A stretch of 64,000 nucleotides of DNA from Thiosulfativibrio zosterae (GTDB lineage: Bacteria > Pseudomonadota > Gammaproteobacteria > Thiomicrospirales > Thiomicrospiraceae), in assembly GCF_011398155.1 (NCBI RefSeq), contig NZ_AP021888.1:640001-704000 (forward strand), written 5' to 3'. The translations under genes and the position numbers were made by a program. Each line of letters opens with the position of its first letter. Position 1 is the first letter of the stretch. Shown here piece by piece: positions 1 through 64,000 of the stretch. The notes under the pieces were generated by a model that searched no databases, was not told the DNA's origin, and saw only the letters and a program-made list of their open reading frames with translations.

Positions 1-1137
1 GGGGGTTTTGCGGTGGTTCGCAGCGCTCACGCACGGAGAACAAGCCAGGCCGGCAAAAATGGCGGTACTGTTACCCAGTGAGCCATAGAGTTTGGGAGTT
101 TCTGGCCCAAACAATACAAAGGTTTTTAACGGGGTAATCGAAGAAAAATGTCCAGGCCCAGAGTCATTGGTGACCATGAGCGTTGAAATCGAATACAAAA
201 TTGGCATTTCTAAAAGTTTTAATTGCCCGGCAAAGTTGATGCATCGAGGATGATTGACTTGTTCTAACAGGGCTTGAGCCTCAGCTTTTTCACCGGGCGC
301 GCCGGTAATTAAAATAATGATATCTTCATGCTGATTGAGCAGGTTTTGCATCAGAGCAATAAAGTTGGCCTTGGGCCAGCGACGCTGCGGTAATAGGTCG
401 CTGGCGTTAGGGTTAATCAACACAATTCTCGGCGTTGTTTCAGGATAAGATGGCGCAAGCCCAGCTACTTTTTCTTGAATAACGGCTTGTTGTTCTGGGC
501 TGAAAGTCACTTGATCAAGTTTAATATCTGCTTCAGAGATTACGATTTTAGAAAACGGCATTTCATGTGTTTTGGCTTCTAGGGCGTAAATCAAAGAAAT
601 GAAATTTTTGGCAATGTGAATATGCGGGTTATAGGCAACCTTGTGGGTCAGCATTTCGCCACGATACAAGCCTTCGCCATGAAAATTATGGTAGCCGACA
701 CGGTTTTTGGCGCCACTAAAACCGGTTAACAAAGCGGAAACGCGTGAAAACAACTCTAAGTCTATCGCGGTATCTATGTTGTTTTTACGACACCAAAATA
801 AAAATTTCACAGCATCTCGTATGAGCGTGAAGATATTATCTTCACAAAGGGTAAAGATGTTGTTTTGCGGAATGGTGTTGAGCAGGTCTAAGCTGGGTTT
901 ATTTTTACTGAAGATGACGAAAAAAAGTTCCGCATCAAAAGTACGTTGCGCGCGTTTCATCGCCGGGTCTGCAATGATGGTGCTACCCATTTCAGAGAGT
1001 TCAACAAATAAAATATTTTTAGGTTGAGAAGGTTTTTTGCCTTGCATCCAATCCCCTAACTTAATCAAAAAAGTACCGATAAAAGTCAGCGGGATTCCTA
1101 AGTGGTGGTCCACTTTGCGCATCAAATCTACATTCAT
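1..1137 (-). CDS. Glycosyltransferase family 9 (heptosyltransferase-like), 3' end outside window
   Basis: The minus strand is open from the ATG at 1137 to the window edge (379 codons, no stop). The translation has the GT9/heptosyltransferase layout. Near residue 45 there is an N-terminal Rossmann strand (NILFVELSEMGSTI). A mid-protein segment ends IVLINPNASDLLPQRRWP, the usual GT-B linker region. The sugar-nucleotide site motif TNDSGPGHF and FGPETPKLYGSLG follow. Proteins of this family add heptose or related sugars to LPS core or surface glycans at the inner membrane. It is the last visible gene of a minus-strand run with a flippase-like membrane protein and a GT39 enzyme, which suggests a small envelope-glycan locus. 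The exact donor and acceptor cannot be told. Confidence 0.85.
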   Translation of the reverse strand, partial: MNVDLMRKVDHHLGIPLTFIGTFLIKLGDWMQGKKPSQPKNILFVELSEMGSTIIADPAMKRAQRTFDAELFFVIFSKNKPSLDLLNTIPQNNIFTLCEDNIFTLIRDAVKFLFWCRKNNIDTAIDLELFSRVSALLTGFSGAKNRVGYHNFHGEGLYRGEMLTHKVAYNPHIHIAKNFISLIYALEAKTHEMPFSKIVISEADIKLDQVTFSPEQQAVIQEKVAGLAPSYPETTPRIVLINPNASDLLPQRRWPKANFIALMQNLLNQHEDIIILITGAPGEKAEAQALLEQVNHPRCINFAGQLKLLEMPILYSISTLMVTNDSGPGHFSSITPLKTFVLFGPETPKLYGSLGNSTAIFAGLACSPCVSAANHRKTP

Positions 1138-1158
1138 AATCTTGTCGTCTTATTCCGT

Positions 1159-2073
1159 TTAAAAATATTTGTGCTTGCTTTTGATAAAGAAAAACAGTCC
1201 TGGCAAAGCCGCTACCATCAGGGTAACGCCATAAATCAATGACATGGCCAAAACCAGATTTTGATCAATTCCGATTAACAAAAACAAGCCAATCAGCGCA
1301 CCTTCTCTAACCCCCCAGCCCGCAAATGAAATGGGGAGTATGGTCAGTAAAATGGCGGGTGGTATCAGTACTAAATAGGTTACTAGGGGTTCATTAATGC
1401 CTAAGCTGTGTCCTATGCCGAATAGAGCTAACATGGAAAATAAATGAATCAAAATGGATAATCCGAGTTGTTCGGCAATGCGTTTAGGCGTTTTGTAGAT
1501 AGATCGAAAACGATGCGACAGCTCAAAAAATAATCGTGTGATTTTATAGCGCTCAAAAATAGTAAATTTATGGATGGCCATGAGAATAAATAGTCCAAAT
1601 ATGGCGGCTAATATAATCAGGTTGATGGTCATAAATAGACCGGGCGGCAGAAGGTCGGATTCAATAAGATTGGCCGAGAGATTTAATAGAAGAAGCCCTA
1701 AAAGCCCAACAATACGGTCAATAAAAACACCATAAAAAGCTTCTTTCACCAAACCGCCGTTAGCAGAAACTTCGGCTATTCGATAGGCATCGCCACCAAT
1801 ACTGGTGGGTAAAACTTGGTTAAACAGGCTGCCTTTAAAGTAACTTTTTAAATAAAAACTAAAAGTATGAGGGAATTTAAGAATATCCATAATCAAATAC
1901 CAGCGATAGGCAGCAAGGCTCTGACTGAGTAATTGCATGACCAGCGCGGCGGCAATTAAGCCAAAACTTGCATGGATAATGTTTTGCCAGACGGCTTGAA
2001 AGTCCAATTTGTAAATCAGAAAGCTAACAATTGCAACAGAGATAACAAGTTTAATCAAATTGGACAAACGCAA
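1159..2073 (-). CDS. Lysylphosphatidylglycerol synthase TM / UPF0104 (YbhN-like) membrane protein
   Basis: A 304-residue integral membrane protein with about seven to eight hydrophobic helices. It carries family landmarks: a QAVWQNI segment after the first helix, LPTSIGGDAYR near residue 90, VFIDRIVGLLG near 118, and a C-terminal PISFAGWGVREGAL block. The family (UPF0104, also the membrane half of MprF) is linked to lipid or glycolipid flipping. The substrate here is unknown. The start is TTG at 2073, but TTG two codons later (2067) is better spaced from the upstream AGGA and may be the real one. The gene lies between a GT39 and a GT9 gene on the same strand, so it may translocate a lipid-linked sugar (inference). 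Confidence 0.75.
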   Translation of the reverse strand: MRLSNLIKLVISVAIVSFLIYKLDFQAVWQNIIHASFGLIAAALVMQLLSQSLAAYRWYLIMDILKFPHTFSFYLKSYFKGSLFNQVLPTSIGGDAYRIAEVSANGGLVKEAFYGVFIDRIVGLLGLLLLNLSANLIESDLLPPGLFMTINLIILAAIFGLFILMAIHKFTIFERYKITRLFFELSHRFRSIYKTPKRIAEQLGLSILIHLFSMLALFGIGHSLGINEPLVTYLVLIPPAILLTILPISFAGWGVREGALIGLFLLIGIDQNLVLAMSLIYGVTLMVAALPGLFFFIKSKHKYF

Positions 2074-2115
2074 ATCCTAGGAAAACAATTTTAATGTTGG
2101 TATTATCGCAAAAAC

Positions 2116-2129
2116 AACCAGGCCTGGTT
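2116..2129. repeat. Copy of the AACCAGGCCTGGTT dyad
   Basis: A perfect 14-base palindrome in the 84-bp gap between the GT39 and UPF0104-like genes, followed by AAAAGTTTTT. It is one of nine exact copies of the 12-base core in this window. Confidence 0.85.
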
Positions 2130-2157
2130 AAAAGTTTTTCCTTTAGGCCCAGGGAAC

Positions 2158-3657
2158 TCATTGAATTGCTTTGACGAGGGGGAGTTCACTCACCCAGCCA
2201 TCATAAATAGGTGGCACAAAATCTTGGCAAGAAAAGAGTCGATAGGTCACCAAAGTTTTTTGATGGTTTACTATCGGCAAAGTTTCCAGCAGTTGGCAGT
2301 GTTTAAAAGCGCCAGGTCCGCCAACACGGGGTTGTTTTGCTTCGTAACTGGGGATAATGATAATGCCATTGCTGTGGGCAGGCGGGTTGCCAAACCACAA
2401 GTCAAATTGGTCAAAGCGATTGTCGGTCACATAAATGGGGTGTGGTCTGGCGTACCAAGCAATCCGGCTGGCTTGGCTCCAATTATTGGCAACCAAAACG
2501 GTATTGGGGTCTTGGGCTTGATAACTTTGCGCCTTTGCAATCGCTTCAGGCCAGCCCTGTAATTCTCGGGTCAAATCTTGATTATCAGGAAAAGGTAGAC
2601 AGGGCGTGAATAGATGACTGTTCAACAAGAGGCTGGCAATGATGGTTAGGGCGCTGCTGCCATAGGTAAACCAACGCACAAATCTTTTTGACCAAGATTG
2701 CCAAACCCAAAAGACCACCGCAGGTGCTAAAAATAACCAGGCCAGTTGTGTCCAATGTGGCAAGCTCATTTCGTATCCAGAACCCATTGCAAATAACATG
2801 AGTGTCGGCAAGGCAAAAATAGCCAATAATCGGCTCGAGTCTGAATTCAACCACAGCTTAAAAGCCAGCCACCAGCCTACGATAAACAATAGGGGAGAAT
2901 AAACCCCAAATTGTGCCGCTTGAGTTTGCACAGCTCTCAGCCAACTCCAGTCGCTGTTGTGAGTACCATGGTGAATTTGGTATAAAAAAGAAATCCAGTC
3001 GTGCTGTGCATTCCAAATTAAAACCGGCAAAATCATCATGCCGGCAAGCGCTATTGCGCCATACAGGCCGGGCTGTTTCAACCAATAAAAGCGGCGCTCA
3101 ATCAGCATCACTAGCAACAATGAAATCACCAAAGTGACCGCAGTGTATTTGGATAATCCCGCAATCCCAAGCCAAAATCCGAGCCAGAGCCAAGGCTTTA
3201 AGGGCGGGTGTTGGGTTTCTCTTAGGTTAAGTAGTGTCCAAAAAACCAGCAGTGAGGCCAGCATAATCGGCGTGTCTGGCAACATCGACAAACTCAAAAG
3301 CTGGAACATAATGGCACTGTTAATGAGTGCAATAGTCCAAAACCCTGTCCACGCAAATTCCGGAAATAATCGGTTGGCTATGAGATAAAGCATCCATAAG
3401 CTACCCGAGAACAAAATAATTGGCAGAATGCGCAACCCCAGATCGCTTTGCGTAAAAGGTAGGATGAGCGCATTTAACCAGCCAACCATCGGGGGATGGT
3501 CGAAATAACTCCAGTCTAAATGTAAACCGTACAAGGCATAATGGGCTTCATCTACGCTTAAATTGACGCTGCCAACAATAATGAGGTGCCAAATCGCTAT
3601 CACAGCAATTAATAAAAAGCTCATTTTGCTTGGAGAGTTAAAAGTAGGTAAATTCAT
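2158..3657 (-). CDS. Glycosyltransferase family 39 (ArnT / dolichyl-P-mannose mannosyltransferase-like)
   Basis: A 499-residue polytopic membrane protein. A first helix (residues 12-30) is followed by the GT39 catalytic loop: SVDEAHYALYG (acidic DE at about 36-37) and YFDHPPMVGW. About ten more hydrophobic helices and a periplasmic C-terminal domain (about 370-499) follow. GT39 enzymes use polyprenyl-phosphate sugars to modify lipid A, glycolipids or proteins on the periplasmic side. No PEP-CTERM or ArnT-specific neighbour helps to fix the substrate. It is the first gene of the minus-strand set continuing into the UPF0104-like and GT9 genes. The family call is firm and the substrate unknown. 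Confidence 0.82.
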   Translation of the reverse strand: MNLPTFNSPSKMSFLLIAVIAIWHLIIVGSVNLSVDEAHYALYGLHLDWSYFDHPPMVGWLNALILPFTQSDLGLRILPIILFSGSLWMLYLIANRLFPEFAWTGFWTIALINSAIMFQLLSLSMLPDTPIMLASLLVFWTLLNLRETQHPPLKPWLWLGFWLGIAGLSKYTAVTLVISLLLVMLIERRFYWLKQPGLYGAIALAGMMILPVLIWNAQHDWISFLYQIHHGTHNSDWSWLRAVQTQAAQFGVYSPLLFIVGWWLAFKLWLNSDSSRLLAIFALPTLMLFAMGSGYEMSLPHWTQLAWLFLAPAVVFWVWQSWSKRFVRWFTYGSSALTIIASLLLNSHLFTPCLPFPDNQDLTRELQGWPEAIAKAQSYQAQDPNTVLVANNWSQASRIAWYARPHPIYVTDNRFDQFDLWFGNPPAHSNGIIIIPSYEAKQPRVGGPGAFKHCQLLETLPIVNHQKTLVTYRLFSCQDFVPPIYDGWVSELPLVKAIQ

Positions 3658-3849
3658 GAAAGGGTCTAATTAGCCATTTAAGATGAGGAGTCAATTAAAG
3701 CGGATAATATCATCCTCAACGGTTAACTGTCCAACTTGTCCATTTTCAACAGTTGTTTTTTAATACCTCTTTGAATCACATTACAAAATTTTTATAACCC
3801 TAAGTAATTGATTTTTAAATTTTTAATGGTTATCCTCGTCTAAAAGGGC

Positions 3850-3881
3850 TTGACAGGCTAGTGTATAATGATTCTTATACT
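3850..3881 (+). promoter_or_regulatory. Probable sspA promoter region
   Basis: TTGACA at 3850-3855 and TATAAT at 3864-3869 lie upstream of sspA, but only 8 bp apart, so they cannot form one promoter. TTGACA could pair with TATACT at 3876 (20 bp spacing), or TATAAT could use a weak -35. The region 3658-3915 holds nothing else I recognise. Confidence 0.35.
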
Positions 3882-3915
3882 TTAACCAATTGATATCCTC
3901 TAAAAGGAGACTTAA

Positions 3916-4554
3916 ATGTCTGATGTTCCCTTAACGAAACGCGCTGTGATGACTTTGTTTTCTGACCCTAAATGTCCTAGCTCTCACCGTGTGCGTTTGG
4001 TTGCTAAAGAAAAAGATATCCCAATGGATATTATTGAAGTCACCCCTGATACGGTGCCTGAAGATTTATTAGAGCTGAATCCTTATGGCACTTTACCAAC
4101 TTTGATTGACCGTGAATTGGTGATTTCAGACCCACAGGTCATGATTGAGTATTTAGATGAACGCTATCCTCACCCGCCCTTAATGTCGGTTGATCCCATT
4201 TCAAAGGCGCGTTCTAGACAATTATTGCGTCAGATTGAAACCCAATGGTATCCGTTGGTCAACATCATTACCCACAGTGATGATGAAAAGGCAGTCAAAG
4301 AAGCGCGTCGTGATTTGCAAGAGCGTTTGATTCAGATGATTCCGGTATTTGACCATCAAGAATACTTTATGAGCCCAGACTATTCCCTAGTGGATATCAG
4401 CTTGGCAGTCTTGATGTGGCGTTTACCTTTCTTAGGGATTGAGTTGCCTAAGTCAGCCAAGCCGATTATTGATTACTCAATCAAAGTATTGTCGCGTGAA
4501 GTTTTCCCAGAAAGTTTATCTGACGAAGAGTTAGATATGCGAGATGTGATTTAA
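3916..4554 (+). CDS. sspA: Stringent starvation protein A (GST-like RNA polymerase-associated)
   Basis: A 212-residue glutathione-S-transferase-fold protein. The thioredoxin-like N-terminal half contains TLFSDPKCPSSHRVRLVAKEK (about 13-33) and NPYGTLPTL. A helical C-terminal domain follows. SspA proteins bind RNA polymerase and tune transcription in stationary phase and acid stress; they lack GST activity. AAAAGGAGA at 3901-3909 is a good ribosome binding site. sspB follows after 18 bp, the usual operon partner in gamma- and betaproteobacteria. Confidence 0.95.
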   Translation: MSDVPLTKRAVMTLFSDPKCPSSHRVRLVAKEKDIPMDIIEVTPDTVPEDLLELNPYGTLPTLIDRELVISDPQVMIEYLDERYPHPPLMSVDPISKARSRQLLRQIETQWYPLVNIITHSDDEKAVKEARRDLQERLIQMIPVFDHQEYFMSPDYSLVDISLAVLMWRLPFLGIELPKSAKPIIDYSIKVLSREVFPESLSDEELDMRDVI

Positions 4555-4572
4555 AAGGTTTCGGGTAGGTTT

Positions 4573-4986
4573 ATGATTTCGAACAAACCCTATTTGCTCA
4601 GAGCCTTATTTGAATGGATACTGGATAACGAGTGGACGCCGCATTTGCAGGTGGATGCCAATTATCCAGGCATTCAAGTGCCTTTTGAATATGCGCATGA
4701 AGGGGTGATAGTGTTAAATATTCACCCCAATGCGGTGCGCAATTTGCAAATCGATAACGAATGGATTGCTTTTAAAGCGCGCTTTAACGGCATTGAACAA
4801 GAAGTCTCTTTAGTGCCAGCAGCCGTGATGAGTATTTTTGCCAGAGAATCTGGACAGGGAATGCCATTCCCTCCAGAGCCTTATCCTGATGTCACTGAGC
4901 CCAGCTCATCGGGCAAAGCATCAAAAGCCTCTGACGCTGCTCGACCCGATAAGTCCAAGAAACCCCATCTTTCGGTCGTCAAATAA
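4573..4986 (+). CDS. sspB: ClpXP adaptor protein SspB
   Basis: A 137-residue protein. The N-terminal folded domain (about 1-110) begins MISNKPYLLRALFEWILDN and contains VNLQ-like IVLNIHPNAVRNLQI. It delivers ssrA-tagged peptides. The C-terminus is a flexible tail (PDVTEPSSSGKASKAS) ending in the hydrophobic patch PHLSVVK, which resembles the ClpX-binding tail of E. coli SspB. It is downstream of sspA. Its last 8 bases overlap the convergent 3' end of mvaD. Confidence 0.93.
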   Translation: MISNKPYLLRALFEWILDNEWTPHLQVDANYPGIQVPFEYAHEGVIVLNIHPNAVRNLQIDNEWIAFKARFNGIEQEVSLVPAAVMSIFARESGQGMPFPPEPYPDVTEPSSSGKASKASDAARPDKSKKPHLSVVK

Positions 4987-5974
4987 CTTTAAACGGTTGG
5001 ATGACTTTCAAATTTGGAAAAGCCTGCAGTAATGCGGGCTTTTCTGTTTCTAAGAAAAGTAACTTTAAATTTGGACCGGCATCCATTGTAAAGTACACGC
5101 TATGCCCTTGGTTGCGAAGCGCCCAGATTTGATGCATGGCGGCTACCGATTCAGCTTGCCAATACAGGATAGGTGGCCAAGTGGATATCATGGTGGCGTG
5201 CATCGTCAGCGCATTGTTTTCAGCGGTTTCACCTAAAGTTGTAAGATCTTTATTTTGAATGGCTTTTTGAATAATATTGACATCTTTTTCGGCCTTTTCT
5301 GGCCAGGCCTGGTAGATTTCACAGGTTTCTACTGTCTTTTGCATACCTGCGGTTGAACCCAGCGGTTTTTCTTGAATGTCTATTTCGAGCAATCCAACAC
5401 AAAACTCTGGCCAAGATTCTGGCAAGGCTTCTGCATAACTGTCCATGCCGTTGTCTTGTTTGCCCTTATGCCACCGTGCAAACCCAGGAAATAAAGAGCG
5501 AGATGCACTGCCACTGCCTAAACGCGCCAATAAACTCAATTGTTGTAAGCTGAGTTGCCATTCAAACGCATCGTTTAGCGCCAGCACCAAAGCCGCATAC
5601 CCCGAAGCAGAAGATGCTAATCCAGCAGCGGTTGGCACGCTGTTATGGGTAATGACTTGAAAATGTCCGGCTAGATTGGGACGGAAAAAATCTAAAAACG
5701 CACTCAATCGCTTGGCAAACTTATGCTCAGAAGAGAGGCGTTGTCCGTTAAGTGAAATGGCATCCTGTCCTAAAGTTGGCAACCAAGTTAAATGGGTTTG
5801 CGTGCCTAAGCCAGGTAGGCTGATGGATAGGCTGCTATTGGTAGGCAAGTTGAGCGCCACATCTCTTTTGCCCCAGTATTTGCTTAAGGCAATGTTGACC
5901 GGAGCGATACCAAAGCCGGTTTTAACTGGATTTTTGTGCGGAATAATCTGGTCGATAAATGCTTGTGGTGTCAT
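4979..5974 (-). CDS. mvaD: Diphosphomevalonate decarboxylase
   Basis: A 331-residue GHMP-fold enzyme. It converts mevalonate diphosphate to isopentenyl diphosphate with ATP, the last step of the mevalonate pathway. Hallmarks: APVNIALSKYWGKRD (about 23-37), LPTNSSLSISLPG, the ATP loop PTAAGLASSASGYAAL (about 113-128), GSGSASRSLFPGF, and the catalytic aspartate in TMDAGPN (Asp298). Length is normal for the family. It is the last gene of the six-gene mevalonate operon, 18 bp after a GHMP kinase. It contains one near-copy of the CCAGGCCTGG dyad (5303-5312), read as YQAWP. Confidence 0.95.
   Translation of the reverse strand: MTPQAFIDQIIPHKNPVKTGFGIAPVNIALSKYWGKRDVALNLPTNSSLSISLPGLGTQTHLTWLPTLGQDAISLNGQRLSSEHKFAKRLSAFLDFFRPNLAGHFQVITHNSVPTAAGLASSASGYAALVLALNDAFEWQLSLQQLSLLARLGSGSASRSLFPGFARWHKGKQDNGMDSYAEALPESWPEFCVGLLEIDIQEKPLGSTAGMQKTVETCEIYQAWPEKAEKDVNIIQKAIQNKDLTTLGETAENNALTMHATMISTWPPILYWQAESVAAMHQIWALRNQGHSVYFTMDAGPNLKLLFLETEKPALLQAFPNLKVIQPFKVI
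5018..5045 (+). terminator. Rho-independent terminator of sspAB, inside mvaD
   Basis: An 11-bp stem (5018-5028 with 5033-5043, one T-G wobble) with a GTAA loop and a T-rich tail, 32 bases after the sspB stop. It lies wholly within the last codons of the convergent mvaD gene, so coding and terminator sequence are shared. Confidence 0.6.
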
Positions 5975-5992
5975 GGTTGATGATTCTATTAT

Positions 5993-6934
5993 TTAAAGTT
6001 CAAGTACGCTTAAACCTTGGTTAGAAATTTGGCAGTCAATTTGTTGAAAAGACAAAAGTGATTCGGGTAACGGCATGTTAATCTCGCCAAAACTCATCAC
6101 GCAGTCCCCTAAACCAGAGCCAGAAATTTTAGCCGCTGGGACTAAAGCGCGAAGATCATAAATCATTTTTGACAAGGTTGCATCGTTAACGCCCAGCGCA
6201 TCCATGAGCCCTTGATAGGTATTGACGAGCAGATAAAAATCGTTCCATTGCTTTTCTTGAAGGGCTTTATAAGCCTGTTGAGTGGTTTCGCCCATTAAGT
6301 CATAAAGTTTGTTTTGCAGCGATTGTTGAGGTGACCATTTGGACTCAACTATCTGTAACACTTCAGCCGTGGGGGTTTTATAGCCGCTGTACCAAAGCTG
6401 GCAGGGTAAATCTTCTGCCCCAAGAGAAATTTTTTGGACATCTAGCGTTTTGGGGTTAAATAAGACCAGTCCTCCGCTCAAACTGGCTGCTAAATCCGTG
6501 CCAGAACCTCGGCCTTGTAATTGGTGGATGATTTGTAAACCGCGTGAAAACCGCTCTTTAAAAGAAGGGGTTTGTTCGCAAATAGCGTCTAATCCACCCA
6601 GCATAGCGGCTAATAAAGCCGCCGAACTGCCCAGTCCCCAAGTTGATTCAAACTCAGCGGTAATTTCAATATTTAAACCCTGCGTTAATTGCGGTTGATA
6701 GGCTTTTAAACAAGCCATAACCCAAGTTAATTTGGGATGTGGGGCTAAAGTAGCTAAGTCAGTTTGGTGATTGGCCAAGGCTGATTGAATGAAAACTTGA
6801 GTGTCTGCTCTGGTTTGCCATTGAATACTCAGTCGTTGGTCAAGGGTGCAAGCTAGGGCAACTTGACCAAAAACCACACTGTGTTCTCCCATGACCATTA
6901 AGTTTGCCGGTGCGCTGCTGATCCAATTTTTCAT
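5993..6934 (-). CDS. GHMP-family kinase, probably phosphomevalonate kinase
   Basis: A 313-residue GHMP kinase. Motif 1 is SAPANLMVMGEHSVVFG (about 7-23), motif 2 WGLGSSAALLA (about 99-109), and motif 3 ISGSGLGDCVM near the C-terminus. GRGSGTDLAASLSGG (about 141-155) resembles the GSG-D-A-GG signature of phosphomevalonate kinases. The upstream neighbour fits mevalonate kinase better. The operon has all other mevalonate enzymes, so this should supply the phosphomevalonate step, but the sequence alone does not exclude swapped roles. Its start overlaps the upstream stop (ATGA). Confidence 0.65.
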   Translation of the reverse strand: MKNWISSAPANLMVMGEHSVVFGQVALACTLDQRLSIQWQTRADTQVFIQSALANHQTDLATLAPHPKLTWVMACLKAYQPQLTQGLNIEITAEFESTWGLGSSAALLAAMLGGLDAICEQTPSFKERFSRGLQIIHQLQGRGSGTDLAASLSGGLVLFNPKTLDVQKISLGAEDLPCQLWYSGYKTPTAEVLQIVESKWSPQQSLQNKLYDLMGETTQQAYKALQEKQWNDFYLLVNTYQGLMDALGVNDATLSKMIYDLRALVPAAKISGSGLGDCVMSFGEINMPLPESLLSFQQIDCQISNQGLSVLEL

Positions 6935-7995
6935 AGGTCTGACTCAAGGATGTGACAAAACACGCCTTGCGAGCTGATTTCGAGTGGCATAAAGTGGTAG
7001 CCATAAGTCTCGCAGATTGCTTGAGGCGCTTGTGGTGAAATGCACAAAACCATGCCCGCCGCTTGGCCCGCAACGGCACCTGCGCCACAGACTTTGGCTG
7101 AGGTGCAAGGTAGTTTATTCAGTTGTGCGATAAAGTTGATGACCTTTTGGGGAATAACGCCAATCTCACAGAGCAATGTATGATTTTCCGCAATGCTCTT
7201 GCGAAGAGCTTCGCCATTTTCGGTTTCGCAGGCTGTTTGAATTCTATTGGTGACATCGGTAAATTTTTGCCAGATAGGGTGGTTGTGTTTAAATTTTTTG
7301 GCAACCGCTTCAACTGCCTGACCGGTCGATGTGTGCGCAACGCCGGTATCTATCAGCCAGCCTTTAAATCCGTGTGTTTCTAAGGGTAAAACAGGGCGGT
7401 GATGTTGAAAACGCAACAAACCGCCATGCAGGATACTCGTAGGGTCTATGCCGCTAGAGCGCCCATGTTGGCGCGACTCAATCGTTTTAGCCAGCGCTAA
7501 CAAGTCTGTATTGGAAATGTTTAAACTTTGATGGGTCACCAGACTTTTCAGTAGACTTAAAATCACTGCCGCAGAGCTGCCAAGTCCACGGCTGGGATAG
7601 GGGTGAGATTGAATCTTAATCGACCAATGACCTTGCTTTAAACGATAAGCATGATGGAAGTGATCCATAATGACCAAAATCAAATCAATAGGATGTTGCA
7701 ACACGGTATTGATGCTACCGACTTCTTGCTGGTAAAGGTGAAAACGGCTTTCGATATTGATAGCTAATTTTTTCCATAGAGGAAAGGGAAAGGCATGCTT
7801 TTGTTGGTAGTCAACCAATTCTATTTCAATAAAAGGTGGGTCTTGCGGGCAGAAACTGACTTGGCAAAGAGTCATTAAGTTTACCGCCATTGACAGACCA
7901 GGAGAGCCATAAACAACTGCATGCTCGCCTGACAAGAGAATTTTGGCAGGGGCTTGGCAGAGCGTTTTCATTATCGACTCATAGCGGCGAATCAA
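6931..7995 (-). CDS. Mevalonate kinase (GHMP family)
   Basis: A 354-residue protein with mevalonate kinase features: APAKILLSGEHAVVYG (about 15-30), the ATP loop GLGSSAAV (137-144), HGRSSGIDPT with the expected catalytic aspartate (Asp184), DTGVAHTST (family DTG..GST), and the C-terminal KVCGAGAVAGQ. It would phosphorylate mevalonate at C5. The start at 7995 overlaps the HMG-CoA synthase stop by 4 bases. Met9 (7971) aligns better with family N-termini and is an alternative. Confidence 0.8.
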   Translation of the reverse strand: MIRRYESIMKTLCQAPAKILLSGEHAVVYGSPGLSMAVNLMTLCQVSFCPQDPPFIEIELVDYQQKHAFPFPLWKKLAINIESRFHLYQQEVGSINTVLQHPIDLILVIMDHFHHAYRLKQGHWSIKIQSHPYPSRGLGSSAAVILSLLKSLVTHQSLNISNTDLLALAKTIESRQHGRSSGIDPTSILHGGLLRFQHHRPVLPLETHGFKGWLIDTGVAHTSTGQAVEAVAKKFKHNHPIWQKFTDVTNRIQTACETENGEALRKSIAENHTLLCEIGVIPQKVINFIAQLNKLPCTSAKVCGAGAVAGQAAGMVLCISPQAPQAICETYGYHFMPLEISSQGVFCHILESDL

Positions 7996-9155
7996 CGCGC
8001 AATGTAAATGCGTTTGTGTTCTTCAATCGCAGCTAAACGGAAACTGCCACGATTGTGTTCTGGCAAAATACAGTTCTCTTGACTGAGGTCGGAGCCATGG
8101 TAGAAGTTAAGATATTCGGCATAGCTCAGTGCTTGGCGTTGCAAAATTTGCTGTTGGTGAGAGGCAGTCATCAAAACGCTTTGGTATTCAGGTTGAATGA
8201 CGCCACTGAAAAACTCTGCCACACAGCCAGAGCCATAGCTGAAAAAACTCACGCGTTTGTTGACTAAATTTTGTTTTGCAAAATCCAGTAAAGAACAAAA
8301 TCCAATAAATAACGAGGCACTGTAACTGTTGCCAACGATTCGATTGTAACTTTGTCCATAAGAGAGCTGTTCTTCAAACTGCGCGTCTGAAACCTCAGAT
8401 TTGGTCTTTTTAATGAGGGTTTTATGCGCCTTTTCCGCCATTTTAGTGAAGGGGATGTGGTAGCAAAAATAATCAATGTCTTGAAAGGTGCGGCCAGTTT
8501 CTTCGTTAAAGTGTGTCCAAGCATGTTTGAGGCTATTGAGGTAAACCATGGTGGAGTATTTGCCATCCACCAGTGCGGTTTCACGGTGATTTGGACGCCA
8601 AAAGTCCATCACATCATCGGTGTAGTAGCCTGAGCCAGACTCTAACGCCAGGATTCTAGGGGAATCTTTCACCAGCATGGCCACAGCGCCACAGCCTTGC
8701 GTTGCTTCACCCGAAGAGTCGACATCGTATTTTGCGATGTCTGCCGCTATGACGAGAATCTTTTCTTTAACATTGGATTTGACTAAGGCAGTTGCCATTT
8801 GGAGTGCCGCCGCGCCAGCATAACAAGCATGTTTGAGTTCAATGACACGGCATCGCTTAGGTAAGTTGAGTAAGCCGTGCAAAAAAGCGCCCGCAGACTT
8901 AGATTGATCAACCCCAGATTCCGTCGCAAATAAAACCGCAGTGATTTTTTGCGGATCTACTTGGTCTAAAATGGCTTTTGCTGCTTTAGCCGCAAGGGTC
9001 ACCACATCTTCATCAGGCGGCGCAATGGACATTTTTTCTTGCCCAATACCTATGGTAAATTTTTCGACATCAATATTTTTTTGCGAAGCAAAGGTATCTA
9101 AACCCAAAAAATAATCTGAGGTTGCGAAGTGAATTAAATCAATGCCTACTTTCAT
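7992..9155 (-). CDS. mvaS: Hydroxymethylglutaryl-CoA synthase
   Basis: A 387-residue thiolase-fold enzyme that condenses acetyl-CoA with acetoacetyl-CoA. Catalytic residues fall at the positions known from bacterial MvaS: Glu79 in LFATESGVDQSK, Cys111 in KHACYAGAAAL, and His at about 233 in CYHIPFTKMAEKAHK. NSYSASLFIGFCSLL and FFSYGSGCVAEF close the active site. It is third in the operon, 76 bp after the IPP isomerase gene and overlapping the mevalonate kinase start by 4 bases. Confidence 0.95.
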   Translation of the reverse strand: MKVGIDLIHFATSDYFLGLDTFASQKNIDVEKFTIGIGQEKMSIAPPDEDVVTLAAKAAKAILDQVDPQKITAVLFATESGVDQSKSAGAFLHGLLNLPKRCRVIELKHACYAGAAALQMATALVKSNVKEKILVIAADIAKYDVDSSGEATQGCGAVAMLVKDSPRILALESGSGYYTDDVMDFWRPNHRETALVDGKYSTMVYLNSLKHAWTHFNEETGRTFQDIDYFCYHIPFTKMAEKAHKTLIKKTKSEVSDAQFEEQLSYGQSYNRIVGNSYSASLFIGFCSLLDFAKQNLVNKRVSFFSYGSGCVAEFFSGVIQPEYQSVLMTASHQQQILQRQALSYAEYLNFYHGSDLSQENCILPEHNRGSFRLAAIEEHKRIYIAR

Positions 9156-9231
9156 TTATATTCTTTATGTTTTAGGGAGGCTAACTTGCTCAAAAGCCCC
9201 GTTGCATTTTGATTTTATACCCAAGCGGCTC

Positions 9232-10266
9232 TTAAGATTTGAGCAACAAAGTATCATTTAAAAATAAATCTTTAACGGTCGGCGCGCCTAATAAAAATTG
9301 GGCCACCTTAAATTCATGCTGATAACGCGCAATTGTTTCTACCACAGCCTCGCTCGAATCCAGCGCAGCTTCTAAAAAAGGGGCCGCAATGCCACAAATT
9401 TGGCCGCCCATTATAACTGATTTGACCATGTCAATGCCATTGCGAATGCCGCCACTGGCAATAAAATTTGCTTGGTTTTGAAAAGGTTGCGCCATTTGCA
9501 AGGCTTGTGGGGTGGTTAAGCCCCAGTCTTGAAAACGGATGCCCAACTGCTTTTGTTGATCATTTTGTGCGCGATGCGCTTCAATCCGACTCCAAGAAGT
9601 ACCGCCACGACCTGCTAAATCAAACCATCTTATGCCAGCATTGATACCTAAAATAATGTCTTTTGACGAGAGTCCACAGCCCACTTCTTTTAAAATAATC
9701 GGCACTTCCAGTTGCTTGGCAAGGGCTTCGATTTTATCGGCCAGCTTGGCAAAATTGGTGTCGCCCTCTGGCTGAATCACTTCTTGCAAAGGGTTTAGGT
9801 GTAAATACAGGGCGTTGGCTTGCAAAATATCAACGGCTTTACGCGCTTCATCAATCCCAAAACCATAATTGAGTTGCACCGCTCCAATATTGGCAATCAG
9901 TGGAATATTGGGCGCATAATCTCGCAGTTGAAAACTTTTTTGTGCCTTAGCATCCAAAATCATGGCGCGCTGTGACCCGACCGCCAAAGCAACTTTGGCA
10001 GACTCTGCGGCTTCAGCCAAGTGAATATTCATCTTCACGAGATTGTCAGCAGCACCGCCGGTCATGGATGAAATCAGCAAAGGACAATTGAGTAGAGTGT
10101 TTAAAAAAGAGGTTTGGGTGCTGACCTCAGCAAAGTCGAGTTCGGGTAAGCCGCGATGGCTCAGTTGAATGGTGTCAAATCCGCTTTGCTGGCGTTCAAT
10201 TTGCTCGTCTGTTTGCAAAGCCAGAATGTGATCTTGTTTGCGTTGCGTGATGCTTTGATCAGTCAT
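9232..10266 (-). CDS. fni: Isopentenyl-diphosphate delta-isomerase, type 2 (FMN-dependent)
   Basis: A 344-residue TIM-barrel flavoprotein interconverting IPP and DMAPP. Signatures: TQRKQDHI at the N-terminus, SSMTGGAADN, VGSQRAM, LHLNPLQE, KEVGCG, DLAGRGGTSW and ASGGIRNG. The reading frame extends further upstream, but ATG at 10266 begins exactly where homologues start (MTDQSITQRKQDH) and overlaps the HMG-CoA reductase stop by 8 bases. It is the second gene of the mevalonate operon. Confidence 0.94.
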   Translation of the reverse strand: MTDQSITQRKQDHILALQTDEQIERQQSGFDTIQLSHRGLPELDFAEVSTQTSFLNTLLNCPLLISSMTGGAADNLVKMNIHLAEAAESAKVALAVGSQRAMILDAKAQKSFQLRDYAPNIPLIANIGAVQLNYGFGIDEARKAVDILQANALYLHLNPLQEVIQPEGDTNFAKLADKIEALAKQLEVPIILKEVGCGLSSKDIILGINAGIRWFDLAGRGGTSWSRIEAHRAQNDQQKQLGIRFQDWGLTTPQALQMAQPFQNQANFIASGGIRNGIDMVKSVIMGGQICGIAAPFLEAALDSSEAVVETIARYQHEFKVAQFLLGAPTVKDLFLNDTLLLKS

Positions 10267-11332
10267 GGCTTTCAGTTGGCACATTAGCCGCTTGGCGTTC
10301 AAGCTTAAGATGGGCTTGCATCAATTCGCCGGGATTGGTTTGCGCCGCCAATAAAGATAGTTCACCACACAAGGCAGTTGCTCCGGCAATACAAGCCAGG
10401 CGGCGTGCATTGCTGCCGGGTTCTACATCCTGCGCTGTGCAACCTAAGCCTTCTAAGTTTTCTAATACAAAATCGAGTCCCTTGCCATTGCCCACCGTAC
10501 CGACAATTAAGTTGGGCAGAGTGGTCGAGAAGTATAAATCGCCATCTGGCGTGGTTTCGATATGGTTTATGGCTTGTGAACCTTCAACGATATTGGCAGC
10601 ATCCTGCCCTGTTGCCAAATAAAAAGCCAGTAACATATTCGCAACATGCGCATTTGCGGTGCGTAAACCACCTGACACGATGCTCCCAATCAAATCTTTT
10701 TTAATGTGTAAATCCACAATCGCTTCGGGGGTGGTTTTTAAAAAACGCACACAGAGTTTGCGCGGAATGGTAGTTTCACACACCACATATTTGCCGCGCC
10801 CCAAAATGCCATTCACCGCGGATACTTTTTTGTCAGTACAATAATTCGCTGAAATCGACACATAACTTAAGTCAGGATATTGCCCCAATAAAAATGGTAT
10901 CAACTTATCTGCCGCATTGGTTGCCATATTGTGGCCAGATGCATCGCCTGTTTTAAACTCTAGGCGCAAATAAATAAGATTACCAATCACTTGAAAGTGG
11001 GTATCAATCAGTTGCGCAAAACGGCTGGAGGACGACACCACTGCCTGTAAATCGGCGTGACGCGATTGTATTTGTTGCAACCTTTGGCGTGCAATACCGG
11101 CATGAGGCGCTTCTAATAAAATAGAGCGGGTCATACGCTCATCAATGACTGTGACTCGAATACCGCCGGCATGGGCAGTGACTCGCGCGCCGCGCGCCAC
11201 TGAAGGCCAAAGAGGGGTTTCGTAGGTAGCCATAGGCACCATCAAATCATCGGTTTCAACATCGCCAATGAGTTTAAAGGGGCCGACGGCTTGCATCGGA
11301 ATTTGCGCATAGGGTTTAGGGGTATTTGTCAT
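10259..11332 (-). CDS. HMG-CoA reductase, class I-like
   Basis: A 357-residue enzyme reducing HMG-CoA to mevalonate. Catalytic elements in order: Glu38 in ATYETPLWPS, Lys in YCTDKKVSAVNG, Asp130 in TGDASGHNMAT, and His in MQAHLKLER near the C-terminus. The DKK and C-terminal His arrangement is class I-like. The cofactor motif reads DASGHNM where most class I enzymes have DAMGMNM. The open frame runs upstream to 11575 but would cross the divergent ppiC gene; ATG at 11332 gives a family-like N-terminus. It is the first gene of the operon. The -10 TATAAT ends only 8 bases upstream, so the mRNA may be leaderless. Confidence 0.93.
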   Translation of the reverse strand: MTNTPKPYAQIPMQAVGPFKLIGDVETDDLMVPMATYETPLWPSVARGARVTAHAGGIRVTVIDERMTRSILLEAPHAGIARQRLQQIQSRHADLQAVVSSSSRFAQLIDTHFQVIGNLIYLRLEFKTGDASGHNMATNAADKLIPFLLGQYPDLSYVSISANYCTDKKVSAVNGILGRGKYVVCETTIPRKLCVRFLKTTPEAIVDLHIKKDLIGSIVSGGLRTANAHVANMLLAFYLATGQDAANIVEGSQAINHIETTPDGDLYFSTTLPNLIVGTVGNGKGLDFVLENLEGLGCTAQDVEPGSNARRLACIAGATALCGELSLLAAQTNPGELMQAHLKLERQAANVPTESHD

Positions 11333-11339
11333 AAAGCGT

Positions 11340-11345
11340 ATTATA
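11340..11345 (-). promoter_or_regulatory. -10 element (TATAAT) of the mevalonate operon
   Basis: A perfect TATAAT on the minus strand whose last base is 8 nt before the HMG-CoA reductase ATG. Transcription would begin at or next to the A of the start codon. No Shine-Dalgarno sequence is visible between it and the ATG. No good -35 is seen; CTGAAA at 11368-11363 has the right spacing. Confidence 0.5.
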
Positions 11346-11408
11346 GTGCCAATAAATGTCACTTTCAGATAAAATAATGTCGAATTTAATGAAAAGAAGG
11401 AACAAAGC

Positions 11409-11690
11409 ATGGCATTAGCGACTGCAAGACACATTTTGGTCGACACTGAAGAACAATGTTTGGATTTAAAAGCACAGATTGAAGCGGGTGCGGATTTTGG
11501 TGATATCGCCAAAGCCCATTCAAACTGTCCATCTGGCCGTTCTGGGGGTGATCTTGGACAATTTGGCCCGGGCATGATGGTGCCAGAATTTGATAAAGTT
11601 TGCTTTTCGGCAGAAATTGGGTCTGTGGAAGGCCCTGTTAAAACGCAATTTGGCTATCATTTAGTGCAAGTCACTGACCGCACGGCATAA
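11409..11690 (+). CDS. ppiC: Parvulin-type peptidyl-prolyl isomerase (PpiC)
   Basis: A 93-residue stand-alone parvulin domain without signal peptide, so cytoplasmic. Motifs: ARHILVDTEEQ at the start, HSNCPSGRSGGDLGQFGPG in the centre, MVPEFDKVCFS, and the terminal FGYHLVQVTDR. It catalyses cis-trans isomerisation of prolyl bonds. AAGAAGGAAC precedes the ATG. It is divergent from the mevalonate operon and followed by a perfect long terminator hairpin. Confidence 0.93.
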   Translation: MALATARHILVDTEEQCLDLKAQIEAGADFGDIAKAHSNCPSGRSGGDLGQFGPGMMVPEFDKVCFSAEIGSVEGPVKTQFGYHLVQVTDRTA

Positions 11691-11710
11691 GAAGCTTAAA
11701 ATTCTGATTT

Positions 11711-11754
11711 AAGCCACCTAAAACTAACCAGGCCTGGTTAGTTTTAGGTGGCTT
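11711..11754. terminator. Perfect 44-base palindromic terminator with the repeat dyad at its tip
   Basis: Every base of 11711-11732 pairs with 11733-11754. The innermost 14 bases are AACCAGGCCTGGTT, and T-runs (TTTTT) follow on the plus side. It separates ppiC (plus) from gshB (minus), ending 9 bp before the gshB stop, and so would act as a bidirectional terminator. Confidence 0.85.
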
Positions 11755-11762
11755 TTTGCTTT

Positions 11763-12725
11763 TTAGCCTTGTGCAATCAGCGATTCTAGGTGGTCGAACA
11801 AGGTGCCAGCGATATTGAGCTGGAATTGAGTGTCGAGTTCTCTGATGCAAGTTGGGCTGGTGACATTGATTTCGGTAATGTAGTCGCCGATGACATCTAG
11901 CCCGACAAAGTGCAGGCCTTTGGCTTGTAGTTTGGGGGCGATTTGTTGGCAGAGCCAGCGTTCGCGTTCGGTGATGGGCATGCCAACCCCCGTTCCGCCG
12001 GCGGCAATATTGCCGCGCGTTTCGCCTTCGGCGGGAATACGCGCTAGGGTGAAATCAATCGGTTCTCCGTTAATCAACAAAATGCGTTTGTCGCCTTGCT
12101 TGATTTCGGGAAGATATTTTTGTGCCATGATGTGATGTTTGCCATGATCTGTCATGGTTTCAATAATGACATTGGTGTTGGGGTCACCTTGTCGCACTCT
12201 AAAAATGAATGCGCCACCCATGGCATCTAGCGGTTTTAGAATGGTGTCTTGGTGATCGGTAATAAAAGTTTTAATTTGGGTGGCATTGGCTGAAACCAAG
12301 GTGGGCGGTGTGCATTCTGGAAACCAGGCCGCAAAGAGTTTTTCATTAGCATCCCTTAGGCTTTGCGGTTTATTGACCACCAGCACACCTTGCGCTTCGG
12401 CCAGTTCAAGCAGATGGGTAGAATATAAATAGTCGGTATTAAAGGGCGGGTCTTGGCGAATTAAAATAATGTCTAATTCGGTTAAGTCGGTTATTTGTGA
12501 CGCACCAAAACCATAGTATTGCTCGGTTTTGGGTCTGTCCCACACTTTTAATAAACTGGTGCTGGCAAAAGGGTGACCATTTTTAAGAAACAGGTCTTCT
12601 GGCTGCATATAAAACAGGGTGTGTCCGCGGCGTTGTGCTTCGAGCAACATGGCAAACGAACTGTCTTTGTGTGGCTTGATGTGCTCGATGGGGTCCATCA
12701 CGATGCCGACTTTGAGTAGGGACAT
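11763..12725 (-). CDS. gshB: Glutathione synthetase
   Basis: A 320-residue ATP-grasp enzyme joining gamma-glutamylcysteine and glycine. Family motifs: VGIVMDPIEHIKPHKDSSF near the N-terminus (about 6-24), RQDPPFNTDYLY, KPLDAMGGAFIFR, QKYLPEIKQGDKRILLINGE, NIAAGGTG and the terminal EINVTSPTCIRELD. It follows gshA by 8 bp in an apparent two-gene operon. Confidence 0.96.
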   Translation of the reverse strand: MSLLKVGIVMDPIEHIKPHKDSSFAMLLEAQRRGHTLFYMQPEDLFLKNGHPFASTSLLKVWDRPKTEQYYGFGASQITDLTELDIILIRQDPPFNTDYLYSTHLLELAEAQGVLVVNKPQSLRDANEKLFAAWFPECTPPTLVSANATQIKTFITDHQDTILKPLDAMGGAFIFRVRQGDPNTNVIIETMTDHGKHHIMAQKYLPEIKQGDKRILLINGEPIDFTLARIPAEGETRGNIAAGGTGVGMPITERERWLCQQIAPKLQAKGLHFVGLDVIGDYITEINVTSPTCIRELDTQFQLNIAGTLFDHLESLIAQG

Positions 12726-12733
12726 GTGCGCTC

Positions 12734-14065
12734 CTAATTGCTGGTTTGTGAAGCTGCTTTGGCTGCTTGACGCTTTTTGGCGTCATCAATTTCGCGCGCT
12801 GCGGCCAATAAGGCTAAACGCGCCACCACGCCATAAGCGTAAAAACGGTTGGGGCTGGCATCTGGGTCTTGAGTCTGGTCAGGCAATACGCAAGAGGTTT
12901 CAAATGATAAAGGCTCAAAGTGCATGCCGGGCGAGTTCAGGTTGTCGGTTGCTGTTTTGCCCGTGTGAATGCGATAAAAACCACCCACCACTTGATTGTG
13001 AATCATATAAACCACCGGTTCTGCGACAGCACCATCCACCGTTTCATAGGTGTAAACACCTTCTTGTACCAACATTTGTTCAACCGATAAGCCTTCTTTA
13101 ACAGATGACATTTTATTGCGTTGTTTGTGATTAAGGCTGAGTACATCTTCTGGACTATTAACCGACATAATCGCCATGCCATAGGTTCCGCTGTCTGATT
13201 TGACGATGGCAAAGGGTTTGCAAGCGATGCCCTTTTCATCATAGACCGTTTGAGTGGTTTTGAGCACCAGGTTAACCGCTTCTGCAAGGGATTCTAGGCC
13301 GGTGTGTTCTTTGAAATTAATGGGGCCACGAGAGATCGACAGTGGATTAATAATCCAAGGGTCTAAGTCGATAATTTTGCCGAACTCGGTACAAATTTTG
13401 GCGTAATGCGTGAAATGGTGAGTCTTGTAGCGGTTTGCCCAACCTAAATCTAACGGTGGTAATAGGGTTTGATTGAGGTTCTCTAAAATGGCAGGGCGCC
13501 CGCCAGACAAGTCATTGTTCAGCAAGACTGCGCACGGGAAAAACCCTTCAACACCCACTTGGTTTTCCTGACGAATCAGTGGTTCTAACAATAGCTTTTT
13601 ACCAGAGGGGAGTTCCAGTTCAGTTTTTTGCGTAACGTCTGGATTGAGGCTGCCCACACGCACTTCGTAACCGGCTGCCAATAAAATTTCTTGCAGGATG
13701 GTGACATTTTCAAGATAGAACAGGTTGCGGGTGTGATTCTCAGGGATGATTAGCACGCCATCGGCAATTGGGCAGGCTTGCGTTACGGCATTTTGGGCAG
13801 CCTGTACCGCTAAAGGACGCAAGTCTGAGTGCAGATTGTTGAATCCAGCAGGAAAAAGGTTGGTGTCCACGGGCGCCAATTTGTAGCCAGCATTTCGTAA
13901 ATCCACCGATGCATAAAAGGGCGCGGGCGTTTCTTTGAATTGTTTACGAAACCAAGATTCTATTTCCGCTTGGTTTTCAAGAAAGTGGCGCTCGAGTTCT
14001 TTGAGCGGCCCAGTAAGGGCGGTTTGTAAATGCGGAACTTGATTGGTGGATGACATAATAGACAA
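12734..14065 (-). CDS. gshA: Glutamate-cysteine ligase, T. ferrooxidans-type
   Basis: A 443-residue protein unrelated in length and motifs to E. coli GshA. It matches the proteobacterial family first defined in Acidithiobacillus: FYASVDLRNAGYKLAPVDTNLFPAGFNNL near residue 50-78, LIIPENHTRN, FKEHTGLESLAEAVN, AIVKSDSGTYGMAIM, and FYRIHTGKTATDNLNSPGMHFEPL. It catalyses the first, rate-limiting step of glutathione synthesis. Pairing with gshB supports the call. The family type hints at sulfur-oxidiser ancestry. Confidence 0.92.
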   Translation of the reverse strand: MSIMSSTNQVPHLQTALTGPLKELERHFLENQAEIESWFRKQFKETPAPFYASVDLRNAGYKLAPVDTNLFPAGFNNLHSDLRPLAVQAAQNAVTQACPIADGVLIIPENHTRNLFYLENVTILQEILLAAGYEVRVGSLNPDVTQKTELELPSGKKLLLEPLIRQENQVGVEGFFPCAVLLNNDLSGGRPAILENLNQTLLPPLDLGWANRYKTHHFTHYAKICTEFGKIIDLDPWIINPLSISRGPINFKEHTGLESLAEAVNLVLKTTQTVYDEKGIACKPFAIVKSDSGTYGMAIMSVNSPEDVLSLNHKQRNKMSSVKEGLSVEQMLVQEGVYTYETVDGAVAEPVVYMIHNQVVGGFYRIHTGKTATDNLNSPGMHFEPLSFETSCVLPDQTQDPDASPNRFYAYGVVARLALLAAAREIDDAKKRQAAKAASQTSN

Positions 14066-14196
14066 CCTTCGTCTGGAACAATTAGGGATTTATGAATGGG
14101 TTTGGCGACAATGCTTTAACCAAATGAAATATTATAACGACTCTTAGCGTTAAAAACCGAGGTATTCAGTCAGGAATCTAAGGCTTTGTCGGCTTT

Positions 14197-16614
14197 TTAA
14201 AGGCTGATCACCTGATTTCTACCTTGGTTTTTAGCCAAATAGAGTGCTTGGTCGGCTCGGCTAATGAATGTCTCGATGTTTTCTTGCGGTTGAATTTGGG
14301 TAACGCCAATACTGAGTGACTGTTGTAAATGATGCGGTAAGGCTACATGAGTTGCGCCTTTGCAAATTCGATTAGCCAGCGCTTCTGCAGAGGCTAAGTC
14401 GCTATTGCGGCATAAAACCATAAATTCCTCGCCGCCCCAGCGGGCAAATAAATCGTCAGTGCGGCATTGTGATTGACACCATTCGGCCATTTTAATCAAA
14501 ACTTGGTCACCCGCTAAATGCCCAAAAATATCATTGACCGATTTAAAGAAGTCCAAATCAATCATCAACAATGACAAGGGTTGCTGGTGGCGTTGATAAA
14601 GGGCGAACTCTTCCGTTAAACGCTGGTCAATGTAGGTGCGGTTATAAACCTGGGTTAAAGCATCGGTAATAGAGAGTTTAGATAACTTCTCATTGGTTTC
14701 TTGCAGTGCTTTTTGTGTGTCATTTAATTCACTCACTGAACGGTTCAGTTCAGCGTTAAGGGTTTGCAGCTTGCGGTTATACCGCAAAATTAAAATCAAG
14801 ATAATGGCAAGCGGAATACCCATTTTGGCTAAGAGTTCACCGCTGATTTTTTGATAGTATTCCACCTTTAGCCAAGGGGTTTGGAGTCTTTGATGATCCG
14901 CTTCGGTCAGGCTATTGATGAACTTATTTACAACCGATAGTAGTTGCGGGTTGTTTTTATTCACGGCAAATTGATAAATCTCTTTCTGTTGAGTATCGCC
15001 TGAGATTTGTAGTTGATTGAGTCCCAATTTTTTAATGGCATGTCCAATGCTGGCAGCGGCATCAATCAGTGCTTTAGCCTTGCCGGTAGCTATGGCTTGC
15101 AAACCTTCTTCTGTGGTTTGCACCACTAAGATTTGATGAGGAAACCGTTGCTTGGCTAAAAAGGATTCAGCATTTGAACCCTGTATGACGGCAATGATTT
15201 GATTTTTAAGTTGCTGGATATCGTTGATATAAGGCTCATTATTTTGCGTGGCAATCACCAAGGGTGATTCAAAATAGGGTTTCGAAAAATGATACTGGTC
15301 ATTCAAATCGAAATGACTGTTGGATGCCATGACTAGGTCGGGCAGTTTTTGAGTATCTGAAAAAATGGCGGTAGCAGATTTTTGCCAAAGCAATTTTAGC
15401 CCTGTAGCGTGTTCTAAAGAGCGAGCATAGCTGACCCCAATTCCCTGGGGCATGCCCTTTTCAATGGAAGCGATCGGGGCAAAATGACCTAGAACCGTTG
15501 TGGAGACTTCTGGAAATTGCTTTAACCAAAGCAGCTCAGCGGAGTTTAGAGTCAGAACATTTTTTTCGGGTTCAAAAATTCCGGCTTCAATATTGAAAGG
15601 TTTATCAGAAAGACCATATTTTTGAAACAATCCCGAGATAAATTCCAAACGCCCTTTATCCAGTGTGCCCAAAGGAATGCTGTTGGCACGAATCACTTCC
15701 TCTAAGGCATTGGCTTCATGCATAAGGTGTTCGTAAGATTTGGTAGAGCCATATTCGGTTTGTAACAGGTGAATAATTTCTGGTTTATGACTGAGTGCAT
15801 ATTCCCAGCCTTTTAGACTGGCGCGCTTAAAGGCTTCGACACGCTGGGGATGTTCTTTGGCTTCTGTGCCATTGGTAAACAGCATGTCTCCATAAAAGTC
15901 GATGCCATAATTCATAGGATTGATGATGTTGTATTCAACGCCTTTTTGCTGCATCACAAAAGGCTCATTTGATAAATAACAAGGATAGGCTTGGGCTTCA
16001 TTACGCAGTAGCATTTCAGGGTCGGCTTTGATGACCATGCGCTGTAAATTGATTTTGATGTTTAAACTTTTGAACATGGCCAATAATGGGAATCCATCCG
16101 TGTCTTTTTGGTAAAAGGCTACTTCAGCATGCTCTAATTGGTAAGGTGTTTCGATGCCGCTGGATTTGAGTGTCATGAAGACTTGCGGAGAGTGCTGAAA
16201 AATTGGCGCCACAATTTTAAGATGCGCGTTTTGTGCTTGGTAGAGTAATAAAACCGAGTCGGCGATGCCATATTCAAATTTGCCATCTAAGACTTCTTGA
16301 ATATTGTTTTGCTGAATATCACGCTGTTGTATAACAACATTTAGCCCTTCATCGCGGTAAAAGCCTTTGGCTAAGGCGGCATAATAACCCGCAAATTGAA
16401 ATTGGTGAAACCATTTTAAGCGTAAAGAAACCGTTTCTAAAGGCGCGCCTTTTACCGGCTTAGATTGGGAAGTTTCAGTAGTGTTCGTGACAGGGTCGGC
16501 AGCAAAAACACGACCGTTGGTGGCAAGCAGACCTAAAACCAGCAGGCTCAAGAGCATGAGTTTTATAGAGATTTTCAAAGGATTACAGAAAACACCCAAA
16601 CAAAGAACGCGCAT
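14197..16614 (-). CDS. Diguanylate cyclase with NMT1-like and SBP3-like periplasmic sensor domains
   Basis: An 805-residue membrane protein. A signal/anchor helix (about 15-38) precedes an NMT1/THI5-like substrate-binding domain (about 48-290: LRLKWFHQFQFAGYYAALAKGFY). A second periplasmic binding-protein domain of the SBP_bac_3 type follows (about 350-590: GIGVSYARSLEHATG). Then come a TM helix (about 605-625), a short coiled coil and a C-terminal GGDEF domain with GGEEF at 727-731. An RTDD inhibitory site lies five residues before it, so both catalysis and product inhibition look intact. It should make c-di-GMP in response to small molecules bound in the periplasm. The ligand is unknown; NMT1 relatives bind pyrimidine, taurine or nitrate-like ligands. 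Confidence 0.85.
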   Translation of the reverse strand: MRVLCLGVFCNPLKISIKLMLLSLLVLGLLATNGRVFAADPVTNTTETSQSKPVKGAPLETVSLRLKWFHQFQFAGYYAALAKGFYRDEGLNVVIQQRDIQQNNIQEVLDGKFEYGIADSVLLLYQAQNAHLKIVAPIFQHSPQVFMTLKSSGIETPYQLEHAEVAFYQKDTDGFPLLAMFKSLNIKINLQRMVIKADPEMLLRNEAQAYPCYLSNEPFVMQQKGVEYNIINPMNYGIDFYGDMLFTNGTEAKEHPQRVEAFKRASLKGWEYALSHKPEIIHLLQTEYGSTKSYEHLMHEANALEEVIRANSIPLGTLDKGRLEFISGLFQKYGLSDKPFNIEAGIFEPEKNVLTLNSAELLWLKQFPEVSTTVLGHFAPIASIEKGMPQGIGVSYARSLEHATGLKLLWQKSATAIFSDTQKLPDLVMASNSHFDLNDQYHFSKPYFESPLVIATQNNEPYINDIQQLKNQIIAVIQGSNAESFLAKQRFPHQILVVQTTEEGLQAIATGKAKALIDAAASIGHAIKKLGLNQLQISGDTQQKEIYQFAVNKNNPQLLSVVNKFINSLTEADHQRLQTPWLKVEYYQKISGELLAKMGIPLAIILILILRYNRKLQTLNAELNRSVSELNDTQKALQETNEKLSKLSITDALTQVYNRTYIDQRLTEEFALYQRHQQPLSLLMIDLDFFKSVNDIFGHLAGDQVLIKMAEWCQSQCRTDDLFARWGGEEFMVLCRNSDLASAEALANRICKGATHVALPHHLQQSLSIGVTQIQPQENIETFISRADQALYLAKNQGRNQVISL

Positions 16615-16710
16615 TAAGCCTACCTAAATTGAGCGATTTAAGCGCGAAAAAGAGCGTTTAAAGGGCAGATAAAAGAAATTCGATTAGTTCGAATTATAAT
16701 CCAGAAGCCT

Positions 16711-17445
16711 TTAAAAGTCACCCCACAGGCTTTGTAAAATGGCTAATACCGTGACACCAGCAGTTTCGGTACGCAAAATTCTAGGCCCTAGTTTGACAGG
16801 CGTTAATCCTGCTTGAGTGGCTTGCTGAACTTCTGCGTCACTTAAGCCACCTTCTGGGCCAATCAGTAAATGAATGGGGGTTTGTGCCATGGTTGGCGGC
16901 AAGGTTTTGAGGGTATTGGATGCATAAGGGTTGAGCACTAGGCCGTTGGCATTGGGGTTGTGCGCTAACCAATCTGTGAGCGTTAAGGGGGTTAAAACTT
17001 GGGGTACCACATTGCGCCCAGACTGCTCGCACGCACTGATCACTATGTCTTGCCATTGTTGGCGTTTTTTGTCGAGTTTGTCGTCGTCGAGTTTGACATC
17101 ACAATGTTCGGTAAACAGCGGTTGAATAACGCTAATCCCCAATTCTACGGTTTTTTGCAGGGTGTAATCCATACGGTCGCCCTTGGAAATGCCTTGCAAT
17201 AAAATGGTTTGCAGTGGAGATTCGGTTTGTGGACTGGCAACTGTGTCAATCAACAAATCAGCGGTTCGCCGACTGGTGACTAATAGAGTGGCTTGCGCTT
17301 GTTGACCTTGGCCGTTAAAAATTTCTAAAGGGCGTTGGTGTTTCATGCGCAAAACGGTTAGGGCATAATGAGATTGCTCTTTTGATAGGCTCAGGGTTTG
17401 TCCGGCAAGATAGTCGGCTGGCACATAAAAGCGCGGAATTCTCAT
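16711..17445 (-). CDS. rsmE: 16S rRNA (uracil(1498)-N3)-methyltransferase
   Basis: A 244-residue SPOUT methyltransferase. The N-terminal PUA-like part begins MRIPRFYVPADYLAG and has LRMKHQRPLEIFNGQG. The SAM-binding knot has HLLIGPEGGLSDAEV (about 192-206) and LGPRILRTETAGVTVL. GISKGDRMDYTLQKTVELGI is also typical. It methylates U1498 of 16S rRNA. metF lies 18 bp upstream on the same strand. Confidence 0.95.
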   Translation of the reverse strand: MRIPRFYVPADYLAGQTLSLSKEQSHYALTVLRMKHQRPLEIFNGQGQQAQATLLVTSRRTADLLIDTVASPQTESPLQTILLQGISKGDRMDYTLQKTVELGISVIQPLFTEHCDVKLDDDKLDKKRQQWQDIVISACEQSGRNVVPQVLTPLTLTDWLAHNPNANGLVLNPYASNTLKTLPPTMAQTPIHLLIGPEGGLSDAEVQQATQAGLTPVKLGPRILRTETAGVTVLAILQSLWGDF

Positions 17446-17463
17446 TAGGCACCTCGTAGGGTT

Positions 17464-18318
17464 TTAGTTTTTAAAGGTTAAACTTTTAACGATGTCTAGC
17501 GTCGGTTGGGTTTGGTTCATGCTGTAAAAATGCAACCCAGGTGAGCCGGCATCTAACAATTTTTGCGCAAGGGTTTGCACCACTTCTTGACCAAACGCCA
17601 ACAGGCTTTCTTTGTCGTCTTCAAAACTTTCTAAACGACACTTTAACCAACGCGGCACTTCGGCACCACAGCCTTGTGAAAAACGAATGAGGTTTTCGTA
17701 GTTGGTGATGGGCATAATGCCTGGCACAATCGGTAGGTCGATGCCATGTTTCTCGCAGTTATCAACAAATTGCAAATAGCTGTCTAGGTTAAAGAAGTAT
17801 TGGGTAATCGCCGAATCTGCACCTTGCTCAACCTTATGTTTAAACCATTTAATGCCCACTTCGCAGTTGCGCGCTTGTGGATGGGTTTCTGGATAGGCGG
17901 CCACTTCTAAATGAAAGGCATCGCCACGTTCTTGGCGTATAAAAGCCACCAAATCGCTGGCATATTTAAACTCACCCGGATCCATCATGCCCGAGGGCAA
18001 ATCGCCACGCAAAGCCACAATGCGTTTCACACCGATTGCTTGATAGGTGTCGAGTAAGGCTAAAACACTTTCGTGTGTTGCGCCAATACAAGTTAGGTGG
18101 GGCGCGGCATTGTAAGCAGTTTCGGATTGAATATAACGCACCGTATCGAGCGTTTTTTCTTGGGTTGTGCCGCCTGCGCCATAGGTCACCGACATATAGT
18201 CGGGGGAAAACTGTCCAAAATCTTGGATGACGGTTTTCAGTTTTTCCATGCCTTCAGGGGTGCGCGGTGGGAAAAACTCTAAACTGATTTTTTGCGGATA
18301 TTGCTGTTGTGATTTCAT
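17464..18318 (-). CDS. metF: 5,10-methylenetetrahydrofolate reductase
   Basis: A 284-residue FAD enzyme making 5-methyl-THF for methionine synthesis. Motifs: ISLEFFPPRTPEGMEKL (about 11-27), PDYMSVTYGAGG, LTCIGATHES, ALRGDLP, ADSAITQYFFNLDSY, PGIMPI and GLHFYSMNQ. It lies between metK and rsmE on the minus strand, separated from metK by a strong terminator, so it probably has its own promoter (TATAAAG just upstream). Confidence 0.96.
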   Translation of the reverse strand: MKSQQQYPQKISLEFFPPRTPEGMEKLKTVIQDFGQFSPDYMSVTYGAGGTTQEKTLDTVRYIQSETAYNAAPHLTCIGATHESVLALLDTYQAIGVKRIVALRGDLPSGMMDPGEFKYASDLVAFIRQERGDAFHLEVAAYPETHPQARNCEVGIKWFKHKVEQGADSAITQYFFNLDSYLQFVDNCEKHGIDLPIVPGIMPITNYENLIRFSQGCGAEVPRWLKCRLESFEDDKESLLAFGQEVVQTLAQKLLDAGSPGLHFYSMNQTQPTLDIVKSLTFKN

Positions 18319-18365
18319 CTTACATACGACCTTTATACAGAAAGGTTAAAGGGCTTAAAACCCCC

Positions 18366-18423
18366 AAAAACGACCTAAAATTAACCAGAATTAACCAGGC
18401 CTGGTTGTTTTTAGGGCGTTTTT
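18366..18423 (-). terminator. metK terminator containing the AACCAGGCCTGGTT dyad
   Basis: A 15-bp outer stem (18366-18380 with 18409-18423, one mismatch) encloses AACCAGGCCTGGTT at 18393-18406 and an extra half copy at 18382-18388. On the minus strand it is followed by GTTTTTGGGGG. It lies 18 bp after the metK stop. Confidence 0.75.
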
Positions 18424-18441
18424 AAGGGTTTTTAGGCAAAT

Positions 18442-19602
18442 TTATAAGCCTGCGTCGGCTCTTAAAGCGGCTGCTTTGTCGGTGCGTTCCCAAGTAAATT
18501 CTGGCAATTCACGGCCAAAGTGTCCGTAAGCGGCAGTGGCTTGGTAAATTGGGCGATACAAATCTAACATGGCAATCAAGCCTTTAGGGCGTAAATCAAA
18601 ATGTTCGGCAACCAATTTTTCAATTAAGGTGACGGCGACTTTCTCAGTGCCAAAGGTTTCAATACTGATAGACGTTGGTTTGGCAACCCCAATCGCATAA
18701 GACACTTGAATTTCGCACTTGTCTGCTAGGCCAGCGGCCACAATGTTTTTGGCGACATAACGACCCGCATAAGCTGCAGAGCGATCCACTTTAGAAGGGT
18801 CTTTACCCGAGAAAGCACCACCACCATGACGCGCCATGCCGCCGTAAGTGTCCACAATAATTTTACGACCGGTTAAGCCAGCATCGCCCACTGGGCCACC
18901 AATCACAAAACGACCGGTTGGGTTGATGTGATATTGGGTATCGGCATGCAACCATTCATTAGGTAAGACTGTTTTAATGATTTCTTCCATTACTGCTTCA
19001 TGCAAGTCTTTGTTAGACACGTCTGGGCTGTGTTGGGTTGATAAAACGACCGCATCGATCGCCACAGGTTTGCCATTTTCATAACGCAAAGTAACTTGCG
19101 ATTTGGCATCTGGACGCAACCAAGCCAAGGCGCCGTTTTTACGCAATTCGGCTTGTTTTTCCATTAAACGGTGTGCGTAAAAAATGGGGGCAGGCATGAG
19201 TACATCGGTTTCATTAGACGCATAACCAAACATCAGTCCTTGGTCACCCGCACCTTGTTCGTGCTCGTTAGATTCATCAACCCCTTGTGCAATTTCTGGG
19301 GATTGTTTACCGATCGAGCTCAAAACCGCACAAGTCGCGCCATCAAAACCAAGATCACCGTGGTTGTAACCTATGTCTGTGACCACCTTGCGAACCAATT
19401 CTTCTTGGTCAACCCATGCATTGGTGGTGATTTCTCCACCCAATAACACCATGCCGGTTTTAACAAAGGTTTCGCAGGCAACACGGGCCTTAGGGTCTTG
19501 CGCCAATATGGCATCTAGCATGGCGTCTGAGATTTGGTCGGCGATTTTGTCTGGATGGCCTTCGGATACGGATTCAGATGTAAATACTGTGGTTTTTGTC
19601 AT
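18442..19602 (-). CDS. metK: S-adenosylmethionine synthetase
   Basis: A 386-residue enzyme making SAM from methionine and ATP. Signatures: [17 protein letters not shown] (about 11-27), [12 protein letters not shown] (about 117-128), [21 protein letters not shown], and the P-loop-like [22 protein letters not shown] at 19602 has AGAGG seven bases upstream. The 125-nt leader matches a SAM-II riboswitch (see separate entries), implying feedback by its own product. Confidence 0.97.
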
Positions 19603-19670
19603 TTCTATGCCTCTTAAGCGTTTTGGTTCATGAGAGGTACGGAAAGTAAGGCGGGAATAAAATAGAGGTT
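19603..19670 (-). promoter_or_regulatory. metK leader expression platform (predicted)
   Basis: CCGTAC at 19642-19637 is the exact complement of GTACGG at 19687-19682 in the aptamer's 3' strand. Directly after it, CCTCT (19637-19633) can pair with the AGAGG Shine-Dalgarno (19614-19610). This gives mutually exclusive folds. Either GTACGG pairs with CCGTAC, or the SAM-bound aptamer holds GTACGG and CCTCT is free to mask the ribosome site. The pairing is seen; the switching model is inference. Confidence 0.45.
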
Positions 19671-19727
19671 CCTCGCTTTAGCCGTACTTTTTAAGCGCCC
19701 GCAAGCTGATATTTCAAATCGGCGCAT
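19671..19727 (-). promoter_or_regulatory. Probable SAM-II riboswitch aptamer upstream of metK
   Basis: Read on the minus strand: P1 stem GCGCC (19725-19721) with GGCGC (19699-19695). The loop starts with GATTT (19720-19716) and ends in TTGC. An A-rich linker TTAAAAAG follows, then GCTAAA (19682-19677). GATTT, loop TTGC, the A-rich linker and GCTAAA in this order match the SAM-II aptamer as I recall it from the metX RNA. The target gene (SAM synthetase) is the expected one. The transcript would begin about 1 nt before the aptamer. Confidence 0.62.
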
Positions 19728-19734
19728 GGGCGTT

Positions 19735-19763
19735 ATTATGCATACATTCAATTTTAGGGTCAA
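19735..19763 (-). promoter_or_regulatory. metK promoter
   Basis: TTGACC (19763-19758) and CATAAT (19740-19735) are separated by exactly 17 bp on the minus strand. The predicted start is about 19728, just before the riboswitch. The rest of 19603-19928 up to the next gene holds nothing else recognisable. Confidence 0.65.
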
Positions 19764-19928
19764 GCGGTTGCTTTTTTAGGTTGCAGGTTTTTAGCCAGTT
19801 TAGGATGTCACTTGACTGTCACAAAGCTGTCAAAAAAGCATCGTCATTCAACGGGTGTTGGCGCTTTAAAATCCCTTTTTTGGCTTTGTTTGAATGCTTT
19901 GGTGCGTCATGGATTTTGGAGTTGCTGT

Positions 19929-21776
19929 ATGGCACAAATACAAGTTGTAAACTATCACCCAATTAAGATTGCATTGGATGAGCAGTTATCCACTCGCCTA
20001 ATGTCTTCTCCGTTAGGTAATGAGCTCTTAACGGTGTTTACTGGGCAACACATTCGGAGTTGTTTTCAACCGATTGTTGACATTAAAAAACGAAAAGTTT
20101 GTGGTTTTGAGGCCTTAACGCGAGGCCCGCAAAAGTCTGCACTGTTTTACCCGCTTAACTTGTTTGCAACGGCAGCCGATTTTGGATGTTTATATGAAAT
20201 GGATATCTTGGCTCGAGTCATGGCAATAGAGTCGTTTGCAAAACAAATTGATGCAGCGGATGAGGCTTATTTATTTTTAAATGTATCTGTCGAATCCGTT
20301 TTAAATTGTCATCATCAAAAAGGCCTGACACTCGCAGCACTTGATGCGCTAGGCGTTGAACCCAGTCGAATCGTGATTGAAATAACCGAATTACAGCCAG
20401 TTGAAGATTTTAATGTGTTTGTAACGGCAATTAATCACTACCGAAAATTGGGTTACAAGGTGGCGATTGATGATTTGGGTAGCGGATACAATGGTTTGAG
20501 AATTTGGTCTGAAATTCGACCTGATTTTGTCAAGATTGATCGACATTTCGTCACAGGTATTCATAAGGACGCTGACAAAAGGCGTTTTATGGAAACCATG
20601 GTGTCTTTGGCGCGCGGCTTAAAAACCAAAATAGTGGCTGAAGGTGTGGAAACCGAATTGGAGTTGCGCACGCTTGAAGCTTTGGGTGTTGATTTTGTTC
20701 AGGGGTTTCTATTCAAAAAACCTGATCCGCGGATTAGCAATGTTCTGGATTATCAGTGGCCCATAGAAAGACAGGAATCCTTGTCAGGAAAGTTCGAAAC
20801 GGTGTTTTCAGTTATTTCTTCTGATCGACGCTTAAATCCAGACACCTCAGTCGCTGAAGTTGCAGAAATGTTTTTAACGCAGTTAGATGCCGATTTTTTC
20901 CCGGTCGTGGGTAAGGGCAAGGTTTTAGGTATGGTATGGCGCCGCGACTTTATGGATGTTTGGGCCAGAAAATATGGTCAAGAATTGCATGGCCGTAAAG
21001 CGATTGTTAGGCTGATGGATTCGCAGCCCATCGTGGTTGATTGCAACACATCTTTGGTGACCTTGAGTCGTTTAATTACCGATTATCGTGGACAGGGTCG
21101 GTCTGATGCCTTTGTGGTCACGCAAGATGATTGCTATTTAGGCTGCGGTGAATTTAAAGATTTATTAAGAAAAATCACCGATTTGAAAGTGGAAAGCGCC
21201 CAGTATGCGAATCCCTTATCGGGCTTGCCTGGCAATGTGCCCATTCAAAACTTCATTGGCCAACTGCTTGCTAAGAATCAAGAGTTTGCCGTCATTTATG
21301 TGGATGTTGATCACTTTAAGCCCTACAACGACTATTACAGTTTTGAACAAGGCGATGGCGTGATTCGCATGATTTCAGAAGTTTTAAAAGAAAGCGTTTC
21401 GATAGAAGATATCGCCCTTGAAAATATGTTTATAGGGCACATAGGCGGTGATGACTTTATTTTGGTGTTGCAAAATATTGATTTAGCCCAGGCAATGTCT
21501 CAAGATATTTTGCACGGTTTTCAGCAGCGAATAGGCACTTTTTATTTGGAGCAAGATCGCTTGCAAGGCGGTATTCACGCCACAGATCGTAATCACGAAG
21601 CACGATTTTTTCCAATGATGAGTTTATCTTTAGGCGTATTATTGGTACGCCCTAATAAATTCAGTCACACGCAAATGTTGGCGTCTTATGCCACTAAAGC
21701 CAAAAAAGGCGCTAAAGCGGCAGGGGGAAATAGCTATTTTATTTTTGATTCAGCCGAGCTGACTGATTTGGTTTGA
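19929..21776 (+). CDS. EAL-CBS-GGDEF cyclic-di-GMP protein
   Basis: A 615-residue cytoplasmic protein. The EAL phosphodiesterase domain (about 38-285) carries FEALTRG (EAL at 61-63), LNVSVES, IEITE, DDLGSGYNGL, VKIDRHFV and VAEGVETE. These include the metal-binding acidic residues, so it is probably active. A CBS pair (about 310-425) follows, then a GGDEF domain (about 440-600) whose motif is GGDDF (506-510). The last domain may be active or a GTP sensor. The frame is open upstream, but ATG at 19929 has TTTTGGAG 7 nt before it and the earlier sequence lacks family similarity. It resembles the YkuI/LapD-like group of composite c-di-GMP regulators. Confidence 0.88.
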   Translation: MAQIQVVNYHPIKIALDEQLSTRLMSSPLGNELLTVFTGQHIRSCFQPIVDIKKRKVCGFEALTRGPQKSALFYPLNLFATAADFGCLYEMDILARVMAIESFAKQIDAADEAYLFLNVSVESVLNCHHQKGLTLAALDALGVEPSRIVIEITELQPVEDFNVFVTAINHYRKLGYKVAIDDLGSGYNGLRIWSEIRPDFVKIDRHFVTGIHKDADKRRFMETMVSLARGLKTKIVAEGVETELELRTLEALGVDFVQGFLFKKPDPRISNVLDYQWPIERQESLSGKFETVFSVISSDRRLNPDTSVAEVAEMFLTQLDADFFPVVGKGKVLGMVWRRDFMDVWARKYGQELHGRKAIVRLMDSQPIVVDCNTSLVTLSRLITDYRGQGRSDAFVVTQDDCYLGCGEFKDLLRKITDLKVESAQYANPLSGLPGNVPIQNFIGQLLAKNQEFAVIYVDVDHFKPYNDYYSFEQGDGVIRMISEVLKESVSIEDIALENMFIGHIGGDDFILVLQNIDLAQAMSQDILHGFQQRIGTFYLEQDRLQGGIHATDRNHEARFFPMMSLSLGVLLVRPNKFSHTQMLASYATKAKKGAKAAGGNSYFIFDSAELTDLV

Positions 21777-21805
21777 ACATTGTAAAAGGGATATGACTTA
21801 GGTGC

Positions 21806-21833
21806 TTGTTTTGTTTTACTTTTTCTGTATAAT
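21806..21833 (+). promoter_or_regulatory. purE promoter
   Basis: TTGTTT (21806-21811), 16 bp, TATAAT (21828-21833), ending about 40 bp before the purE start. Confidence 0.55.
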
Positions 21834-21874
21834 TCATCCCTTTTTTAATTAAGAATAAAGCTTAGGGGTCATCC

Positions 21875-22375
21875 ATGCATACCACTGAACAAGCCTTAGT
21901 TGGCGTGATAATGGGGTCAAAATCTGATTGGCCAACCATGGAAAAAGCGGTTGAAATGCTTGAATTATTTCAAGTGCCCTACGAGTTGCAGGTGGTTTCT
22001 GCGCATCGCACGCCCGACTTAATGTTTGAATACGCCGCCAGTGCCGAAGCGCGTGGACTTGAGGTCATTATTGCCGGCGCTGGTGGTGCGGCGCATTTGC
22101 CAGGCATGGTTGCAGCAAAAACCCTCGTGCCAGTGTTGGGTGTGCCTGTGCAGTCGCGTGCGTTAAGTGGCGAAGATTCTTTGTTGTCTATTGTACAAAT
22201 GCCGGGTGGTATTCCGGTGGGTACCTTAGCAATTGGTGAAGCCGGGGCGAAAAATGCGGGTATTTTGGCGGCGCAAATTGTCAGTAATTCGCGCCCAAAA
22301 ATTCGCGCAGCGATTCGCAAGTTCCGTGAAGATCAAACCCAGTTTGTGATGGAAAATCCCGATCCGCGCGTTTAA
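21875..22375 (+). CDS. purE: N5-carboxyaminoimidazole ribonucleotide mutase
   Basis: A 166-residue class I PurE. Motifs: [14 protein letters not shown] (about 9-22), [13 protein letters not shown] (about 43-55) with the catalytic His, [15 protein letters not shown], and [12 protein letters not shown]. It converts N5-CAIR to CAIR in purine synthesis. purK follows after a terminator hairpin, so the two are close but probably not in constant stoichiometry. Confidence 0.97.
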
Positions 22376-22406
22376 ATCACCCGTCGGATACCGATTAGCT
22401 AGTGTA

Positions 22407-22434
22407 AAATGCCTCCTTTGTGAGGCATTTTTGT
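22407..22434 (+). terminator. Terminator between purE and purK
   Basis: AAATGCCTC pairs with GAGGCATTT (22407-22415 with 22422-22430) around a 6-nt loop, followed by TTGTTTT. The T-tract runs into the purK ribosome site, so read-through or an internal promoter must feed purK. Confidence 0.75.
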
Positions 22435-22450
22435 TTTGGAGAAAGTTGTT

Positions 22451-23557
22451 ATGACCCCAATCTCGAAAAAAGTGGGTGTGTTAGGTGCAGGTCAACTCGG
22501 CCGTATGTTGGCGATTGCTGGTTATCCACTCGGTCAAAAATTTGGCTTTTATGGCATCAGTCATGATGAGCCGTCTGCGTTGTTGGGGCACATGTTTACC
22601 CAAACAGATGAAGTGGATTCGCTCAAGACGCTGGTTGAGTTTGCCGATGTCATGACCTATGAAAGCGAAAATACCTCAGTTGAATTGGTGCGTGAAATTT
22701 CTAAAACCATCCCCGTTTATCCAGGTGAAAAATCTTTATATGTGACGCAACATCGCGGGCGCGAAAAAGGGTTGTTTGACGAATTGAACATTCCCTGTGC
22801 GCCTTATGAAATTGTTGATTCACTTGAAAGTTTACAGCAAGCGGTTGAGCATATTGGTTTGCCTGCCGTGCTCAAAACCACCACCGAAGGTTATGACGGC
22901 AAAGGGCAGTTTGTGCTTAAAAATGCCGATCAAATTAACCAGGCCTGGTCAGAAATTGGCGGTCGAGAGTTGATTTTAGAAGGGTTTGTGAACTTTAAAC
23001 GCGAGTTGTCTTTGGTGGCGGTGCGTAATGCCCATAACGAGCATGTGTATTATCCGCTGGTGCAAAATGTACATCACGAAGGCATTTTGCGCTATACCAT
23101 TGCGCCTGCCAGAGACATTAAACCAGAGATTCAACAGCAAGCCGAAACCTATATGCAAAACCTGCTAGATGCCTTGGATCATGTGGGGGTGTTGACTTTA
23201 GAACTGTTTGAAACGTCAAATGGTTTAGTGGCTAATGAAATGGCTCCACGCGTGCATAATTCGGGGCATTGGACGATTGAAGGCGCCATGACAGACCAGT
23301 TTGAAAACCATGTGCGCGCCATTACCGGCATGCCCTTGGGCGACACCACGCCACGCCAACCTTTGGCGGCGATGGTGAATATTATTGGTGAAACTGGCCC
23401 TGTTGAAGAAGTTTTGAAAATGCCGGGTGTGTTTTTACATTTGTATGATAAGGCTGAGCGCAAAGGCCGTAAGTTGGGGCATATTAATCTGATTGCCGAC
23501 ACGCAAGAACAGTTGTTCGAGCGCTTAAATCAACTCAAAGCTTTTATGCCTCAGTAA
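22451..23557 (+). CDS. purK: 5-(carboxyamino)imidazole ribonucleotide synthase
   Basis: A 368-residue ATP-grasp enzyme converting AIR to N5-CAIR with ATP and bicarbonate. Motifs: VGVLGAGQLGRMLA near residue 8, MTYESENTSVELV, LKTTTEGYDGKGQFVL, ILEGFVNFKRELSLV, NEMAPRVHNSGHWTIEGA. ATG at 22451 has TTGGAG 7 nt upstream and is preferred over an in-frame TTG at 22436. An exact copy of the dyad lies inside (22938-22949), read NQAW. Confidence 0.95.
   Translation: MTPISKKVGVLGAGQLGRMLAIAGYPLGQKFGFYGISHDEPSALLGHMFTQTDEVDSLKTLVEFADVMTYESENTSVELVREISKTIPVYPGEKSLYVTQHRGREKGLFDELNIPCAPYEIVDSLESLQQAVEHIGLPAVLKTTTEGYDGKGQFVLKNADQINQAWSEIGGRELILEGFVNFKRELSLVAVRNAHNEHVYYPLVQNVHHEGILRYTIAPARDIKPEIQQQAETYMQNLLDALDHVGVLTLELFETSNGLVANEMAPRVHNSGHWTIEGAMTDQFENHVRAITGMPLGDTTPRQPLAAMVNIIGETGPVEEVLKMPGVFLHLYDKAERKGRKLGHINLIADTQEQLFERLNQLKAFMPQ
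22938..22949. repeat. Dyad copy inside purK
   Basis: Exact ACCAGGCCTGGT, translated AAC CAG GCC TGG (NQAW). Confidence 0.85.
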
Positions 23558-23591
23558 ATACACCGCAGTTAAACTGGCTAAATTATATCAT

Positions 23592-25061
23592 TTAGCCAGC
23601 ATAACTGAGCAGTTGGCTCAGGGTGTTGGCTAAATCTGACGGCGTGACCCCAGCTTGGCCCATTTGATTGGCCAGCACATCACCGGCTTGGGCGTGTAAT
23701 GCCACACCCAAGCAAGCTGCTTCAAATAATGGCATGCCTTGTCCTAATAAACTGACCAGTGCACCGCTCAACACATCGCCCATGCCACCCATCGCCATGC
23801 CCGCGTTACCCGCCGTGCAAATTTCTAGGTGTTCACCATCAAAAATCAACGTGCCATTGCCTTTTAAAACCACCACGCCGCCATAAATTGAGTGCAATTT
23901 TATAATGGCAGCGACTCGGTCTTGTTGCACCTGTTCGGTGGTAATGGCAAGCAGTCTTGCGGCTTCAGCAGGGTGAGGCGTGAGTATCCAGTTGCGCTTG
24001 GCTAAGCTAATATCGACTTGTTGATTTGCCAATAAATTCAGTGCATCCGCATCAATCACCTTTGGATGCGGCAAGGGTAGAATGCGTTGCAAGCAATCCA
24101 TCGCCCAGGCATCTTGCCCCAAGCCGGGGCCAATCGCCAGCGCGCGACTGGAGAGTAATATCGATTTGAGATGGCTGCTTTCATAAGCCATGAGTTCGGG
24201 TAAGGCTTGGGTAATTGGCAAACAATGCTCAGTTTGAGTGACAATTTTAACCAGGCCTGCCCCAGATTTTAAACAGGCCAAACCGGCAAGTTGAATTGCG
24301 CCCATCATCGTGTGATTGCCACCAATCAAGCAACAAGTGCCTCTGGAGCCTTTATGGCTGCTGGGCTTAAATTTTGGCAGGGTATTTAGCCAATGTTTTA
24401 AGGGATGGTTTTGAGCGATGGGTTTAAAAGACTCATAAAGTTCGTCCGCTAAAAAAAGACGGCTAAATTGAATTTTACCGGCCTGTTCTGGTCCTTGAAA
24501 ACTATAGAGCCCCAGTTTGCGGCTGATAAAACAACAGGTCAGTTGCGCTTGAATGGCTATGCCCAATACTGCACCGCTATCTGCCTGTAATCCGCTGGGC
24601 ACATCTAACGCCAAAATGGGGATTTGGCTGGCATTCATCTGCTCGATGATGTCAGCGTAAAACCCTGTGACCACTTTATTTAAGCCTGTACCCAAAATGG
24701 CATCGACCAGCAGATCGGCATTGGCGAGATTGGCGGCGGCAAAGGCTTGTGGCTGATAACCCAATGCTAAGACTTCTTGATAGCAGGTGAGGGCATCGCC
24801 TTTGAGTGTTTCGGGAGCAGCGGTCATTAAAATATCCACTTCAAACCCCGCCAAAACCAAAATTTGCGCCAGCGCAAATCCGTCACCACCATTATTGCCT
24901 GCGCCTGTAACTATGCCAATCTTGCGCGCTTTGGGCCATTGCTTTTCTAGGCATTCAAACGCAAAAAAAGCAGCGCGCTTCATCAGCAGTAATCCTGCCG
25001 TGCCTTGGTCTATGGCAAGTTGGTCAAGGGCTCGGCTTTGGGCGGCGCTGTAAAAGTTCAT
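23592..25061 (-). CDS. nnr: Bifunctional NAD(P)HX epimerase / ADP-dependent dehydratase
   Basis: A two-domain metabolite-repair enzyme of 489 residues from ATG 25061 (495 if started at 25079). The N-terminal YjeF/NAXE epimerase domain (about 1-215) has GAGNNGGDGFALA, DAILGTGLN and ALDVPSGLQAD. The C-terminal YjeF-C/NAXD dehydratase domain (about 230-489) has KGSRGTCCLIGGN, AIGPGLGQD, DADALN, LTPHPAEAARLL, VLKGNGTLI and NAGMAMGGMGDVLSG. It repairs hydrated NADH/NADPH. It begins 5 bp after the uppP stop on the same strand. Confidence 0.95.
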   Translation of the reverse strand: MNFYSAAQSRALDQLAIDQGTAGLLLMKRAAFFAFECLEKQWPKARKIGIVTGAGNNGGDGFALAQILVLAGFEVDILMTAAPETLKGDALTCYQEVLALGYQPQAFAAANLANADLLVDAILGTGLNKVVTGFYADIIEQMNASQIPILALDVPSGLQADSGAVLGIAIQAQLTCCFISRKLGLYSFQGPEQAGKIQFSRLFLADELYESFKPIAQNHPLKHWLNTLPKFKPSSHKGSRGTCCLIGGNHTMMGAIQLAGLACLKSGAGLVKIVTQTEHCLPITQALPELMAYESSHLKSILLSSRALAIGPGLGQDAWAMDCLQRILPLPHPKVIDADALNLLANQQVDISLAKRNWILTPHPAEAARLLAITTEQVQQDRVAAIIKLHSIYGGVVVLKGNGTLIFDGEHLEICTAGNAGMAMGGMGDVLSGALVSLLGQGMPLFEAACLGVALHAQAGDVLANQMGQAGVTPSDLANTLSQLLSYAG

Positions 25062-25066
25062 GGCGT

Positions 25067-25834
25067 TTACACAAACCAAATCAATAGCACAATACCAAAC
25101 ACGATGCGGTAAATGCCAAAGGCGTTAAAGGTGAACTTGTCTAAAAATTTTAAGAAAATCGTCATGGTGAGATAAGCAACAATATAAGCCATCGCAAAGC
25201 CAACCAAAAGTGGCATCCAAGAAGTGTTGGCAAATTCTGAGTAGTTTTTCAGCAGGTCCAGTCCAGAAGCCGCCGCAAGCACGGGCAGGGCGAGTAAAAA
25301 TGAAAATTCGGCAGAAGTTTTGCGATCTAGTCCCACCATGACGCCCCCAACAATCGATGCTCCGGCACGACTGGTGCCCGGAATTAACGCTGCCATTTGG
25401 GCGATGCCAATCCAAAATGCTTGGCTAAGGCTTAGGTCTTCTATGTTGCGTGTGCGATGTGTGCCTTCGTTATAGAGTTTTTCCATGATTAAGAAAATCA
25501 CCCCGCCGATGATGAACATCCAAGCCACGGTGGCCAGTGTGAAGAGTTCTTTAATTTGGTGGTGGAATAAAAATCCAATTAAGCCAATGGGCACAAACGC
25601 AATGGCAACATTGACCCACAATTTAAAGTGTTCAAGGCTAAACTTTTCTTTGTAATGCGAAAAAATTGCCAAAATGGCGGCAACTTGAATAATGACTTCA
25701 AACGACTTATTTTGTTCGGTTTGCGCCAACCCTAACCAGTCACTGACAATAATTAAATGCCCCGTTGAAGAGATGGGTAAAAATTCGGTCAGCCCTTCAA
25801 TAATACCTAAAATAGCGGCTTGAAAAATATCCAT
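25067..25834 (-). CDS. uppP: Undecaprenyl-diphosphate phosphatase
   Basis: A 255-residue polytopic membrane protein (about eight helices). It has the BacA/UppP signatures [21 protein letters not shown] (about 8-28) and [13 protein letters not shown] (about 150-162), which hold the catalytic Glu, Ser and Arg. It recycles undecaprenyl pyrophosphate for peptidoglycan and LPS synthesis. It sits between a methyltransferase gene (12 bp upstream) and nnr in one minus-strand run. Confidence 0.97.
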
Positions 25835-25846
25835 AAAGTTTCCTTG

Positions 25847-27037
25847 TTACAGTAAGTGTCTTAAATCGCGTAATTGAAAGCCCATCAAGCTCAAATCTAG
25901 CTGCTTGGTGAGGGCAATCACTTTAAAGTTTTCGCCCATTTCGTCGGGCAAGGTGAGGGTTTTGATTTGTTGGGCAATGTGAATTTGTTCGGTCACTGGC
26001 GCATCAGGCGCAAACGACATTTCAAGCAGACCGCTGCCCATTAAAAAATGCGCTTGAGTGGTATAGCCGGCCACTTTAAACCCCGCGTCAAAACTGGATT
26101 CCGCCACTTCAGTAAAATCGACATGAGCGGTAATGTCTTGCAGGCCTGGGTAAAAAAATGGATTGCTGTGCGCCAAATGTTGGTAGTGACAGCGCAAAGT
26201 GCCCATGCTGCGCGCGGGTTGATAATATTCAGCTCGGCTATACCCATAATCCACCAGTAACACCAAGCCTTTGGCAATAAAACCGCTGAGCGATGCTAGC
26301 CAAGGTTTGATGTTTAAATTGATTTCTGTTTTATAGCCTTTAGGCGGCGGAGTGCCAATGTTTTTGAGCAAGGCATTGGTAAATTTTTGCAATTTGCGCT
26401 CGGTAATGGGCACATAGTGCCAATCAAATTTTTGGGCGGTGTCATCAAAAATGACCTGGGCAATTAACGCCTGGTCGGCTTCTAATTTGAGGCGTTCAAC
26501 CGGCATGGCATCTAAGACTTCGTTTGCCAACACCACCGCTTCAATGGGGTGAGTAGGCAGCTGGTCGAGCCAAACCACTTTGTTGAATAAGTCTAAGGGT
26601 AGTAGGCTGAGGGTTTGTTTTTGAATCTCTCGCAAATGGGCGCTGAGCTCAATAATGTAGTAGTGGTTTAGCGGGAAATCTTGCAACTCCAATAAAATAT
26701 CTCTGGCCATAACGCCACGGCCTGCGCCAAATTCAACCAAATTTGGGGTCTCGAGTTGTTTGAGCGCTTGTTCGGCTTGTCTGGCCATGCAGCGCGAAAA
26801 AATGGGCGATACTTCTGGCGCAGTAATGAAATCCCCTTGGCGACCAATTTTGGGCAGTCCATTGGCGTAATAGCCTAGGTTGGGGGTGTAAAGCGCCATT
26901 TCCATAAATTGCGCAAAGCTGAGTTCTTGCTGGCGTTTGAGTTGCTTGGCAATTCGCTGGGTTAACTCGGCACTGTGTGCTTTGGCTTGGTCATCAGGTT
27001 CTGGCAGGGTAGGGGCTGATTTAATCTTAGGATTCAT
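25847..27037 (-). CDS. SAM-dependent methyltransferase, MidA / NDUFAF7 (DUF185) family
   Basis: A 396-residue protein. Motifs of the family: AQFMEMALYTPNLGYYANG (about 40-58), GDFITAPEVSPIFSRC, the SAM loop LVEFGAGRGVMARDIL, YYIIELSAHLRE, and VVLANEVLDAMPVERL. Mitochondrial NDUFAF7 methylates an arginine of complex I. The bacterial substrate is unknown. Upstream, 27038-27228 contains a possible promoter for the divergent gene pair. Confidence 0.85.
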   Translation of the reverse strand: MNPKIKSAPTLPEPDDQAKAHSAELTQRIAKQLKRQQELSFAQFMEMALYTPNLGYYANGLPKIGRQGDFITAPEVSPIFSRCMARQAEQALKQLETPNLVEFGAGRGVMARDILLELQDFPLNHYYIIELSAHLREIQKQTLSLLPLDLFNKVVWLDQLPTHPIEAVVLANEVLDAMPVERLKLEADQALIAQVIFDDTAQKFDWHYVPITERKLQKFTNALLKNIGTPPPKGYKTEINLNIKPWLASLSGFIAKGLVLLVDYGYSRAEYYQPARSMGTLRCHYQHLAHSNPFFYPGLQDITAHVDFTEVAESSFDAGFKVAGYTTQAHFLMGSGLLEMSFAPDAPVTEQIHIAQQIKTLTLPDEMGENFKVIALTKQLDLSLMGFQLRDLRHLL

Positions 27038-27228
27038 GGTTGGGTCTGCTTAGTCTGGCTCGAATAGCCAAGGTTTAGGGGTTTTGTCTGTTTGAGTTGC
27101 TTCACATTATAGTATAGACTTGCTCAATATCGAGTTTTTTCCCGGCAACTTGGCCGTAATTTTGCTTGAATCGTAAAACAAGTCAGCAGGGCTTTCTGGG
27201 GAACAGGGAATTTAAGGTTGGATAGACA

Positions 27229-27696
27229 ATGAAAGTAGGCATTAAAAAACATCAAGAAAATGAGTGGAGTGTGCAAATTGGCTGTGCCAGCATTAAACTT
27301 GACCGTTTTTCAGTTGAGTTGCTCAATATTACTTTGGAACATTTGGTGGCTTTAGATTCTGGGCAAGCGCATTCTACCCTAACCAGTTATGTCAGATTGG
27401 CGCATAAAAAACTCGAAAGTTTGGATGCTGCCGGTATGCAAAAGTGGGTTCGCACCGTTGAAAACGCAGATTTGCTGGCGTTGATGCAGTGCATTAAAGA
27501 CCAAAAGATTACAGATATGATTTTGCAGAATGTCGGGGGTATTTTAGCCAGACAATTGTCTGCCGACTTATTAAAAGCGCCTACGCCAACCGAGGACAAA
27601 GCCAAGCAAGCCATTAAAAATACCATGGAGCATTTGTTTGATTTAGAGGCGCGCGGCCAAATTCAGTTATTTAATGCGGATACGCAATACATTTAA
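27229..27696 (+). CDS. Small protein resembling a stand-alone FliG C-terminal domain (copy A)
   Basis: A 155-residue soluble protein that I cannot name. Residues about 75-155 align by eye with the E. coli FliG C-terminal domain over its whole length: VENADLLALMQCIKD for the D..LL.ALKG helix, MILQNVGGILARQLSADL for the FLRNMSQRAADILRDDL helix, KAKQAIKNTMEHLFDLEARGQI for the final helix, and an ending NADTQYI like EDTYV. The first 70 residues are unlike FliG-N/M. There are no membrane segments. The next gene (12 bp on) is a related protein. No flagellar gene is nearby, so a role at the motor is not implied by context. Confidence 0.6.
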   Translation: MKVGIKKHQENEWSVQIGCASIKLDRFSVELLNITLEHLVALDSGQAHSTLTSYVRLAHKKLESLDAAGMQKWVRTVENADLLALMQCIKDQKITDMILQNVGGILARQLSADLLKAPTPTEDKAKQAIKNTMEHLFDLEARGQIQLFNADTQYI

Positions 27697-27708
27697 AAAG
27701 AGGTTAGC

Positions 27709-28173
27709 ATGGAAATTTTGGCCAAAAAAGATGCAACAGGTCTTAACCTTTTAGAGTTTGGTCCCGTGACCATTGAAATGAGTAATGAGGTGGTAAAAGC
27801 GCTCTATCAGGTGATTGATCAACGCCTAAGCGAATCCGCTACCGCAGAAACTGAAATCTTACAAAAGAAACTCAATGCCTATAAAGTCTTGGCATCCAAA
27901 ATGCGCGCAGTCGATGATCGTATTATCCAAAAGTTTGCGGTGCAACTGCTACCCGAACAATTGGTGACGCTGGTGCGTTTGTCAGGAACGGATAGCTTTT
28001 ATCAAAAAGTATTGCGCAACTTGTCTAAACAAAACCGCCGCCAATTTGAAATCGATTACCAAGAATTTAAACAAATAACCGTGCATCAAGCGTGTATTTA
28101 TATGGAGCAAATTGTGCCCTATATTAAAAAAGCGGCTCAAGAACAGCGCGCCATGCAAGAACAAGTTAGATAG
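27709..28173 (+). CDS. Second FliG C-terminal-like small protein (copy B)
   Basis: A 154-residue soluble protein. Residues about 65-145 show the same helical pattern as copy A and FliG-C: DRIIQKFAVQLLPEQLVTLVRL, then YQKVLRNLSKQNRRQFEIDY, which matches the LRNMSQR..D..DD block better than copy A does. A terminal helix YMEQIVPYIKKAAQEQR follows. The N-terminal 60 residues form an unrelated helical region. An RBS (GAGGTTAGC) precedes ATG. It is co-transcribed with copy A and converges on folB, whose end is 9 bp away. Confidence 0.55.
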   Translation: MEILAKKDATGLNLLEFGPVTIEMSNEVVKALYQVIDQRLSESATAETEILQKKLNAYKVLASKMRAVDDRIIQKFAVQLLPEQLVTLVRLSGTDSFYQKVLRNLSKQNRRQFEIDYQEFKQITVHQACIYMEQIVPYIKKAAQEQRAMQEQVR

Positions 28174-28182
28174 CAAAAATAA

Positions 28183-28551
28183 TTAAACGCGTCGGCGTGT
28201 AATTTTTAGGCCAACCGTTTCTGCTTGGCGAACAGCTTGAGGTTTTTTAACGGTTAAGGTGATTTGTTCAATCCCAAGATATTTTGCCAGTAACAATTGG
28301 CTAAGTTGTTCCGCCAGTGTTTCGAGCAGTTCAAACTGATGGGCTTCTACCCATTCAATCACATCGTCACTCACTTCTTTGTAACTCACCGTTAAATGAA
28401 TGTCATCCGTGGCTGCAGATGCTTGAATATCGGTGAGCATTTCAATATCAAAAAAAAGCGGTTGTTTGAATTCCTTTTCCCAGTCATAAACGCCAATCAC
28501 AGCATCAACTCTTAGGTTGTGGACAAAAATCGTATCTAGTTCCGTTGGCAT
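28183..28551 (-). CDS. folB: Dihydroneopterin aldolase
   Basis: A 122-residue tunnelling-fold enzyme of folate synthesis. Motifs: DTIFVHNLRVDAVIGVYDWEKE (about 6-27; catalytic/structural core), QPLFFDIEML, SYKEVSDDV, FELLETLAEQLSQLLL with the conserved Glu, and the terminal VTVKKPQAVRQAETVG-like segment. It is divergent from plsY. The 88-bp gap must carry both promoters. Confidence 0.95.
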   Translation of the reverse strand: MPTELDTIFVHNLRVDAVIGVYDWEKEFKQPLFFDIEMLTDIQASAATDDIHLTVSYKEVSDDVIEWVEAHQFELLETLAEQLSQLLLAKYLGIEQITLTVKKPQAVRQAETVGLKITRRRV

Positions 28552-28639
28552 GGCCTGTTCTCAAATCAATATAAAGGCTCATCAATATATCAAAATCCAG
28601 TAAAATGACCGAAAAATTTACCAATCTTGGAGTAAAAAC

Positions 28640-29230
28640 ATGTTGATTGAATGGGGCGGCGTTGCCTTAGCTTATTTATTAGGCTCGATTTCATCCGCTA
28701 TCGTGGTTTGTAAACTGATGGGATTAGAAGACCCAAGAGTAGGCGGCTCTGGCAATCCTGGTGCTACCAATGTTAAACGCCTGTATGGTAATAAACCGGC
28801 AGCGATTACTTTAGTGGGTGATATGCTTAAGGGGGTTTTGCCGGTGGTGGTTGCGCAACAAATGGGGTTTGCGCCTGAGATGGTAATTTTGATTGGTTTT
28901 GCAGCGTTTATCGGGCATTTATATCCAATATTTTTTCAGTTTAAAGGCGGCAAAGGTGTTGCAACCATGTTGGGCGTGATGTTTGGCTTGTCTTTGCCGA
29001 TTGGCTTGGCGGTGGGTGGCACTTGGTTGTTTGTGGCTAAGGTGTTAAAAGTTTCATCTTTGTCCGCACTCATTGCGACTGCCTTGGCGCCGATTTATAT
29101 CTACTTTTTATCGGGTGAAATATCTTGGGTGGTTTTGACCGCTGTCATGACAGTGATTTTGTTTTGGCGCCACAAATCCAATATTCAACGCTTGATTCGG
29201 GGTGAAGAAGACTTGATTAAAAAGTCTTAA
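28640..29230 (+). CDS. plsY: Acyl-phosphate:glycerol-3-phosphate acyltransferase
   Basis: A 196-residue membrane protein with five hydrophobic helices and the three PlsY motifs: LGSISSAIV...(GSGNPGATNVKR at about 36-47), GHLYPIFFQFKGGKGVAT (about 94-111), and a third loop before the C-terminal WRHKSNIQRL. It starts phospholipid synthesis using acyl phosphate. GGAG precedes the ATG. A hairpin with the repeat dyad follows the stop. Confidence 0.96.
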   Translation: MLIEWGGVALAYLLGSISSAIVVCKLMGLEDPRVGGSGNPGATNVKRLYGNKPAAITLVGDMLKGVLPVVVAQQMGFAPEMVILIGFAAFIGHLYPIFFQFKGGKGVATMLGVMFGLSLPIGLAVGGTWLFVAKVLKVSSLSALIATALAPIYIYFLSGEISWVVLTAVMTVILFWRHKSNIQRLIRGEEDLIKKS

Positions 29231-29246
29231 AATTAGGCGTTTTTTG

Positions 29247-29280
29247 AGCAAATTTCAACCAGGCCTGGTTAAATTTAGCT
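29247..29280. terminator. Hairpin between plsY and tsaD with AACCAGGCCTGGTT tip
   Basis: The dyad at 29257-29270 is extended by AAATTT on each side (one bulge) and GAGC/GCTT. It is placed between convergent genes, as a shared terminator would be. Confidence 0.6.
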
Positions 29281-29288
29281 TGCAATAA

Positions 29289-29308
29289 CCCTGTAAATGG
29301 TTACAGGG
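29289..29308. terminator. Second hairpin downstream of tsaD
   Basis: CCCTGTAA pairs perfectly with TTACAGGG around a 4-nt loop, 8 bp before the tsaD stop. It may add to tsaD or plsY termination. No long T-tract. Confidence 0.4.
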
Positions 29309-29316
29309 AAAGCCTT

Positions 29317-30369
29317 TTAGATTGCCTCTAAATCTTCCAAAGCCCAACGGGGTTGGCAAGAGAAATCTAAACCATTATGTTGACCTGCAGCCAGGCGTTG
29401 AGCGCCGGCGTAGGCAATCATCGCGCCATTGTCTGTGCAAAACTCTAAGCGTGGGTAAAAAGTTTCTCCCTTGCGTTTTGCCATTAAGGCATCTAATTGC
29501 GCACGAATTTCTCGGTTTGCACTCACGCCTCCTGCCACCACTAATCGATTTAAGCCTTCTTGTTCCAAAGCTCTTTTACATTTTATGGTAAGGGTTTCTG
29601 CAACCGCTAGCTCAAAAGCACGGCAAATATCAGCTTGGGTTTGAGGCAAGTCTTGTGGCGCATCGGTTTTTTGGGCGGCGTGCCAAGTATTGAGTGCAAA
29701 GGTTTTTAAACCGCTAAAGCTCATGTCTAAGCCCGGACGGTCAACCATAGGGCGTGGAAATTTATAGCGATCTGTATTGCCTTGCAAAGCTAAGTTAGAA
29801 ACAATCGGGCCACCCGGATAACCCAGATTCATCATTTTTGCTGTTTTATCAAAAGCTTCGCCGGCAGCATCATCCAAAGTATCGCCCAATAAGCGATAAC
29901 GCCCTATGCCATCCACTCGAATTATCATGGTGTGGCCACCAGAAACGAGCAAACAAATAAACGGAAAGCTTGGTTGCGTTTGTTCTAACATCGGTGCCAG
30001 TAAATGACCTTCCATGTGGTGTACGCCAACAGCGGGTACTTGCCAAGCAAAAGCCAAGCTGCGGGCAACCGCCGCGCCAGTTAATAGAGCACCCATTAAT
30101 CCTGGGCCTGCAGTATAGGCAATGCCGGTTATTTTTTGTGCGCCCAACTGAGCTTCTTCTAAGCAGGCTTCAATGAGGGGCAAAACTCGTAAGATGTGGT
30201 CGCGCGATGCTAGCTCTGGAACCACGCCACCATATTCGGCATGTAATTCAACTTGGCTATAAAGTTGATGCGCCAATAAACCCTGCTCGCTGTGGTAAAT
30301 GGCTATGCCGGTTTCGTCGCAAGAACTTTCAATGCCCAAAGTGATTTGAGGGGGTTTTGTGGTTTGCAT
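29317..30369 (-). CDS. tsaD: tRNA N6-threonylcarbamoyladenosine transferase subunit TsaD
   Basis: A 350-residue ASKHA-fold protein making t6A37 with TsaB/TsaE. Motifs: [15 protein letters not shown] near the N-terminus, [31 protein letters not shown] (metal-binding His pair), [32 protein letters not shown] and [12 protein letters not shown]. The open frame extends 29 codons upstream, but ATG at 30369 has AAGGAA in register and gives the usual N-terminus. It is divergent from the rpsU operon. Confidence 0.96.
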
Positions 30370-30446
30370 TGCGAAATTCCTTGCTGATTTGGTTGCTTCA
30401 ATGGACTGAATTTTAACAAAATATATGAAATTGTCCGAAGATTTGT

Positions 30447-30476
30447 TTGCAATCAAATTAGTCTAAGGTTTATAAT
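30447..30476 (+). promoter_or_regulatory. Promoter of the rpsU-yqeY-dnaG-rpoD operon
   Basis: TTGCAA (30447-30452), 18 bp, TATAAT (30471-30476). The start would lie about 60 nt before rpsU. Confidence 0.6.
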
Positions 30477-30544
30477 TGTCGTTTTCCGATTTTCTAAAAC
30501 ACTTTTAGTTAATCGTATTATCAGATTTATAAAAGAGAATCCTC

Positions 30545-30760
30545 ATGCCAAGCGTAAAATTAAGAGATACCGAACCATTTGACGTAGCTTTGCGTCGTTT
30601 TAAGCGTGCTTGTGAAAAAGCAGGCGTTTTAACAGAAACTCGCAAGCGCGAATTCTATGAAAAACCTACTTGGGTTAAAAAGCGTATGAAAGCTGCCGCT
30701 GTTAAGCGTTTAGCTAAGCGTTTGTCTCGTGACAACCGTCGCACAACTCGTTTATATTAA
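30545..30760 (+). CDS. rpsU: Ribosomal protein bS21
   Basis: 71 residues, very basic, starting [21 protein letters not shown] and ending RRTTRLY, as in gammaproteobacterial S21. It binds the 30S subunit near the anti-Shine-Dalgarno end of 16S rRNA. It is the first gene of the macromolecular synthesis operon. Confidence 0.98.
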
Positions 30761-30777
30761 TTTTTAAGGTTATTTAA

Positions 30778-31230
30778 ATGTCTTGTGAGTTAAAAGCAAC
30801 GCTTTCAGCTGCCATGAAAGAGGCGATGAAAGCTAAGCAAAAAGAGCGTTTGTTGGTGATTAGAACGATTCAAGCGGCCATTAAGCAGGTTGAAATCGAT
30901 AATCAAATCACAATCGAAGAAGATGCAGAAATTCTGCCGATTCTCGATAAAATGCTTAAACAACGCCGTGAATCTGAAAAGCAATATATTGAAGCAGGTC
31001 GTCCAGAGCTGGCTGAAGTGGAAGCTTTTGAGATGACGGTTATTCAAGAGTTTTTGCCTCAGGCTTTGACAACAGATGAAATTCAGCAAATGATTGAAGT
31101 TGCTGTTGCTGAGTCAGGTGCGGCCACTATGCAAGAAATGGGCAAAGTCATGGCGATTTTAAAACCCCAAATGCAAGGGCGTGCTGATATGAGTGAAGTC
31201 AGTAAGTTAATTAAAGCTAAACTTGGCTAA
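30778..31230 (+). CDS. yqeY: GatB/YqeY domain protein
   Basis: A 150-residue helical protein with the YqeY signature: KEAMKAKQKERLLVIRTIQAAIKQVEID (split across about 13-40), KMLKQRRESEKQYIEAGRPELA (about 60-80), EFLPQALT, and GKVMAILKPQMQGRADM. The domain resembles the tRNA-binding tail of GatB. Its function as a free protein is not settled. The position between rpsU and dnaG is common in gammaproteobacteria. Confidence 0.92.
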   Translation: MSCELKATLSAAMKEAMKAKQKERLLVIRTIQAAIKQVEIDNQITIEEDAEILPILDKMLKQRRESEKQYIEAGRPELAEVEAFEMTVIQEFLPQALTTDEIQQMIEVAVAESGAATMQEMGKVMAILKPQMQGRADMSEVSKLIKAKLG

Positions 31231-31347
31231 AAGCTTTTTAATGAGAAGCCTTTGCTTGGAGCACGCTCTTAGCAAACAATGCCTAGGCAAAAACATTGGC
31301 AAGTTCATTGTTTAACTCATTTAGTAAGACCATTTAAAATCGAGAAG

Positions 31348-31377
31348 CCCATCAGTTTTTAAATTGATGGGTTTTTT
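31348..31377 (+). terminator. Terminator between yqeY and dnaG
   Basis: CCCATCA (31348-31354) pairs with TGATGGG (31365-31371), followed by TTTTTT. It splits the operon into an abundant ribosomal-protein part and a low-abundance primase/sigma part, as the known internal terminator does in E. coli. Confidence 0.75.
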
Positions 31378-31428
31378 GCGTTTATGGGGGTGCATTCGCA
31401 CTGTCATTTCGTTTTGTGGAGTGAGGTC

Positions 31429-33186
31429 ATGCAACATTCTGGGAGTATTCCCAAGTCTTTTATAGAAGATTTATTGGCGCGTGCGGACATCGTACAGGTC
31501 ATTAATCAGCGAGTGCCTTTAAAAAAGGCCGGTGGAACCTATAAAGCCTGCTGTCCATTTCACAGTGAAAAGACGCCCTCATTTAATGTCAATCCACAAA
31601 AGCAGTTTTATCATTGCTTTGGCTGCGGTGCGAGTGGCGACTCGCTGAAGTTTTTGATGGAGTATGACGGCTTAAGTTTTGTTGAGGCAGTAGAAACTTT
31701 AGCACAAATGAATGGCTTGCAAGTTCCACGCGAGCAGTTGACACCCAAGCAAAAAGAGCAGCAAAAGAAAACCCACGACCTTTATGATGTAATGCATCTC
31801 GTGGCTAAATTTTATCGCCAACAACTGCGTGTACATCCGCAAGCCGAGTTAGCCAAAAGTTATTTAAAAAATCGTGGCTTATCGGCAGAGATTGCCAAAG
31901 AATTTGTAGTGGGTTTTGCGCCGAATGGTTGGGATGTATTAGAAAAAGGGCTAAAAGCGGATGCAGTGTTACTTCAACAATTGGTTGAGTGTGGCATGCT
32001 GGTTCAAAAAGAGAATCGTTATTACGACCGTTTTCGTGGACGAGTGATGTTTCCGATTCGAGATGGGCGAGGGCGAGTGGTCGCTTTTGGTGGGCGCGTA
32101 ATTGATGATGAGCAGCCCAAATATTTAAATTCACCCGAAACGCCTATTTTTCATAAAAGCTATGCTTTGTATGGCTTATATGAAATGCGCCAGTCCCGCC
32201 AAAATTTTGAACAAATTTTAGTGGTTGAGGGCTATATGGATGTGGTTTCGCTGGCGCAGTTTGGCATTCGCAATGCGGTTGCCACCTTGGGAACAGCGAC
32301 GACCAATGAACATTTAGATATGCTGTTTCGCCAAGTGAATGAGGTTGTTTTTTGTTTTGATGGCGATGCGGCGGGCTTAAAGGCGGCTTGGAAAGCGTTA
32401 GACTTGGCTTTGCCAAAAATGATTGAAAATCGTTCAATCAAGTTTTTGTTTTTAGCGCAAGGTGAAGACCCAGATTCAACCGTTCGTAAAGAGGGGGTAG
32501 ATGGGTTTCAAAAAAGAATCGCTGAGTCTATGCCCTTGTCACAATTTTTATTGGACGGTTTGGCGGCAAAAGTGTCTGCGCCAAAAGGTTCGCCAGAAGC
32601 AAGGCATCAATTGGTGGTTTTAGCCGCGCCTTACATTCAAAAAGCCCAGGGCTTGTATCAGTTTTTGTTGGCGGAAGCCTTTGCTCAAAAACTAGGATTG
32701 CCCACTTGGCGTTTGGAAAAAGAAATGGGGGTTAGGTCAGGGTTTGCGACCAATCAAAATAACAAACAGCCCACTAAAGCGCTAACACCGTCAACCCAAA
32801 TTAAATCCTTGCCCTTTAAATTGATGGCTATTTTGGTGCGCCGACCTTATTGGGCGATTGCCTTCGAGGCAGATTTGCTAACCGCGTTGGTTGAAGATAA
32901 GCGCCAAGAATACCAATTATTAGCACAGGTGGTTGTCTTGTTGCAGCAACATAATTATTTAATTGATGCCGTGGCACAGTGGATGCTTTCAAGCGGGTGG
33001 CAAGCAACTTGGAAAGCCTTGCAAGATATTTCTTTGTTGGATGACGATGGATTTTTGCGCGGCGAGTTTGATTTTTCGTTTGTAAAGTTGGCAACTGAAC
33101 TTAAAGAAGCGCAGCTGCTCAGTGCCGGTTTAAATGATTCAGCGCTAGCAGATTTAGACAAATTTTTAAAAGATTTAAAAAATTAA
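31429..33186 (+). CDS. dnaG: DNA primase
   Basis: 585 residues from ATG 31429, which has GGAG 7 nt upstream (an in-frame ATG at 31384 lacks this). The N-terminal CHC2 zinc finger has CPFHSEKTPSF...HCFGCG (about 40-65). Then come the catalytic core with FGGRVIDDEQPKYLNSPETPIF and the TOPRIM domain VVEGYMDVVSLAQ...FDGDAAG (about 250-305). The DnaB-binding C-terminal helical domain follows. It synthesises replication primers. Length is normal. Confidence 0.96.
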   Translation: MQHSGSIPKSFIEDLLARADIVQVINQRVPLKKAGGTYKACCPFHSEKTPSFNVNPQKQFYHCFGCGASGDSLKFLMEYDGLSFVEAVETLAQMNGLQVPREQLTPKQKEQQKKTHDLYDVMHLVAKFYRQQLRVHPQAELAKSYLKNRGLSAEIAKEFVVGFAPNGWDVLEKGLKADAVLLQQLVECGMLVQKENRYYDRFRGRVMFPIRDGRGRVVAFGGRVIDDEQPKYLNSPETPIFHKSYALYGLYEMRQSRQNFEQILVVEGYMDVVSLAQFGIRNAVATLGTATTNEHLDMLFRQVNEVVFCFDGDAAGLKAAWKALDLALPKMIENRSIKFLFLAQGEDPDSTVRKEGVDGFQKRIAESMPLSQFLLDGLAAKVSAPKGSPEARHQLVVLAAPYIQKAQGLYQFLLAEAFAQKLGLPTWRLEKEMGVRSGFATNQNNKQPTKALTPSTQIKSLPFKLMAILVRRPYWAIAFEADLLTALVEDKRQEYQLLAQVVVLLQQHNYLIDAVAQWMLSSGWQATWKALQDISLLDDDGFLRGEFDFSFVKLATELKEAQLLSAGLNDSALADLDKFLKDLKN

Positions 33187-33188
33187 AG

Positions 33189-33197
33189 TTATCCACA
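33189..33197 (+). promoter_or_regulatory. Consensus DnaA box before rpoD
   Basis: TTATCCACA, a perfect DnaA 9-mer, lies 3 bp after the dnaG stop. It is 10 bp before TATAAT (33207-33212), a possible -10 of an rpoD promoter. Whether DnaA acts here is inference. Confidence 0.45.
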
Positions 33198-33289
33198 ATA
33201 ATTCAGTATAATACTCAGTTCTGTTTTTTATGATATCCAAATGGATATTGTGCAGAACTGCTAATCCAATCGCATTTTTTGAGGCAACC

Positions 33290-35074
33290 ATGACAAGAGT
33301 TGAAAGAAAACAACAGTTAATCGATTTAATTGATAGAGCCAAGGAACTCGGGTACTTAACCTTTTCCGATGTTAACGATGTGTTGCCCGATGATATTGAA
33401 GAAGATCAGTTAGGCCAAATTTTAACGATTTTGCGTGATTTCGGTATCCAGCTGTTTGATTCTGCACCAGACGCAGACGAGTTATTGACCAAAGAAGGCG
33501 AAACCTTTGACGAGTCAGCAGCAGAAGCCGCCATTTTAGCGCTGGCTGATGTTGATGCAGAATTTGGTCGCACCACTGATCCTGTGCGTATGTATATGCG
33601 TGAAATGGGTTCTGTTGAATTATTAACTCGCGAAGGCGAAATCGATATTGCCAAGCGTATCGAACTTAATATTCGTGATATGTTAGAAGCGTTGGCAAAA
33701 TACCCCATGTCTGCCATCAGCTTTACCTCAAACTTCACTAAAATTGACGACGGTGAAGGCAAGATTGCTGACTTTATTCAAGGTTTTATTCGCCCAGAAG
33801 ATTTAGTGGATATTCCAGTTGAAGAGCTTTCTCCAGATTCAGACAATACCGAGCCGAAAGAAGACGGTATAAACCCAGAAGAGTTGCAGGCATTTATTGA
33901 TGAAATGATGCGTGTTTCGGAAGTGGCTGTGAAAGCCGAAGAGAAGTACGGGTACTCAGATCCTAAAGCGGTCAAAAAGCGTATGGAGGTGGTTGCACTT
34001 TTCCAAACCGTTAAATTGTCACCAATTTTTATTAACCGTTCGATTAAGGGTATTAAAAATAAAGTTGGCCAAATTCGTGAACAAGAAAAAGTAATTGTTA
34101 ATTTGGTTATGCGCGAAATCGGTGTGCCAAGAACCAGCTTCTTAGGTTTGTTTGTGGGCAATGAAACCAAAGCAGACTTAATCGACAACATGATTGCCGC
34201 GCACCCAGATAAAGCAGAAGCCCTAGAAGCGGCGCGCTCTGAAATTAAGCGTTCACAAAAGCGTTTAATCATGATAGAAAAAGCTGAAAAAATGCCAATC
34301 AGCTTTTATAAAGAAATTTATAAGTCACTTAGCAAATCAGAAACCAAAGCCCGTGCCGCTAAGCGCGAGATGATTGAAGCCAACTTGCGTTTGGTAATCT
34401 CTATCGCCAAAAAATACACCAACCGCGGTTTACAGTTCTTAGATTTAATTCAAGAGGGTAACATTGGTTTGATGAAAGCGGTTGATAAATTTGAATACCG
34501 TCGCGGTTACAAGTTTTCAACCTATGCTACCTGGTGGATTCGTCAGGCAATCACGCGTTCAATTGCAGACCAAGCCAGAACCATTCGTATTCCGGTACAT
34601 ATGATTGAAACCATTAATAAACTCAATCGTATTCAGCGTCAGTTGTTGCAAAAAATGGGTCGTGAACCCACGCCAGAAGAATTGGCTGAAGAAATGGAAA
34701 TGCCTGAAGATAAAATTCGCAAGGTCATGAAAATTGCCAAAGAACCCATTTCTATGGAAACCCCAGTGGGTGACGATGAAGATTCTTCACTAGGCGATTT
34801 TATTGAAGACTCTAATATTCTGTCACCACAAGAGGCGGCAGACTTAGAAGGTATGAGTGAAACCACGCGTGAAATGTTAAACACCTTAACGCCACGCGAA
34901 GCCAAAGTATTGCGTATGCGTTTTGGTTTGGGCATGAACACTGACCACACGCTCGAAGAAGTGGGCAAACAATTTGATGTCACGCGTGAGCGTATTCGTC
35001 AAATCGAAGCCAAAGCCTTGCGCAAATTGCGTCATCCCAGTCGTGCAGAAAAACTTAAAAGTTTCTTAGATTAA
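33290..35074 (+). CDS. rpoD: RNA polymerase sigma factor RpoD (sigma-70)
   Basis: 594 residues from ATG 33290 (GAGG upstream). Region 1.1 is at about 1-75 ([21 protein letters not shown]), region 1.2 has [22 protein letters not shown] (about 95-117), a non-conserved acidic insert spans about 160-350, and region 2 has [25 protein letters not shown] and [17 protein letters not shown]. Region 3 and region 4 follow ([38 protein letters not shown]). The housekeeping sigma factor and last gene of the operon. Long antisense frames within it are composition shadows. Confidence 0.98.
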
Positions 35075-35083
35075 TCAAATTAA

Positions 35084-35114
35084 GGGTTTTGCCGTAAAAA
35101 CTACTGCAAAACCC
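35084..35114 (+). terminator. Hairpin after rpoD
   Basis: GGGTTTTGC (35084-35092) pairs perfectly with GCAAAACCC (35106-35114). No T-tract follows, so termination may need help or the hairpin may protect the mRNA end. Confidence 0.45.
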
Positions 35115-35140
35115 CTAAAATTAACTATAATACCCACAAA

Positions 35141-35162
35141 TTTTGACCAGGCCTGGTCAAAA
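35141..35162. repeat. Extended dyad copy before the tRNA gene
   Basis: A perfect 22-base palindrome with ACCAGGCCTGGT at its centre and TTTTG/CAAAA arms. It sits between rpoD and the tRNA, where it could be a terminator tip or lie in the tRNA promoter region (TATAAT at 35126-35131). Confidence 0.8.
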
Positions 35163-35186
35163 TGATCGAAAAATTCACATCTTTTT

Positions 35187-35263
35187 GCCTCTTTAGCTCA
35201 GTTGGTTAGAGCACCCGACTCATAATCGGTAGGTCCTGTGTTCAAGTCACAGAAGAGGCACCA
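35187..35263 (+). tRNA. tRNA with CAU anticodon (elongator Met, or lysidine-type Ile2)
   Basis: 77 nt including encoded CCA. The acceptor stem GCCTCTT pairs with AAGAGGC, discriminator A. The D arm is GCTCAGTTGGTTAGAGC and the anticodon loop CTCATAA gives CAU. The T arm contains TTCAAGTC. It lacks the initiator features (C1-A72 mismatch, three G-C pairs). The TTCAAGTC arm and the CGACTCATAATCG anticodon region look more like E. coli tRNA-Ile2 than elongator tRNA-Met, so the amino acid is uncertain. Confidence 0.92.
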
Positions 35264-35285
35264 TCTATTTTAAATATTCTGACTG

Positions 35286-35861
35286 CTATTGCAGGTGACA
35301 TAAATCTGCATAAGGTTTTAATAAGTCTTTCAACCCGTTATTACTAAAAATATAGCTGTGTTTGCCCAATGTTCTGTGTTCTAGGGTGATTTCTATTTGA
35401 TGGCTTTCACTTAGGTTGTTTAATAAATCGCGATAGGCAGTTTGCAAGCTTTGCATTTTTTTGTCAGCAATTTCAAAACGAATTTTATTAAAAGTTTCTT
35501 CATAGGTCTGTGTAACCGACAGCACACCATTAATAGTGTTTGATGCAGTAGATTTAAAGTTGGCTATGCCTAAGGTTACAAACTTTGGATATTCAGAAAT
35601 AATGGCATCATCCATTAGGATAAGTTCAATCAACGGCAGCGGGCTTTGAATATGACAGCTAATCCCCAAATAAATGGGCGCATTGGCTTGTTTGGTGTAA
35701 AGCTGAATACTGGTGACGGACTGATTGAAGTCTTGAGTGGTTTGCAAAATAAAGTCGCCTTGCTGAATGTCTTCTGCAAAAGCGAGTTGCATAGGGTTAC
35801 TGAGAGTAAGAACTGCAGTGATAAAAATTGAGCGTAAATAAAAAGAGTATTGAGGGTTCAA
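35286..35861 (-). CDS. Hypothetical exported protein
   Basis: A 191-residue protein I do not recognise. It has a signal peptide (about 1-29, hydrophobic core SIFITAVLTLS, cleavage likely after AFA) and a mature part of mixed beta and alpha character with no lipobox or later TM segment. TAYRDLLNNLSESHQIEITLEHRT (about 141-164) is the most helical stretch. It is probably periplasmic. It ends 22 bp after the tRNA on the opposite strand and stands alone, divergent from the porin. Confidence 0.6.
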   Translation of the reverse strand: MNPQYSFYLRSIFITAVLTLSNPMQLAFAEDIQQGDFILQTTQDFNQSVTSIQLYTKQANAPIYLGISCHIQSPLPLIELILMDDAIISEYPKFVTLGIANFKSTASNTINGVLSVTQTYEETFNKIRFEIADKKMQSLQTAYRDLLNNLSESHQIEITLEHRTLGKHSYIFSNNGLKDLLKPYADLCHLQ

Positions 35862-36049
35862 GTTTTTTGTCCTAGATTTGTTTAAAGCGCCTAGTTTAAA
35901 GCTTTGTGGTTAAGATGCCAAAATTTGATGCCAAGTTTTCACAAGTAAAATTGAAGCAATATTTAAGCATTAATGTGTAGTGATTGTAATTAACGCTTGT
36001 TGTAAAAAAACAACACACTTTAATTTTGTTGTTTTTTTTATAAAAAAAT

Positions 36050-36078
36050 TTGCACAGCTTTTTAAAAGTCCCTATAGT
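36050..36078 (+). promoter_or_regulatory. Porin gene promoter
   Basis: TTGCAC (36050-36055), 17 bp, TATAGT (36073-36078), within very AT-rich DNA (35862-36142 holds no gene). It leaves a leader of about 58 nt before the porin ATG. Confidence 0.6.
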
Positions 36079-36142
36079 AAGCAACAAGTTCACCGAAGTG
36101 GACATTTATAAAAAACAAACTATTCAAAATAGGAATATATAA

Positions 36143-37138
36143 ATGAAAAAGAATATTATTGCTCTAGCTATCGCTTCTGCTATCGCTGCTCCAGTTGTAA
36201 TGGCTGATGCTCCTACTGTTTACGGTCAAATCAATATGTCTATCGATGCAGTAACTGATGCTGGTATGACTGTTGGTTCAAATGCTTCACGTTTCGGTAT
36301 CAAAGGTTCAGAAGACTTAGGTAACGGCTTGAAAGCAGTTTATAAGATCGAATGGGAAGCTGATATTGCTGGTGGTACTGGCGCTACTACTGGTGCTTCT
36401 GCGCTTAAAGATCGTAATGCTTACGCTGGTTTAGCAGGTTCTTTCGGTACTGTATTAATGGGTCGCCATGATACGCCAATGAAAATGGCTCAACCTACTG
36501 ATACATTTAACGATGGTTTTGGTGATAACAAGCCAATGGGTGGTAAGTTAGGTATGGCTGGTGCAGCTGGTGAAGTTCGTGCTGCTAACGTTTTAGCTTA
36601 CGTTTCTCCATCTTTTGGTGGTGTAACCATTGCTGCTGCAGGCGTTTCTCCAGATGTAGTTGGTAAAGATACAGCTCTTACAAATGCTTACTCTATTGCT
36701 GCAATGTATGGTTCGACTAAGTCTGGTTTATTTTTGTCTGGTGCATACAATGCATTTGATGCAAAATTAACTGGTACTAAGACATATACAGAAATGCGTT
36801 TGGCTGCTCAATATGCAGTTGCTGGTTTAATGGGTAACGTTACTTACTTCTCAGCTGATGATGGTATCTCTGGTGATGCAGCTTCTGAAGGTTCTACAAT
36901 TCAGATGAATCTTTCTTATGAAATGGGTGATATTACTCCAAAAATCAAATATTCAATGGTTGATTATAAGGCAGCTGGTTCTGACGGATCTTCATTGGGT
37001 CTTGGTCTAGACTATGCAATGGGTAAAAAGACAACTGCATATGTTGAATATGTAGCAATGGATAAAAACATGGCAACTACATTCTCTGCTGGTAAAGATT
37101 CTTCAGCAGTATCAGTTGGTTTATTGCACAAGTTTTAA
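36143..37138 (+). CDS. General Gram-negative porin
   Basis: A 331-residue outer-membrane beta-barrel protein. The signal peptide (1-21, cleaved after VMA) is followed by APTVYGQINMSIDAV, the usual first strand. Then come NASRFGIKGSEDLGNGLKAVYKIEWEAD-like strands, loop 3 with the MGRHDTPMKMAQPTDTF region, and the terminal SAVSVGLLHKF with C-terminal Phe needed for BAM assembly. The gene uses a narrow codon set (GCT, GGT, TCT), unlike its neighbours, which suggests very high expression. A strong terminator follows. Confidence 0.93.
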   Translation: MKKNIIALAIASAIAAPVVMADAPTVYGQINMSIDAVTDAGMTVGSNASRFGIKGSEDLGNGLKAVYKIEWEADIAGGTGATTGASALKDRNAYAGLAGSFGTVLMGRHDTPMKMAQPTDTFNDGFGDNKPMGGKLGMAGAAGEVRAANVLAYVSPSFGGVTIAAAGVSPDVVGKDTALTNAYSIAAMYGSTKSGLFLSGAYNAFDAKLTGTKTYTEMRLAAQYAVAGLMGNVTYFSADDGISGDAASEGSTIQMNLSYEMGDITPKIKYSMVDYKAAGSDGSSLGLGLDYAMGKKTTAYVEYVAMDKNMATTFSAGKDSSAVSVGLLHKF

Positions 37139-37176
37139 TTTAGCGCTCGTTTAGGCGAGTAGTAAAATTAAGCTGA

Positions 37177-37209
37177 AAGCCCTAAGATGTTTGTCTTGGG
37201 GCTTTTTTG
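37177..37209 (+). terminator. Porin terminator
   Basis: An 11-bp stem (37177-37187 with 37194-37204, one wobble), 6-nt loop and TTTTTTG tail. It resembles the hairpin units found after the REP-like elements further on. Confidence 0.85.
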
Positions 37210-37251
37210 TTTTTGAGGTTTAATTAAAGTTAAATGATTCGCAAAGATTTT

Positions 37252-37317
37252 GGGGCGCAGGCTTTAGCCTGCCAAAGTTTGCAATGTACTCAAAAAGAAG
37301 GCTAAAGCCCTCGCCCC
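37252..37317. repeat. 66-bp REP-like inverted-repeat element, copy 1
   Basis: Outer arms GGGGCG and CGCCCC flank two inner palindromes, AGGCTTTAGCCT and AGGCTAAAGCC, so the unit can form one long hairpin or two small ones. The central 24 bp are AT-rich. A terminator-like hairpin follows at 37324-37356 (AAGCCTCAAAGC with GCTTTGGGGCTT). Three further copies follow within 1.1 kb. Confidence 0.88.
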
Positions 37318-37323
37318 GTTTGA

Positions 37324-37356
37324 AAGCCTCAAAGCGATCAATGCTTTGGGGCTTTT
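37324..37356 (+). terminator. Terminator-like hairpin linked to REP copy 1
   Basis: The stem AAGCCTCAAAGC/GCTTTGGGGCTT has G-T wobbles, a GATCAAT loop and a TTTTT tail. The same unit recurs after each REP-like copy (about 37770, 37918 and 38400). Confidence 0.65.
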
Positions 37357-37417
37357 TGCATTGATAGGTTTGACTTTTTTGTGGGATAATAAATCAATTG
37401 ATTTAGAGGTTATTTTT

Positions 37418-37666
37418 ATGGCAACTGTTATTAGCACCCACAAATTATTTAATGCACTTAAAGAGTCAGGTTTTCCTGAGACGCAAGCAAATGCCGTTAT
37501 TAATACCATAGAAACGATGCAAGATGCGCGATTCGAAGAGGTTGTTACTAAGGCAGATTTATACAAAGTAGAGGCTGAAATAAAATCAGACTTAAAATTG
37601 TTACACTGGGGTGTGGCTTTAATTCTTGCAGTAATCGCATTGCCATATTTAAAAACAATGTTTTAA
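37418..37666 (+). CDS. Small DUF1640-like coiled-coil membrane-anchored protein (copy 1)
   Basis: 82 residues: ATVISTHKLFNALKESGFPETQANAV, a coiled-coil middle (FEEVVTKADLYKVEAEIKSDL) and a C-terminal TM helix (WGVALILAVIALPYL). This is the usual layout of DUF1640/CCDC90-like bacterial proteins, of unknown function. ATG at 37418 has AGAGG 8 nt upstream; longer frames reach back into the terminator. It is a paralogue of the gene at 38009, and the upstream 90 bp are also duplicated. Confidence 0.65.
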   Translation: MATVISTHKLFNALKESGFPETQANAVINTIETMQDARFEEVVTKADLYKVEAEIKSDLKLLHWGVALILAVIALPYLKTMF

Positions 37667-37693
37667 TGTAGTTGAGTCATGAGCAATTATTTT

Positions 37694-37759
37694 GGGGTGC
37701 AGGCTTTAGCCTGCTAATGTTTGCAGTGTAATCAAAAAGAAGGCTGAAGCATTCGCCCC
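37694..37759. repeat. 66-bp REP-like element, copy 2
   Basis: Same length and arms as copy 1, with point changes (GGGGTG in the left arm, GGCTGAAGC in the right). A terminator-like hairpin follows. It lies 27 bp after the first DUF1640-like gene. The 342-bp gap 37667-38008 holds copies 2 and 3 in tandem and no gene. Confidence 0.85.
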
Positions 37760-37845
37760 AATTTAAAAAAAGCCTTAAAGCGATCAATGCTTTGGGGGTT
37801 TTTGTTTTTAAGGTTTACCAAAGATAAATAATAAGCAATCCTTTT

Positions 37846-37911
37846 GGGGCGCAGGCTTTAGCCTGCTAATCTTTGCAGTGTCGTTAAAAAGAAGGCTAAA
37901 GCCTTCGCCCC
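37846..37911. repeat. 66-bp REP-like element, copy 3
   Basis: Near-identical to copies 1 and 4, followed by the terminator-like unit (37918-37953) and a promoter-like TTGACTTTTTTCTGGGATAA that is also present before the 37418 gene. Confidence 0.88.
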
Positions 37912-38008
37912 ATATTAAAAGCCTCAAAGTGATCAATGCTTTGGGGCTTTTTGCATTGATAGGGTTGACTTTTTTCTGGGATAAAAGTTATTAATTTAGG
38001 ATTGAGTC

Positions 38009-38257
38009 ATGTCAACAATTACCTTTGATACTTATAAGTTTATAAAAAAGCTTAAAGATGCAGGTGTTTCCGAAGCTCAAGCGGAGGCTGAAGCAGATGC
38101 TTTGTCGGCAGCATTACAAGAGTCCATGCAAAATCAGTTGGCTACTAAATCAGATATTTATCGCATGGAAAAAGAACTTTTATTGATGAAATGGATGTTA
38201 GGTACGGTATTGGCAGGTATTTTGGCACTTATTTTAAAAGCATTTTTAAATAATTGA
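38009..38257 (+). CDS. Small DUF1640-like coiled-coil membrane-anchored protein (copy 2)
   Basis: 82 residues: FDTYKFIKKLKDAGVSEAQAEAEADAL, then LATKSDIYRMEKELLLMKWML and the TM helix LGTVLAGILALILKAF. It is closer to the typical DUF1640 pattern than copy 1. Both are flanked by the same REP and terminator units, so the block looks like a segmental duplication that has since diverged. No catalytic residues are seen. Confidence 0.7.
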   Translation: MSTITFDTYKFIKKLKDAGVSEAQAEAEADALSAALQESMQNQLATKSDIYRMEKELLLMKWMLGTVLAGILALILKAFLNN

Positions 38258-38326
38258 TTCTTGATGTCATTGTTTCCAATTTATGCCTGCTAATGATAAA
38301 TAAGAAAGTCTTTATTTTTTAAGTTT

Positions 38327-38392
38327 GGGGCGCAGGCTTTAGCCTGCTAATGTTTGCAGTGTAATCAAAAAGAAGGCTAAAGCCTTCGCCCC
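38327..38392. repeat. 66-bp REP-like element, copy 4
   Basis: Same arms and inner palindromes as copy 1, followed by the AAGCCTCAAGG...CTTTGGGGCTTTTT hairpin (about 38400-38434). It separates the second DUF1640-like gene from the YkgJ-like gene. Confidence 0.88.
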
Positions 38393-38526
38393 GTTTTAAG
38401 AAGCCTCAAGGTGATAAATGCTTTGGGGCTTTTTGTTTTGTAAGGTTTTGAGTTTTTATGTGATAATGCTTTCGTTAGAAAGCGATATTGCTTTTGTTAT
38501 TTGATTAATAAGTTGCTGTTTTGATT

Positions 38527-39003
38527 ATGAGAAGTTGTCAACCTTGTACTGCCTGTTGTGATGGGTGGGTGCAGATAAAAGTTAAAGGCTGTGAGGCCTA
38601 TCCTGGGCATCCATGTCCGCATAGCACGGGTTCTGGGTGTGATGATTATGAAAACCGTCCGGTAAATCCTTGTCAACAATTTGAGTGTGCTTGGGTTAAG
38701 CCTAATAGTTTTTTGCCGGAGAGTTTTAAACCATCAGAGTGTGGGGCTTTGGTGATTGATAATATTTTGGATTGGCAAGGGTTAAAAGTAGATTTGGCTG
38801 TGCCAGTGGGCCGTGAAATTTCAGAGCAAACTTTACAGTGGTTAATGCAGTTTGCGGCAGAAAATATGCGTCCATTGATTTATCAAATGCAAGATTCTAA
38901 CTCCCCTGTATTTGAAAAAAATCCCCTTACTTTAGCATATGGTCCCCCTGCTTTTCAGCAATGGGTATTAGAAATGCAAGCGCAAGGCAAAAAGCTATGG
39001 TGA
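38527..39003 (+). CDS. YkgJ-like cysteine-cluster protein
   Basis: A 158-residue protein rich in cysteine at its N-terminus (CQPCTACCDGW, CEAYPGHPCPH, GCDDYENRPVNPCQQFECAW). This matches the zinc/iron-chelating YkgJ (UPF0153) pattern with about nine cysteines in the first 60 residues. It probably binds a metal or cluster; the function is unknown. ATG at 38527 is chosen over a TTG two codons earlier; neither has a clear ribosome site. Confidence 0.7.
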   Translation: MRSCQPCTACCDGWVQIKVKGCEAYPGHPCPHSTGSGCDDYENRPVNPCQQFECAWVKPNSFLPESFKPSECGALVIDNILDWQGLKVDLAVPVGREISEQTLQWLMQFAAENMRPLIYQMQDSNSPVFEKNPLTLAYGPPAFQQWVLEMQAQGKKLW

Positions 39004-39198
39004 TTTTTCTATATTTAAATATTGCACGCCAAAAGGGTGCAATATTTCTATTATTGGTCAGGTTTTAATGTTTTGTATTTAATAAAATTTTAATTTATTT
39101 TTTATATTATTGAAATATATAAATAAATTTAATATTGGCATTTATCGTTCTTTAGTAAAGGTGAATTTATTGTTAATTAAATCCTTTTGGAGAATAGA

Positions 39199-39924
39199 AT
39201 GAAAAAAGCAACACAACTTAAATCTCTTTTAGTATCTATGGCAATCGCCACTTCAGCAGCAATGACTTTTGCTCCTGCAGTGGTGCAAGCAGGTGCTTCT
39301 GCAAATATTGGGGTAGTTTCGCAATATCTTTTCAGAGGTATTGCACAAAATGGGACTGCTGCAGCTGCACAAGGTGGATTAGATTATGAAGCTGACTCTG
39401 GTCTATATATTGGAACTTGGGCTTCTCAGGTAGGCCCATCTAAAGGTTTGGAATACGATTTATACGCTGGGTATTCTGGTAGCTTTGGTGATTTAAGCTA
39501 TGGTCTAGGTGCAACTTATTTTGGGTATACGAAAGATGGTGGTTCTGACACTAATGCGTTTGATAGTTCTTACCTTGAAGGTACCTTAACACTTGGTTAT
39601 GGTCCAGTTTCAGCTTCTTATAGTTCTGGTTCGCATGCAAAACTTTCTGGCGGTTCTGATGTTAGTTATTCTGTAGCAACTATTGGTGTTGAGTTTTACG
39701 GAATTTCTGCAACCTATGGAATGGGTGATGATTTTGCCGGCAAAGGAGTTGATCATTCTTGGATTGATATTGGTTACAGTACTTCTGTTGCAGAGGGTAC
39801 TGATATTGGTATCAATTTGATTAATTCAGATAAGAAGGTTTCTGGATATACAAATGGTGTAAGTGGTTCAGCTGAAGATAATATGTCATTGGTTGTTGGT
39901 ATCACAAAATCTTTCGATTTATAA
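39199..39924 (+). CDS. TorF-family putative porin
   Basis: 241 residues with a signal peptide (about 1-31, cleaved after VQA). The mature protein begins GASANIGVVSQYLFRGIAQNG, the signature of the TIGR02001/TorF family of proteobacterial outer-membrane proteins. Repeated beta strands follow (GGLDYEADSGLYIGTWASQV, YDLYAGYSGSFGDLSYGLG), ending in the barrel-type SLVVGITKSFDL. ATG at 39199 has TTTTGGAG in register. The upstream 39004-39198 is very AT-rich without gene signal. Confidence 0.85.
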   Translation: MKKATQLKSLLVSMAIATSAAMTFAPAVVQAGASANIGVVSQYLFRGIAQNGTAAAAQGGLDYEADSGLYIGTWASQVGPSKGLEYDLYAGYSGSFGDLSYGLGATYFGYTKDGGSDTNAFDSSYLEGTLTLGYGPVSASYSSGSHAKLSGGSDVSYSVATIGVEFYGISATYGMGDDFAGKGVDHSWIDIGYSTSVAEGTDIGINLINSDKKVSGYTNGVSGSAEDNMSLVVGITKSFDL

Positions 39925-39955
39925 TTTAAATTCCTTATCTGTAAAAGTTAATTTT

Positions 39956-39988
39956 AAAGTGGCCAGGTTTACCTGAGCCGCTTTTTTT
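39956..39988 (+). terminator. Terminator after the TorF-like gene
   Basis: The stem AAAGTGGC(C)AGGT/ACCT(GA)GCCGCTTT with a 2-nt loop is followed by TTTTTT. Confidence 0.75.
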
Positions 39989-40066
39989 GTTTTTGGGTTT
40001 TCCTAATTCGATTAAATTCTTTTGGCGTATAATCTAAAGTCAATTGTGTATGTTAAGGTGATTAAA

Positions 40067-41017
40067 GTGCGCGCAAAACAGCAGTCTGGTTTTATTATGA
40101 TGGTGTTTGTGGTTATTTTGGTGCTAGGTGCGTCTGCCTATTTTAGTGGGTATGGTGAGAATCTTTTTTTTAAACAAAAAGCCAAGTTAACTTTAGAAAA
40201 TTACGAAGACACCCAGATTGTTAAATCGCAGTTTTGGCGTTATTCGGTTTTTCAGCCAGAGTTTTATGAAAGTGACCCAGCCGGTGGAACAGGCTTTAAT
40301 CTTAAAAATATAGACAGGATACCGGGGCCGGGATATTTTCCTTGTGTTGATTTAGATGGTGATGGTGAAGTTTTGGGTGCAGAAACCAGCTGTGGAAATG
40401 TGACCGTTGCAGGCGATGATACCACTGGTTTTGTTGTGGGGTTTTTGCCCACTAATTTTAGAACTCGCAATATTTTTTTTAATAAAGTTGCGCCTAAGGA
40501 ATTTTATTACATCTTAGATGAGCGCTTTGCTAATGGTAATAACTCATACAATAATGGTTCAACAGGTCGTTTTGCACCTCTTAACCCTGGATTATCTCCA
40601 ACGGGACGCCTTTTTTTAAATGATCAAGATGGGTATGTTGCTTTGATTATAGCGCCAGGTGAATCGATGGTTATGCAAGATGGAACGATACAGGATAGGA
40701 ACCAAGCGGGTGATGCCTTGGCGAGAATTGCTGATTATTTAGATAAACGATTTGATGCACTTGGGAATGAAGTGAATGGCAATGCTGATGGTGATTTTAA
40801 ATTTTATAGCCAATCTAAAAGCAATATAGGTATTAACGATACAGTTATTGGGATTTCATTTTCTGAATGGCAAACCATGATGTTGAATCGAGTTTGCGCT
40901 CAAAAAACGGATTTAGAAGCCACTGATGCAAATGTTGCTTTTTGGTTTAATGCTTATGATGCGACCACAAATCCAGCGGGTTCTGATTGGCGCTCTTTTA
41001 TGGGGAACTGCCCATGA
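40067..41017 (+). CDS. Pilin-like exported protein, first gene of pseudopilin operon
   Basis: 316 residues from GTG 40067 (AAGG 9 nt upstream). The start VRAKQQSGFIMMVFVVILVLGASAYF resembles a class III signal: basic residues, G before F, then a hydrophobic helix. The usual Glu at mature position 5 is missing, as in GspK/PilX-like minor pilins. The exported part has FPCVDLDGDGEVLGAETSC (about 98-116), a DxDxDG calcium-loop-like segment between two cysteines that recurs in the next two genes. TATAAT at 40028-40033 may be the operon promoter. Function is inferred from neighbours. Confidence 0.6.
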   Translation: MRAKQQSGFIMMVFVVILVLGASAYFSGYGENLFFKQKAKLTLENYEDTQIVKSQFWRYSVFQPEFYESDPAGGTGFNLKNIDRIPGPGYFPCVDLDGDGEVLGAETSCGNVTVAGDDTTGFVVGFLPTNFRTRNIFFNKVAPKEFYYILDERFANGNNSYNNGSTGRFAPLNPGLSPTGRLFLNDQDGYVALIIAPGESMVMQDGTIQDRNQAGDALARIADYLDKRFDALGNEVNGNADGDFKFYSQSKSNIGINDTVIGISFSEWQTMMLNRVCAQKTDLEATDANVAFWFNAYDATTNPAGSDWRSFMGNCP

Positions 41018-41883
41018 AATTGCTTAAAAAATCGCACCAACAGGGGTTTACCTTGCTAGAGATTTCTATCGCATTATTATTGGTAGGTCTTTTATTGGGC
41101 GGCGCTTTAACGATTAACAGCGCTTCTAGGCAAGTGGGCAAGGCAGATGAAACTAAAGCACAGATGAATGACATTAAAAATGGTCTGGTGAGTTATCTTA
41201 AGGTGAATAAGTATTTACCCTGTCCTGACACGAATAATGATGGAGTTGAAGACCGCAAAATCAGTGGCGGTGTATCTGTGTGTAAATCTCGTCATGGCAC
41301 TTTGCCTTATCAAACTTTGGTACTCCCTGAGGTAGATGCTTGGGGGAATCCTTTTTACTATCGTGTGAATGCCCGCGCAGAATTGAGTGGTGATATTAAC
41401 GATTTGTGCGAAACTGCCAGTGTGTTTGGCTTGTCTGGCAGCAGAACCAAGCCCTCGACCGCAGCTTTATGTACACAAAATGGGGTTTTTTATTGCACAA
41501 AGTGCAGTGATGTTTGCGGTATGGGGTGTGATTATAATGCCGATCCTCGCACTGTTGATGCACCACCTTACTTTAGTTGGCATACGCCGCCTAAGGGAGC
41601 AGAAAATCCAGATGGTTATAAAAACATGTTGATTGAAGATGAATCTGGGAATGAATATGAAAATGCGGTTGTGGCTATGGTCGTGTCTTTTGGCAGTAAT
41701 GGTGCGCAAACCTGGACAGATTGTGATCAAGCCACGCTGGTTAATAGCGCTGAACGCGCCAATTGTGACAATGATGCGGCCGGCGTTTTTAAACTAGACA
41801 CCGCCATTACCATGGATGACTATTTGACTTGGATTACGATATTTGATGTGAAAAGTGCAATGCTAGATGTGAGAGGCTTTTAA
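41014..41883 (+). CDS. Type IV pilin-like / pseudopilin protein
   Basis: 289 residues. The prepilin signal is KKSHQQG|FTLLEISIALLLVG (cleavage after Gly, Glu at mature +5), a canonical N-methylation motif. After the helix comes LPCPDTNNDGVEDRK (EF-hand-like DxNxDGxxD loop beside a Cys). A cysteine-rich region (about 150-185, CTKCSDVCGMGC) follows. ATG at 41014 overlaps the previous stop (ATGA), which is why it is preferred over an upstream in-frame start. Probably a minor component of a T2SS/T4P-like assembly. Confidence 0.78.
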   Translation: MKLLKKSHQQGFTLLEISIALLLVGLLLGGALTINSASRQVGKADETKAQMNDIKNGLVSYLKVNKYLPCPDTNNDGVEDRKISGGVSVCKSRHGTLPYQTLVLPEVDAWGNPFYYRVNARAELSGDINDLCETASVFGLSGSRTKPSTAALCTQNGVFYCTKCSDVCGMGCDYNADPRTVDAPPYFSWHTPPKGAENPDGYKNMLIEDESGNEYENAVVAMVVSFGSNGAQTWTDCDQATLVNSAERANCDNDAAGVFKLDTAITMDDYLTWITIFDVKSAMLDVRGF

Positions 41884-41884
41884 A

Positions 41885-43264
41885 GTGAGCAAATTCCAAA
41901 AAGGGTTTTCTTTAGTTGAATTGGCAGTTGTTTTGGCCATTATTGGTATTTTAAGTATGGGTGCTTTGCTCACTCTGAGCGGCCAAAGGGATGCGGTTAA
42001 GGTAACAGACTCTAAAAATAGATTGCTGCAAATCAAAAAGTCTTTATTGTCGTTTGAATTGGTGAATCGGTATTTACCTTGTCCGGATATTAATGGCGAT
42101 GGGGATGAAGATAGAACAAATGGTGCTTGTTCTCGTAGCTATGGTGCGGCACCTTATCAAGATTTAGGTTTAACACAATTAGATGTGCAAGATGCTTATG
42201 GCGTGGAAATCCGTTATGCCGTGAATTCGGGCGCGACAACCCTTTCGAATATGCAAGATGTTGATCATTCTGCCAGTTATTTTTGTCAAACTGGGTGTGA
42301 TTATACGAGTACCTTTGTGCCTTTTAGATTGACTACACCGCCCATCGCAGGCAATTTAGGTGCAGGTAATTACACGATTTGCAATAACGCAGCGGCCACC
42401 TGCGTAACCGGCCTAGCGAGTGATCAACATATGGCAGATGGTTTGTCGGTTATCTTAGTTGCCTATAATGCCAATGGTCGACAACTAACGCCTTCTTGTA
42501 CAGGTTTGTCTAACCGTGAAACAGAAAACTGTGATTTAGACCTGCTGTATTGGGATTATTATGTGAATAAAGATTTACAAAATTATTATGATGATCAAAT
42601 TTTGGGCATATCGGGTTATGAAATTAAACAAGAGTTGTTGAAAAATGACGCTACGATTTTTAACACGGCCAGCAATAGCAATTCAAACACTCAAAACAAT
42701 CTACTCATTGCACCACCGCCACCGCCAACAAACCCAACTAATACCGTCGCAGGCGACTATACCGGATCTTCTGATTACAATCCTCCCAATGGTAATTTTG
42801 ATGACTCTCTCAAAATAGATGGCAATTTGGATGCCGCATTAGATTTAAATAATGGCGATAACGAATTAACGGTTACGGGTGATCAAAACTATGCCCTTGT
42901 CAGTGGTTCTGGTAATGATAATTTGTATATTGCAGGCGATGCAAAATCGTCGATTAGTACAGGTTCGGGTAATGATTATTTAACCATCTTAGGCAATTTG
43001 AGCAGTGTTGCCAGTGTTGATATGGGTGCGAACGATGACTTTTTTTATATCGTTGGAGATGTGGACGGTTCTGTCGATTTGGGTTCTGGGGATGATACTT
43101 TTAGGGTCGATGGGGATTTGAATCATACTGTGTATGGTGGTGCGGGTACGGATATTATTTATGTTAATAAAACCCCAGCAGACTGGACGAGTTCGGGTCA
43201 AGCTTCCTATTTAAATGGATTTGAGCGTATTCGCTTTAACGATGGTACTGCTCAAGATATATGA
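41885..43264 (+). CDS. Pseudopilin fused to an RTX-like, calcium-loop repeat domain
   Basis: 459 residues from GTG 41885, one base after the previous stop. The prepilin signal is MSKFQKG|FSLVELAVVLAIIG. LPCPDINGDGDED (about 61-73) repeats the calcium-loop-like motif. A PPPPPTNPTN linker (about 276-285) leads to a C-terminal repeat region (about 300-435) with GSGNDNLYI, GSGNDYLTI, GANDDFFYI, GSGDDTFRV and GGAGTDIIYV. These are degenerate RTX nonapeptides alternating with GD(L/A)-type strands. The tail (ADWTS...FERIRFNDGTAQDI) is like the end of RTX solenoids. A pilin with an RTX-like solenoid head is unusual. It should display a Ca-binding beta-roll. Confidence 0.75.
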   Translation: MSKFQKGFSLVELAVVLAIIGILSMGALLTLSGQRDAVKVTDSKNRLLQIKKSLLSFELVNRYLPCPDINGDGDEDRTNGACSRSYGAAPYQDLGLTQLDVQDAYGVEIRYAVNSGATTLSNMQDVDHSASYFCQTGCDYTSTFVPFRLTTPPIAGNLGAGNYTICNNAAATCVTGLASDQHMADGLSVILVAYNANGRQLTPSCTGLSNRETENCDLDLLYWDYYVNKDLQNYYDDQILGISGYEIKQELLKNDATIFNTASNSNSNTQNNLLIAPPPPPTNPTNTVAGDYTGSSDYNPPNGNFDDSLKIDGNLDAALDLNNGDNELTVTGDQNYALVSGSGNDNLYIAGDAKSSISTGSGNDYLTILGNLSSVASVDMGANDDFFYIVGDVDGSVDLGSGDDTFRVDGDLNHTVYGGAGTDIIYVNKTPADWTSSGQASYLNGFERIRFNDGTAQDI

Positions 43265-43908
43265 GTTTCGTCAATGCTAAAGTTTTGGTGGTTGATGATG
43301 ATCCCGGTATTAGCGGATTATTGGCCATGCTTTTAGAAAACGCTGGGTTTGAGGTCTATGAGGCAGCTTCTCGTTCTCAAGCCATTGAAAGATTGCAATC
43401 TTCTAAAGTGGATGCAGTGGTTTTAGATATGGGCATGCCGCCTAATGAACATTTACCAGATGAAGGGTTGGCGGTTTTAGATTGGTTAGCACTTTATCAT
43501 CCCGAAGTAAAAACGCTTGTTTTAACGGGGCAACACCCTGATTCCACTGCTTATTTAGCCATTAAACATGGTGCATTTGATTTTTTAGCCAAACCCGTTC
43601 AGCCAGAACAATTATTGCTTTCTTTAAAACGCGCCTTAATGTTTATCAAACATACACAACAACTCAAAGAGAACGAGGGGATTCACCGGGTTTCCTTGGA
43701 TTTGTCGATGTCTGATGGCGTTAAAACCGCCAGGAATCAAGCTGAATTTAAACTGGTGAATCAAGTGCTGATGGATACCGATTTTAATGTGCATGAAGTG
43801 GCTAGGCGTTTGGGTTTAAAGCGTGAAAATGTTTATTATTTAATGAAAAAATATGGCCTTGAAAGACAAGACAGCGACAAGGTCTCTCGCTTAAGTGACG
43901 AACCATGA
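43261..43908 (+). CDS. Response regulator, receiver plus Fis-type HTH (no AAA domain)
   Basis: 215 residues. The receiver domain (about 7-125) has VDDD acidic pocket, phospho-acceptor Asp56 in AVVLDMGMP, TGQ switch residue and FLAKPV lysine. The C-terminal Fis-like HTH (about 170-203) reads FNVHEVARRLGLKRENVYYLMKKYGL. The central sigma-54 AAA+ domain that usually separates these is absent, giving an ActR/PrrA-like architecture. It overlaps the pilin gene upstream and the kinase downstream by 4 bases each, so it is translationally coupled to both. Confidence 0.85.
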   Translation: MSFVNAKVLVVDDDPGISGLLAMLLENAGFEVYEAASRSQAIERLQSSKVDAVVLDMGMPPNEHLPDEGLAVLDWLALYHPEVKTLVLTGQHPDSTAYLAIKHGAFDFLAKPVQPEQLLLSLKRALMFIKHTQQLKENEGIHRVSLDLSMSDGVKTARNQAEFKLVNQVLMDTDFNVHEVARRLGLKRENVYYLMKKYGLERQDSDKVSRLSDEP

Positions 43909-44984
43909 GTATAGAGCTTTGGTTGCCGGCTATTTTTTTATTTTCGGGCGCTTTGCTGGGGGCAGTGGGGTTTTATTTAAGGCTGCAAAGTCAGCAACTG
44001 CAAAAAGCCATTGCCAATTTATATGACCTAAACCGATCCGTTAATCAGGATGTTTTGGATTTTATTGACCAGGCCTGGTTGTTTTTAGCGCAAAATGGCT
44101 TTCAAAATATGGTTTGTGAAAGTCTTTGGTACGGTGAGCCACAAACCTTGGTCAAGGGAGCGCCAGCAAATCAATCTTTGCAAACCTATGAGATTAATAT
44201 AGAAGAAGATGCCATCAAGTTACATTTAGTTTTGTCTGCGCCCAAGTGGCGAGGAGAAAAGCAGTTGTTGCTAGAGATGGTGTTGCAAACGTTTGAAATG
44301 TTATTGTCTTTTAATGTGGCCAATAAAACCAAGCAGTTTTTTGTGTCGCAAAAGCGCTTAGAAGACTATCAACTCTTTGTGCAACACGACACCAAAAACA
44401 TCGCACAATTTATTGCGTTGTTAGAAGCGCAAGTCAGCCAAGCACAAACGGACGAACAAAAACTCAAGTTGGTCAATCGGCTCAAAGAACTGCTACCCAG
44501 TATAGTGTTGCGCGCCAATCGAGTGACGCAACCCTTATGGCAATCCAAATCGTTTGACGATGTACAGCCTCTTTCTTTAAAGGCAACCATTGAAACGCTC
44601 GCAAGGTCGATGCTATTGAGCGTTAAGGTGGAAGGTGATGCACAAATTTTGCACTCCCATACCTTGGTCACGCAGGTTTTTCATAATTTACTGGATAATT
44701 TTAAGGCACACGCGCAAGACTTAGGCGGTGTTAAGGTCACCATATTGGTTGATTCAGGGCTGGTGAGCGTGGATTTATTATCTGATGTTATCAAACCCTT
44801 GCCACCCTTATCGAGCCAACGGGTGTTTGAGCCTTTTTGGACCACCAGTAAAAGTGGATTAGGTTTAGGTTTGTTTATCGTGAGAGCCTTACTGGTTAAG
44901 GTGCAAGGAAAGGTTAAGTTTGTGCAAACTGCGCAAAACCTAGGTTTTCAAGTAGTTTTACCCAGTCATATTGAAAAAAAATGA
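43905..44984 (+). CDS. Sensor histidine kinase, PrsK-like
   Basis: 359 residues. One N-terminal TM helix (about 7-25) is followed by a cytoplasmic sensor-like region (about 40-145). The H-box contains His161 in FVQHDTKNIAQF, the HD.KN form seen in PrsK kinases of exosortase systems. The N-box is FHNLLDNFKAHA. The G-box is SGLGLGLFIVRALL, and ERVFEPFWTT-like QRVFEPFWTTSKSG precedes it. Partner of the upstream regulator. It contains one exact dyad copy read DQAW. Confidence 0.83.
   Translation: MSIELWLPAIFLFSGALLGAVGFYLRLQSQQLQKAIANLYDLNRSVNQDVLDFIDQAWLFLAQNGFQNMVCESLWYGEPQTLVKGAPANQSLQTYEINIEEDAIKLHLVLSAPKWRGEKQLLLEMVLQTFEMLLSFNVANKTKQFFVSQKRLEDYQLFVQHDTKNIAQFIALLEAQVSQAQTDEQKLKLVNRLKELLPSIVLRANRVTQPLWQSKSFDDVQPLSLKATIETLARSMLLSVKVEGDAQILHSHTLVTQVFHNLLDNFKAHAQDLGGVKVTILVDSGLVSVDLLSDVIKPLPPLSSQRVFEPFWTTSKSGLGLGLFIVRALLVKVQGKVKFVQTAQNLGFQVVLPSHIEKK
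44068..44079. repeat. Dyad copy inside the kinase gene
   Basis: Exact ACCAGGCCTGGT, read GAC CAG GCC TGG (DQAW). Confidence 0.85.
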
Positions 44985-45089
44985 ATTTTTTGCACTTGTA
45001 AAAATTTTTTACTCTATTCTTTTGTTCTGCGATTCCTATAATGAAGCTGTATTTAAAAATAATACTTTATCACAACAAGGAGGACAGCA

Positions 45090-45671
45090 ATGTCAACACA
45101 AAATCAAAAAGGTTTTACATTAGTTGAAATCGCCATTGTATTGGTGATTATCGGTTTATTATTAGGCGGTGTGCTTAAGGGGCAAGAGTTAATTAAGAGC
45201 TCAAAAATTAAAGCGACTGTTGGCGATGTTAAGTCATTACAAGCAGCAATTTATACTTTCCAAGACAAATACAGATATTTACCAGGTGATTTTAACAATG
45301 CCGTTGCAACCTTTACAGGTGCAGCTGCAACAATGGTTGATGGTGACGGTGCAGGCGATATTGACAACGGTGAGCGTGGGCAGATTTTTGCGCAATTGAT
45401 CGCTGCTGGTTTAATTTCTGGGGTTTCTGATGGTACGGATTCTGCAAACGGTTATTTCCGTAGCAAATTTGGTGGTACTGTGATTGTAGACGATGCTGCT
45501 CCATTCGCAGGTGTTCCTAATGTGTGTTACAACGGTTTAACCTTAGAAATTGCCAATGCTCTTGATGAAGCCTTAGATGGTACTGCTGATGGTACTAAAG
45601 GTGATGTTCGTCGTAGTAATACAACTGCTTATGCGGCTACTAACAATTCAGTGTGTTTCAAACTACAATAA
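45090..45671 (+). CDS. Type IV pilin-like major pseudopilin
   Basis: 193 residues with a canonical prepilin signal (MSTQNQKG|FTLVEIAIVLVIIG, Glu at +5) and the GspG-like continuation LLLGGVLKGQELIKSSK and YRYLPGDFNNA. The acidic DGDGAGDIDNGERGQ (about 90-104) may bind calcium. A strong Shine-Dalgarno (AAGGAGG, 45077-45083), its own likely -10 (TATAAT 45037-45042) and a strong terminator suggest high expression apart from the upstream two-component genes. A C-terminal cysteine pair (NVCYNG, SVCFKLQ) could form a disulfide. Confidence 0.85.
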   Translation: MSTQNQKGFTLVEIAIVLVIIGLLLGGVLKGQELIKSSKIKATVGDVKSLQAAIYTFQDKYRYLPGDFNNAVATFTGAAATMVDGDGAGDIDNGERGQIFAQLIAAGLISGVSDGTDSANGYFRSKFGGTVIVDDAAPFAGVPNVCYNGLTLEIANALDEALDGTADGTKGDVRRSNTTAYAATNNSVCFKLQ

Positions 45672-45691
45672 TTTAATCTTTGATTTGATTG

Positions 45692-45718
45692 AAAGCCCCG
45701 ATCTTCGGGGCTTTTTTT
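45692..45718 (+). terminator. Terminator of the pilin gene
   Basis: A 10-bp perfect stem AAAGCCCCGA/TCGGGGCTTT (45692-45701 with 45705-45714), 3-nt loop, T-run. Confidence 0.9.
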
Positions 45719-45780
45719 TATCCAAAATTTGCCACTCTGTTAAAATTCCAGAACTTAATCAAATTTGGAAGCTCCCTGTT

Positions 45781-47307
45781 TTGAAACGCATTTTAAAAGC
45801 CACTGCCACGGTGGGTGGCATGACCATGCTGTCGCGTATTTTAGGCTTTGTTCGCGATATGGTAATTGCTCGTTATTTTGGGGCTTCTTCTGGGGCCGAT
45901 GCTTTTTTTGTGGCGTTTAAAATTCCCAATTTTTTTAGACGCTTATTTGCCGAAGGCGCTTTTTCACAAGCGTTTGTGCCTGTGTTGGCCGAAGCTAAAG
46001 AAAAGCGTGGTCAAGCCGCGGTAAAAGCTTTGGTGGATGCGATTGTCTTTCGTTTGGGCGGCATTTTATTGTTGCTCACGGCCTTCGGGGTATTTGGTTC
46101 TGGCTTGTGGATGATGGTGTTTGCGCCTGGGTTTATGGACGATCCTGAAAAGTTTGCCTTGGCCTCCGATATGTTGGCGATTACCTTTCCTTATTTGTTG
46201 TTGATTTCATTAGTGGCGTTTTCCTCGGCGATTATGAATACCTATAATCAATTTGCTGTACCAGCATTTACCCCTGTGTTACTCAATTTAGTGTTAATTG
46301 CCTCGGCGATTTGGTTATCACCCTTATTTGAAATTCCGGTCATGGCGTTGGCTTGGGGCGTTTTACTGGCGGGGGTTGCGCAGTTATTGTTTCATGTGCC
46401 TTTTTTAATGCGCTTGGGATTGTTACCAGTGCCGCGTCGTCAAAAAGAAGAGGGCGTGGACGAGGTTAAGCGTTTGATGTTGCCCGCCTTATTTGGTGTG
46501 TCGGTGGCGCAAATTAATTTGTTGTTGGATACGATTTTGGCATCGTTTTTAATCACCGGCTCTGTGTCTTGGTTGTATTACTCCGACCGTTTAATGGAGT
46601 TTCCGTTGGGCGTTTTTGGGGTGGCTTTGGCAACAGTTGTCTTGCCGGGTTTATCAAAACAAGCGGCTAATCAGGATTGGACAGCCTTTAAGCGCGATTT
46701 GGATTTTGCCTTAAAGCTGGTGTTTTTAATTGCGGTGCCAGCCACGCTGGGGTTATTTTTATTGGCCACGCCTTTGATTAGCAGTTTGTTCTTTTACGGA
46801 GCGTTTACCGCAAATGATGTACAGCAATCTAGCTTGAGTTTAATGGCTTATTCTCTCGGTTTACTAGGTTTTATTTTGGTTAAGGTGTTAGCGCCAGCAT
46901 TTTATGCGCGTAAAAATATGAAAACCCCCGTCAAGATTGCCATGGTTGCTTTGGTGAGTAATATGGTTTTTAATTTGATTTTAATCTGGCCCTTAGCTCA
47001 CGCAGGCTTGGCTTTAGCGACCACGATTTCGGCGTTTATCAATGCCGGTTTGTTGGCGTATTTTCTCTTTAAAGAAGACATGCTGGCTTTTTCTAAGCAG
47101 TGGAAATCTCTACTTTGGCAGGGGTTATTGGCCAATGTTGTGTTGGTGTTATTTTTAATGCTGCTTAATCCATTAGATGCACAATGGTTTGCTTGGAATG
47201 GTTGGGAGCGATTAGGTGCTTTGATGGGGTTAGTGTTGTTGAGTATTTTAGTTTATGCCATGACTTTGCTGGCAGTGGGTTTTCGTCCTCGACAAGCGTT
47301 GAAATAG
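45781..47307 (+). CDS. murJ: Lipid II flippase MurJ
   Basis: 508 residues from TTG 45781, which has GGAAG 9 nt upstream and gives the family N-terminus LKRILKATATVGGMTMLSRILGFVRDMVIA. The open frame extends upstream but through the pilin terminator. About fourteen TM helices. GASSGADAFFVAFKIPNFFRRLFAEGAFSQAFVPVL (split about 35-70) is the MurJ core signature with its essential arginines. It flips lipid II for peptidoglycan synthesis. ribF follows 41 bp later. Confidence 0.94.
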   Translation: MKRILKATATVGGMTMLSRILGFVRDMVIARYFGASSGADAFFVAFKIPNFFRRLFAEGAFSQAFVPVLAEAKEKRGQAAVKALVDAIVFRLGGILLLLTAFGVFGSGLWMMVFAPGFMDDPEKFALASDMLAITFPYLLLISLVAFSSAIMNTYNQFAVPAFTPVLLNLVLIASAIWLSPLFEIPVMALAWGVLLAGVAQLLFHVPFLMRLGLLPVPRRQKEEGVDEVKRLMLPALFGVSVAQINLLLDTILASFLITGSVSWLYYSDRLMEFPLGVFGVALATVVLPGLSKQAANQDWTAFKRDLDFALKLVFLIAVPATLGLFLLATPLISSLFFYGAFTANDVQQSSLSLMAYSLGLLGFILVKVLAPAFYARKNMKTPVKIAMVALVSNMVFNLILIWPLAHAGLALATTISAFINAGLLAYFLFKEDMLAFSKQWKSLLWQGLLANVVLVLFLMLLNPLDAQWFAWNGWERLGALMGLVLLSILVYAMTLLAVGFRPRQALK

Positions 47308-47348
47308 GGTATAATTTTGAACTATTTTGAACATAAATCATTGAAAAT

Positions 47349-48335
47349 ATGCAACTGATTCGCGGGCTTCACAACCTAAAAACAACCAGGCCTGGTCAAA
47401 TTTGGGCAGAAAATAGTATTTTCGAACATGGCTGTGTGCTCACGATTGGTAATTTCGATGGCATACATTTGGGTCACCAAGAAGTGCTGAATCGAGTACA
47501 AGGTTTAGCGCATCAATTGAATTTACCCAGTGTGGTGATGATTTTTGAACCTTTGCCCGTGGAATATTTTGCGCCAGACAAAGCCCCTGTGCGCTTGATG
47601 AATTTGCGTGAAAAACTGATTGGTTTTCAGCAAACGGCAATCGATTTTGTCTTAGTGTGCAGATTTAATGCCGAGTTTGCCGAACTGACTGCGGAACAAT
47701 TTGTACAGCAGATTTTGGTGCAGAGTTTGCAAATTAAGCATTTGGTGGTGGGCGATGATTTTTGTTTTGGCAAGAATCGTCAAGGCAATTACGCGTTTTT
47801 GCAAACAGCAGGGTTAAAGCAGGGATTCGAAGTCAGCGAAATGCCAACCTATAAGGTGGACGAACAGCGCATTAGCAGTACTCGAGTTCGCCAAACTTTG
47901 TCTACCGAAACCCTGCAAACCCAAGGACTTAAAGCGGCCGAAGACTTATTAGGGCGCTCTTTTTATTTTGATGGTCGGGTAATTCATGGTCAAAAACTGG
48001 GGCGGCAATTAGGCTTTAGAACCCTTAACCTAAACCCTAAGCGTTTGCAAATGCCGGTCAGTGGCGTGTTTGCGGTGCGAGTGTTGAATATTGCCAACCA
48101 GCCTTGGCCAGGCGTCGCCAATATTGGCGTGCGGCCCACTGTAAATGGTTTGCGCCCATCCATTGAGGTGCATTTGTTTAATTGGGATAAAGACCTGTAT
48201 GGCGCTCATGTACAAGTTGAGTTGGTGGCTTTTATCCGCCCCGAACAAAAATTCGGCAACCTAGATGCGCTTAAAGCACAAATTGAAAAAGACGCCCATT
48301 CGGCAAGGCAGATTTTAGGAGTAATCACTGAGTGA
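47349..48335 (+). CDS. ribF: Bifunctional riboflavin kinase / FAD synthetase
   Basis: 328 residues. The nucleotidyl-transferase domain (about 25-185) has TIGNFDGIHLGHQ and GDDFCFGKNRQGN. The riboflavin kinase domain (about 200-325) has GRVIHGQKLGRQLGF, PGVANIGVRPTV and HLFNWDKDLYG. It makes FMN and FAD. It heads the ribF-ileS-lspA run. The MNT gene start (GTGA) overlaps its stop. An exact dyad copy (47385-47396) codes residues 13-16 (TRPG). Confidence 0.95.
   Translation: MQLIRGLHNLKTTRPGQIWAENSIFEHGCVLTIGNFDGIHLGHQEVLNRVQGLAHQLNLPSVVMIFEPLPVEYFAPDKAPVRLMNLREKLIGFQQTAIDFVLVCRFNAEFAELTAEQFVQQILVQSLQIKHLVVGDDFCFGKNRQGNYAFLQTAGLKQGFEVSEMPTYKVDEQRISSTRVRQTLSTETLQTQGLKAAEDLLGRSFYFDGRVIHGQKLGRQLGFRTLNLNPKRLQMPVSGVFAVRVLNIANQPWPGVANIGVRPTVNGLRPSIEVHLFNWDKDLYGAHVQVELVAFIRPEQKFGNLDALKAQIEKDAHSARQILGVITE
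47385..47396. repeat. Dyad copy inside ribF
   Basis: Exact ACCAGGCCTGGT, read ACC AGG CCT GGT (TRPG), a frame different from purK and the kinase. Confidence 0.85.
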
Positions 48336-48760
48336 AAAAGCTTGAGTTGGACAGTGCTTTGGCATGGATTTTAAACCATTATCCCAGCACACAAGCTGTC
48401 TACCTATTTGGCTCAGCTGTGACGGATACGCTTACAGCGCAAAGCGATTTAGATTTAGCCTTATTGCTACCAGCAGAACAAGTTTTGGCACAACATGAGT
48501 TGATGCGTTCGGCATTACAAGTTCAGTTGGAGTCCCATTATGGTTCTGTGGATTTAATCAGTTTGCGCCAAGTTTCAACCGTGTTTCAGCATGAGATCGT
48601 ACAAACTGGGTCCGTTATTTTTGTGGCAGAATCTTTTGGTCAAACGGCGTTGGACAAATTTGAATTAACGGTTGCGGCGCGTTATCGAAAGCTCAATGAG
48701 GAACGCGCCGAAATTATTCAAGAAGGTTTGGCGACAGGCTTTTACCCGGTGAAGTTATGA
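48332..48760 (+). CDS. MNT-type minimal nucleotidyltransferase (MntA-like antitoxin)
   Basis: 142 residues. The signature GSX10DXD is exact: FGSAVTDTLTAQSDLDLAL (about 29-48), with a third acidic residue in the SVDLISL segment. MntA-type antitoxins neutralise HEPN toxins by adding AMP to a tyrosine. The GTG start overlaps the ribF stop, and its own stop overlaps the HEPN gene start (ATGA). It is inserted in an otherwise conserved ribF-ileS order. Confidence 0.82.
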   Translation: MKKLELDSALAWILNHYPSTQAVYLFGSAVTDTLTAQSDLDLALLLPAEQVLAQHELMRSALQVQLESHYGSVDLISLRQVSTVFQHEIVQTGSVIFVAESFGQTALDKFELTVAARYRKLNEERAEIIQEGLATGFYPVKL

Positions 48761-49170
48761 ATGATGTTTTATTGAATAAAAAAGTGAGTATTGAACGCTG
48801 TATTCAGCAGATTCAAAATTACTATCACTTAGAAAGCGAGTTGCCTTTTCAGCAAGATTATATGAAACAAGATGCGATAGCGATTAATTTACAACGCATT
48901 GCCGAGTTAGCGATTGATATGGCCGCCTATTTGATTAAAAGAGAAAAGTTGGGGCTGCCGCAAGACAGCAAAGATCATTTTCGATTACTCGAAAAAGCGC
49001 AAATCATTCCCCAAGAGTTGTCCCAAAAATGCCAAAACATGGTGGGATTTAGAAATATTTTAGTGCACGAGTATCAGGAACTTGACCTAGATCTTATGCA
49101 AGATGTCATCGAGCATCATTTAACCGATTTAATAGATTACAGCGATTTTATTTTGAAGAGAGTGCCATGA
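48757..49170 (+). CDS. HEPN ribonuclease-like toxin (HepT family, DUF86)
   Basis: 137 residues, all helical. The motif R-X4-H-X-Y is complete: FRNILVHEY (Arg99, His104, Tyr106). In characterised HepT toxins Arg and His form the RNase site, and the Tyr is the residue AMPylated by MntA. It pairs with the MNT gene just upstream. Its stop overlaps the ileS start (ATGA), so toxin translation is tied to that of an essential tRNA synthetase. Confidence 0.85.
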
Positions 49171-52004
49171 GCGAACCGACTGATTACAAACCAACTTTAA
49201 ATTTACCTGAAACCGCCTTTCCGATGAAAGGCAGTTTGCCCACGCGTGAACCTGTGCAGGTGGAAAAGTGGCAAGCTGAAAACCTTTACCAAGCCGTGCG
49301 CGATGCTAAGGCCGGTTGCCCAAAGTTTATTTTGCATGATGGCCCACCTTATGCCAACGGCAATATTCACATTGGTCACGCGGTGAACAAAGTGCTAAAA
49401 GACATGATTGTCAAATCCAAAGGTTTGAGCGGTTTTGATGCGCCGTTTGTGCCTGGCTGGGATTGCCATGGTTTGCCGATTGAGCTGAATGTGGAAAAGA
49501 AAAAAGGCAAGGTTGGTCAAAAGATTGAAGCGCCAGAGTTTCGCCAAGCCTGTCGTGATTATGCACAACAACAAGTCGAAGGCCAAATGGCGGATTTTCA
49601 GCGTTTGGGTGTAATGGCGGATTGGGAAAATCCTTACCTGACTAAAGACTTTAAATTTGAAGCTAACGAAATTCGTGCCTTAGCCAAAATTATCGAAAAC
49701 GGACATTTGGTAAAAGGCACCAAGCCAGTTTATTGGTCGGTCGGTGGGCATTCGGCTTTGGCAGAAGCCGAAGTTGAATATGAAGATAAGCGTTCCTTAG
49801 CCATTGATGTGCGTTTTAAAGTGTTGGATGAAGAGGCGTTTTTTGCACGCTGTCATCATGTGGAAGATCACACCGGCGAAGGTCCTTTATCGGTGGTAAT
49901 TTGGACCACCACGCCTTGGACTTTGCCAGCCAACCAAGCGGTTTCGATTAACCCTGCGTTGGAATATTGCATTGTGCAGGTAACCGGCGAAAATGGCCCA
50001 GAGCGTTTATTTTTGGCGGAAGCCTTACTCAAAGACAGTATGGATAAATGGGGCTTTGAGCAGTATCAAGTGATTGCTTATGGTCGTGGCGAACAGTTTG
50101 AATTGATTCGTTTACAACACCCATTTTACGAGCGTACTGTGCCACTGATTTTAGGCGATCATGTCACCACGGATGCCGGTACAGGCTGTGTGCATACTGC
50201 ACCGGGTCATGGTCAGGATGACTTTGTGGTCGGCTTAAAATATGACTTAGAAGTTGATTGCCCTGTGGATGGTCGCGGTAATTATGTGGAAGGCACCAAG
50301 CTATTTGAAGGCGAAAATGTGCTTAAAGTGGACGACCACATGATTGAAGTGCTCAAAGAACACAGTGCGTTATTGCATATGCAAGCCATTGTGCATTCTT
50401 ATCCACATTGCTGGCGTACTAAAACCCCATTGATTTTCCGTGCGACTCCGCAATGGTTTATTTCCATGACGCAAGCCAATTTGCGTGAAGAAGCGATGGC
50501 AGAAATCAAGAAGGTGCAGTGGATTCCGGAATGGGGTCAAAACCGTATCGAAGGCATGGTAGAAGGTCGTCCGGATTGGTGTATTTCGCGCCAACGTTTT
50601 TGGGGCGTGCCCATTACCATTTTTGTGCATAAAGTCACTGGCGAAATGCACCCTCGCACCACCGAATTGATGGAAGCCGTGGCTAAGTTAGTAGAAGTGC
50701 GTTCGATAGATGCTTGGTATGATTTGGATGTCGCCAGTTTATTGGGTGATGAAGCTGATGATTATGAGCAGGTCACGGATATTTTGGATGTGTGGTTTGA
50801 CTCAGGGATTTCGCACTTTACCGTGTTGCAACAACGCCCTGAATTACAAGCGCCAGCCGATTTGTATTTAGAAGGTTCAGACCAGCATCGCGGTTGGTTC
50901 CAGTCGTCTTTGTTGTCGGCCTTAGCCACCGATGGCAAGGCGCCTTACAAGCAAGTCTTAACGCATGGCTTTACGGTGGATAAAGATGGCAAGAAAATGT
51001 CAAAATCCAAAGGCAATGTGGTGGCGCCACAAGAGATTGCCAATAAATATGGTGCAGACATTTTGCGCTTGTGGATTGCCGCCGCCGACTATCGTTATGA
51101 AATGACGGTGTCGGATGAAATCATCAACCGTACGGCAGATAGCTATCGTCGTATTCGTAACACCGCGCGCTTCTTGTTAGCCAACTTAAATGGCTTTAAT
51201 CCTGTAACCGATCTGGTTGCTTATGAGCAGTGTTTGCCATTAGACCAGTGGGCGATTGGGCGTGCTTATGCGATACAACAAGAAATTGTGGCGGCTTACA
51301 ATGAGTATTCTTTCTTGAATATTTATCAGGCCATGACGCATTTTTGTTCAGAAGATTTGGGTGCGTTTTATTTAGATGTGATTAAAGACCGCCAATATAC
51401 TTGCCAAACCGAAGGCTTGGCGCGTCGTTCGGCGCAAACGGCTTTGTATCATATTATTGAAGCCTTAACCCGTTGGATGGCGCCTATTATGAGCTTTACC
51501 GCCGAAGAAATTTGGCGTGAACTGCCTGGCGAACATTCCGCAACTGTCTTTACGGCCACTTGGTATGACGGTTTAACGGCCTTAGACGAAACCAAACCCA
51601 TGAATTCTGCCTACTGGTCAGAAGTGATGGAGGTGCGTTCGGCGATTGCTAAACAAATGGAAGTCTTGCGTGCCCAAAAAATCATTAAAGGGTCTTTAAC
51701 TTCTGAAGTTGCCTTGTTTGCCGATGAACCTGTGTTGTCGCATTTACAGGCTTTGGGCGATGAGTTGCGCTTTGTGCTGATCACTTCGGGGGCAACGGTG
51801 GCGCCAAGTGCCCAAAGAACGGCGGATGCAGTGGCGACCGAAATGAAAGGTTTGTATGTGTATGTGCAACCTACCGAAAAACCCAAGTGCGCGCGTTGCT
51901 GGCATCATCGTGCAGAAGTTGGCAGTATTGCTGGTCATGAAGAGCTTTGTCAACGCTGTGTCGATAATGTGCATGGCGATGGCGAAGTTAGACATTTTGC
52001 ATAA
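49167..52004 (+). CDS. ileS: Isoleucyl-tRNA synthetase
   Basis: 945 residues, class I synthetase. [18 protein letters not shown] (HIGH at about 67-70), the editing domain (about 200-400) with [13 protein letters not shown], the KMSKS loop [13 protein letters not shown] (about 611-623) and a C-terminal zinc site [13 protein letters not shown]...ELCQRCVDN. It is the bacterial (mupirocin-sensitive-type) form. Overlaps the HEPN gene at its 5' end; lspA begins 4 bp after its stop. Confidence 0.98.
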
Positions 52005-52008
52005 GCCT

Positions 52009-52518
52009 ATGACGCAATCCATCAACACAAAAACTGCTTTAGCCACTTTATGGCTGGCGGTCTTGCTAATCATTATTGATCAGCTGACAAAATATTGGGC
52101 AAACTCGGTCTTGACCGAAGGTGTGCCTGTGCCAATTATGGATCACCTAAATATGACGCTGGTCTATAACCACGGTGCCGCCTTTAGCTTTTTAGCCGAC
52201 ATGGGCGGCTGGCAACGCTGGTTTTTTACCGCTTTGGCGGTGGGTGTGAGTGGCTTTTTACTGTTTTGGCTCAAGCGTTTGCCGAATGCCTGGACAGCTG
52301 AAGTGATTGCACTTAATCTCATTTTAAGTGGCGCTTTGGGCAATTTGATTGACCGAGTGCTGTTTGGCAAGGTGACAGATTTTGTGGATTTTTACATCGG
52401 TACTTGGCATTATGCGACTTTTAATGTGGCAGACATTGCCATCAGTGTGGGTGCGTTTTTGTTGATTTTGTGGGAGTTCTTTTTAAAGCCTAAGCCTGAG
52501 AAAGAGCTGACTGAATAA
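52009..52518 (+). CDS. lspA: Lipoprotein signal peptidase
   Basis: 169 residues, four TM helices. Catalytic aspartates lie in the conserved boxes GALGNLIDRVLFGKVTDFVDFY and FNVADIAISVGAF; NHGAAFSFL is also conserved. ATG 52009 follows the ileS stop by 4 bp; longer in-frame starts lie within ileS. It cleaves prolipoproteins in the inner membrane. Confidence 0.97.
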   Translation: MTQSINTKTALATLWLAVLLIIIDQLTKYWANSVLTEGVPVPIMDHLNMTLVYNHGAAFSFLADMGGWQRWFFTALAVGVSGFLLFWLKRLPNAWTAEVIALNLILSGALGNLIDRVLFGKVTDFVDFYIGTWHYATFNVADIAISVGAFLLILWEFFLKPKPEKELTE

Positions 52519-52534
52519 TCGCGTTTTATGCAAT

Positions 52535-52583
52535 AAAAAGCCGCTAAAAGTAACCAGACCTGGTTGTTTTTAGCGGCTTTTTT
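52535..52583. terminator. Terminator after lspA with variant dyad
   Basis: A 15-bp outer stem (52535-52549 with 5268-series partner 52568-52582) encloses AACCAGACCTGGTT (one change from the repeat), followed by TTT. It would end the ribF-ileS-lspA transcript. Confidence 0.85.
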
Positions 52584-52740
52584 GCGTTTTAAGGCTGTTT
52601 AAATGCGAGCGTTCAGGGTGCGTGAGTTTGTTGAGCTTTTGATTGAGCTTAATCAAACGGCTTTGCAGTTTCCAAAACAAATACGCGGGCTGTTCGCAGA
52701 CTTGTTTGTTTTTAAAGAAATTGTCAGGTGTGGCATCCAT
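52570..52740 (-). CDS. Possible small basic protein downstream of mltB
   Basis: A 56-codon frame from ATG 52740 (GAGA about 8 nt upstream) to TAA at 52570, 9 bp after the mltB stop on the same strand. The product is helical, Lys/Asn/Leu-rich (FWKLQSRLIKLNQKLNKLTH) and I do not recognise it. Its last codons overlap the lspA terminator stem. The frame is shorter than usual gene-calling limits. It is plausible because of the tight spacing, but could be chance. Confidence 0.35.
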   Translation of the reverse strand: MDATPDNFFKNKQVCEQPAYLFWKLQSRLIKLNQKLNKLTHPERSHLNSLKTQKSR

Positions 52741-52749
52741 CGCAAATCT

Positions 52750-53967
52750 CTATTTATGTTTTCTCAGATTGTAGAGTAAAGCAGGGGTTGGGTAAGCGTC
52801 TGCTGGCAGTTGGCGACTGATTTGGTAATTGCGAATGGCGGCACGCGTTTTAGAACCCGCAATGCCATCAGGTGTTCCAAGGTCAAAGCCCAGTAAATTT
52901 AAACGCTCTTGAACTTCTTTCATTTCTTCGCGAGTTAAGGCTTGGTCGTCTGCGGGTGCGGTTTTGGTTAAAGGCGGACGCCCAACAATTCGGTCTGCCA
53001 AATGACCCACCGCCAAAGCATAGTTATCTGAGCGGTTCCAGCGCTTAATCACTTGGTAGTTATCAAACACTAAAAAGGCTGGGCCTCGATAGTCGCTGGG
53101 TAAAACTAAGCGCGCTTTTAAGTCTTCAATCGGTAATTCTCGCCCATCCGCCAATTGAATACCGAGCGCTTTCCAGTCGGTGAGCAGTTTTTCGGTTTTA
53201 TTGTCGGCTAGGCTCAAATCAAACCCCGCAGGCAGACTGACTTCTCTGCCCCAGTTTTCTTGTTTTTGCCAGCCTAATTCGGCAAGGAAGTTACCCATAG
53301 AATTAAACACATCAGGTAAACTTTTCCACAGGTCTTTTTTACCGGATTCATCGCCATCTACGGCATAGCGCAGATAGTTAGACGGCATAAACTGGCATTG
53401 CCCCATAGCACCTGCCCAAGAGCCTTTCATTTGCTCAACGCTGGCGTGACCCAAATCAATAATTTTTAAAGCGGCCAGTAATTCTTTACTGAAAAACTCT
53501 GAACGACGCGGGTCGTAGCTCAGGGTGGCTAAGGATTCAATAATTGCAGTATTGCCGGTATAACCGCCAAAGTTGGTTTCCATGCCCCAAAACGCAATTA
53601 AAAATCGTCCTGGTACGCCATATTTGGCCGTGACTTCATCAAGTTGTTTACGGTGTTTTTCATAGAGCATTTTGCCGGTTTCAATACGCCATTCAGTGAC
53701 AGCGCGATTGAAATATTGCCAAAAAGTTTTTGAGAATTCAGGCTGGCGACGATCAAGTTCCAAAACGGCACGATTTAAATGCACATCATGAAACGCCTTT
53801 TGTACGGTCGCTGCAGAAATGCCATTTTGAATGGCTTGTTTTTTAAATCCGCTGACCCATTTTTGGAAATCCGCTTCGGATTGCTCGGGGGGCGTATAGG
53901 CAAAAGTTGGACTTGCAAACAAGCTGCAAAGTGATAAAACGACGATGTTTAGAGTTGGCATTTTCAT
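52750..53967 (-). CDS. Lytic murein transglycosylase (MltB-like) with peptidoglycan-binding domain
   Basis: 405 residues. The signal peptide (1-23, cleaved after TFA) is followed by an SLT_2/MltB catalytic domain (about 30-325). Catalytic Glu is in FLIAFWGMETNFGGYTG; AGAMGQCQFMPSNY and DGDESGKKDLWKSLPDV are diagnostic. A C-terminal PG_binding_1 domain (about 345-400) has VQERLNLLGFDLGTPDGIAGSKTRAAIRNYQ. No lipobox, so it is soluble periplasmic. It cleaves glycan strands to 1,6-anhydroMurNAc. Confidence 0.93.
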   Translation of the reverse strand: MKMPTLNIVVLSLCSLFASPTFAYTPPEQSEADFQKWVSGFKKQAIQNGISAATVQKAFHDVHLNRAVLELDRRQPEFSKTFWQYFNRAVTEWRIETGKMLYEKHRKQLDEVTAKYGVPGRFLIAFWGMETNFGGYTGNTAIIESLATLSYDPRRSEFFSKELLAALKIIDLGHASVEQMKGSWAGAMGQCQFMPSNYLRYAVDGDESGKKDLWKSLPDVFNSMGNFLAELGWQKQENWGREVSLPAGFDLSLADNKTEKLLTDWKALGIQLADGRELPIEDLKARLVLPSDYRGPAFLVFDNYQVIKRWNRSDNYALAVGHLADRIVGRPPLTKTAPADDQALTREEMKEVQERLNLLGFDLGTPDGIAGSKTRAAIRNYQISRQLPADAYPTPALLYNLRKHK

Positions 53968-54038
53968 AGAATAAGCATTTTACTAAAGTCGCTTGTGCTT
54001 ATGCAGTAAAATAATGCTTTTTAAAATGAGTAAATGCC

Positions 54039-56246
54039 ATGTGTCGTTTTTTTGCGACTTGTCCGAAAGGGATGAGTGAACTCTTGAAAGAGGAGTTGGA
54101 GTCGTTTGGGGCTGAGTCGGTTAAAGTTCAGCCTTCAGGTGCTACCTTTGAAGGCGACATGGAAGTGGGTTATCGTGCGGTTTTATGGTCACGCTTAGCC
54201 AACCGCATTTACTACACTTTGCTAGAAACCGAGCTTGATAACCAAGAGGCTTTAACGCCTGCGGTGAGCGCGATTGAATGGTCGGAGCATTTGGATGCCG
54301 AGGGCACTTTTTTGGTGTCTTTTTCTGGACAAGGTTTGAATATTACCCATACCCATTTCGGGGCGTTAAAAATCAAAGATGGTATTGTGGATTATTTTCG
54401 AGGCATTGGCGATGTGCGCCCGTCGGTCGATACGGATTATCCTGATGTGCGCATTCATGGTCATGTGAATCGCAATCGCATTACCTTGGGTTTAGATTTG
54501 TCGGGTCACAGTTTGCATCAACGCGGCTATCGCGAAGGCACGCAGGTCACCGCACCGCTCAAAGAAAACACCGCGGCGGCGATTTTAATGCGTGCCGGTT
54601 GGCCAGAAATTGCCAAACAAGGTGGTTGCTTTTACGACCCCATGTGTGGCTCGGCAACCTTTTTGGTTGAAGCGGCCATGATGGCTTCGGATTGTGCGCC
54701 AGGCATGATGAAAGCTGATGAAAAAGGGTTGGTGACTTGGAAGCAATATGATGCGGTTTTGTGGCAGAAGTTGTTAGACGAGGCAGCGGTGCGTGAATCG
54801 ATTGGTTTAAAAACCTTGCCGCATATTTATGGTTCGGACATTTCCCACAAATCTTTGGAGATAGCGCGTATTTCCATTCAACAAGCGGGCTATGATGACA
54901 TTATCGAAATTAAACAAATGTCGGTAGTGCAAGGACGCAAATGGGGCGAGTGGACGCCAGGGCTTATCGTCACCAATCCGCCTTATGGCGAACGCTTGGG
55001 CGAGTTGGAAGAAGTTAAGCAAACCTATTTACAGTTAGGTGACTTTATCAAAGCCGAGTTTGCGGGCTGGCAAGCGGCGGTTTTAACTTGTAACTCCGAA
55101 TTGGGAATGTATCTTGGCATTAAGGCCAAGCGTTCGCATGATTTCTTTAACGGGGCGATGGAGTGTAAGTTGTTCCGCTTTGATGTTGAAGAAAGTTGGT
55201 TCAGACAACCTGCCATTGCGTTGAATCAAGATCTGCCTGAAAAGCTTCAGCAGCTTCAGCCAGAATTGGCGACCACCGAAGGCGCGGTGATGGTGGCCAA
55301 TCGTATTAAAAAGAATTTAAAAGGTTTAAAAACCTGGGTTAAGCAAAACGAAATTGGCGCTTACCGTGTGTATGATGCCGATTTACCGGAATATGCCTTA
55401 GCGATTGATTATTATCCAACGCTGGAAGGTGGCGATTGGTTGATGGTGGCGGAGTATGCACCGCCTAAGACGGTTAACCCGACTAAAGCGCGTCGTCGTT
55501 TGTATGAGGCTTTGGCGGTTTTGCCCAGCGTGTTTGATATTCCCTCAGACCGAATTGTTTTTAAAGTGCGCAGTCAGCAAAAAGGCTCAGAGCAATATGA
55601 AAAGCTGGAGAATCAAAAGCAATATTTCACCATTCAAGAAGGTTTGGCCAAAATTCGCGTGAATTTTACCGATTATCTGGACACTGGTATTTTCTTAGAC
55701 CATCGTGAAGTGCGTGCCTATAGTGCTAAGTTAGCGCAAGGCAAAAGTTTCTTAAACCTGTTTTGTTATACTGCAACAGCCACGATTCAAGCAGCTATGG
55801 CAGGTGCAAAATCCAGTTTAAGTTTGGATATGTCAAAAACCTATTTATATTGGGCACAGCATAATTTTTGGACCAATAACATGGATGACAAAAAGCATCG
55901 TTTGCAGCAGCAGAATGTTATTGAGTGGTTGGCTAAAGAATCAGAAAACCCGACTGAAAAATTTGATGTCATCTTTTTAGACCCACCGTCCTTTTCGTCA
56001 TCAAAGCGCATGGACGGCACCTTGGATATTCAGCGCGACCATGTTTGGATCGTTCAGCAGGCTTTGTCTTTACTAACGCCGGATGGCAAGTTGATGTTTT
56101 CTAATAATTTACGCAAGTTTAAATTAGATGAAGCCGCTTTTGAAGCTGACTGGCAGATTGAAAATATCACGCAAAAAACCATGCCTAAAGACTTCGCTCG
56201 AAACGCTAAAATCCACCAGGCCTGGGTGTTTTCGAGGAAAGTTTGA
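54039..56246 (+). CDS. rlmL: Bifunctional 23S rRNA methyltransferase RlmKL
   Basis: 735 residues. The THUMP domain (about 40-155) is followed by the RlmL m2G2445 methyltransferase with DPMCGSATFLVEAAM (about 205-219) and VTNPPYGERLGE. The C-terminal RlmK m7G2069 methyltransferase has FLNLFCYTATAT and FLDPPSFSSSKRM. Fusion of both enzymes is normal in gammaproteobacteria. It ends with a near-copy of the dyad (about 56214-56225) read HQAW. Its stop overlaps the ATG of the next gene by one base (TGATG). Confidence 0.96.
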   Translation: MCRFFATCPKGMSELLKEELESFGAESVKVQPSGATFEGDMEVGYRAVLWSRLANRIYYTLLETELDNQEALTPAVSAIEWSEHLDAEGTFLVSFSGQGLNITHTHFGALKIKDGIVDYFRGIGDVRPSVDTDYPDVRIHGHVNRNRITLGLDLSGHSLHQRGYREGTQVTAPLKENTAAAILMRAGWPEIAKQGGCFYDPMCGSATFLVEAAMMASDCAPGMMKADEKGLVTWKQYDAVLWQKLLDEAAVRESIGLKTLPHIYGSDISHKSLEIARISIQQAGYDDIIEIKQMSVVQGRKWGEWTPGLIVTNPPYGERLGELEEVKQTYLQLGDFIKAEFAGWQAAVLTCNSELGMYLGIKAKRSHDFFNGAMECKLFRFDVEESWFRQPAIALNQDLPEKLQQLQPELATTEGAVMVANRIKKNLKGLKTWVKQNEIGAYRVYDADLPEYALAIDYYPTLEGGDWLMVAEYAPPKTVNPTKARRRLYEALAVLPSVFDIPSDRIVFKVRSQQKGSEQYEKLENQKQYFTIQEGLAKIRVNFTDYLDTGIFLDHREVRAYSAKLAQGKSFLNLFCYTATATIQAAMAGAKSSLSLDMSKTYLYWAQHNFWTNNMDDKKHRLQQQNVIEWLAKESENPTEKFDVIFLDPPSFSSSKRMDGTLDIQRDHVWIVQQALSLLTPDGKLMFSNNLRKFKLDEAAFEADWQIENITQKTMPKDFARNAKIHQAWVFSRKV

Positions 56247-57607
56247 TGTTAAATGTTTTCCGTATTTCAGAAATGGTGGGTATTGCACCGATTGAGCTCT
56301 TGGAAATAGAGCGTTACGGTGCTGATTTGGTCGCCAGTAAACCTTCATTTATGGACGCTTTAAAAGAGTGGCAAAAAGAGTTTCAAGTGACCGCCAATCA
56401 TGAGGAAGTCGTTGTTGCGGGTTATTACGAAGCGCTGATAGGCGGTGAATATGGGGATGCGTTTTATATCGTCCAATATCAGCAAGCCTTGAACTGGATT
56501 CATTTTGATTTGTCACAAAGCAGAGTAATGTTAATTTTAAGTCAATTTCGTCGTTTGTTTATTCAGTTTGCGGAGCAGCTGGGTTCTCATAATTTGGCGA
56601 AAGGGCTGTGTCATGCCCTAGATATTGGACAATCGATTGTGTCCTTAGTTTATAGTGTGGTTGAAGCGATAGAGCGTATGAAGTTGCGCTCTGAAAGCGA
56701 AATTCGTCGTATTCAAAAATCTTATCAACTGATTTCAGCAGAAATTCCGCCAGCTATTTTAAATGCCTATATGGATCATCAACGCTGGAAGTTGGTTGCT
56801 TTTAATCTGGCTTTAGGTCGTCCTTTGGATTGGGAAGGATTTGAAACATCGCATCTTAAGTGCCGCTTGGCACACTGGCTGAATGACGGCGGCTTGGACT
56901 TAATTCCTCAAGAGAAGCAGGCTATCTTTTTTGAAGCCCATGAACGCGTGCATCGTTTTGGTCAGCTGGCGATTGCCCAATCGCATAGTAACCAACCAGA
57001 AAAAATATTAACCATCCTTTCAGATATGGAGGGCGCGTCTGATATCGTTGCACAGGTTTTGTTGGATGTTATCGAGTCGGAGTTTATTCGAATTGCCACC
57101 GCAGATGGTTTAACAGGGTTACCCAATCGTCGTTCGTTTGACATGGATTATGATCAGGATGTCGCCTTTGCCAAACGCCATGGTTTTTGGGTCGGTTTGA
57201 TTTTAATAGACATTGATTTTTTTAAGCAGGTTAATGACCAGCATGGACATAGTGCGGGTGATTTTGTGCTTAAGGAAATAGCGGCAATCTTAAGTAAATC
57301 GCTCAGACAAGAAGAAAAAGCTTATCGTTGGGGTGGGGAAGAGTTTGCCATGGTGACTTTAGATAGTCAGCCTGGTGGCGCTGAAATTTTGGCAGAAAGA
57401 GCGCGTAAACTGGTGGAAGATCATGTTTTTGTGCTTAAGGATTCTACAGAGCTGAAGTTGACCATCAGTTGCGGGTCTATTTGTTTTCCGCCAGACTGTC
57501 AGCAACTGAAGCATGAAATTTTTGCAATGTCTGACAAGCAGCTTTACAAAGCGAAAGAAAGTGGGCGCAATCAAGTGCAACATAGAACAATCAAAAGCGA
57601 TTTGTAA
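56246..57607 (+). CDS. Diguanylate cyclase with globin-like and CZB (zinc-sensing) domains
   Basis: 453 residues. An N-terminal all-helical domain (about 1-155) looks like a globin-coupled sensor; at the expected proximal-His place (QYQQALNWIHFDLS) there is Leu, so haem binding is doubtful. A CZB domain (about 165-285) has its four zinc ligands, His178 in MDHQRW, Cys206 in LKCRLAHWL, His232 and His236 in EAHERVH. The C-terminal GGDEF has RWGGEEF (363-367); the inhibitory site is RQEE, not RxxD, so product inhibition may be lost. GAGGAAAG precedes ATG 56246. Coupled to rlmKL; the next gene is a paralogue lacking GGDEF. Confidence 0.82.
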   Translation: MLNVFRISEMVGIAPIELLEIERYGADLVASKPSFMDALKEWQKEFQVTANHEEVVVAGYYEALIGGEYGDAFYIVQYQQALNWIHFDLSQSRVMLILSQFRRLFIQFAEQLGSHNLAKGLCHALDIGQSIVSLVYSVVEAIERMKLRSESEIRRIQKSYQLISAEIPPAILNAYMDHQRWKLVAFNLALGRPLDWEGFETSHLKCRLAHWLNDGGLDLIPQEKQAIFFEAHERVHRFGQLAIAQSHSNQPEKILTILSDMEGASDIVAQVLLDVIESEFIRIATADGLTGLPNRRSFDMDYDQDVAFAKRHGFWVGLILIDIDFFKQVNDQHGHSAGDFVLKEIAAILSKSLRQEEKAYRWGGEEFAMVTLDSQPGGAEILAERARKLVEDHVFVLKDSTELKLTISCGSICFPPDCQQLKHEIFAMSDKQLYKAKESGRNQVQHRTIKSDL

Positions 57608-57622
57608 ACTTAGGGGGAAAGC

Positions 57623-58480
57623 ATGCGAAATATTCAAATGTTGTTGGGCATGGAGCCGCTTGAAGTTTTAGAAATTAGGCAGCATCAAGCATTTTTGTTG
57701 GGCTTACAACAAAAATTTGAAGCCAATCTTGCTCAATGGGAAGAAATGATGCCGCTCAAGCCAAAAGAAACCCCCTTGTTGGTGGATGGTTATTATGCGC
57801 AGTTGGTGGGTGGGTATTATCGAGAGAGTTTTTACAATATCCAGTATCAGCAAGCATTGCAGTGTTTTGCCAAAGGTTTCACGCTAAAAGAAGTCGCGAT
57901 TTTGACCGATAGAATTCGCCAGTTTGTCATCGCTGAAAGTTTAGCAACGAGTGAATTGCTGTCTAAAGCCCTAGAGCATGTGGTCGATTTGGTTTACGCT
58001 ATTTTCAGCCATATTTTTGGCTTGTTTGCATCAATTGAACGCATGAAGCAGCGTTCCACTTCTGTGATTAAACGCATTGAAACTTCTTACGCAGTCTTGT
58101 CACTGAGCGCACCTCAGGCATTATTAGATGCTTATCGTAATCACCAGCGCTGGAAAGTTGAAGTTTTTAACTTGTCCTTGGGGCGAAAATTAAACTGGGA
58201 GGGATTTGAAATCAACCCAGGTTTATGTGCCTTAGCCAACTGGCTAGAATCAGGTGGGTTAGCGTTGATTCCACTGGAACAACAAGAGGCATTTTTAGAT
58301 GCGCACGATTCTGTGCATTTTTACGGGCGCAGTGCGATTAAATATTCTGAACTTCAGCAATCAGAGCAGATTTTAAACTTTTTAGAAGAAATGGAAGCCG
58401 CATCTGATTATGTCAATCATGTGTTGCTGGAGTTGATTGATAAAGAGTTGTTAAAGCTGGTTGCGGCGCAACACGCATAG
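57623..58480 (+). CDS. Globin-like plus CZB sensor protein without output domain
   Basis: 285 residues, homologous along its length to the first 285 residues of the upstream cyclase (e.g. NIQYQQALQ for IVQYQQALN, NHQRWKVEVFNLSLGRKLNWEGFE). Zinc ligands are kept with identical spacing: His174, Cys202, His228, His232 (H-x27-C-x25-H-x3-H). It ends where GGDEF would begin. It is a full gene with GGGGGAAAG before ATG, so not a pseudogene remnant. It may hetero-dimerise with the cyclase or signal separately (inference). Confidence 0.75.
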   Translation: MRNIQMLLGMEPLEVLEIRQHQAFLLGLQQKFEANLAQWEEMMPLKPKETPLLVDGYYAQLVGGYYRESFYNIQYQQALQCFAKGFTLKEVAILTDRIRQFVIAESLATSELLSKALEHVVDLVYAIFSHIFGLFASIERMKQRSTSVIKRIETSYAVLSLSAPQALLDAYRNHQRWKVEVFNLSLGRKLNWEGFEINPGLCALANWLESGGLALIPLEQQEAFLDAHDSVHFYGRSAIKYSELQQSEQILNFLEEMEAASDYVNHVLLELIDKELLKLVAAQHA

Positions 58481-58528
58481 AAAATTAAAACGCAATAGAA
58501 TACAGAATTGAATTAAAAAAGAGTCGAT

Positions 58529-59911
58529 ATGGAACAAACAATACAATTTGATGAAGCCTTAATTAAACGCTACAACCAATCTGGGCCTAGATATACCTCC
58601 TATCCAACCGCGGTGCAATTTACTGAAGGGTTTGGCATTGCAGATTATCAGCGAGCTGTTGAACGCAGCAATCAGTCAGACAAGGCCTTGTCGTTATATT
58701 TTCACATTCCATTTTGCGATACCGTGTGCTTCTTTTGTGCCTGCAATAAAGTCTGGACGCGAGACCGCTCAAAAGCCAAACCTTACTTAGAGCGCTTGTT
58801 TAAAGAAATTGAAATGCAATCTAAGTTGTTTGATCCCAGTCGTAAAGTAGACCAATTACATTGGGGCGGCGGGACTCCGACCTTTATCAATATGGAAGAA
58901 ATGACGCAGTTGATGAACAAAACGCGTCAACATTTTAATTTACATGACGATGATTCTGGGGAATATTCAATTGAAATAGACCCTCGTGAAGCCAATCGAG
59001 AGTCGGTGAAACTACTGCGCACTTTGGGCTTTAATCGCATGAGTTTAGGGGTGCAAGATTTTGACGAAAAGGTTCAAAAAGCCGTCAATCGTATCCAAAC
59101 CCAAGCCGAAACGTTTGAAGTGTTGGATGCCGCGCATGAATCTGGGTTTATGTCGGTGAATGTCGATTTAATTTATGGCTTGCCTTTACAAACTGAAACC
59201 GGGTTTATCAAAACGCTAGACAGAGTGTTAGAGGCTAATCCAGATCGTTTTTCGATTTTCAATTATGCACACATGCCCAGTATGTTCCCCACCCAAAAGA
59301 AAATGAATGAAGCTGATATGCCTTCACCGGATGAAAAGTTGGCGATTTTGTATGCGGCAACTCAGCGTTTGCTTGAGGCCGGTTATGTGTATATAGGTAT
59401 GGACCATTTTGCAAAACCAGACGATGAGTTGGCGATTGCACAACGCAATGAAACCCTGTATCGCAATTTTCAGGGTTATTCCACGCACGCCGAATGTGAT
59501 TTGGTCGGGATGGGGGCAACTTCGATTTCGTTGATTAATAATACCTATGCGCAAAACTATAAGGGTTTGGACGAGTATTATGCCGCCATAGATTCTGAAA
59601 AATTAGCGGTGTTTAGAGGCGTTGAGTTGAATGAGGACGATGAATTGCGTCGTGATGTGATTACCCGTTTAATCAGTCATTTCCATTTAAATTTTGCCAA
59701 AATTGATGCCTTATGGGGGGTTCGTTTTGATGAGTATTTTGCCAGTGAACTGAAAGCCTTAGCACCGATGGTAGAAGATGGATTGGTCAAAATGACCTCA
59801 AGCGATATCTATGTGACCGCGGCAGGGCGTTTGTTAATTCGTAATATTTGTATGGTGTTTGACGCCTATTTAAAACAGGGAACTCAAAACCGTTTTTCTA
59901 AGGTGATTTAA
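58529..59911 (+). CDS. hemN: Oxygen-independent coproporphyrinogen III oxidase
   Basis: 460-residue radical SAM enzyme of haem synthesis. The cluster motif FHIPFCDTVCFFCACNK has Cys63, Cys67, Cys70 and Cys72, as in E. coli HemN. Further: LHWGGGTPTF, SIEIDPRE, NRMSLGVQDFD, VNVDLIYGLP and a C-terminal HemN domain ending VFDAYLKQG. It works under low oxygen. It follows the zinc/globin sensor pair by 48 bp. Confidence 0.96.
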   Translation: MEQTIQFDEALIKRYNQSGPRYTSYPTAVQFTEGFGIADYQRAVERSNQSDKALSLYFHIPFCDTVCFFCACNKVWTRDRSKAKPYLERLFKEIEMQSKLFDPSRKVDQLHWGGGTPTFINMEEMTQLMNKTRQHFNLHDDDSGEYSIEIDPREANRESVKLLRTLGFNRMSLGVQDFDEKVQKAVNRIQTQAETFEVLDAAHESGFMSVNVDLIYGLPLQTETGFIKTLDRVLEANPDRFSIFNYAHMPSMFPTQKKMNEADMPSPDEKLAILYAATQRLLEAGYVYIGMDHFAKPDDELAIAQRNETLYRNFQGYSTHAECDLVGMGATSISLINNTYAQNYKGLDEYYAAIDSEKLAVFRGVELNEDDELRRDVITRLISHFHLNFAKIDALWGVRFDEYFASELKALAPMVEDGLVKMTSSDIYVTAAGRLLIRNICMVFDAYLKQGTQNRFSKVI

Positions 59912-59976
59912 GTCACACCTTGACAGAGTGCGTCAGAATGGGTTAAAAAGAAATTCAAAAACTTAGAGGTTATTCT

Positions 59977-60516
59977 ATGGGCGCTTTACAAAATAATCAC
60001 CCCCATTACAAGCTGCAAGATTATGAACTTTGGGAAGGGCGTTGGGAGCTTATCGAGGGCATTCCTTATGCGATGAGTCCTGCGCCTTCGATTCGACATC
60101 AAAGTGTCAGTCAGAGAATTGCGTTGCAATTAGGCAATCAGTTACAAAACTGTCAAACTTGCCAAGCCCTGTTGCCGATTGATTGGCGTATTGCAGAAGA
60201 CACTGTGGTGCAACCTGATAATCTGGTGGTGTGTGGCGAAGTGACTGGGCAATATTTGACGCGCGCACCTGAAATCATTTTTGAGATTTTATCCCCTTCA
60301 ACGGCTTCGAAAGATCGAAACCTCAAGTTTGAACTTTATGAGCGCGAGGGGGTTAAATACTATGTGATTGTTGACCCAGAAACTCAAGTGGCCAAGTTAT
60401 ATCAGCGATTTGCCGATGGGCGTTTTGTGAAACAAATCGACGCTGAAAAACAGCAATTTGTGTTTGATTTGGGCGAGTGTCAACTAGCGTTTGATTTTAG
60501 TTTAATTTGGTCTTGA
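59977..60516 (+). CDS. Uma2 family (DUF820) endonuclease-like protein
   Basis: 179 residues. Uma2 motifs: YELWEGRWELIEGIPYAMSPAPSIRHQ (about 17-42), the PD-(D/E)XK-like core VVQPDNLVVC (about 82-91), EIIFEILSPSTASKDRNLKFELYEREGVKYYVIVD (split about 104-140). The fold resembles restriction endonucleases; the biological role of the family is unsettled, and it is most abundant in cyanobacteria. It stands alone, converging on waaA with a 6-bp gap. Confidence 0.8.
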   Translation: MGALQNNHPHYKLQDYELWEGRWELIEGIPYAMSPAPSIRHQSVSQRIALQLGNQLQNCQTCQALLPIDWRIAEDTVVQPDNLVVCGEVTGQYLTRAPEIIFEILSPSTASKDRNLKFELYEREGVKYYVIVDPETQVAKLYQRFADGRFVKQIDAEKQQFVFDLGECQLAFDFSLIWS

Positions 60517-60522
60517 TTGCGC

Positions 60523-61818
60523 TTAATCAAGCAAAGAGCGAAGCTCATTCATCAAACGCTTCAATGCACCAGTTTGTTGAGCAAAACAGTTATAAGCGGC
60601 TTCTCCAGCCGCTTTTTGTTTTTCTGGGGTTTGGGCAAATTCAATTAAGGTGCTGGCAAGGTGTTCGGGCGTTTCACAAATCTGAATGGCTTCGGCAGTA
60701 ATAAAAGGTTCAAACAAAGACTGTAGGTTTTGAAACCAAGGACCCGACAAAACAGGTTTGTTGAGCGCGGCTGGTTCTAAAATATTGTGCCCGCCAAATG
60801 GGACTAGGCTGCCACCAATAAATGCGACCTGGCTAACCGAAAACCATAACATTAACTCGCCCACACTGTCGCCCAATAACACTTGGGTTGATGCTGACAA
60901 GGTTGTCTGAGTGTGCTGGAGCTGACTTCTGGTTTGTGTGCGCAGAGGCGAGGCTTCGCAAATTTTTTGGACTTCTGCAAAACGATTAGCATGGCGCGGC
61001 ACAAGAATTAACAGTGCGGTTGGAATGCGTTGCAACAGCACTTGGTGCGCTTGCAGTATCAATGTTTCTTCGTTCTCGTGGGTGCTGGCTGCAACCCAAA
61101 TAAATCTTTCTGCTAAAGCGTTTTTTTGCGTGAATTCTTGCCCAATTTTAACCAGGCCTGGTTGAATTTCGATATCAAATTTGAGGTTTCCAAGGGTTTT
61201 AATCTTTTCAGGCAATGCCCCTAGTTTGGCAAAGCGCTGTGCATCGGCTGGAAATTGGGCGGCGATAAAAGTGGTTTGGTTCAGCGCATCGCGCAACATT
61301 TGACCACCCCATTTTCGATAGGCGTCAAAAGAAGTTTCTTTGAGACGTGCGTTGATTAAGACGATTGGAATTTTTCGTTCATGACAGGCCTGATATAAAT
61401 TGGGCCAGATTTCCGTTTCCACCATAAGCACCAGTTTAGGTTGGAGTTGATCTAAAAAACGATTAACCGAATTAGGGAAATCGTAGGGGATCATTTGGTG
61501 TTGAATGGGCACAGGGGAGAACTTGAGTGCTTGCAATGCGCCTTGGGTTGAGCCGTTGGTAACGGTGAGGGAAAGCTCGGGGTAATCTTGGTGAAGGTTT
61601 GACAGTAATGGAAAAATAGAGCGGGTTTCACCTACCGAAACAGCATGAATCCAAATGCCACCTTTTTGAAAGGTGCTTGGGTTACGACCAAAACGAGCGG
61701 CAAAACAATGTTGAATGGGTGTTTCAATGTCTTGATATTTTTGACAACGTTTCCAACCAGAATAGGCAATCAGCGGTTTGGCTAAAGTCAGTAGAAAACG
61801 ATATGTCAGAAGATTCAT
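60523..61818 (-). CDS. waaA: 3-deoxy-D-manno-octulosonic acid transferase
   Basis: 431 residues, GT-B fold (GT30) attaching Kdo to lipid IVA at the inner membrane. An N-terminal hydrophobic segment (about 2-18) precedes GIWIHAVSVGETRS with the catalytic Glu (about 54-67). LMVETEIWPNLY, NARLKE, GNLKFDIE, AASTHENEE, GDSVGEL and FGGHNILEPAALNKPVLSGP are all typical. An exact dyad copy is at 61150-61163 (QPGLV). Followed upstream by kdsD (22 bp). Confidence 0.96.
   Translation of the reverse strand: MNLLTYRFLLTLAKPLIAYSGWKRCQKYQDIETPIQHCFAARFGRNPSTFQKGGIWIHAVSVGETRSIFPLLSNLHQDYPELSLTVTNGSTQGALQALKFSPVPIQHQMIPYDFPNSVNRFLDQLQPKLVLMVETEIWPNLYQACHERKIPIVLINARLKETSFDAYRKWGGQMLRDALNQTTFIAAQFPADAQRFAKLGALPEKIKTLGNLKFDIEIQPGLVKIGQEFTQKNALAERFIWVAASTHENEETLILQAHQVLLQRIPTALLILVPRHANRFAEVQKICEASPLRTQTRSQLQHTQTTLSASTQVLLGDSVGELMLWFSVSQVAFIGGSLVPFGGHNILEPAALNKPVLSGPWFQNLQSLFEPFITAEAIQICETPEHLASTLIEFAQTPEKQKAAGEAAYNCFAQQTGALKRLMNELRSLLD
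61150..61163. repeat. Dyad copy inside waaA
   Basis: Exact AACCAGGCCTGGTT; the gene reads it as CAA CCA GGC CTG GTT (QPGLV), a third reading frame. Confidence 0.85.
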
Positions 61819-61840
61819 GGCTTGAGTTTGGCCTAAGTGT

Positions 61841-62782
61841 TTATTTGTTTAAGTCGTAAATTTGAATCACGCCCACAATATTTTCCTGATCGGAAACCAG
61901 CAAAGAAGTAATTTTTTTGGCGTTCATCAATTCTTCGGCTTCTGCGAGTTTGGCTTGGGCATCGATTGTTTTGGGATTTGGACTCATAATGTCTTGCGCC
62001 GTTTTATTGACCAAAGAAGCCAAGTCTTCTTCCATGTGACGACGCAAATCACCATCGGTGATAATCCCTTTACCGTTATCCACAATACATAATCCCAAGC
62101 GCCCTTCGGTCATGGTGTGAATCACCTGGCTCATGCTGGCAGTTGCAGATACAAACGGCAAGTTTTCCGATTTCATTTCGTGCTTGACCAGCGTGAGTAG
62201 CTTTCGTCCCAAACTGCCGCCTGGATGAAAACGCGCAAAGTCTTGCGGTTGAAAATTACGCGCTTCCATCAAGGCCACAGCTAAAGCGTCACCCATGACT
62301 AAAGTGGCGGTGGTTGACGAAGTTGGGGCAAGTTGATGCGGGCAGGCTTCTTGTGGAACTGCAATATTTAAGTGAAAGTGTGAGTTGGTGGCTAAGGTCG
62401 ATTGAGGGCGACCTGTCATGGAAATAATGATATTGCCATTGTCTTTTAAAAAGGGCAGCAGCTTGATGACTTCTTCGGTTTCACCGGAATTGGACAAGGC
62501 TAAAAAGATATCTTGGCGCGACACCATACCCAAATCACCATGAAAGGCTTCCCCCGGATGCATAAAGAAGCAAGGTGTTCCGGTGCTGGCAAGGGTGGCC
62601 ATAATCTTTTTACCTATTAAGCCTGACTTGCCCATGCCACAAATCACTAAACGACCCTGGGTTTCTAAAATGGCTTGAACCGCTTGGGTAAAGTGCTCAT
62701 CTAACTGGCTTTTTAAGTGGTAAATCGCTTGGGCTTCTATGTCAAAAACACGCTTGGCAATGTCAATAGCATTAATGTTCAT
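61841..62782 (-). CDS. kdsD: D-arabinose 5-phosphate isomerase
   Basis: 313 residues. The SIS domain (about 35-175) has LVICGMGKSGLIGKK, CFFMHPGEAFHGDLGM and ALSNSGETEEV. Two CBS domains (about 200-312) follow with GLCIVDNGKGIITDGDLRRHM. It converts ribulose 5-phosphate to arabinose 5-phosphate for Kdo synthesis, fitting its place next to waaA. Confidence 0.94.
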   Translation of the reverse strand: MNINAIDIAKRVFDIEAQAIYHLKSQLDEHFTQAVQAILETQGRLVICGMGKSGLIGKKIMATLASTGTPCFFMHPGEAFHGDLGMVSRQDIFLALSNSGETEEVIKLLPFLKDNGNIIISMTGRPQSTLATNSHFHLNIAVPQEACPHQLAPTSSTTATLVMGDALAVALMEARNFQPQDFARFHPGGSLGRKLLTLVKHEMKSENLPFVSATASMSQVIHTMTEGRLGLCIVDNGKGIITDGDLRRHMEEDLASLVNKTAQDIMSPNPKTIDAQAKLAEAEELMNAKKITSLLVSDQENIVGVIQIYDLNK

Positions 62783-62793
62783 GGGTTTTTTCC

Positions 62794-63441
62794 TTAAAAT
62801 TTGTAGGCGATGTGTAGACCGTGGATGTCAGTGCCAGGGTTTGGTAGCTCAATGTTCGCATTTGATATATGCAGGTAGCGATAGCCAACTTCATAACTTT
62901 TAGATTTCATGCCTAGCCCTAAGATGCTACCAAATTGAAATTGGGTCGATTTAAACTCATTTTCAATGGTGACATCCGACAAAAGTTGTGGTCCTCCGCC
63001 CAATTCTAAGTAGGGTGTAATGGGCGAAAGTTTCCAATCATAATTAAAGACCGGAGAGAGCCCTAGTATGTAACCGTCTTTGTTAAGCGGTTTTGTTTGA
63101 CTGGAATACCAGTAGTTTACATTCACTTCCCAGCGTCCAGAAATCCTAAATTGCTCACTGTTATAGAGGTCGTTTTGCCAGTCGGCACCCAAAGCGACTC
63201 GAACTTGATGAATCGTTTCATCACTGCCTTGATCGATACTCAGTGTTTTGCGCTCGGTATCGAGATTGGGTTTTAAGACGCAAGGGTCTTGACCTTGATA
63301 GCAGGCAAAACCTAAGGAGGCGATAGCGCCCATAATGGTTAAGTTCATCAAAGAGTCATTGGAGGTGTCAGCTTGGCTAGTTGGGCTGACCAATAAGGCC
63401 ATTAAAAAAGTTGGGTAAAACAGTTTTTTTACTAAGGACAT
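62794..63441 (-). CDS. PagL-like lipid A 3-O-deacylase (acyloxyacyl hydrolase family)
   Basis: 215 residues. A signal peptide (about 1-24, cleaved after SQA) is followed by beta strands of a small outer-membrane barrel. The diagnostic C-terminal block is YRYLHISNANIELPNPG with the catalytic His191 and Ser193, ending in aromatic F. The region about 35-75 (with CYQGQDPC) is longer than in typical PagL. It probably trims lipid A in the outer membrane. It is 11 bp upstream of kdsD on the same strand, a sensible LPS grouping. Confidence 0.75.
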   Translation of the reverse strand: MSLVKKLFYPTFLMALLVSPTSQADTSNDSLMNLTIMGAIASLGFACYQGQDPCVLKPNLDTERKTLSIDQGSDETIHQVRVALGADWQNDLYNSEQFRISGRWEVNVNYWYSSQTKPLNKDGYILGLSPVFNYDWKLSPITPYLELGGGPQLLSDVTIENEFKSTQFQFGSILGLGMKSKSYEVGYRYLHISNANIELPNPGTDIHGLHIAYKF

Positions 63442-63520
63442 GCGGCTTCTCTGATAGACTATGTAAAAAATTGAAAACTATTTTAATCGATTAAACACCC
63501 TCAAATTAAATTAAAAGCCT

Positions 63521-64000
63521 ATGTTAGCCATCAAAGACTTCTCAAAAACCAAACTCCTCGTTGTAGGCGATGTCATGTTAGACCAATACTGGTCTGGTCG
63601 CGCCAACCGAATTTCCCCTGAAGCCCCTGTGCCGGTTGTCAAAGTTTCTAGTGACGATATTCGTGCTGGCGGGGCTGCCAATGTGGCGTTAAATATTGCC
63701 GCACTGGGCGCTCAAGTAGATTTAATGGGCATTATTGGCCAGGACGAATTTGGTTCACAACTCGATAGAGTACTCAGTGCCGCGGGTGTTAAGTCGCATT
63801 GGACCTATTCTGATGCGGGTACGATTTGTAAACTGCGTGTGCTGAGCCATCATCAACAGCTCATTCGTATGGATTTTGAAAATCCGGTACCCCAAGCAGA
63901 TGCCCTAGCTTTAACCGAAGCCTTAGCCCAAAAAGTGGCTGGTTATGATGCATTGGTGATTTCTGATTATGCGAAAGGTGCCTTGCAGTTTGTTGAGCAA
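63521..64000 (+). CDS. hldE: HldE N-terminal kinase domain (heptose 7-phosphate kinase), 3' end outside window
   Basis: 160 codons from ATG 63521 to the window edge, no stop. The translation has the ribokinase-fold RfaE features: LLVVGDVMLDQYWSGRANRIS, PEAPVPVVKV, AGGAANVALNIAALGAQV, GIIGQDEFG and DALVISDYAKGAL. HldE phosphorylates heptose 7-phosphate and then forms ADP-heptose for LPS core. It is divergent from the PagL-like gene. Confidence 0.93.
   Translation, partial: MLAIKDFSKTKLLVVGDVMLDQYWSGRANRISPEAPVPVVKVSSDDIRAGGAANVALNIAALGAQVDLMGIIGQDEFGSQLDRVLSAAGVKSHWTYSDAGTICKLRVLSHHQQLIRMDFENPVPQADALALTEALAQKVAGYDALVISDYAKGALQFVEQ

Follow-up and report, generated by a model that had tools for sequence, protein, structure and literature searches.

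How a diguanylate cyclase might be governed by a close relative that shares its sensor domains and lacks a catalytic output is a question raised by two adjacent genes of Thiosulfativibrio zosterae. These genes reside within a 64,000-nucleotide stretch of the chromosome (contig NZ_AP021888.1, positions 640,001 to 704,000), hereafter called the window, whose first letter is position 1 of all coordinates given below. A first-pass annotation of the window described two homologues that share a globin-like domain and a zinc-binding CZB domain, only one of which carries a GGDEF domain, and proposed that the shorter protein forms a zinc/redox-tuned heterodimer with the longer one. We find this proposal plausible, and the observations that bear on it are presented here together with the alternatives that they allow.

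Two paralogous sensor genes lie between rlmKL and hemN

Gene 1 (56246..57607, + strand) encodes a protein of 453 amino acids in which a globin-like domain, predicted to be of the non-haem type, is followed by a CZB domain and a GGDEF diguanylate cyclase domain. Gene 2 (57623..58480, + strand), which follows in head-to-tail order after a spacer of 15 nt, encodes an output-less paralogue of 285 amino acids with a globin-like and a CZB domain that ends at the CZB/GGDEF junction. The upstream neighbour, known from its open reading frame and from synteny, is a gene that we take to encode an rlmKL-type 23S rRNA methyltransferase (54039..56246, + strand), and its stop codon overlaps the ATG of gene 1 as TGATG. 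Downstream, 48 nt beyond gene 2 and at a conserved position, is what is presumably a hemN-type gene for an oxygen-independent coproporphyrinogen III oxidase (58529..59911, + strand). The ATG of gene 2 is preceded by the ribosome-binding site AGGGGG. Terminator-like sites around the two genes are no more numerous than in shuffled sequence, which makes a single transcript for both genes likely, and gene 2 is probably cotranslated from the transcript of gene 1.

The two open reading frames are located where the first-pass annotation had placed them, and their products are 41-42% identical across about 280 amino acids (E about 1e-67 to 1e-71), a likeness far above chance. No long DNA repeat is left between the genes.

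Gene 1 retains an intact cyclase active site

The GGDEF domain of gene 1 (residues 284-443; 57095..57574, + strand) matches its family profile with an E-value of 2.8e-41 and has both an intact A-site, GGEEF at residue 363, and the metal-binding sequence IDIDFFK at residue 321. When residues 164-450 are compared with full-length DgcZ (4h54), the structures superimpose with Z 24.7 and an rmsd of 4.4. The inhibitory RxxD site is optional in the GGDEF family, and the earlier reading held that this cyclase lacks it. The site is indeed non-standard, but it is not simply absent: the corresponding residues are RQEE, a conservative departure from the RxxD of most relatives, and three other relatives carry RxxE.

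Both CZB domains preserve a complete set of zinc ligands

The CZB domain occupies residues 166-286 of gene 1 (56741..57103, + strand) and residues 162-285 of gene 2 (58106..58477, + strand). In gene 1 the ligand set is H178-x27-C206-x25-H232-x3-H236, and in gene 2 the residues H174, C202, H228 and H232 recur with identical spacing, so that the motif reported for both proteins by the first-pass annotation is confirmed at all four positions. This set is complete in 21 of the 22 family members, the exception being L018, which has serine in place of the cysteine. Taken individually, the window proteins score 17.3 and 15.6 bits against the CZB profile (PF13682), below its cut-off of 29.4; the profile is nevertheless matched by all 22 family members, several of them above the cut-off, with a best E-value of 8e-11. 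A tryptophan three residues past the first histidine, which a survey of these domains describes for CZB cyclases (PMC8262984), is present in both proteins. The near-universal glycine of the cysteine motif (C-x-L-G-x-W) is replaced by alanine in both (CRLAHWL and CALANWL), a substitution from which most relatives differ. Judged from the conserved ligands, the CZB domains of both proteins are predicted to bind zinc.

What such binding might accomplish is suggested by DgcZ, which is inhibited by zinc and relieved of this inhibition by oxidation of the cysteine (PMC8846402; PMC8262984). The latter work also describes CZB domains as binding zinc very tightly and zinc itself as buffered (PMC8262984), and a 2026 preprint makes the case that the pool of free zinc serves CZB domains as a redox signal (PMC13370339).

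The N-terminal domains resemble sensor globins and mostly lack the haem ligand

The N-terminal region comprises residues 1-165 of gene 1, including a long H helix (56246..56740, + strand), and residues 1-161 of gene 2 (57623..58105, + strand). No Pfam family is matched by this part of either window protein, and a sequence search against solved structures yielded chance or coiled-coil matches only. The fold was assessed from a structural model of the gene 2 protein (pLDDT 90.5, pTM 0.85, predicted from an alignment of eight sequences), for which the best four structure matches are all sensor globins: 8h17 (Z 16.8), 2w31 (Z 15.7), 5ohf (Z 15.3) and 5ohe (Z 14.7), each spanning 133-137 residues with an rmsd of 1.9-2.3. 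Because helical models may reach Z values of about 14 by chance, a caveat given by the comparison tool itself, the weight of this result lies in the agreement among the top four matches and in their coverage of 133-137 residues. With Foldseek alone, the E-values for gene 2 were weak (for globin 2w31, E 2.7 at a probability of 0.98). Evidence from sequence, independent of the model, is provided by three relatives that match the Protoglobin profile weakly (E 0.007-0.04). The CZB region of the same model matches the middle domain of DosC (4zvc) with Z 9.0 and the CZB domain of DgcZ with Z 8.6. The proposal with which we began depends on the N-terminal domain being globin-like, and the sensor-globin matches, at Z 14.7-16.8, support this.

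The position of the proximal histidine was estimated by reference to the register of the Protoglobin profile and to the point where helix G begins, a mapping that is uncertain by one residue. At this column gene 1 has I85 and gene 2 has F82, with W84 and C81, respectively, one residue earlier; within the limits of that mapping, the proximal histidine is missing from both proteins, as the first-pass annotation had noted. A histidine, H86, directly follows the estimated position in gene 1. Five relatives (L007, L010, L015, L026 and L027) carry histidine at the column itself, and the others have Y, R, K, L, Q or E. The sequence H-x-R-[IV] is kept in helix F by all the canonical haem globin cyclases found in these bacteria, among them L103 of the window genome. 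Both window proteins would thus be expected to function without bound haem. The cyclase L103 (L103:625-1974, - strand; about 1133080-1134375 of G000:C1) is a haem-type globin-coupled enzyme in which the proximal histidine is kept and the middle domain is devoid of zinc ligands.

Gene 2 is a lineage-specific duplicate that has lost its output domain

The reading frame of gene 2 ends exactly where that of gene 1 enters the GGDEF domain (...LLELIDKELLKLVAAQHA versus ...LLDVIESEFIRIATADGLTGLPNRR), and neither a GGDEF domain nor a relic of one was found in gene 2 or in the 48 nt before hemN. The description of the second copy as output-less accordingly stands. In a phylogenetic tree, gene 2 is the sister of gene 1 (support 91/87), with an end branch of 1.42 compared with 0.29, which corresponds to an approximately fivefold faster evolution of gene 2. 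Despite this pace, gene 2 retains 22 of 24 strongly conserved positions in the CZB domain and 7 of 9 in the globin-like domain, and the identity between the two proteins falls from 50% in the CZB domain to 33% in the globin-like domain and 14% in helix G. The tree, the retained positions and the regional identities together indicate that gene 2 is a lineage-specific tandem duplicate in which the zinc module has been kept and the globin has changed. The CZB domain of gene 2 is under constraint. Across the host family (62 genomes) and a sample of 369 genomes from the class, the short, output-less form turned up in the window genome alone, in a search in which the window's genus is represented by one genome.

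The full-length family is broader. Of the 62 host-family genomes, 20, including that of the window, encode relatives of the whole sensor region; the named relatives are Hydrogenovibrio and Thiomicrorhabdus. Outside the host family there are representatives in G206, which belongs to another family and is the one genome available for its order, and in a Halothiobacillus metagenome-assembled genome (L036). The gene is flanked by rlmKL and hemN in 19 host-family genomes (18 in addition to the window's), and in the 13 gene-less genomes examined rlmKL directly adjoins hemN. No relatives were found on plasmids or viral contigs. The globin-CZB-GGDEF family is real and conserved, and is not a random association of domains.

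Relationship to known globin and CZB sensors

The addition of a globin to a CZB-GGDEF protein had been regarded as an unfamiliar arrangement, a view that we do not share. DosC (EcGReg, YddV) and BpeGReg are composed of a globin, a middle domain and a GGDEF domain (PMC5549716), in the same order and of much the same size (460 amino acids) as gene 1; Pfam names the middle domain 'DosC CZB-like middle domain' (PF21118); and the CZB survey lists globin among the domains associated with CZB (PMC8262984). The layout of the gene pair is hence a variation on known sensors and not wholly new, and it is the output-less paralogue that is unusual. DosC itself matches PF21118 with an E-value of 2e-49, whereas neither window protein does so even at E 1, and there is no match to this profile across the window genome. 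DosC-type proteins keep the haem histidine (H98) and have a middle domain free of zinc ligands, the reverse of the gene 1 family, which has the zinc site and mostly lacks the haem ligand; in canonical middle domains, the tryptophan positions are kept and the zinc ligands are not. We know of no ligand for the DosC-type CZB-like middle domain and of no explanation for its role. Profile comparisons revealed no homology at the sequence level between the globin and CZB domains of the family and those of the canonical globin cyclases or DosC: hhalign gave 3% or less, and hmmsearch with the canonical globin profile gave no significant hit. In consequence, a shared ancestry of the DosC-type and gene 1 layouts rests on fold and domain order. 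The DosC-like layout, the kept zinc site and the mostly lost haem ligand suggest that globin-CZB-GGDEF proteins may have begun as two-input sensors, with one input or the other dropped in separate lineages, and the DosC-type proteins and the gene 1 family would form a testable pair.

DgcZ (YdeH) shares with gene 1 the three histidines and one cysteine of the CZB site, the tryptophan after the first histidine and the GGDEF domain. It differs in having no globin domain and in keeping the cysteine-motif glycine that is alanine in genes 1 and 2, and no output-less paralogue beside DgcZ is reported in the DgcZ literature covered. The non-haem globin sensors, namely the N-domains of RsbR and MabR and the proteins pXO1-118 and pXO2-61 (SkiA), likewise present a globin fold minus the haem ligand, and SkiA is, as gene 2 is, an output-less sensor copy. 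For this class no CZB domain appears in the literature covered, and its likeness to gene 2 is one of fold, drawn from papers and not from the gene 2 model. Bacillus offers known examples of non-haem globin sensor copies that lack an output and counteract a related sensor kinase (PMC5862856). The CZB survey found 27.1% of sequences to be without a recognised output, and the passages of it that were covered describe no globin-CZB-GGDEF protein and no tandem pair (PMC8262984). Our search of the open-access literature found neither a tandem pair of this kind nor any account of a globin-CZB-GGDEF protein that carries zinc ligands.

A proposed mechanism and its alternatives

GGDEF domains function as dimers, and in globin-coupled sensors the dimer interface includes the G helix. 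The reading that we favour, with a probability of roughly 0.4, is that gene 1 is a homodimeric cyclase gated by zinc or redox state and that gene 2 damps it in trans, most likely through a non-productive heterodimer. As we infer them, zinc/redox gating, heterodimerisation and inhibition by gene 2 would operate as follows. Gene 1 would be a soluble homodimeric diguanylate cyclase whose CZB domain holds Zn2+ through three histidines and one cysteine, with zinc locking the dimer in an inactive state; loss of zinc or oxidation of the cysteine thiolate would, as in DgcZ, set the GGEEF domains free for c-di-GMP synthesis. The N-terminal globin, its haem ligand lost, would serve as a dimerisation module, as a site for a non-haem ligand, or as both. 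Gene 2, having lost the GGDEF domain and kept the zinc site, would act in trans on gene 1: a heterodimer of the two has one GGDEF domain and cannot catalyse, so that gene 2 would damp the cyclase to an extent set by the zinc/redox state and by the ratio of the two proteins. More tentatively, the two genes might constitute a natural split pair in which a zinc/redox-dependent heterodimer turns the cyclase off and the relative amounts of two paralogous metal sensors determine c-di-GMP synthesis; we lean somewhat against this more specific form. The favoured model draws support from EcGReg, whose isolated GGDEF domain is monomeric and inactive, and from BpeGReg, in which fragments 1-266 and 1-296, containing only the globin and middle domains, still inhibit motility, an effect for which the authors propose mixed signalling teams (PMC5549716). 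These fragments may be seen as a precedent in spirit for gene 2 acting in trans, and gene 2 as a natural counterpart of constructs that were unexpectedly active in vivo: a protein that has kept the sensor and lost the enzyme may tune gene 1.

The main point against heterodimers is the divergence of helix G, at 14% identity, by which gene 2 may no longer pair with gene 1; a further point against the favoured model is that the gene pair is known from one genome only. The divergence leaves room for two models in which the proteins do not touch. In one, a gene 2 homodimer would act as a decoy that takes up the signal meant for gene 1, whether zinc or a globin ligand, and so starves gene 1 of it, as might be expected of a protein whose CZB site is intact and whose dimer-related G helix has diverged. 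A precedent is the inhibition of a related sensor kinase by non-haem globin proteins (PMC5862856), a class termed non-haem globin sensor domains in a title which that paper cites. We nonetheless consider a decoy unlikely. Since zinc is buffered and tightly bound by CZB domains, stoichiometric titration by one protein is improbable at the reported affinity, and zinc was set aside as the decoy signal; the model would thus need an unknown globin ligand. In the other, gene 2 would be an adaptor that links a different GGDEF protein of the genome into a signalling team. The 65 GGDEF matches in 2.65 Mb offer many candidates, the inhibition of motility by the cyclase-free BpeGReg fragments shows a comparable behaviour, and the fivefold faster evolution of gene 2 is what might be seen had its partner changed. 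Adjacency and shared domains, however, point to gene 1 as the likeliest partner, and no other has been identified, so that this arrangement also seems rather improbable.

If gene 2 were instead a duplicate in decay that no longer serves any function, its long branch and its presence in a single genome would fit. We think this very unlikely: it has an intact reading frame and a ribosome-binding site, and through a protein divergence of about 60% it has kept every zinc ligand and 22 of the 24 conserved CZB positions. There is, finally, a small chance that the gene 1 globin does bind haem, through a displaced histidine (H86) or another ligand, and that gene 1 is a DosC-like O2 sensor with a zinc module. 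H86 is only one residue off the estimated proximal position, the five relatives named above carry histidine at the column, and the family locus adjoins hemN; yet the column is elsewhere I, F, L, Y, R, K, Q or E, the corresponding helix of gene 2 has no histidine at all, and the canonical haem globin cyclases of these bacteria retain H-x-R-[IV].

Additional observations in the window genome and among relatives

With 65 GGDEF matches in 2.65 Mb, the window genome (G000:C1) has a c-di-GMP network of unusual density. Its eight other CZB matches fall within long open frames of 826-1376 codons. Beyond hemN, a small open reading frame (59977-60516) gives the impression, by its sequence alone, of a Uma2-type restriction-endonuclease-like protein.

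Two orthologues at the rlmKL-hemN locus, L017:1456-2862 and L018:940-2346 (- strand), have a destroyed A-site (YVEEQQIF) and a remaining I-site (RTED). They represent, in genomes G013 and G008, a second loss of output at the same locus, likewise on a long branch, and each is possibly a c-di-GMP receptor or a decaying gene. Other orthologues, L015:1477-2250 and L021/L028 (G021, G034), are broken by a stop or a frameshift and are either pseudogenes or the result of sequencing errors. Second copies located away from the rlmKL-hemN locus are present in G011 and G012 (L026 and L027, and also L033 and L034); each lies beside another GGDEF gene, and all four nest among sequences of genus g6, a placement that suggests an origin by horizontal transfer.
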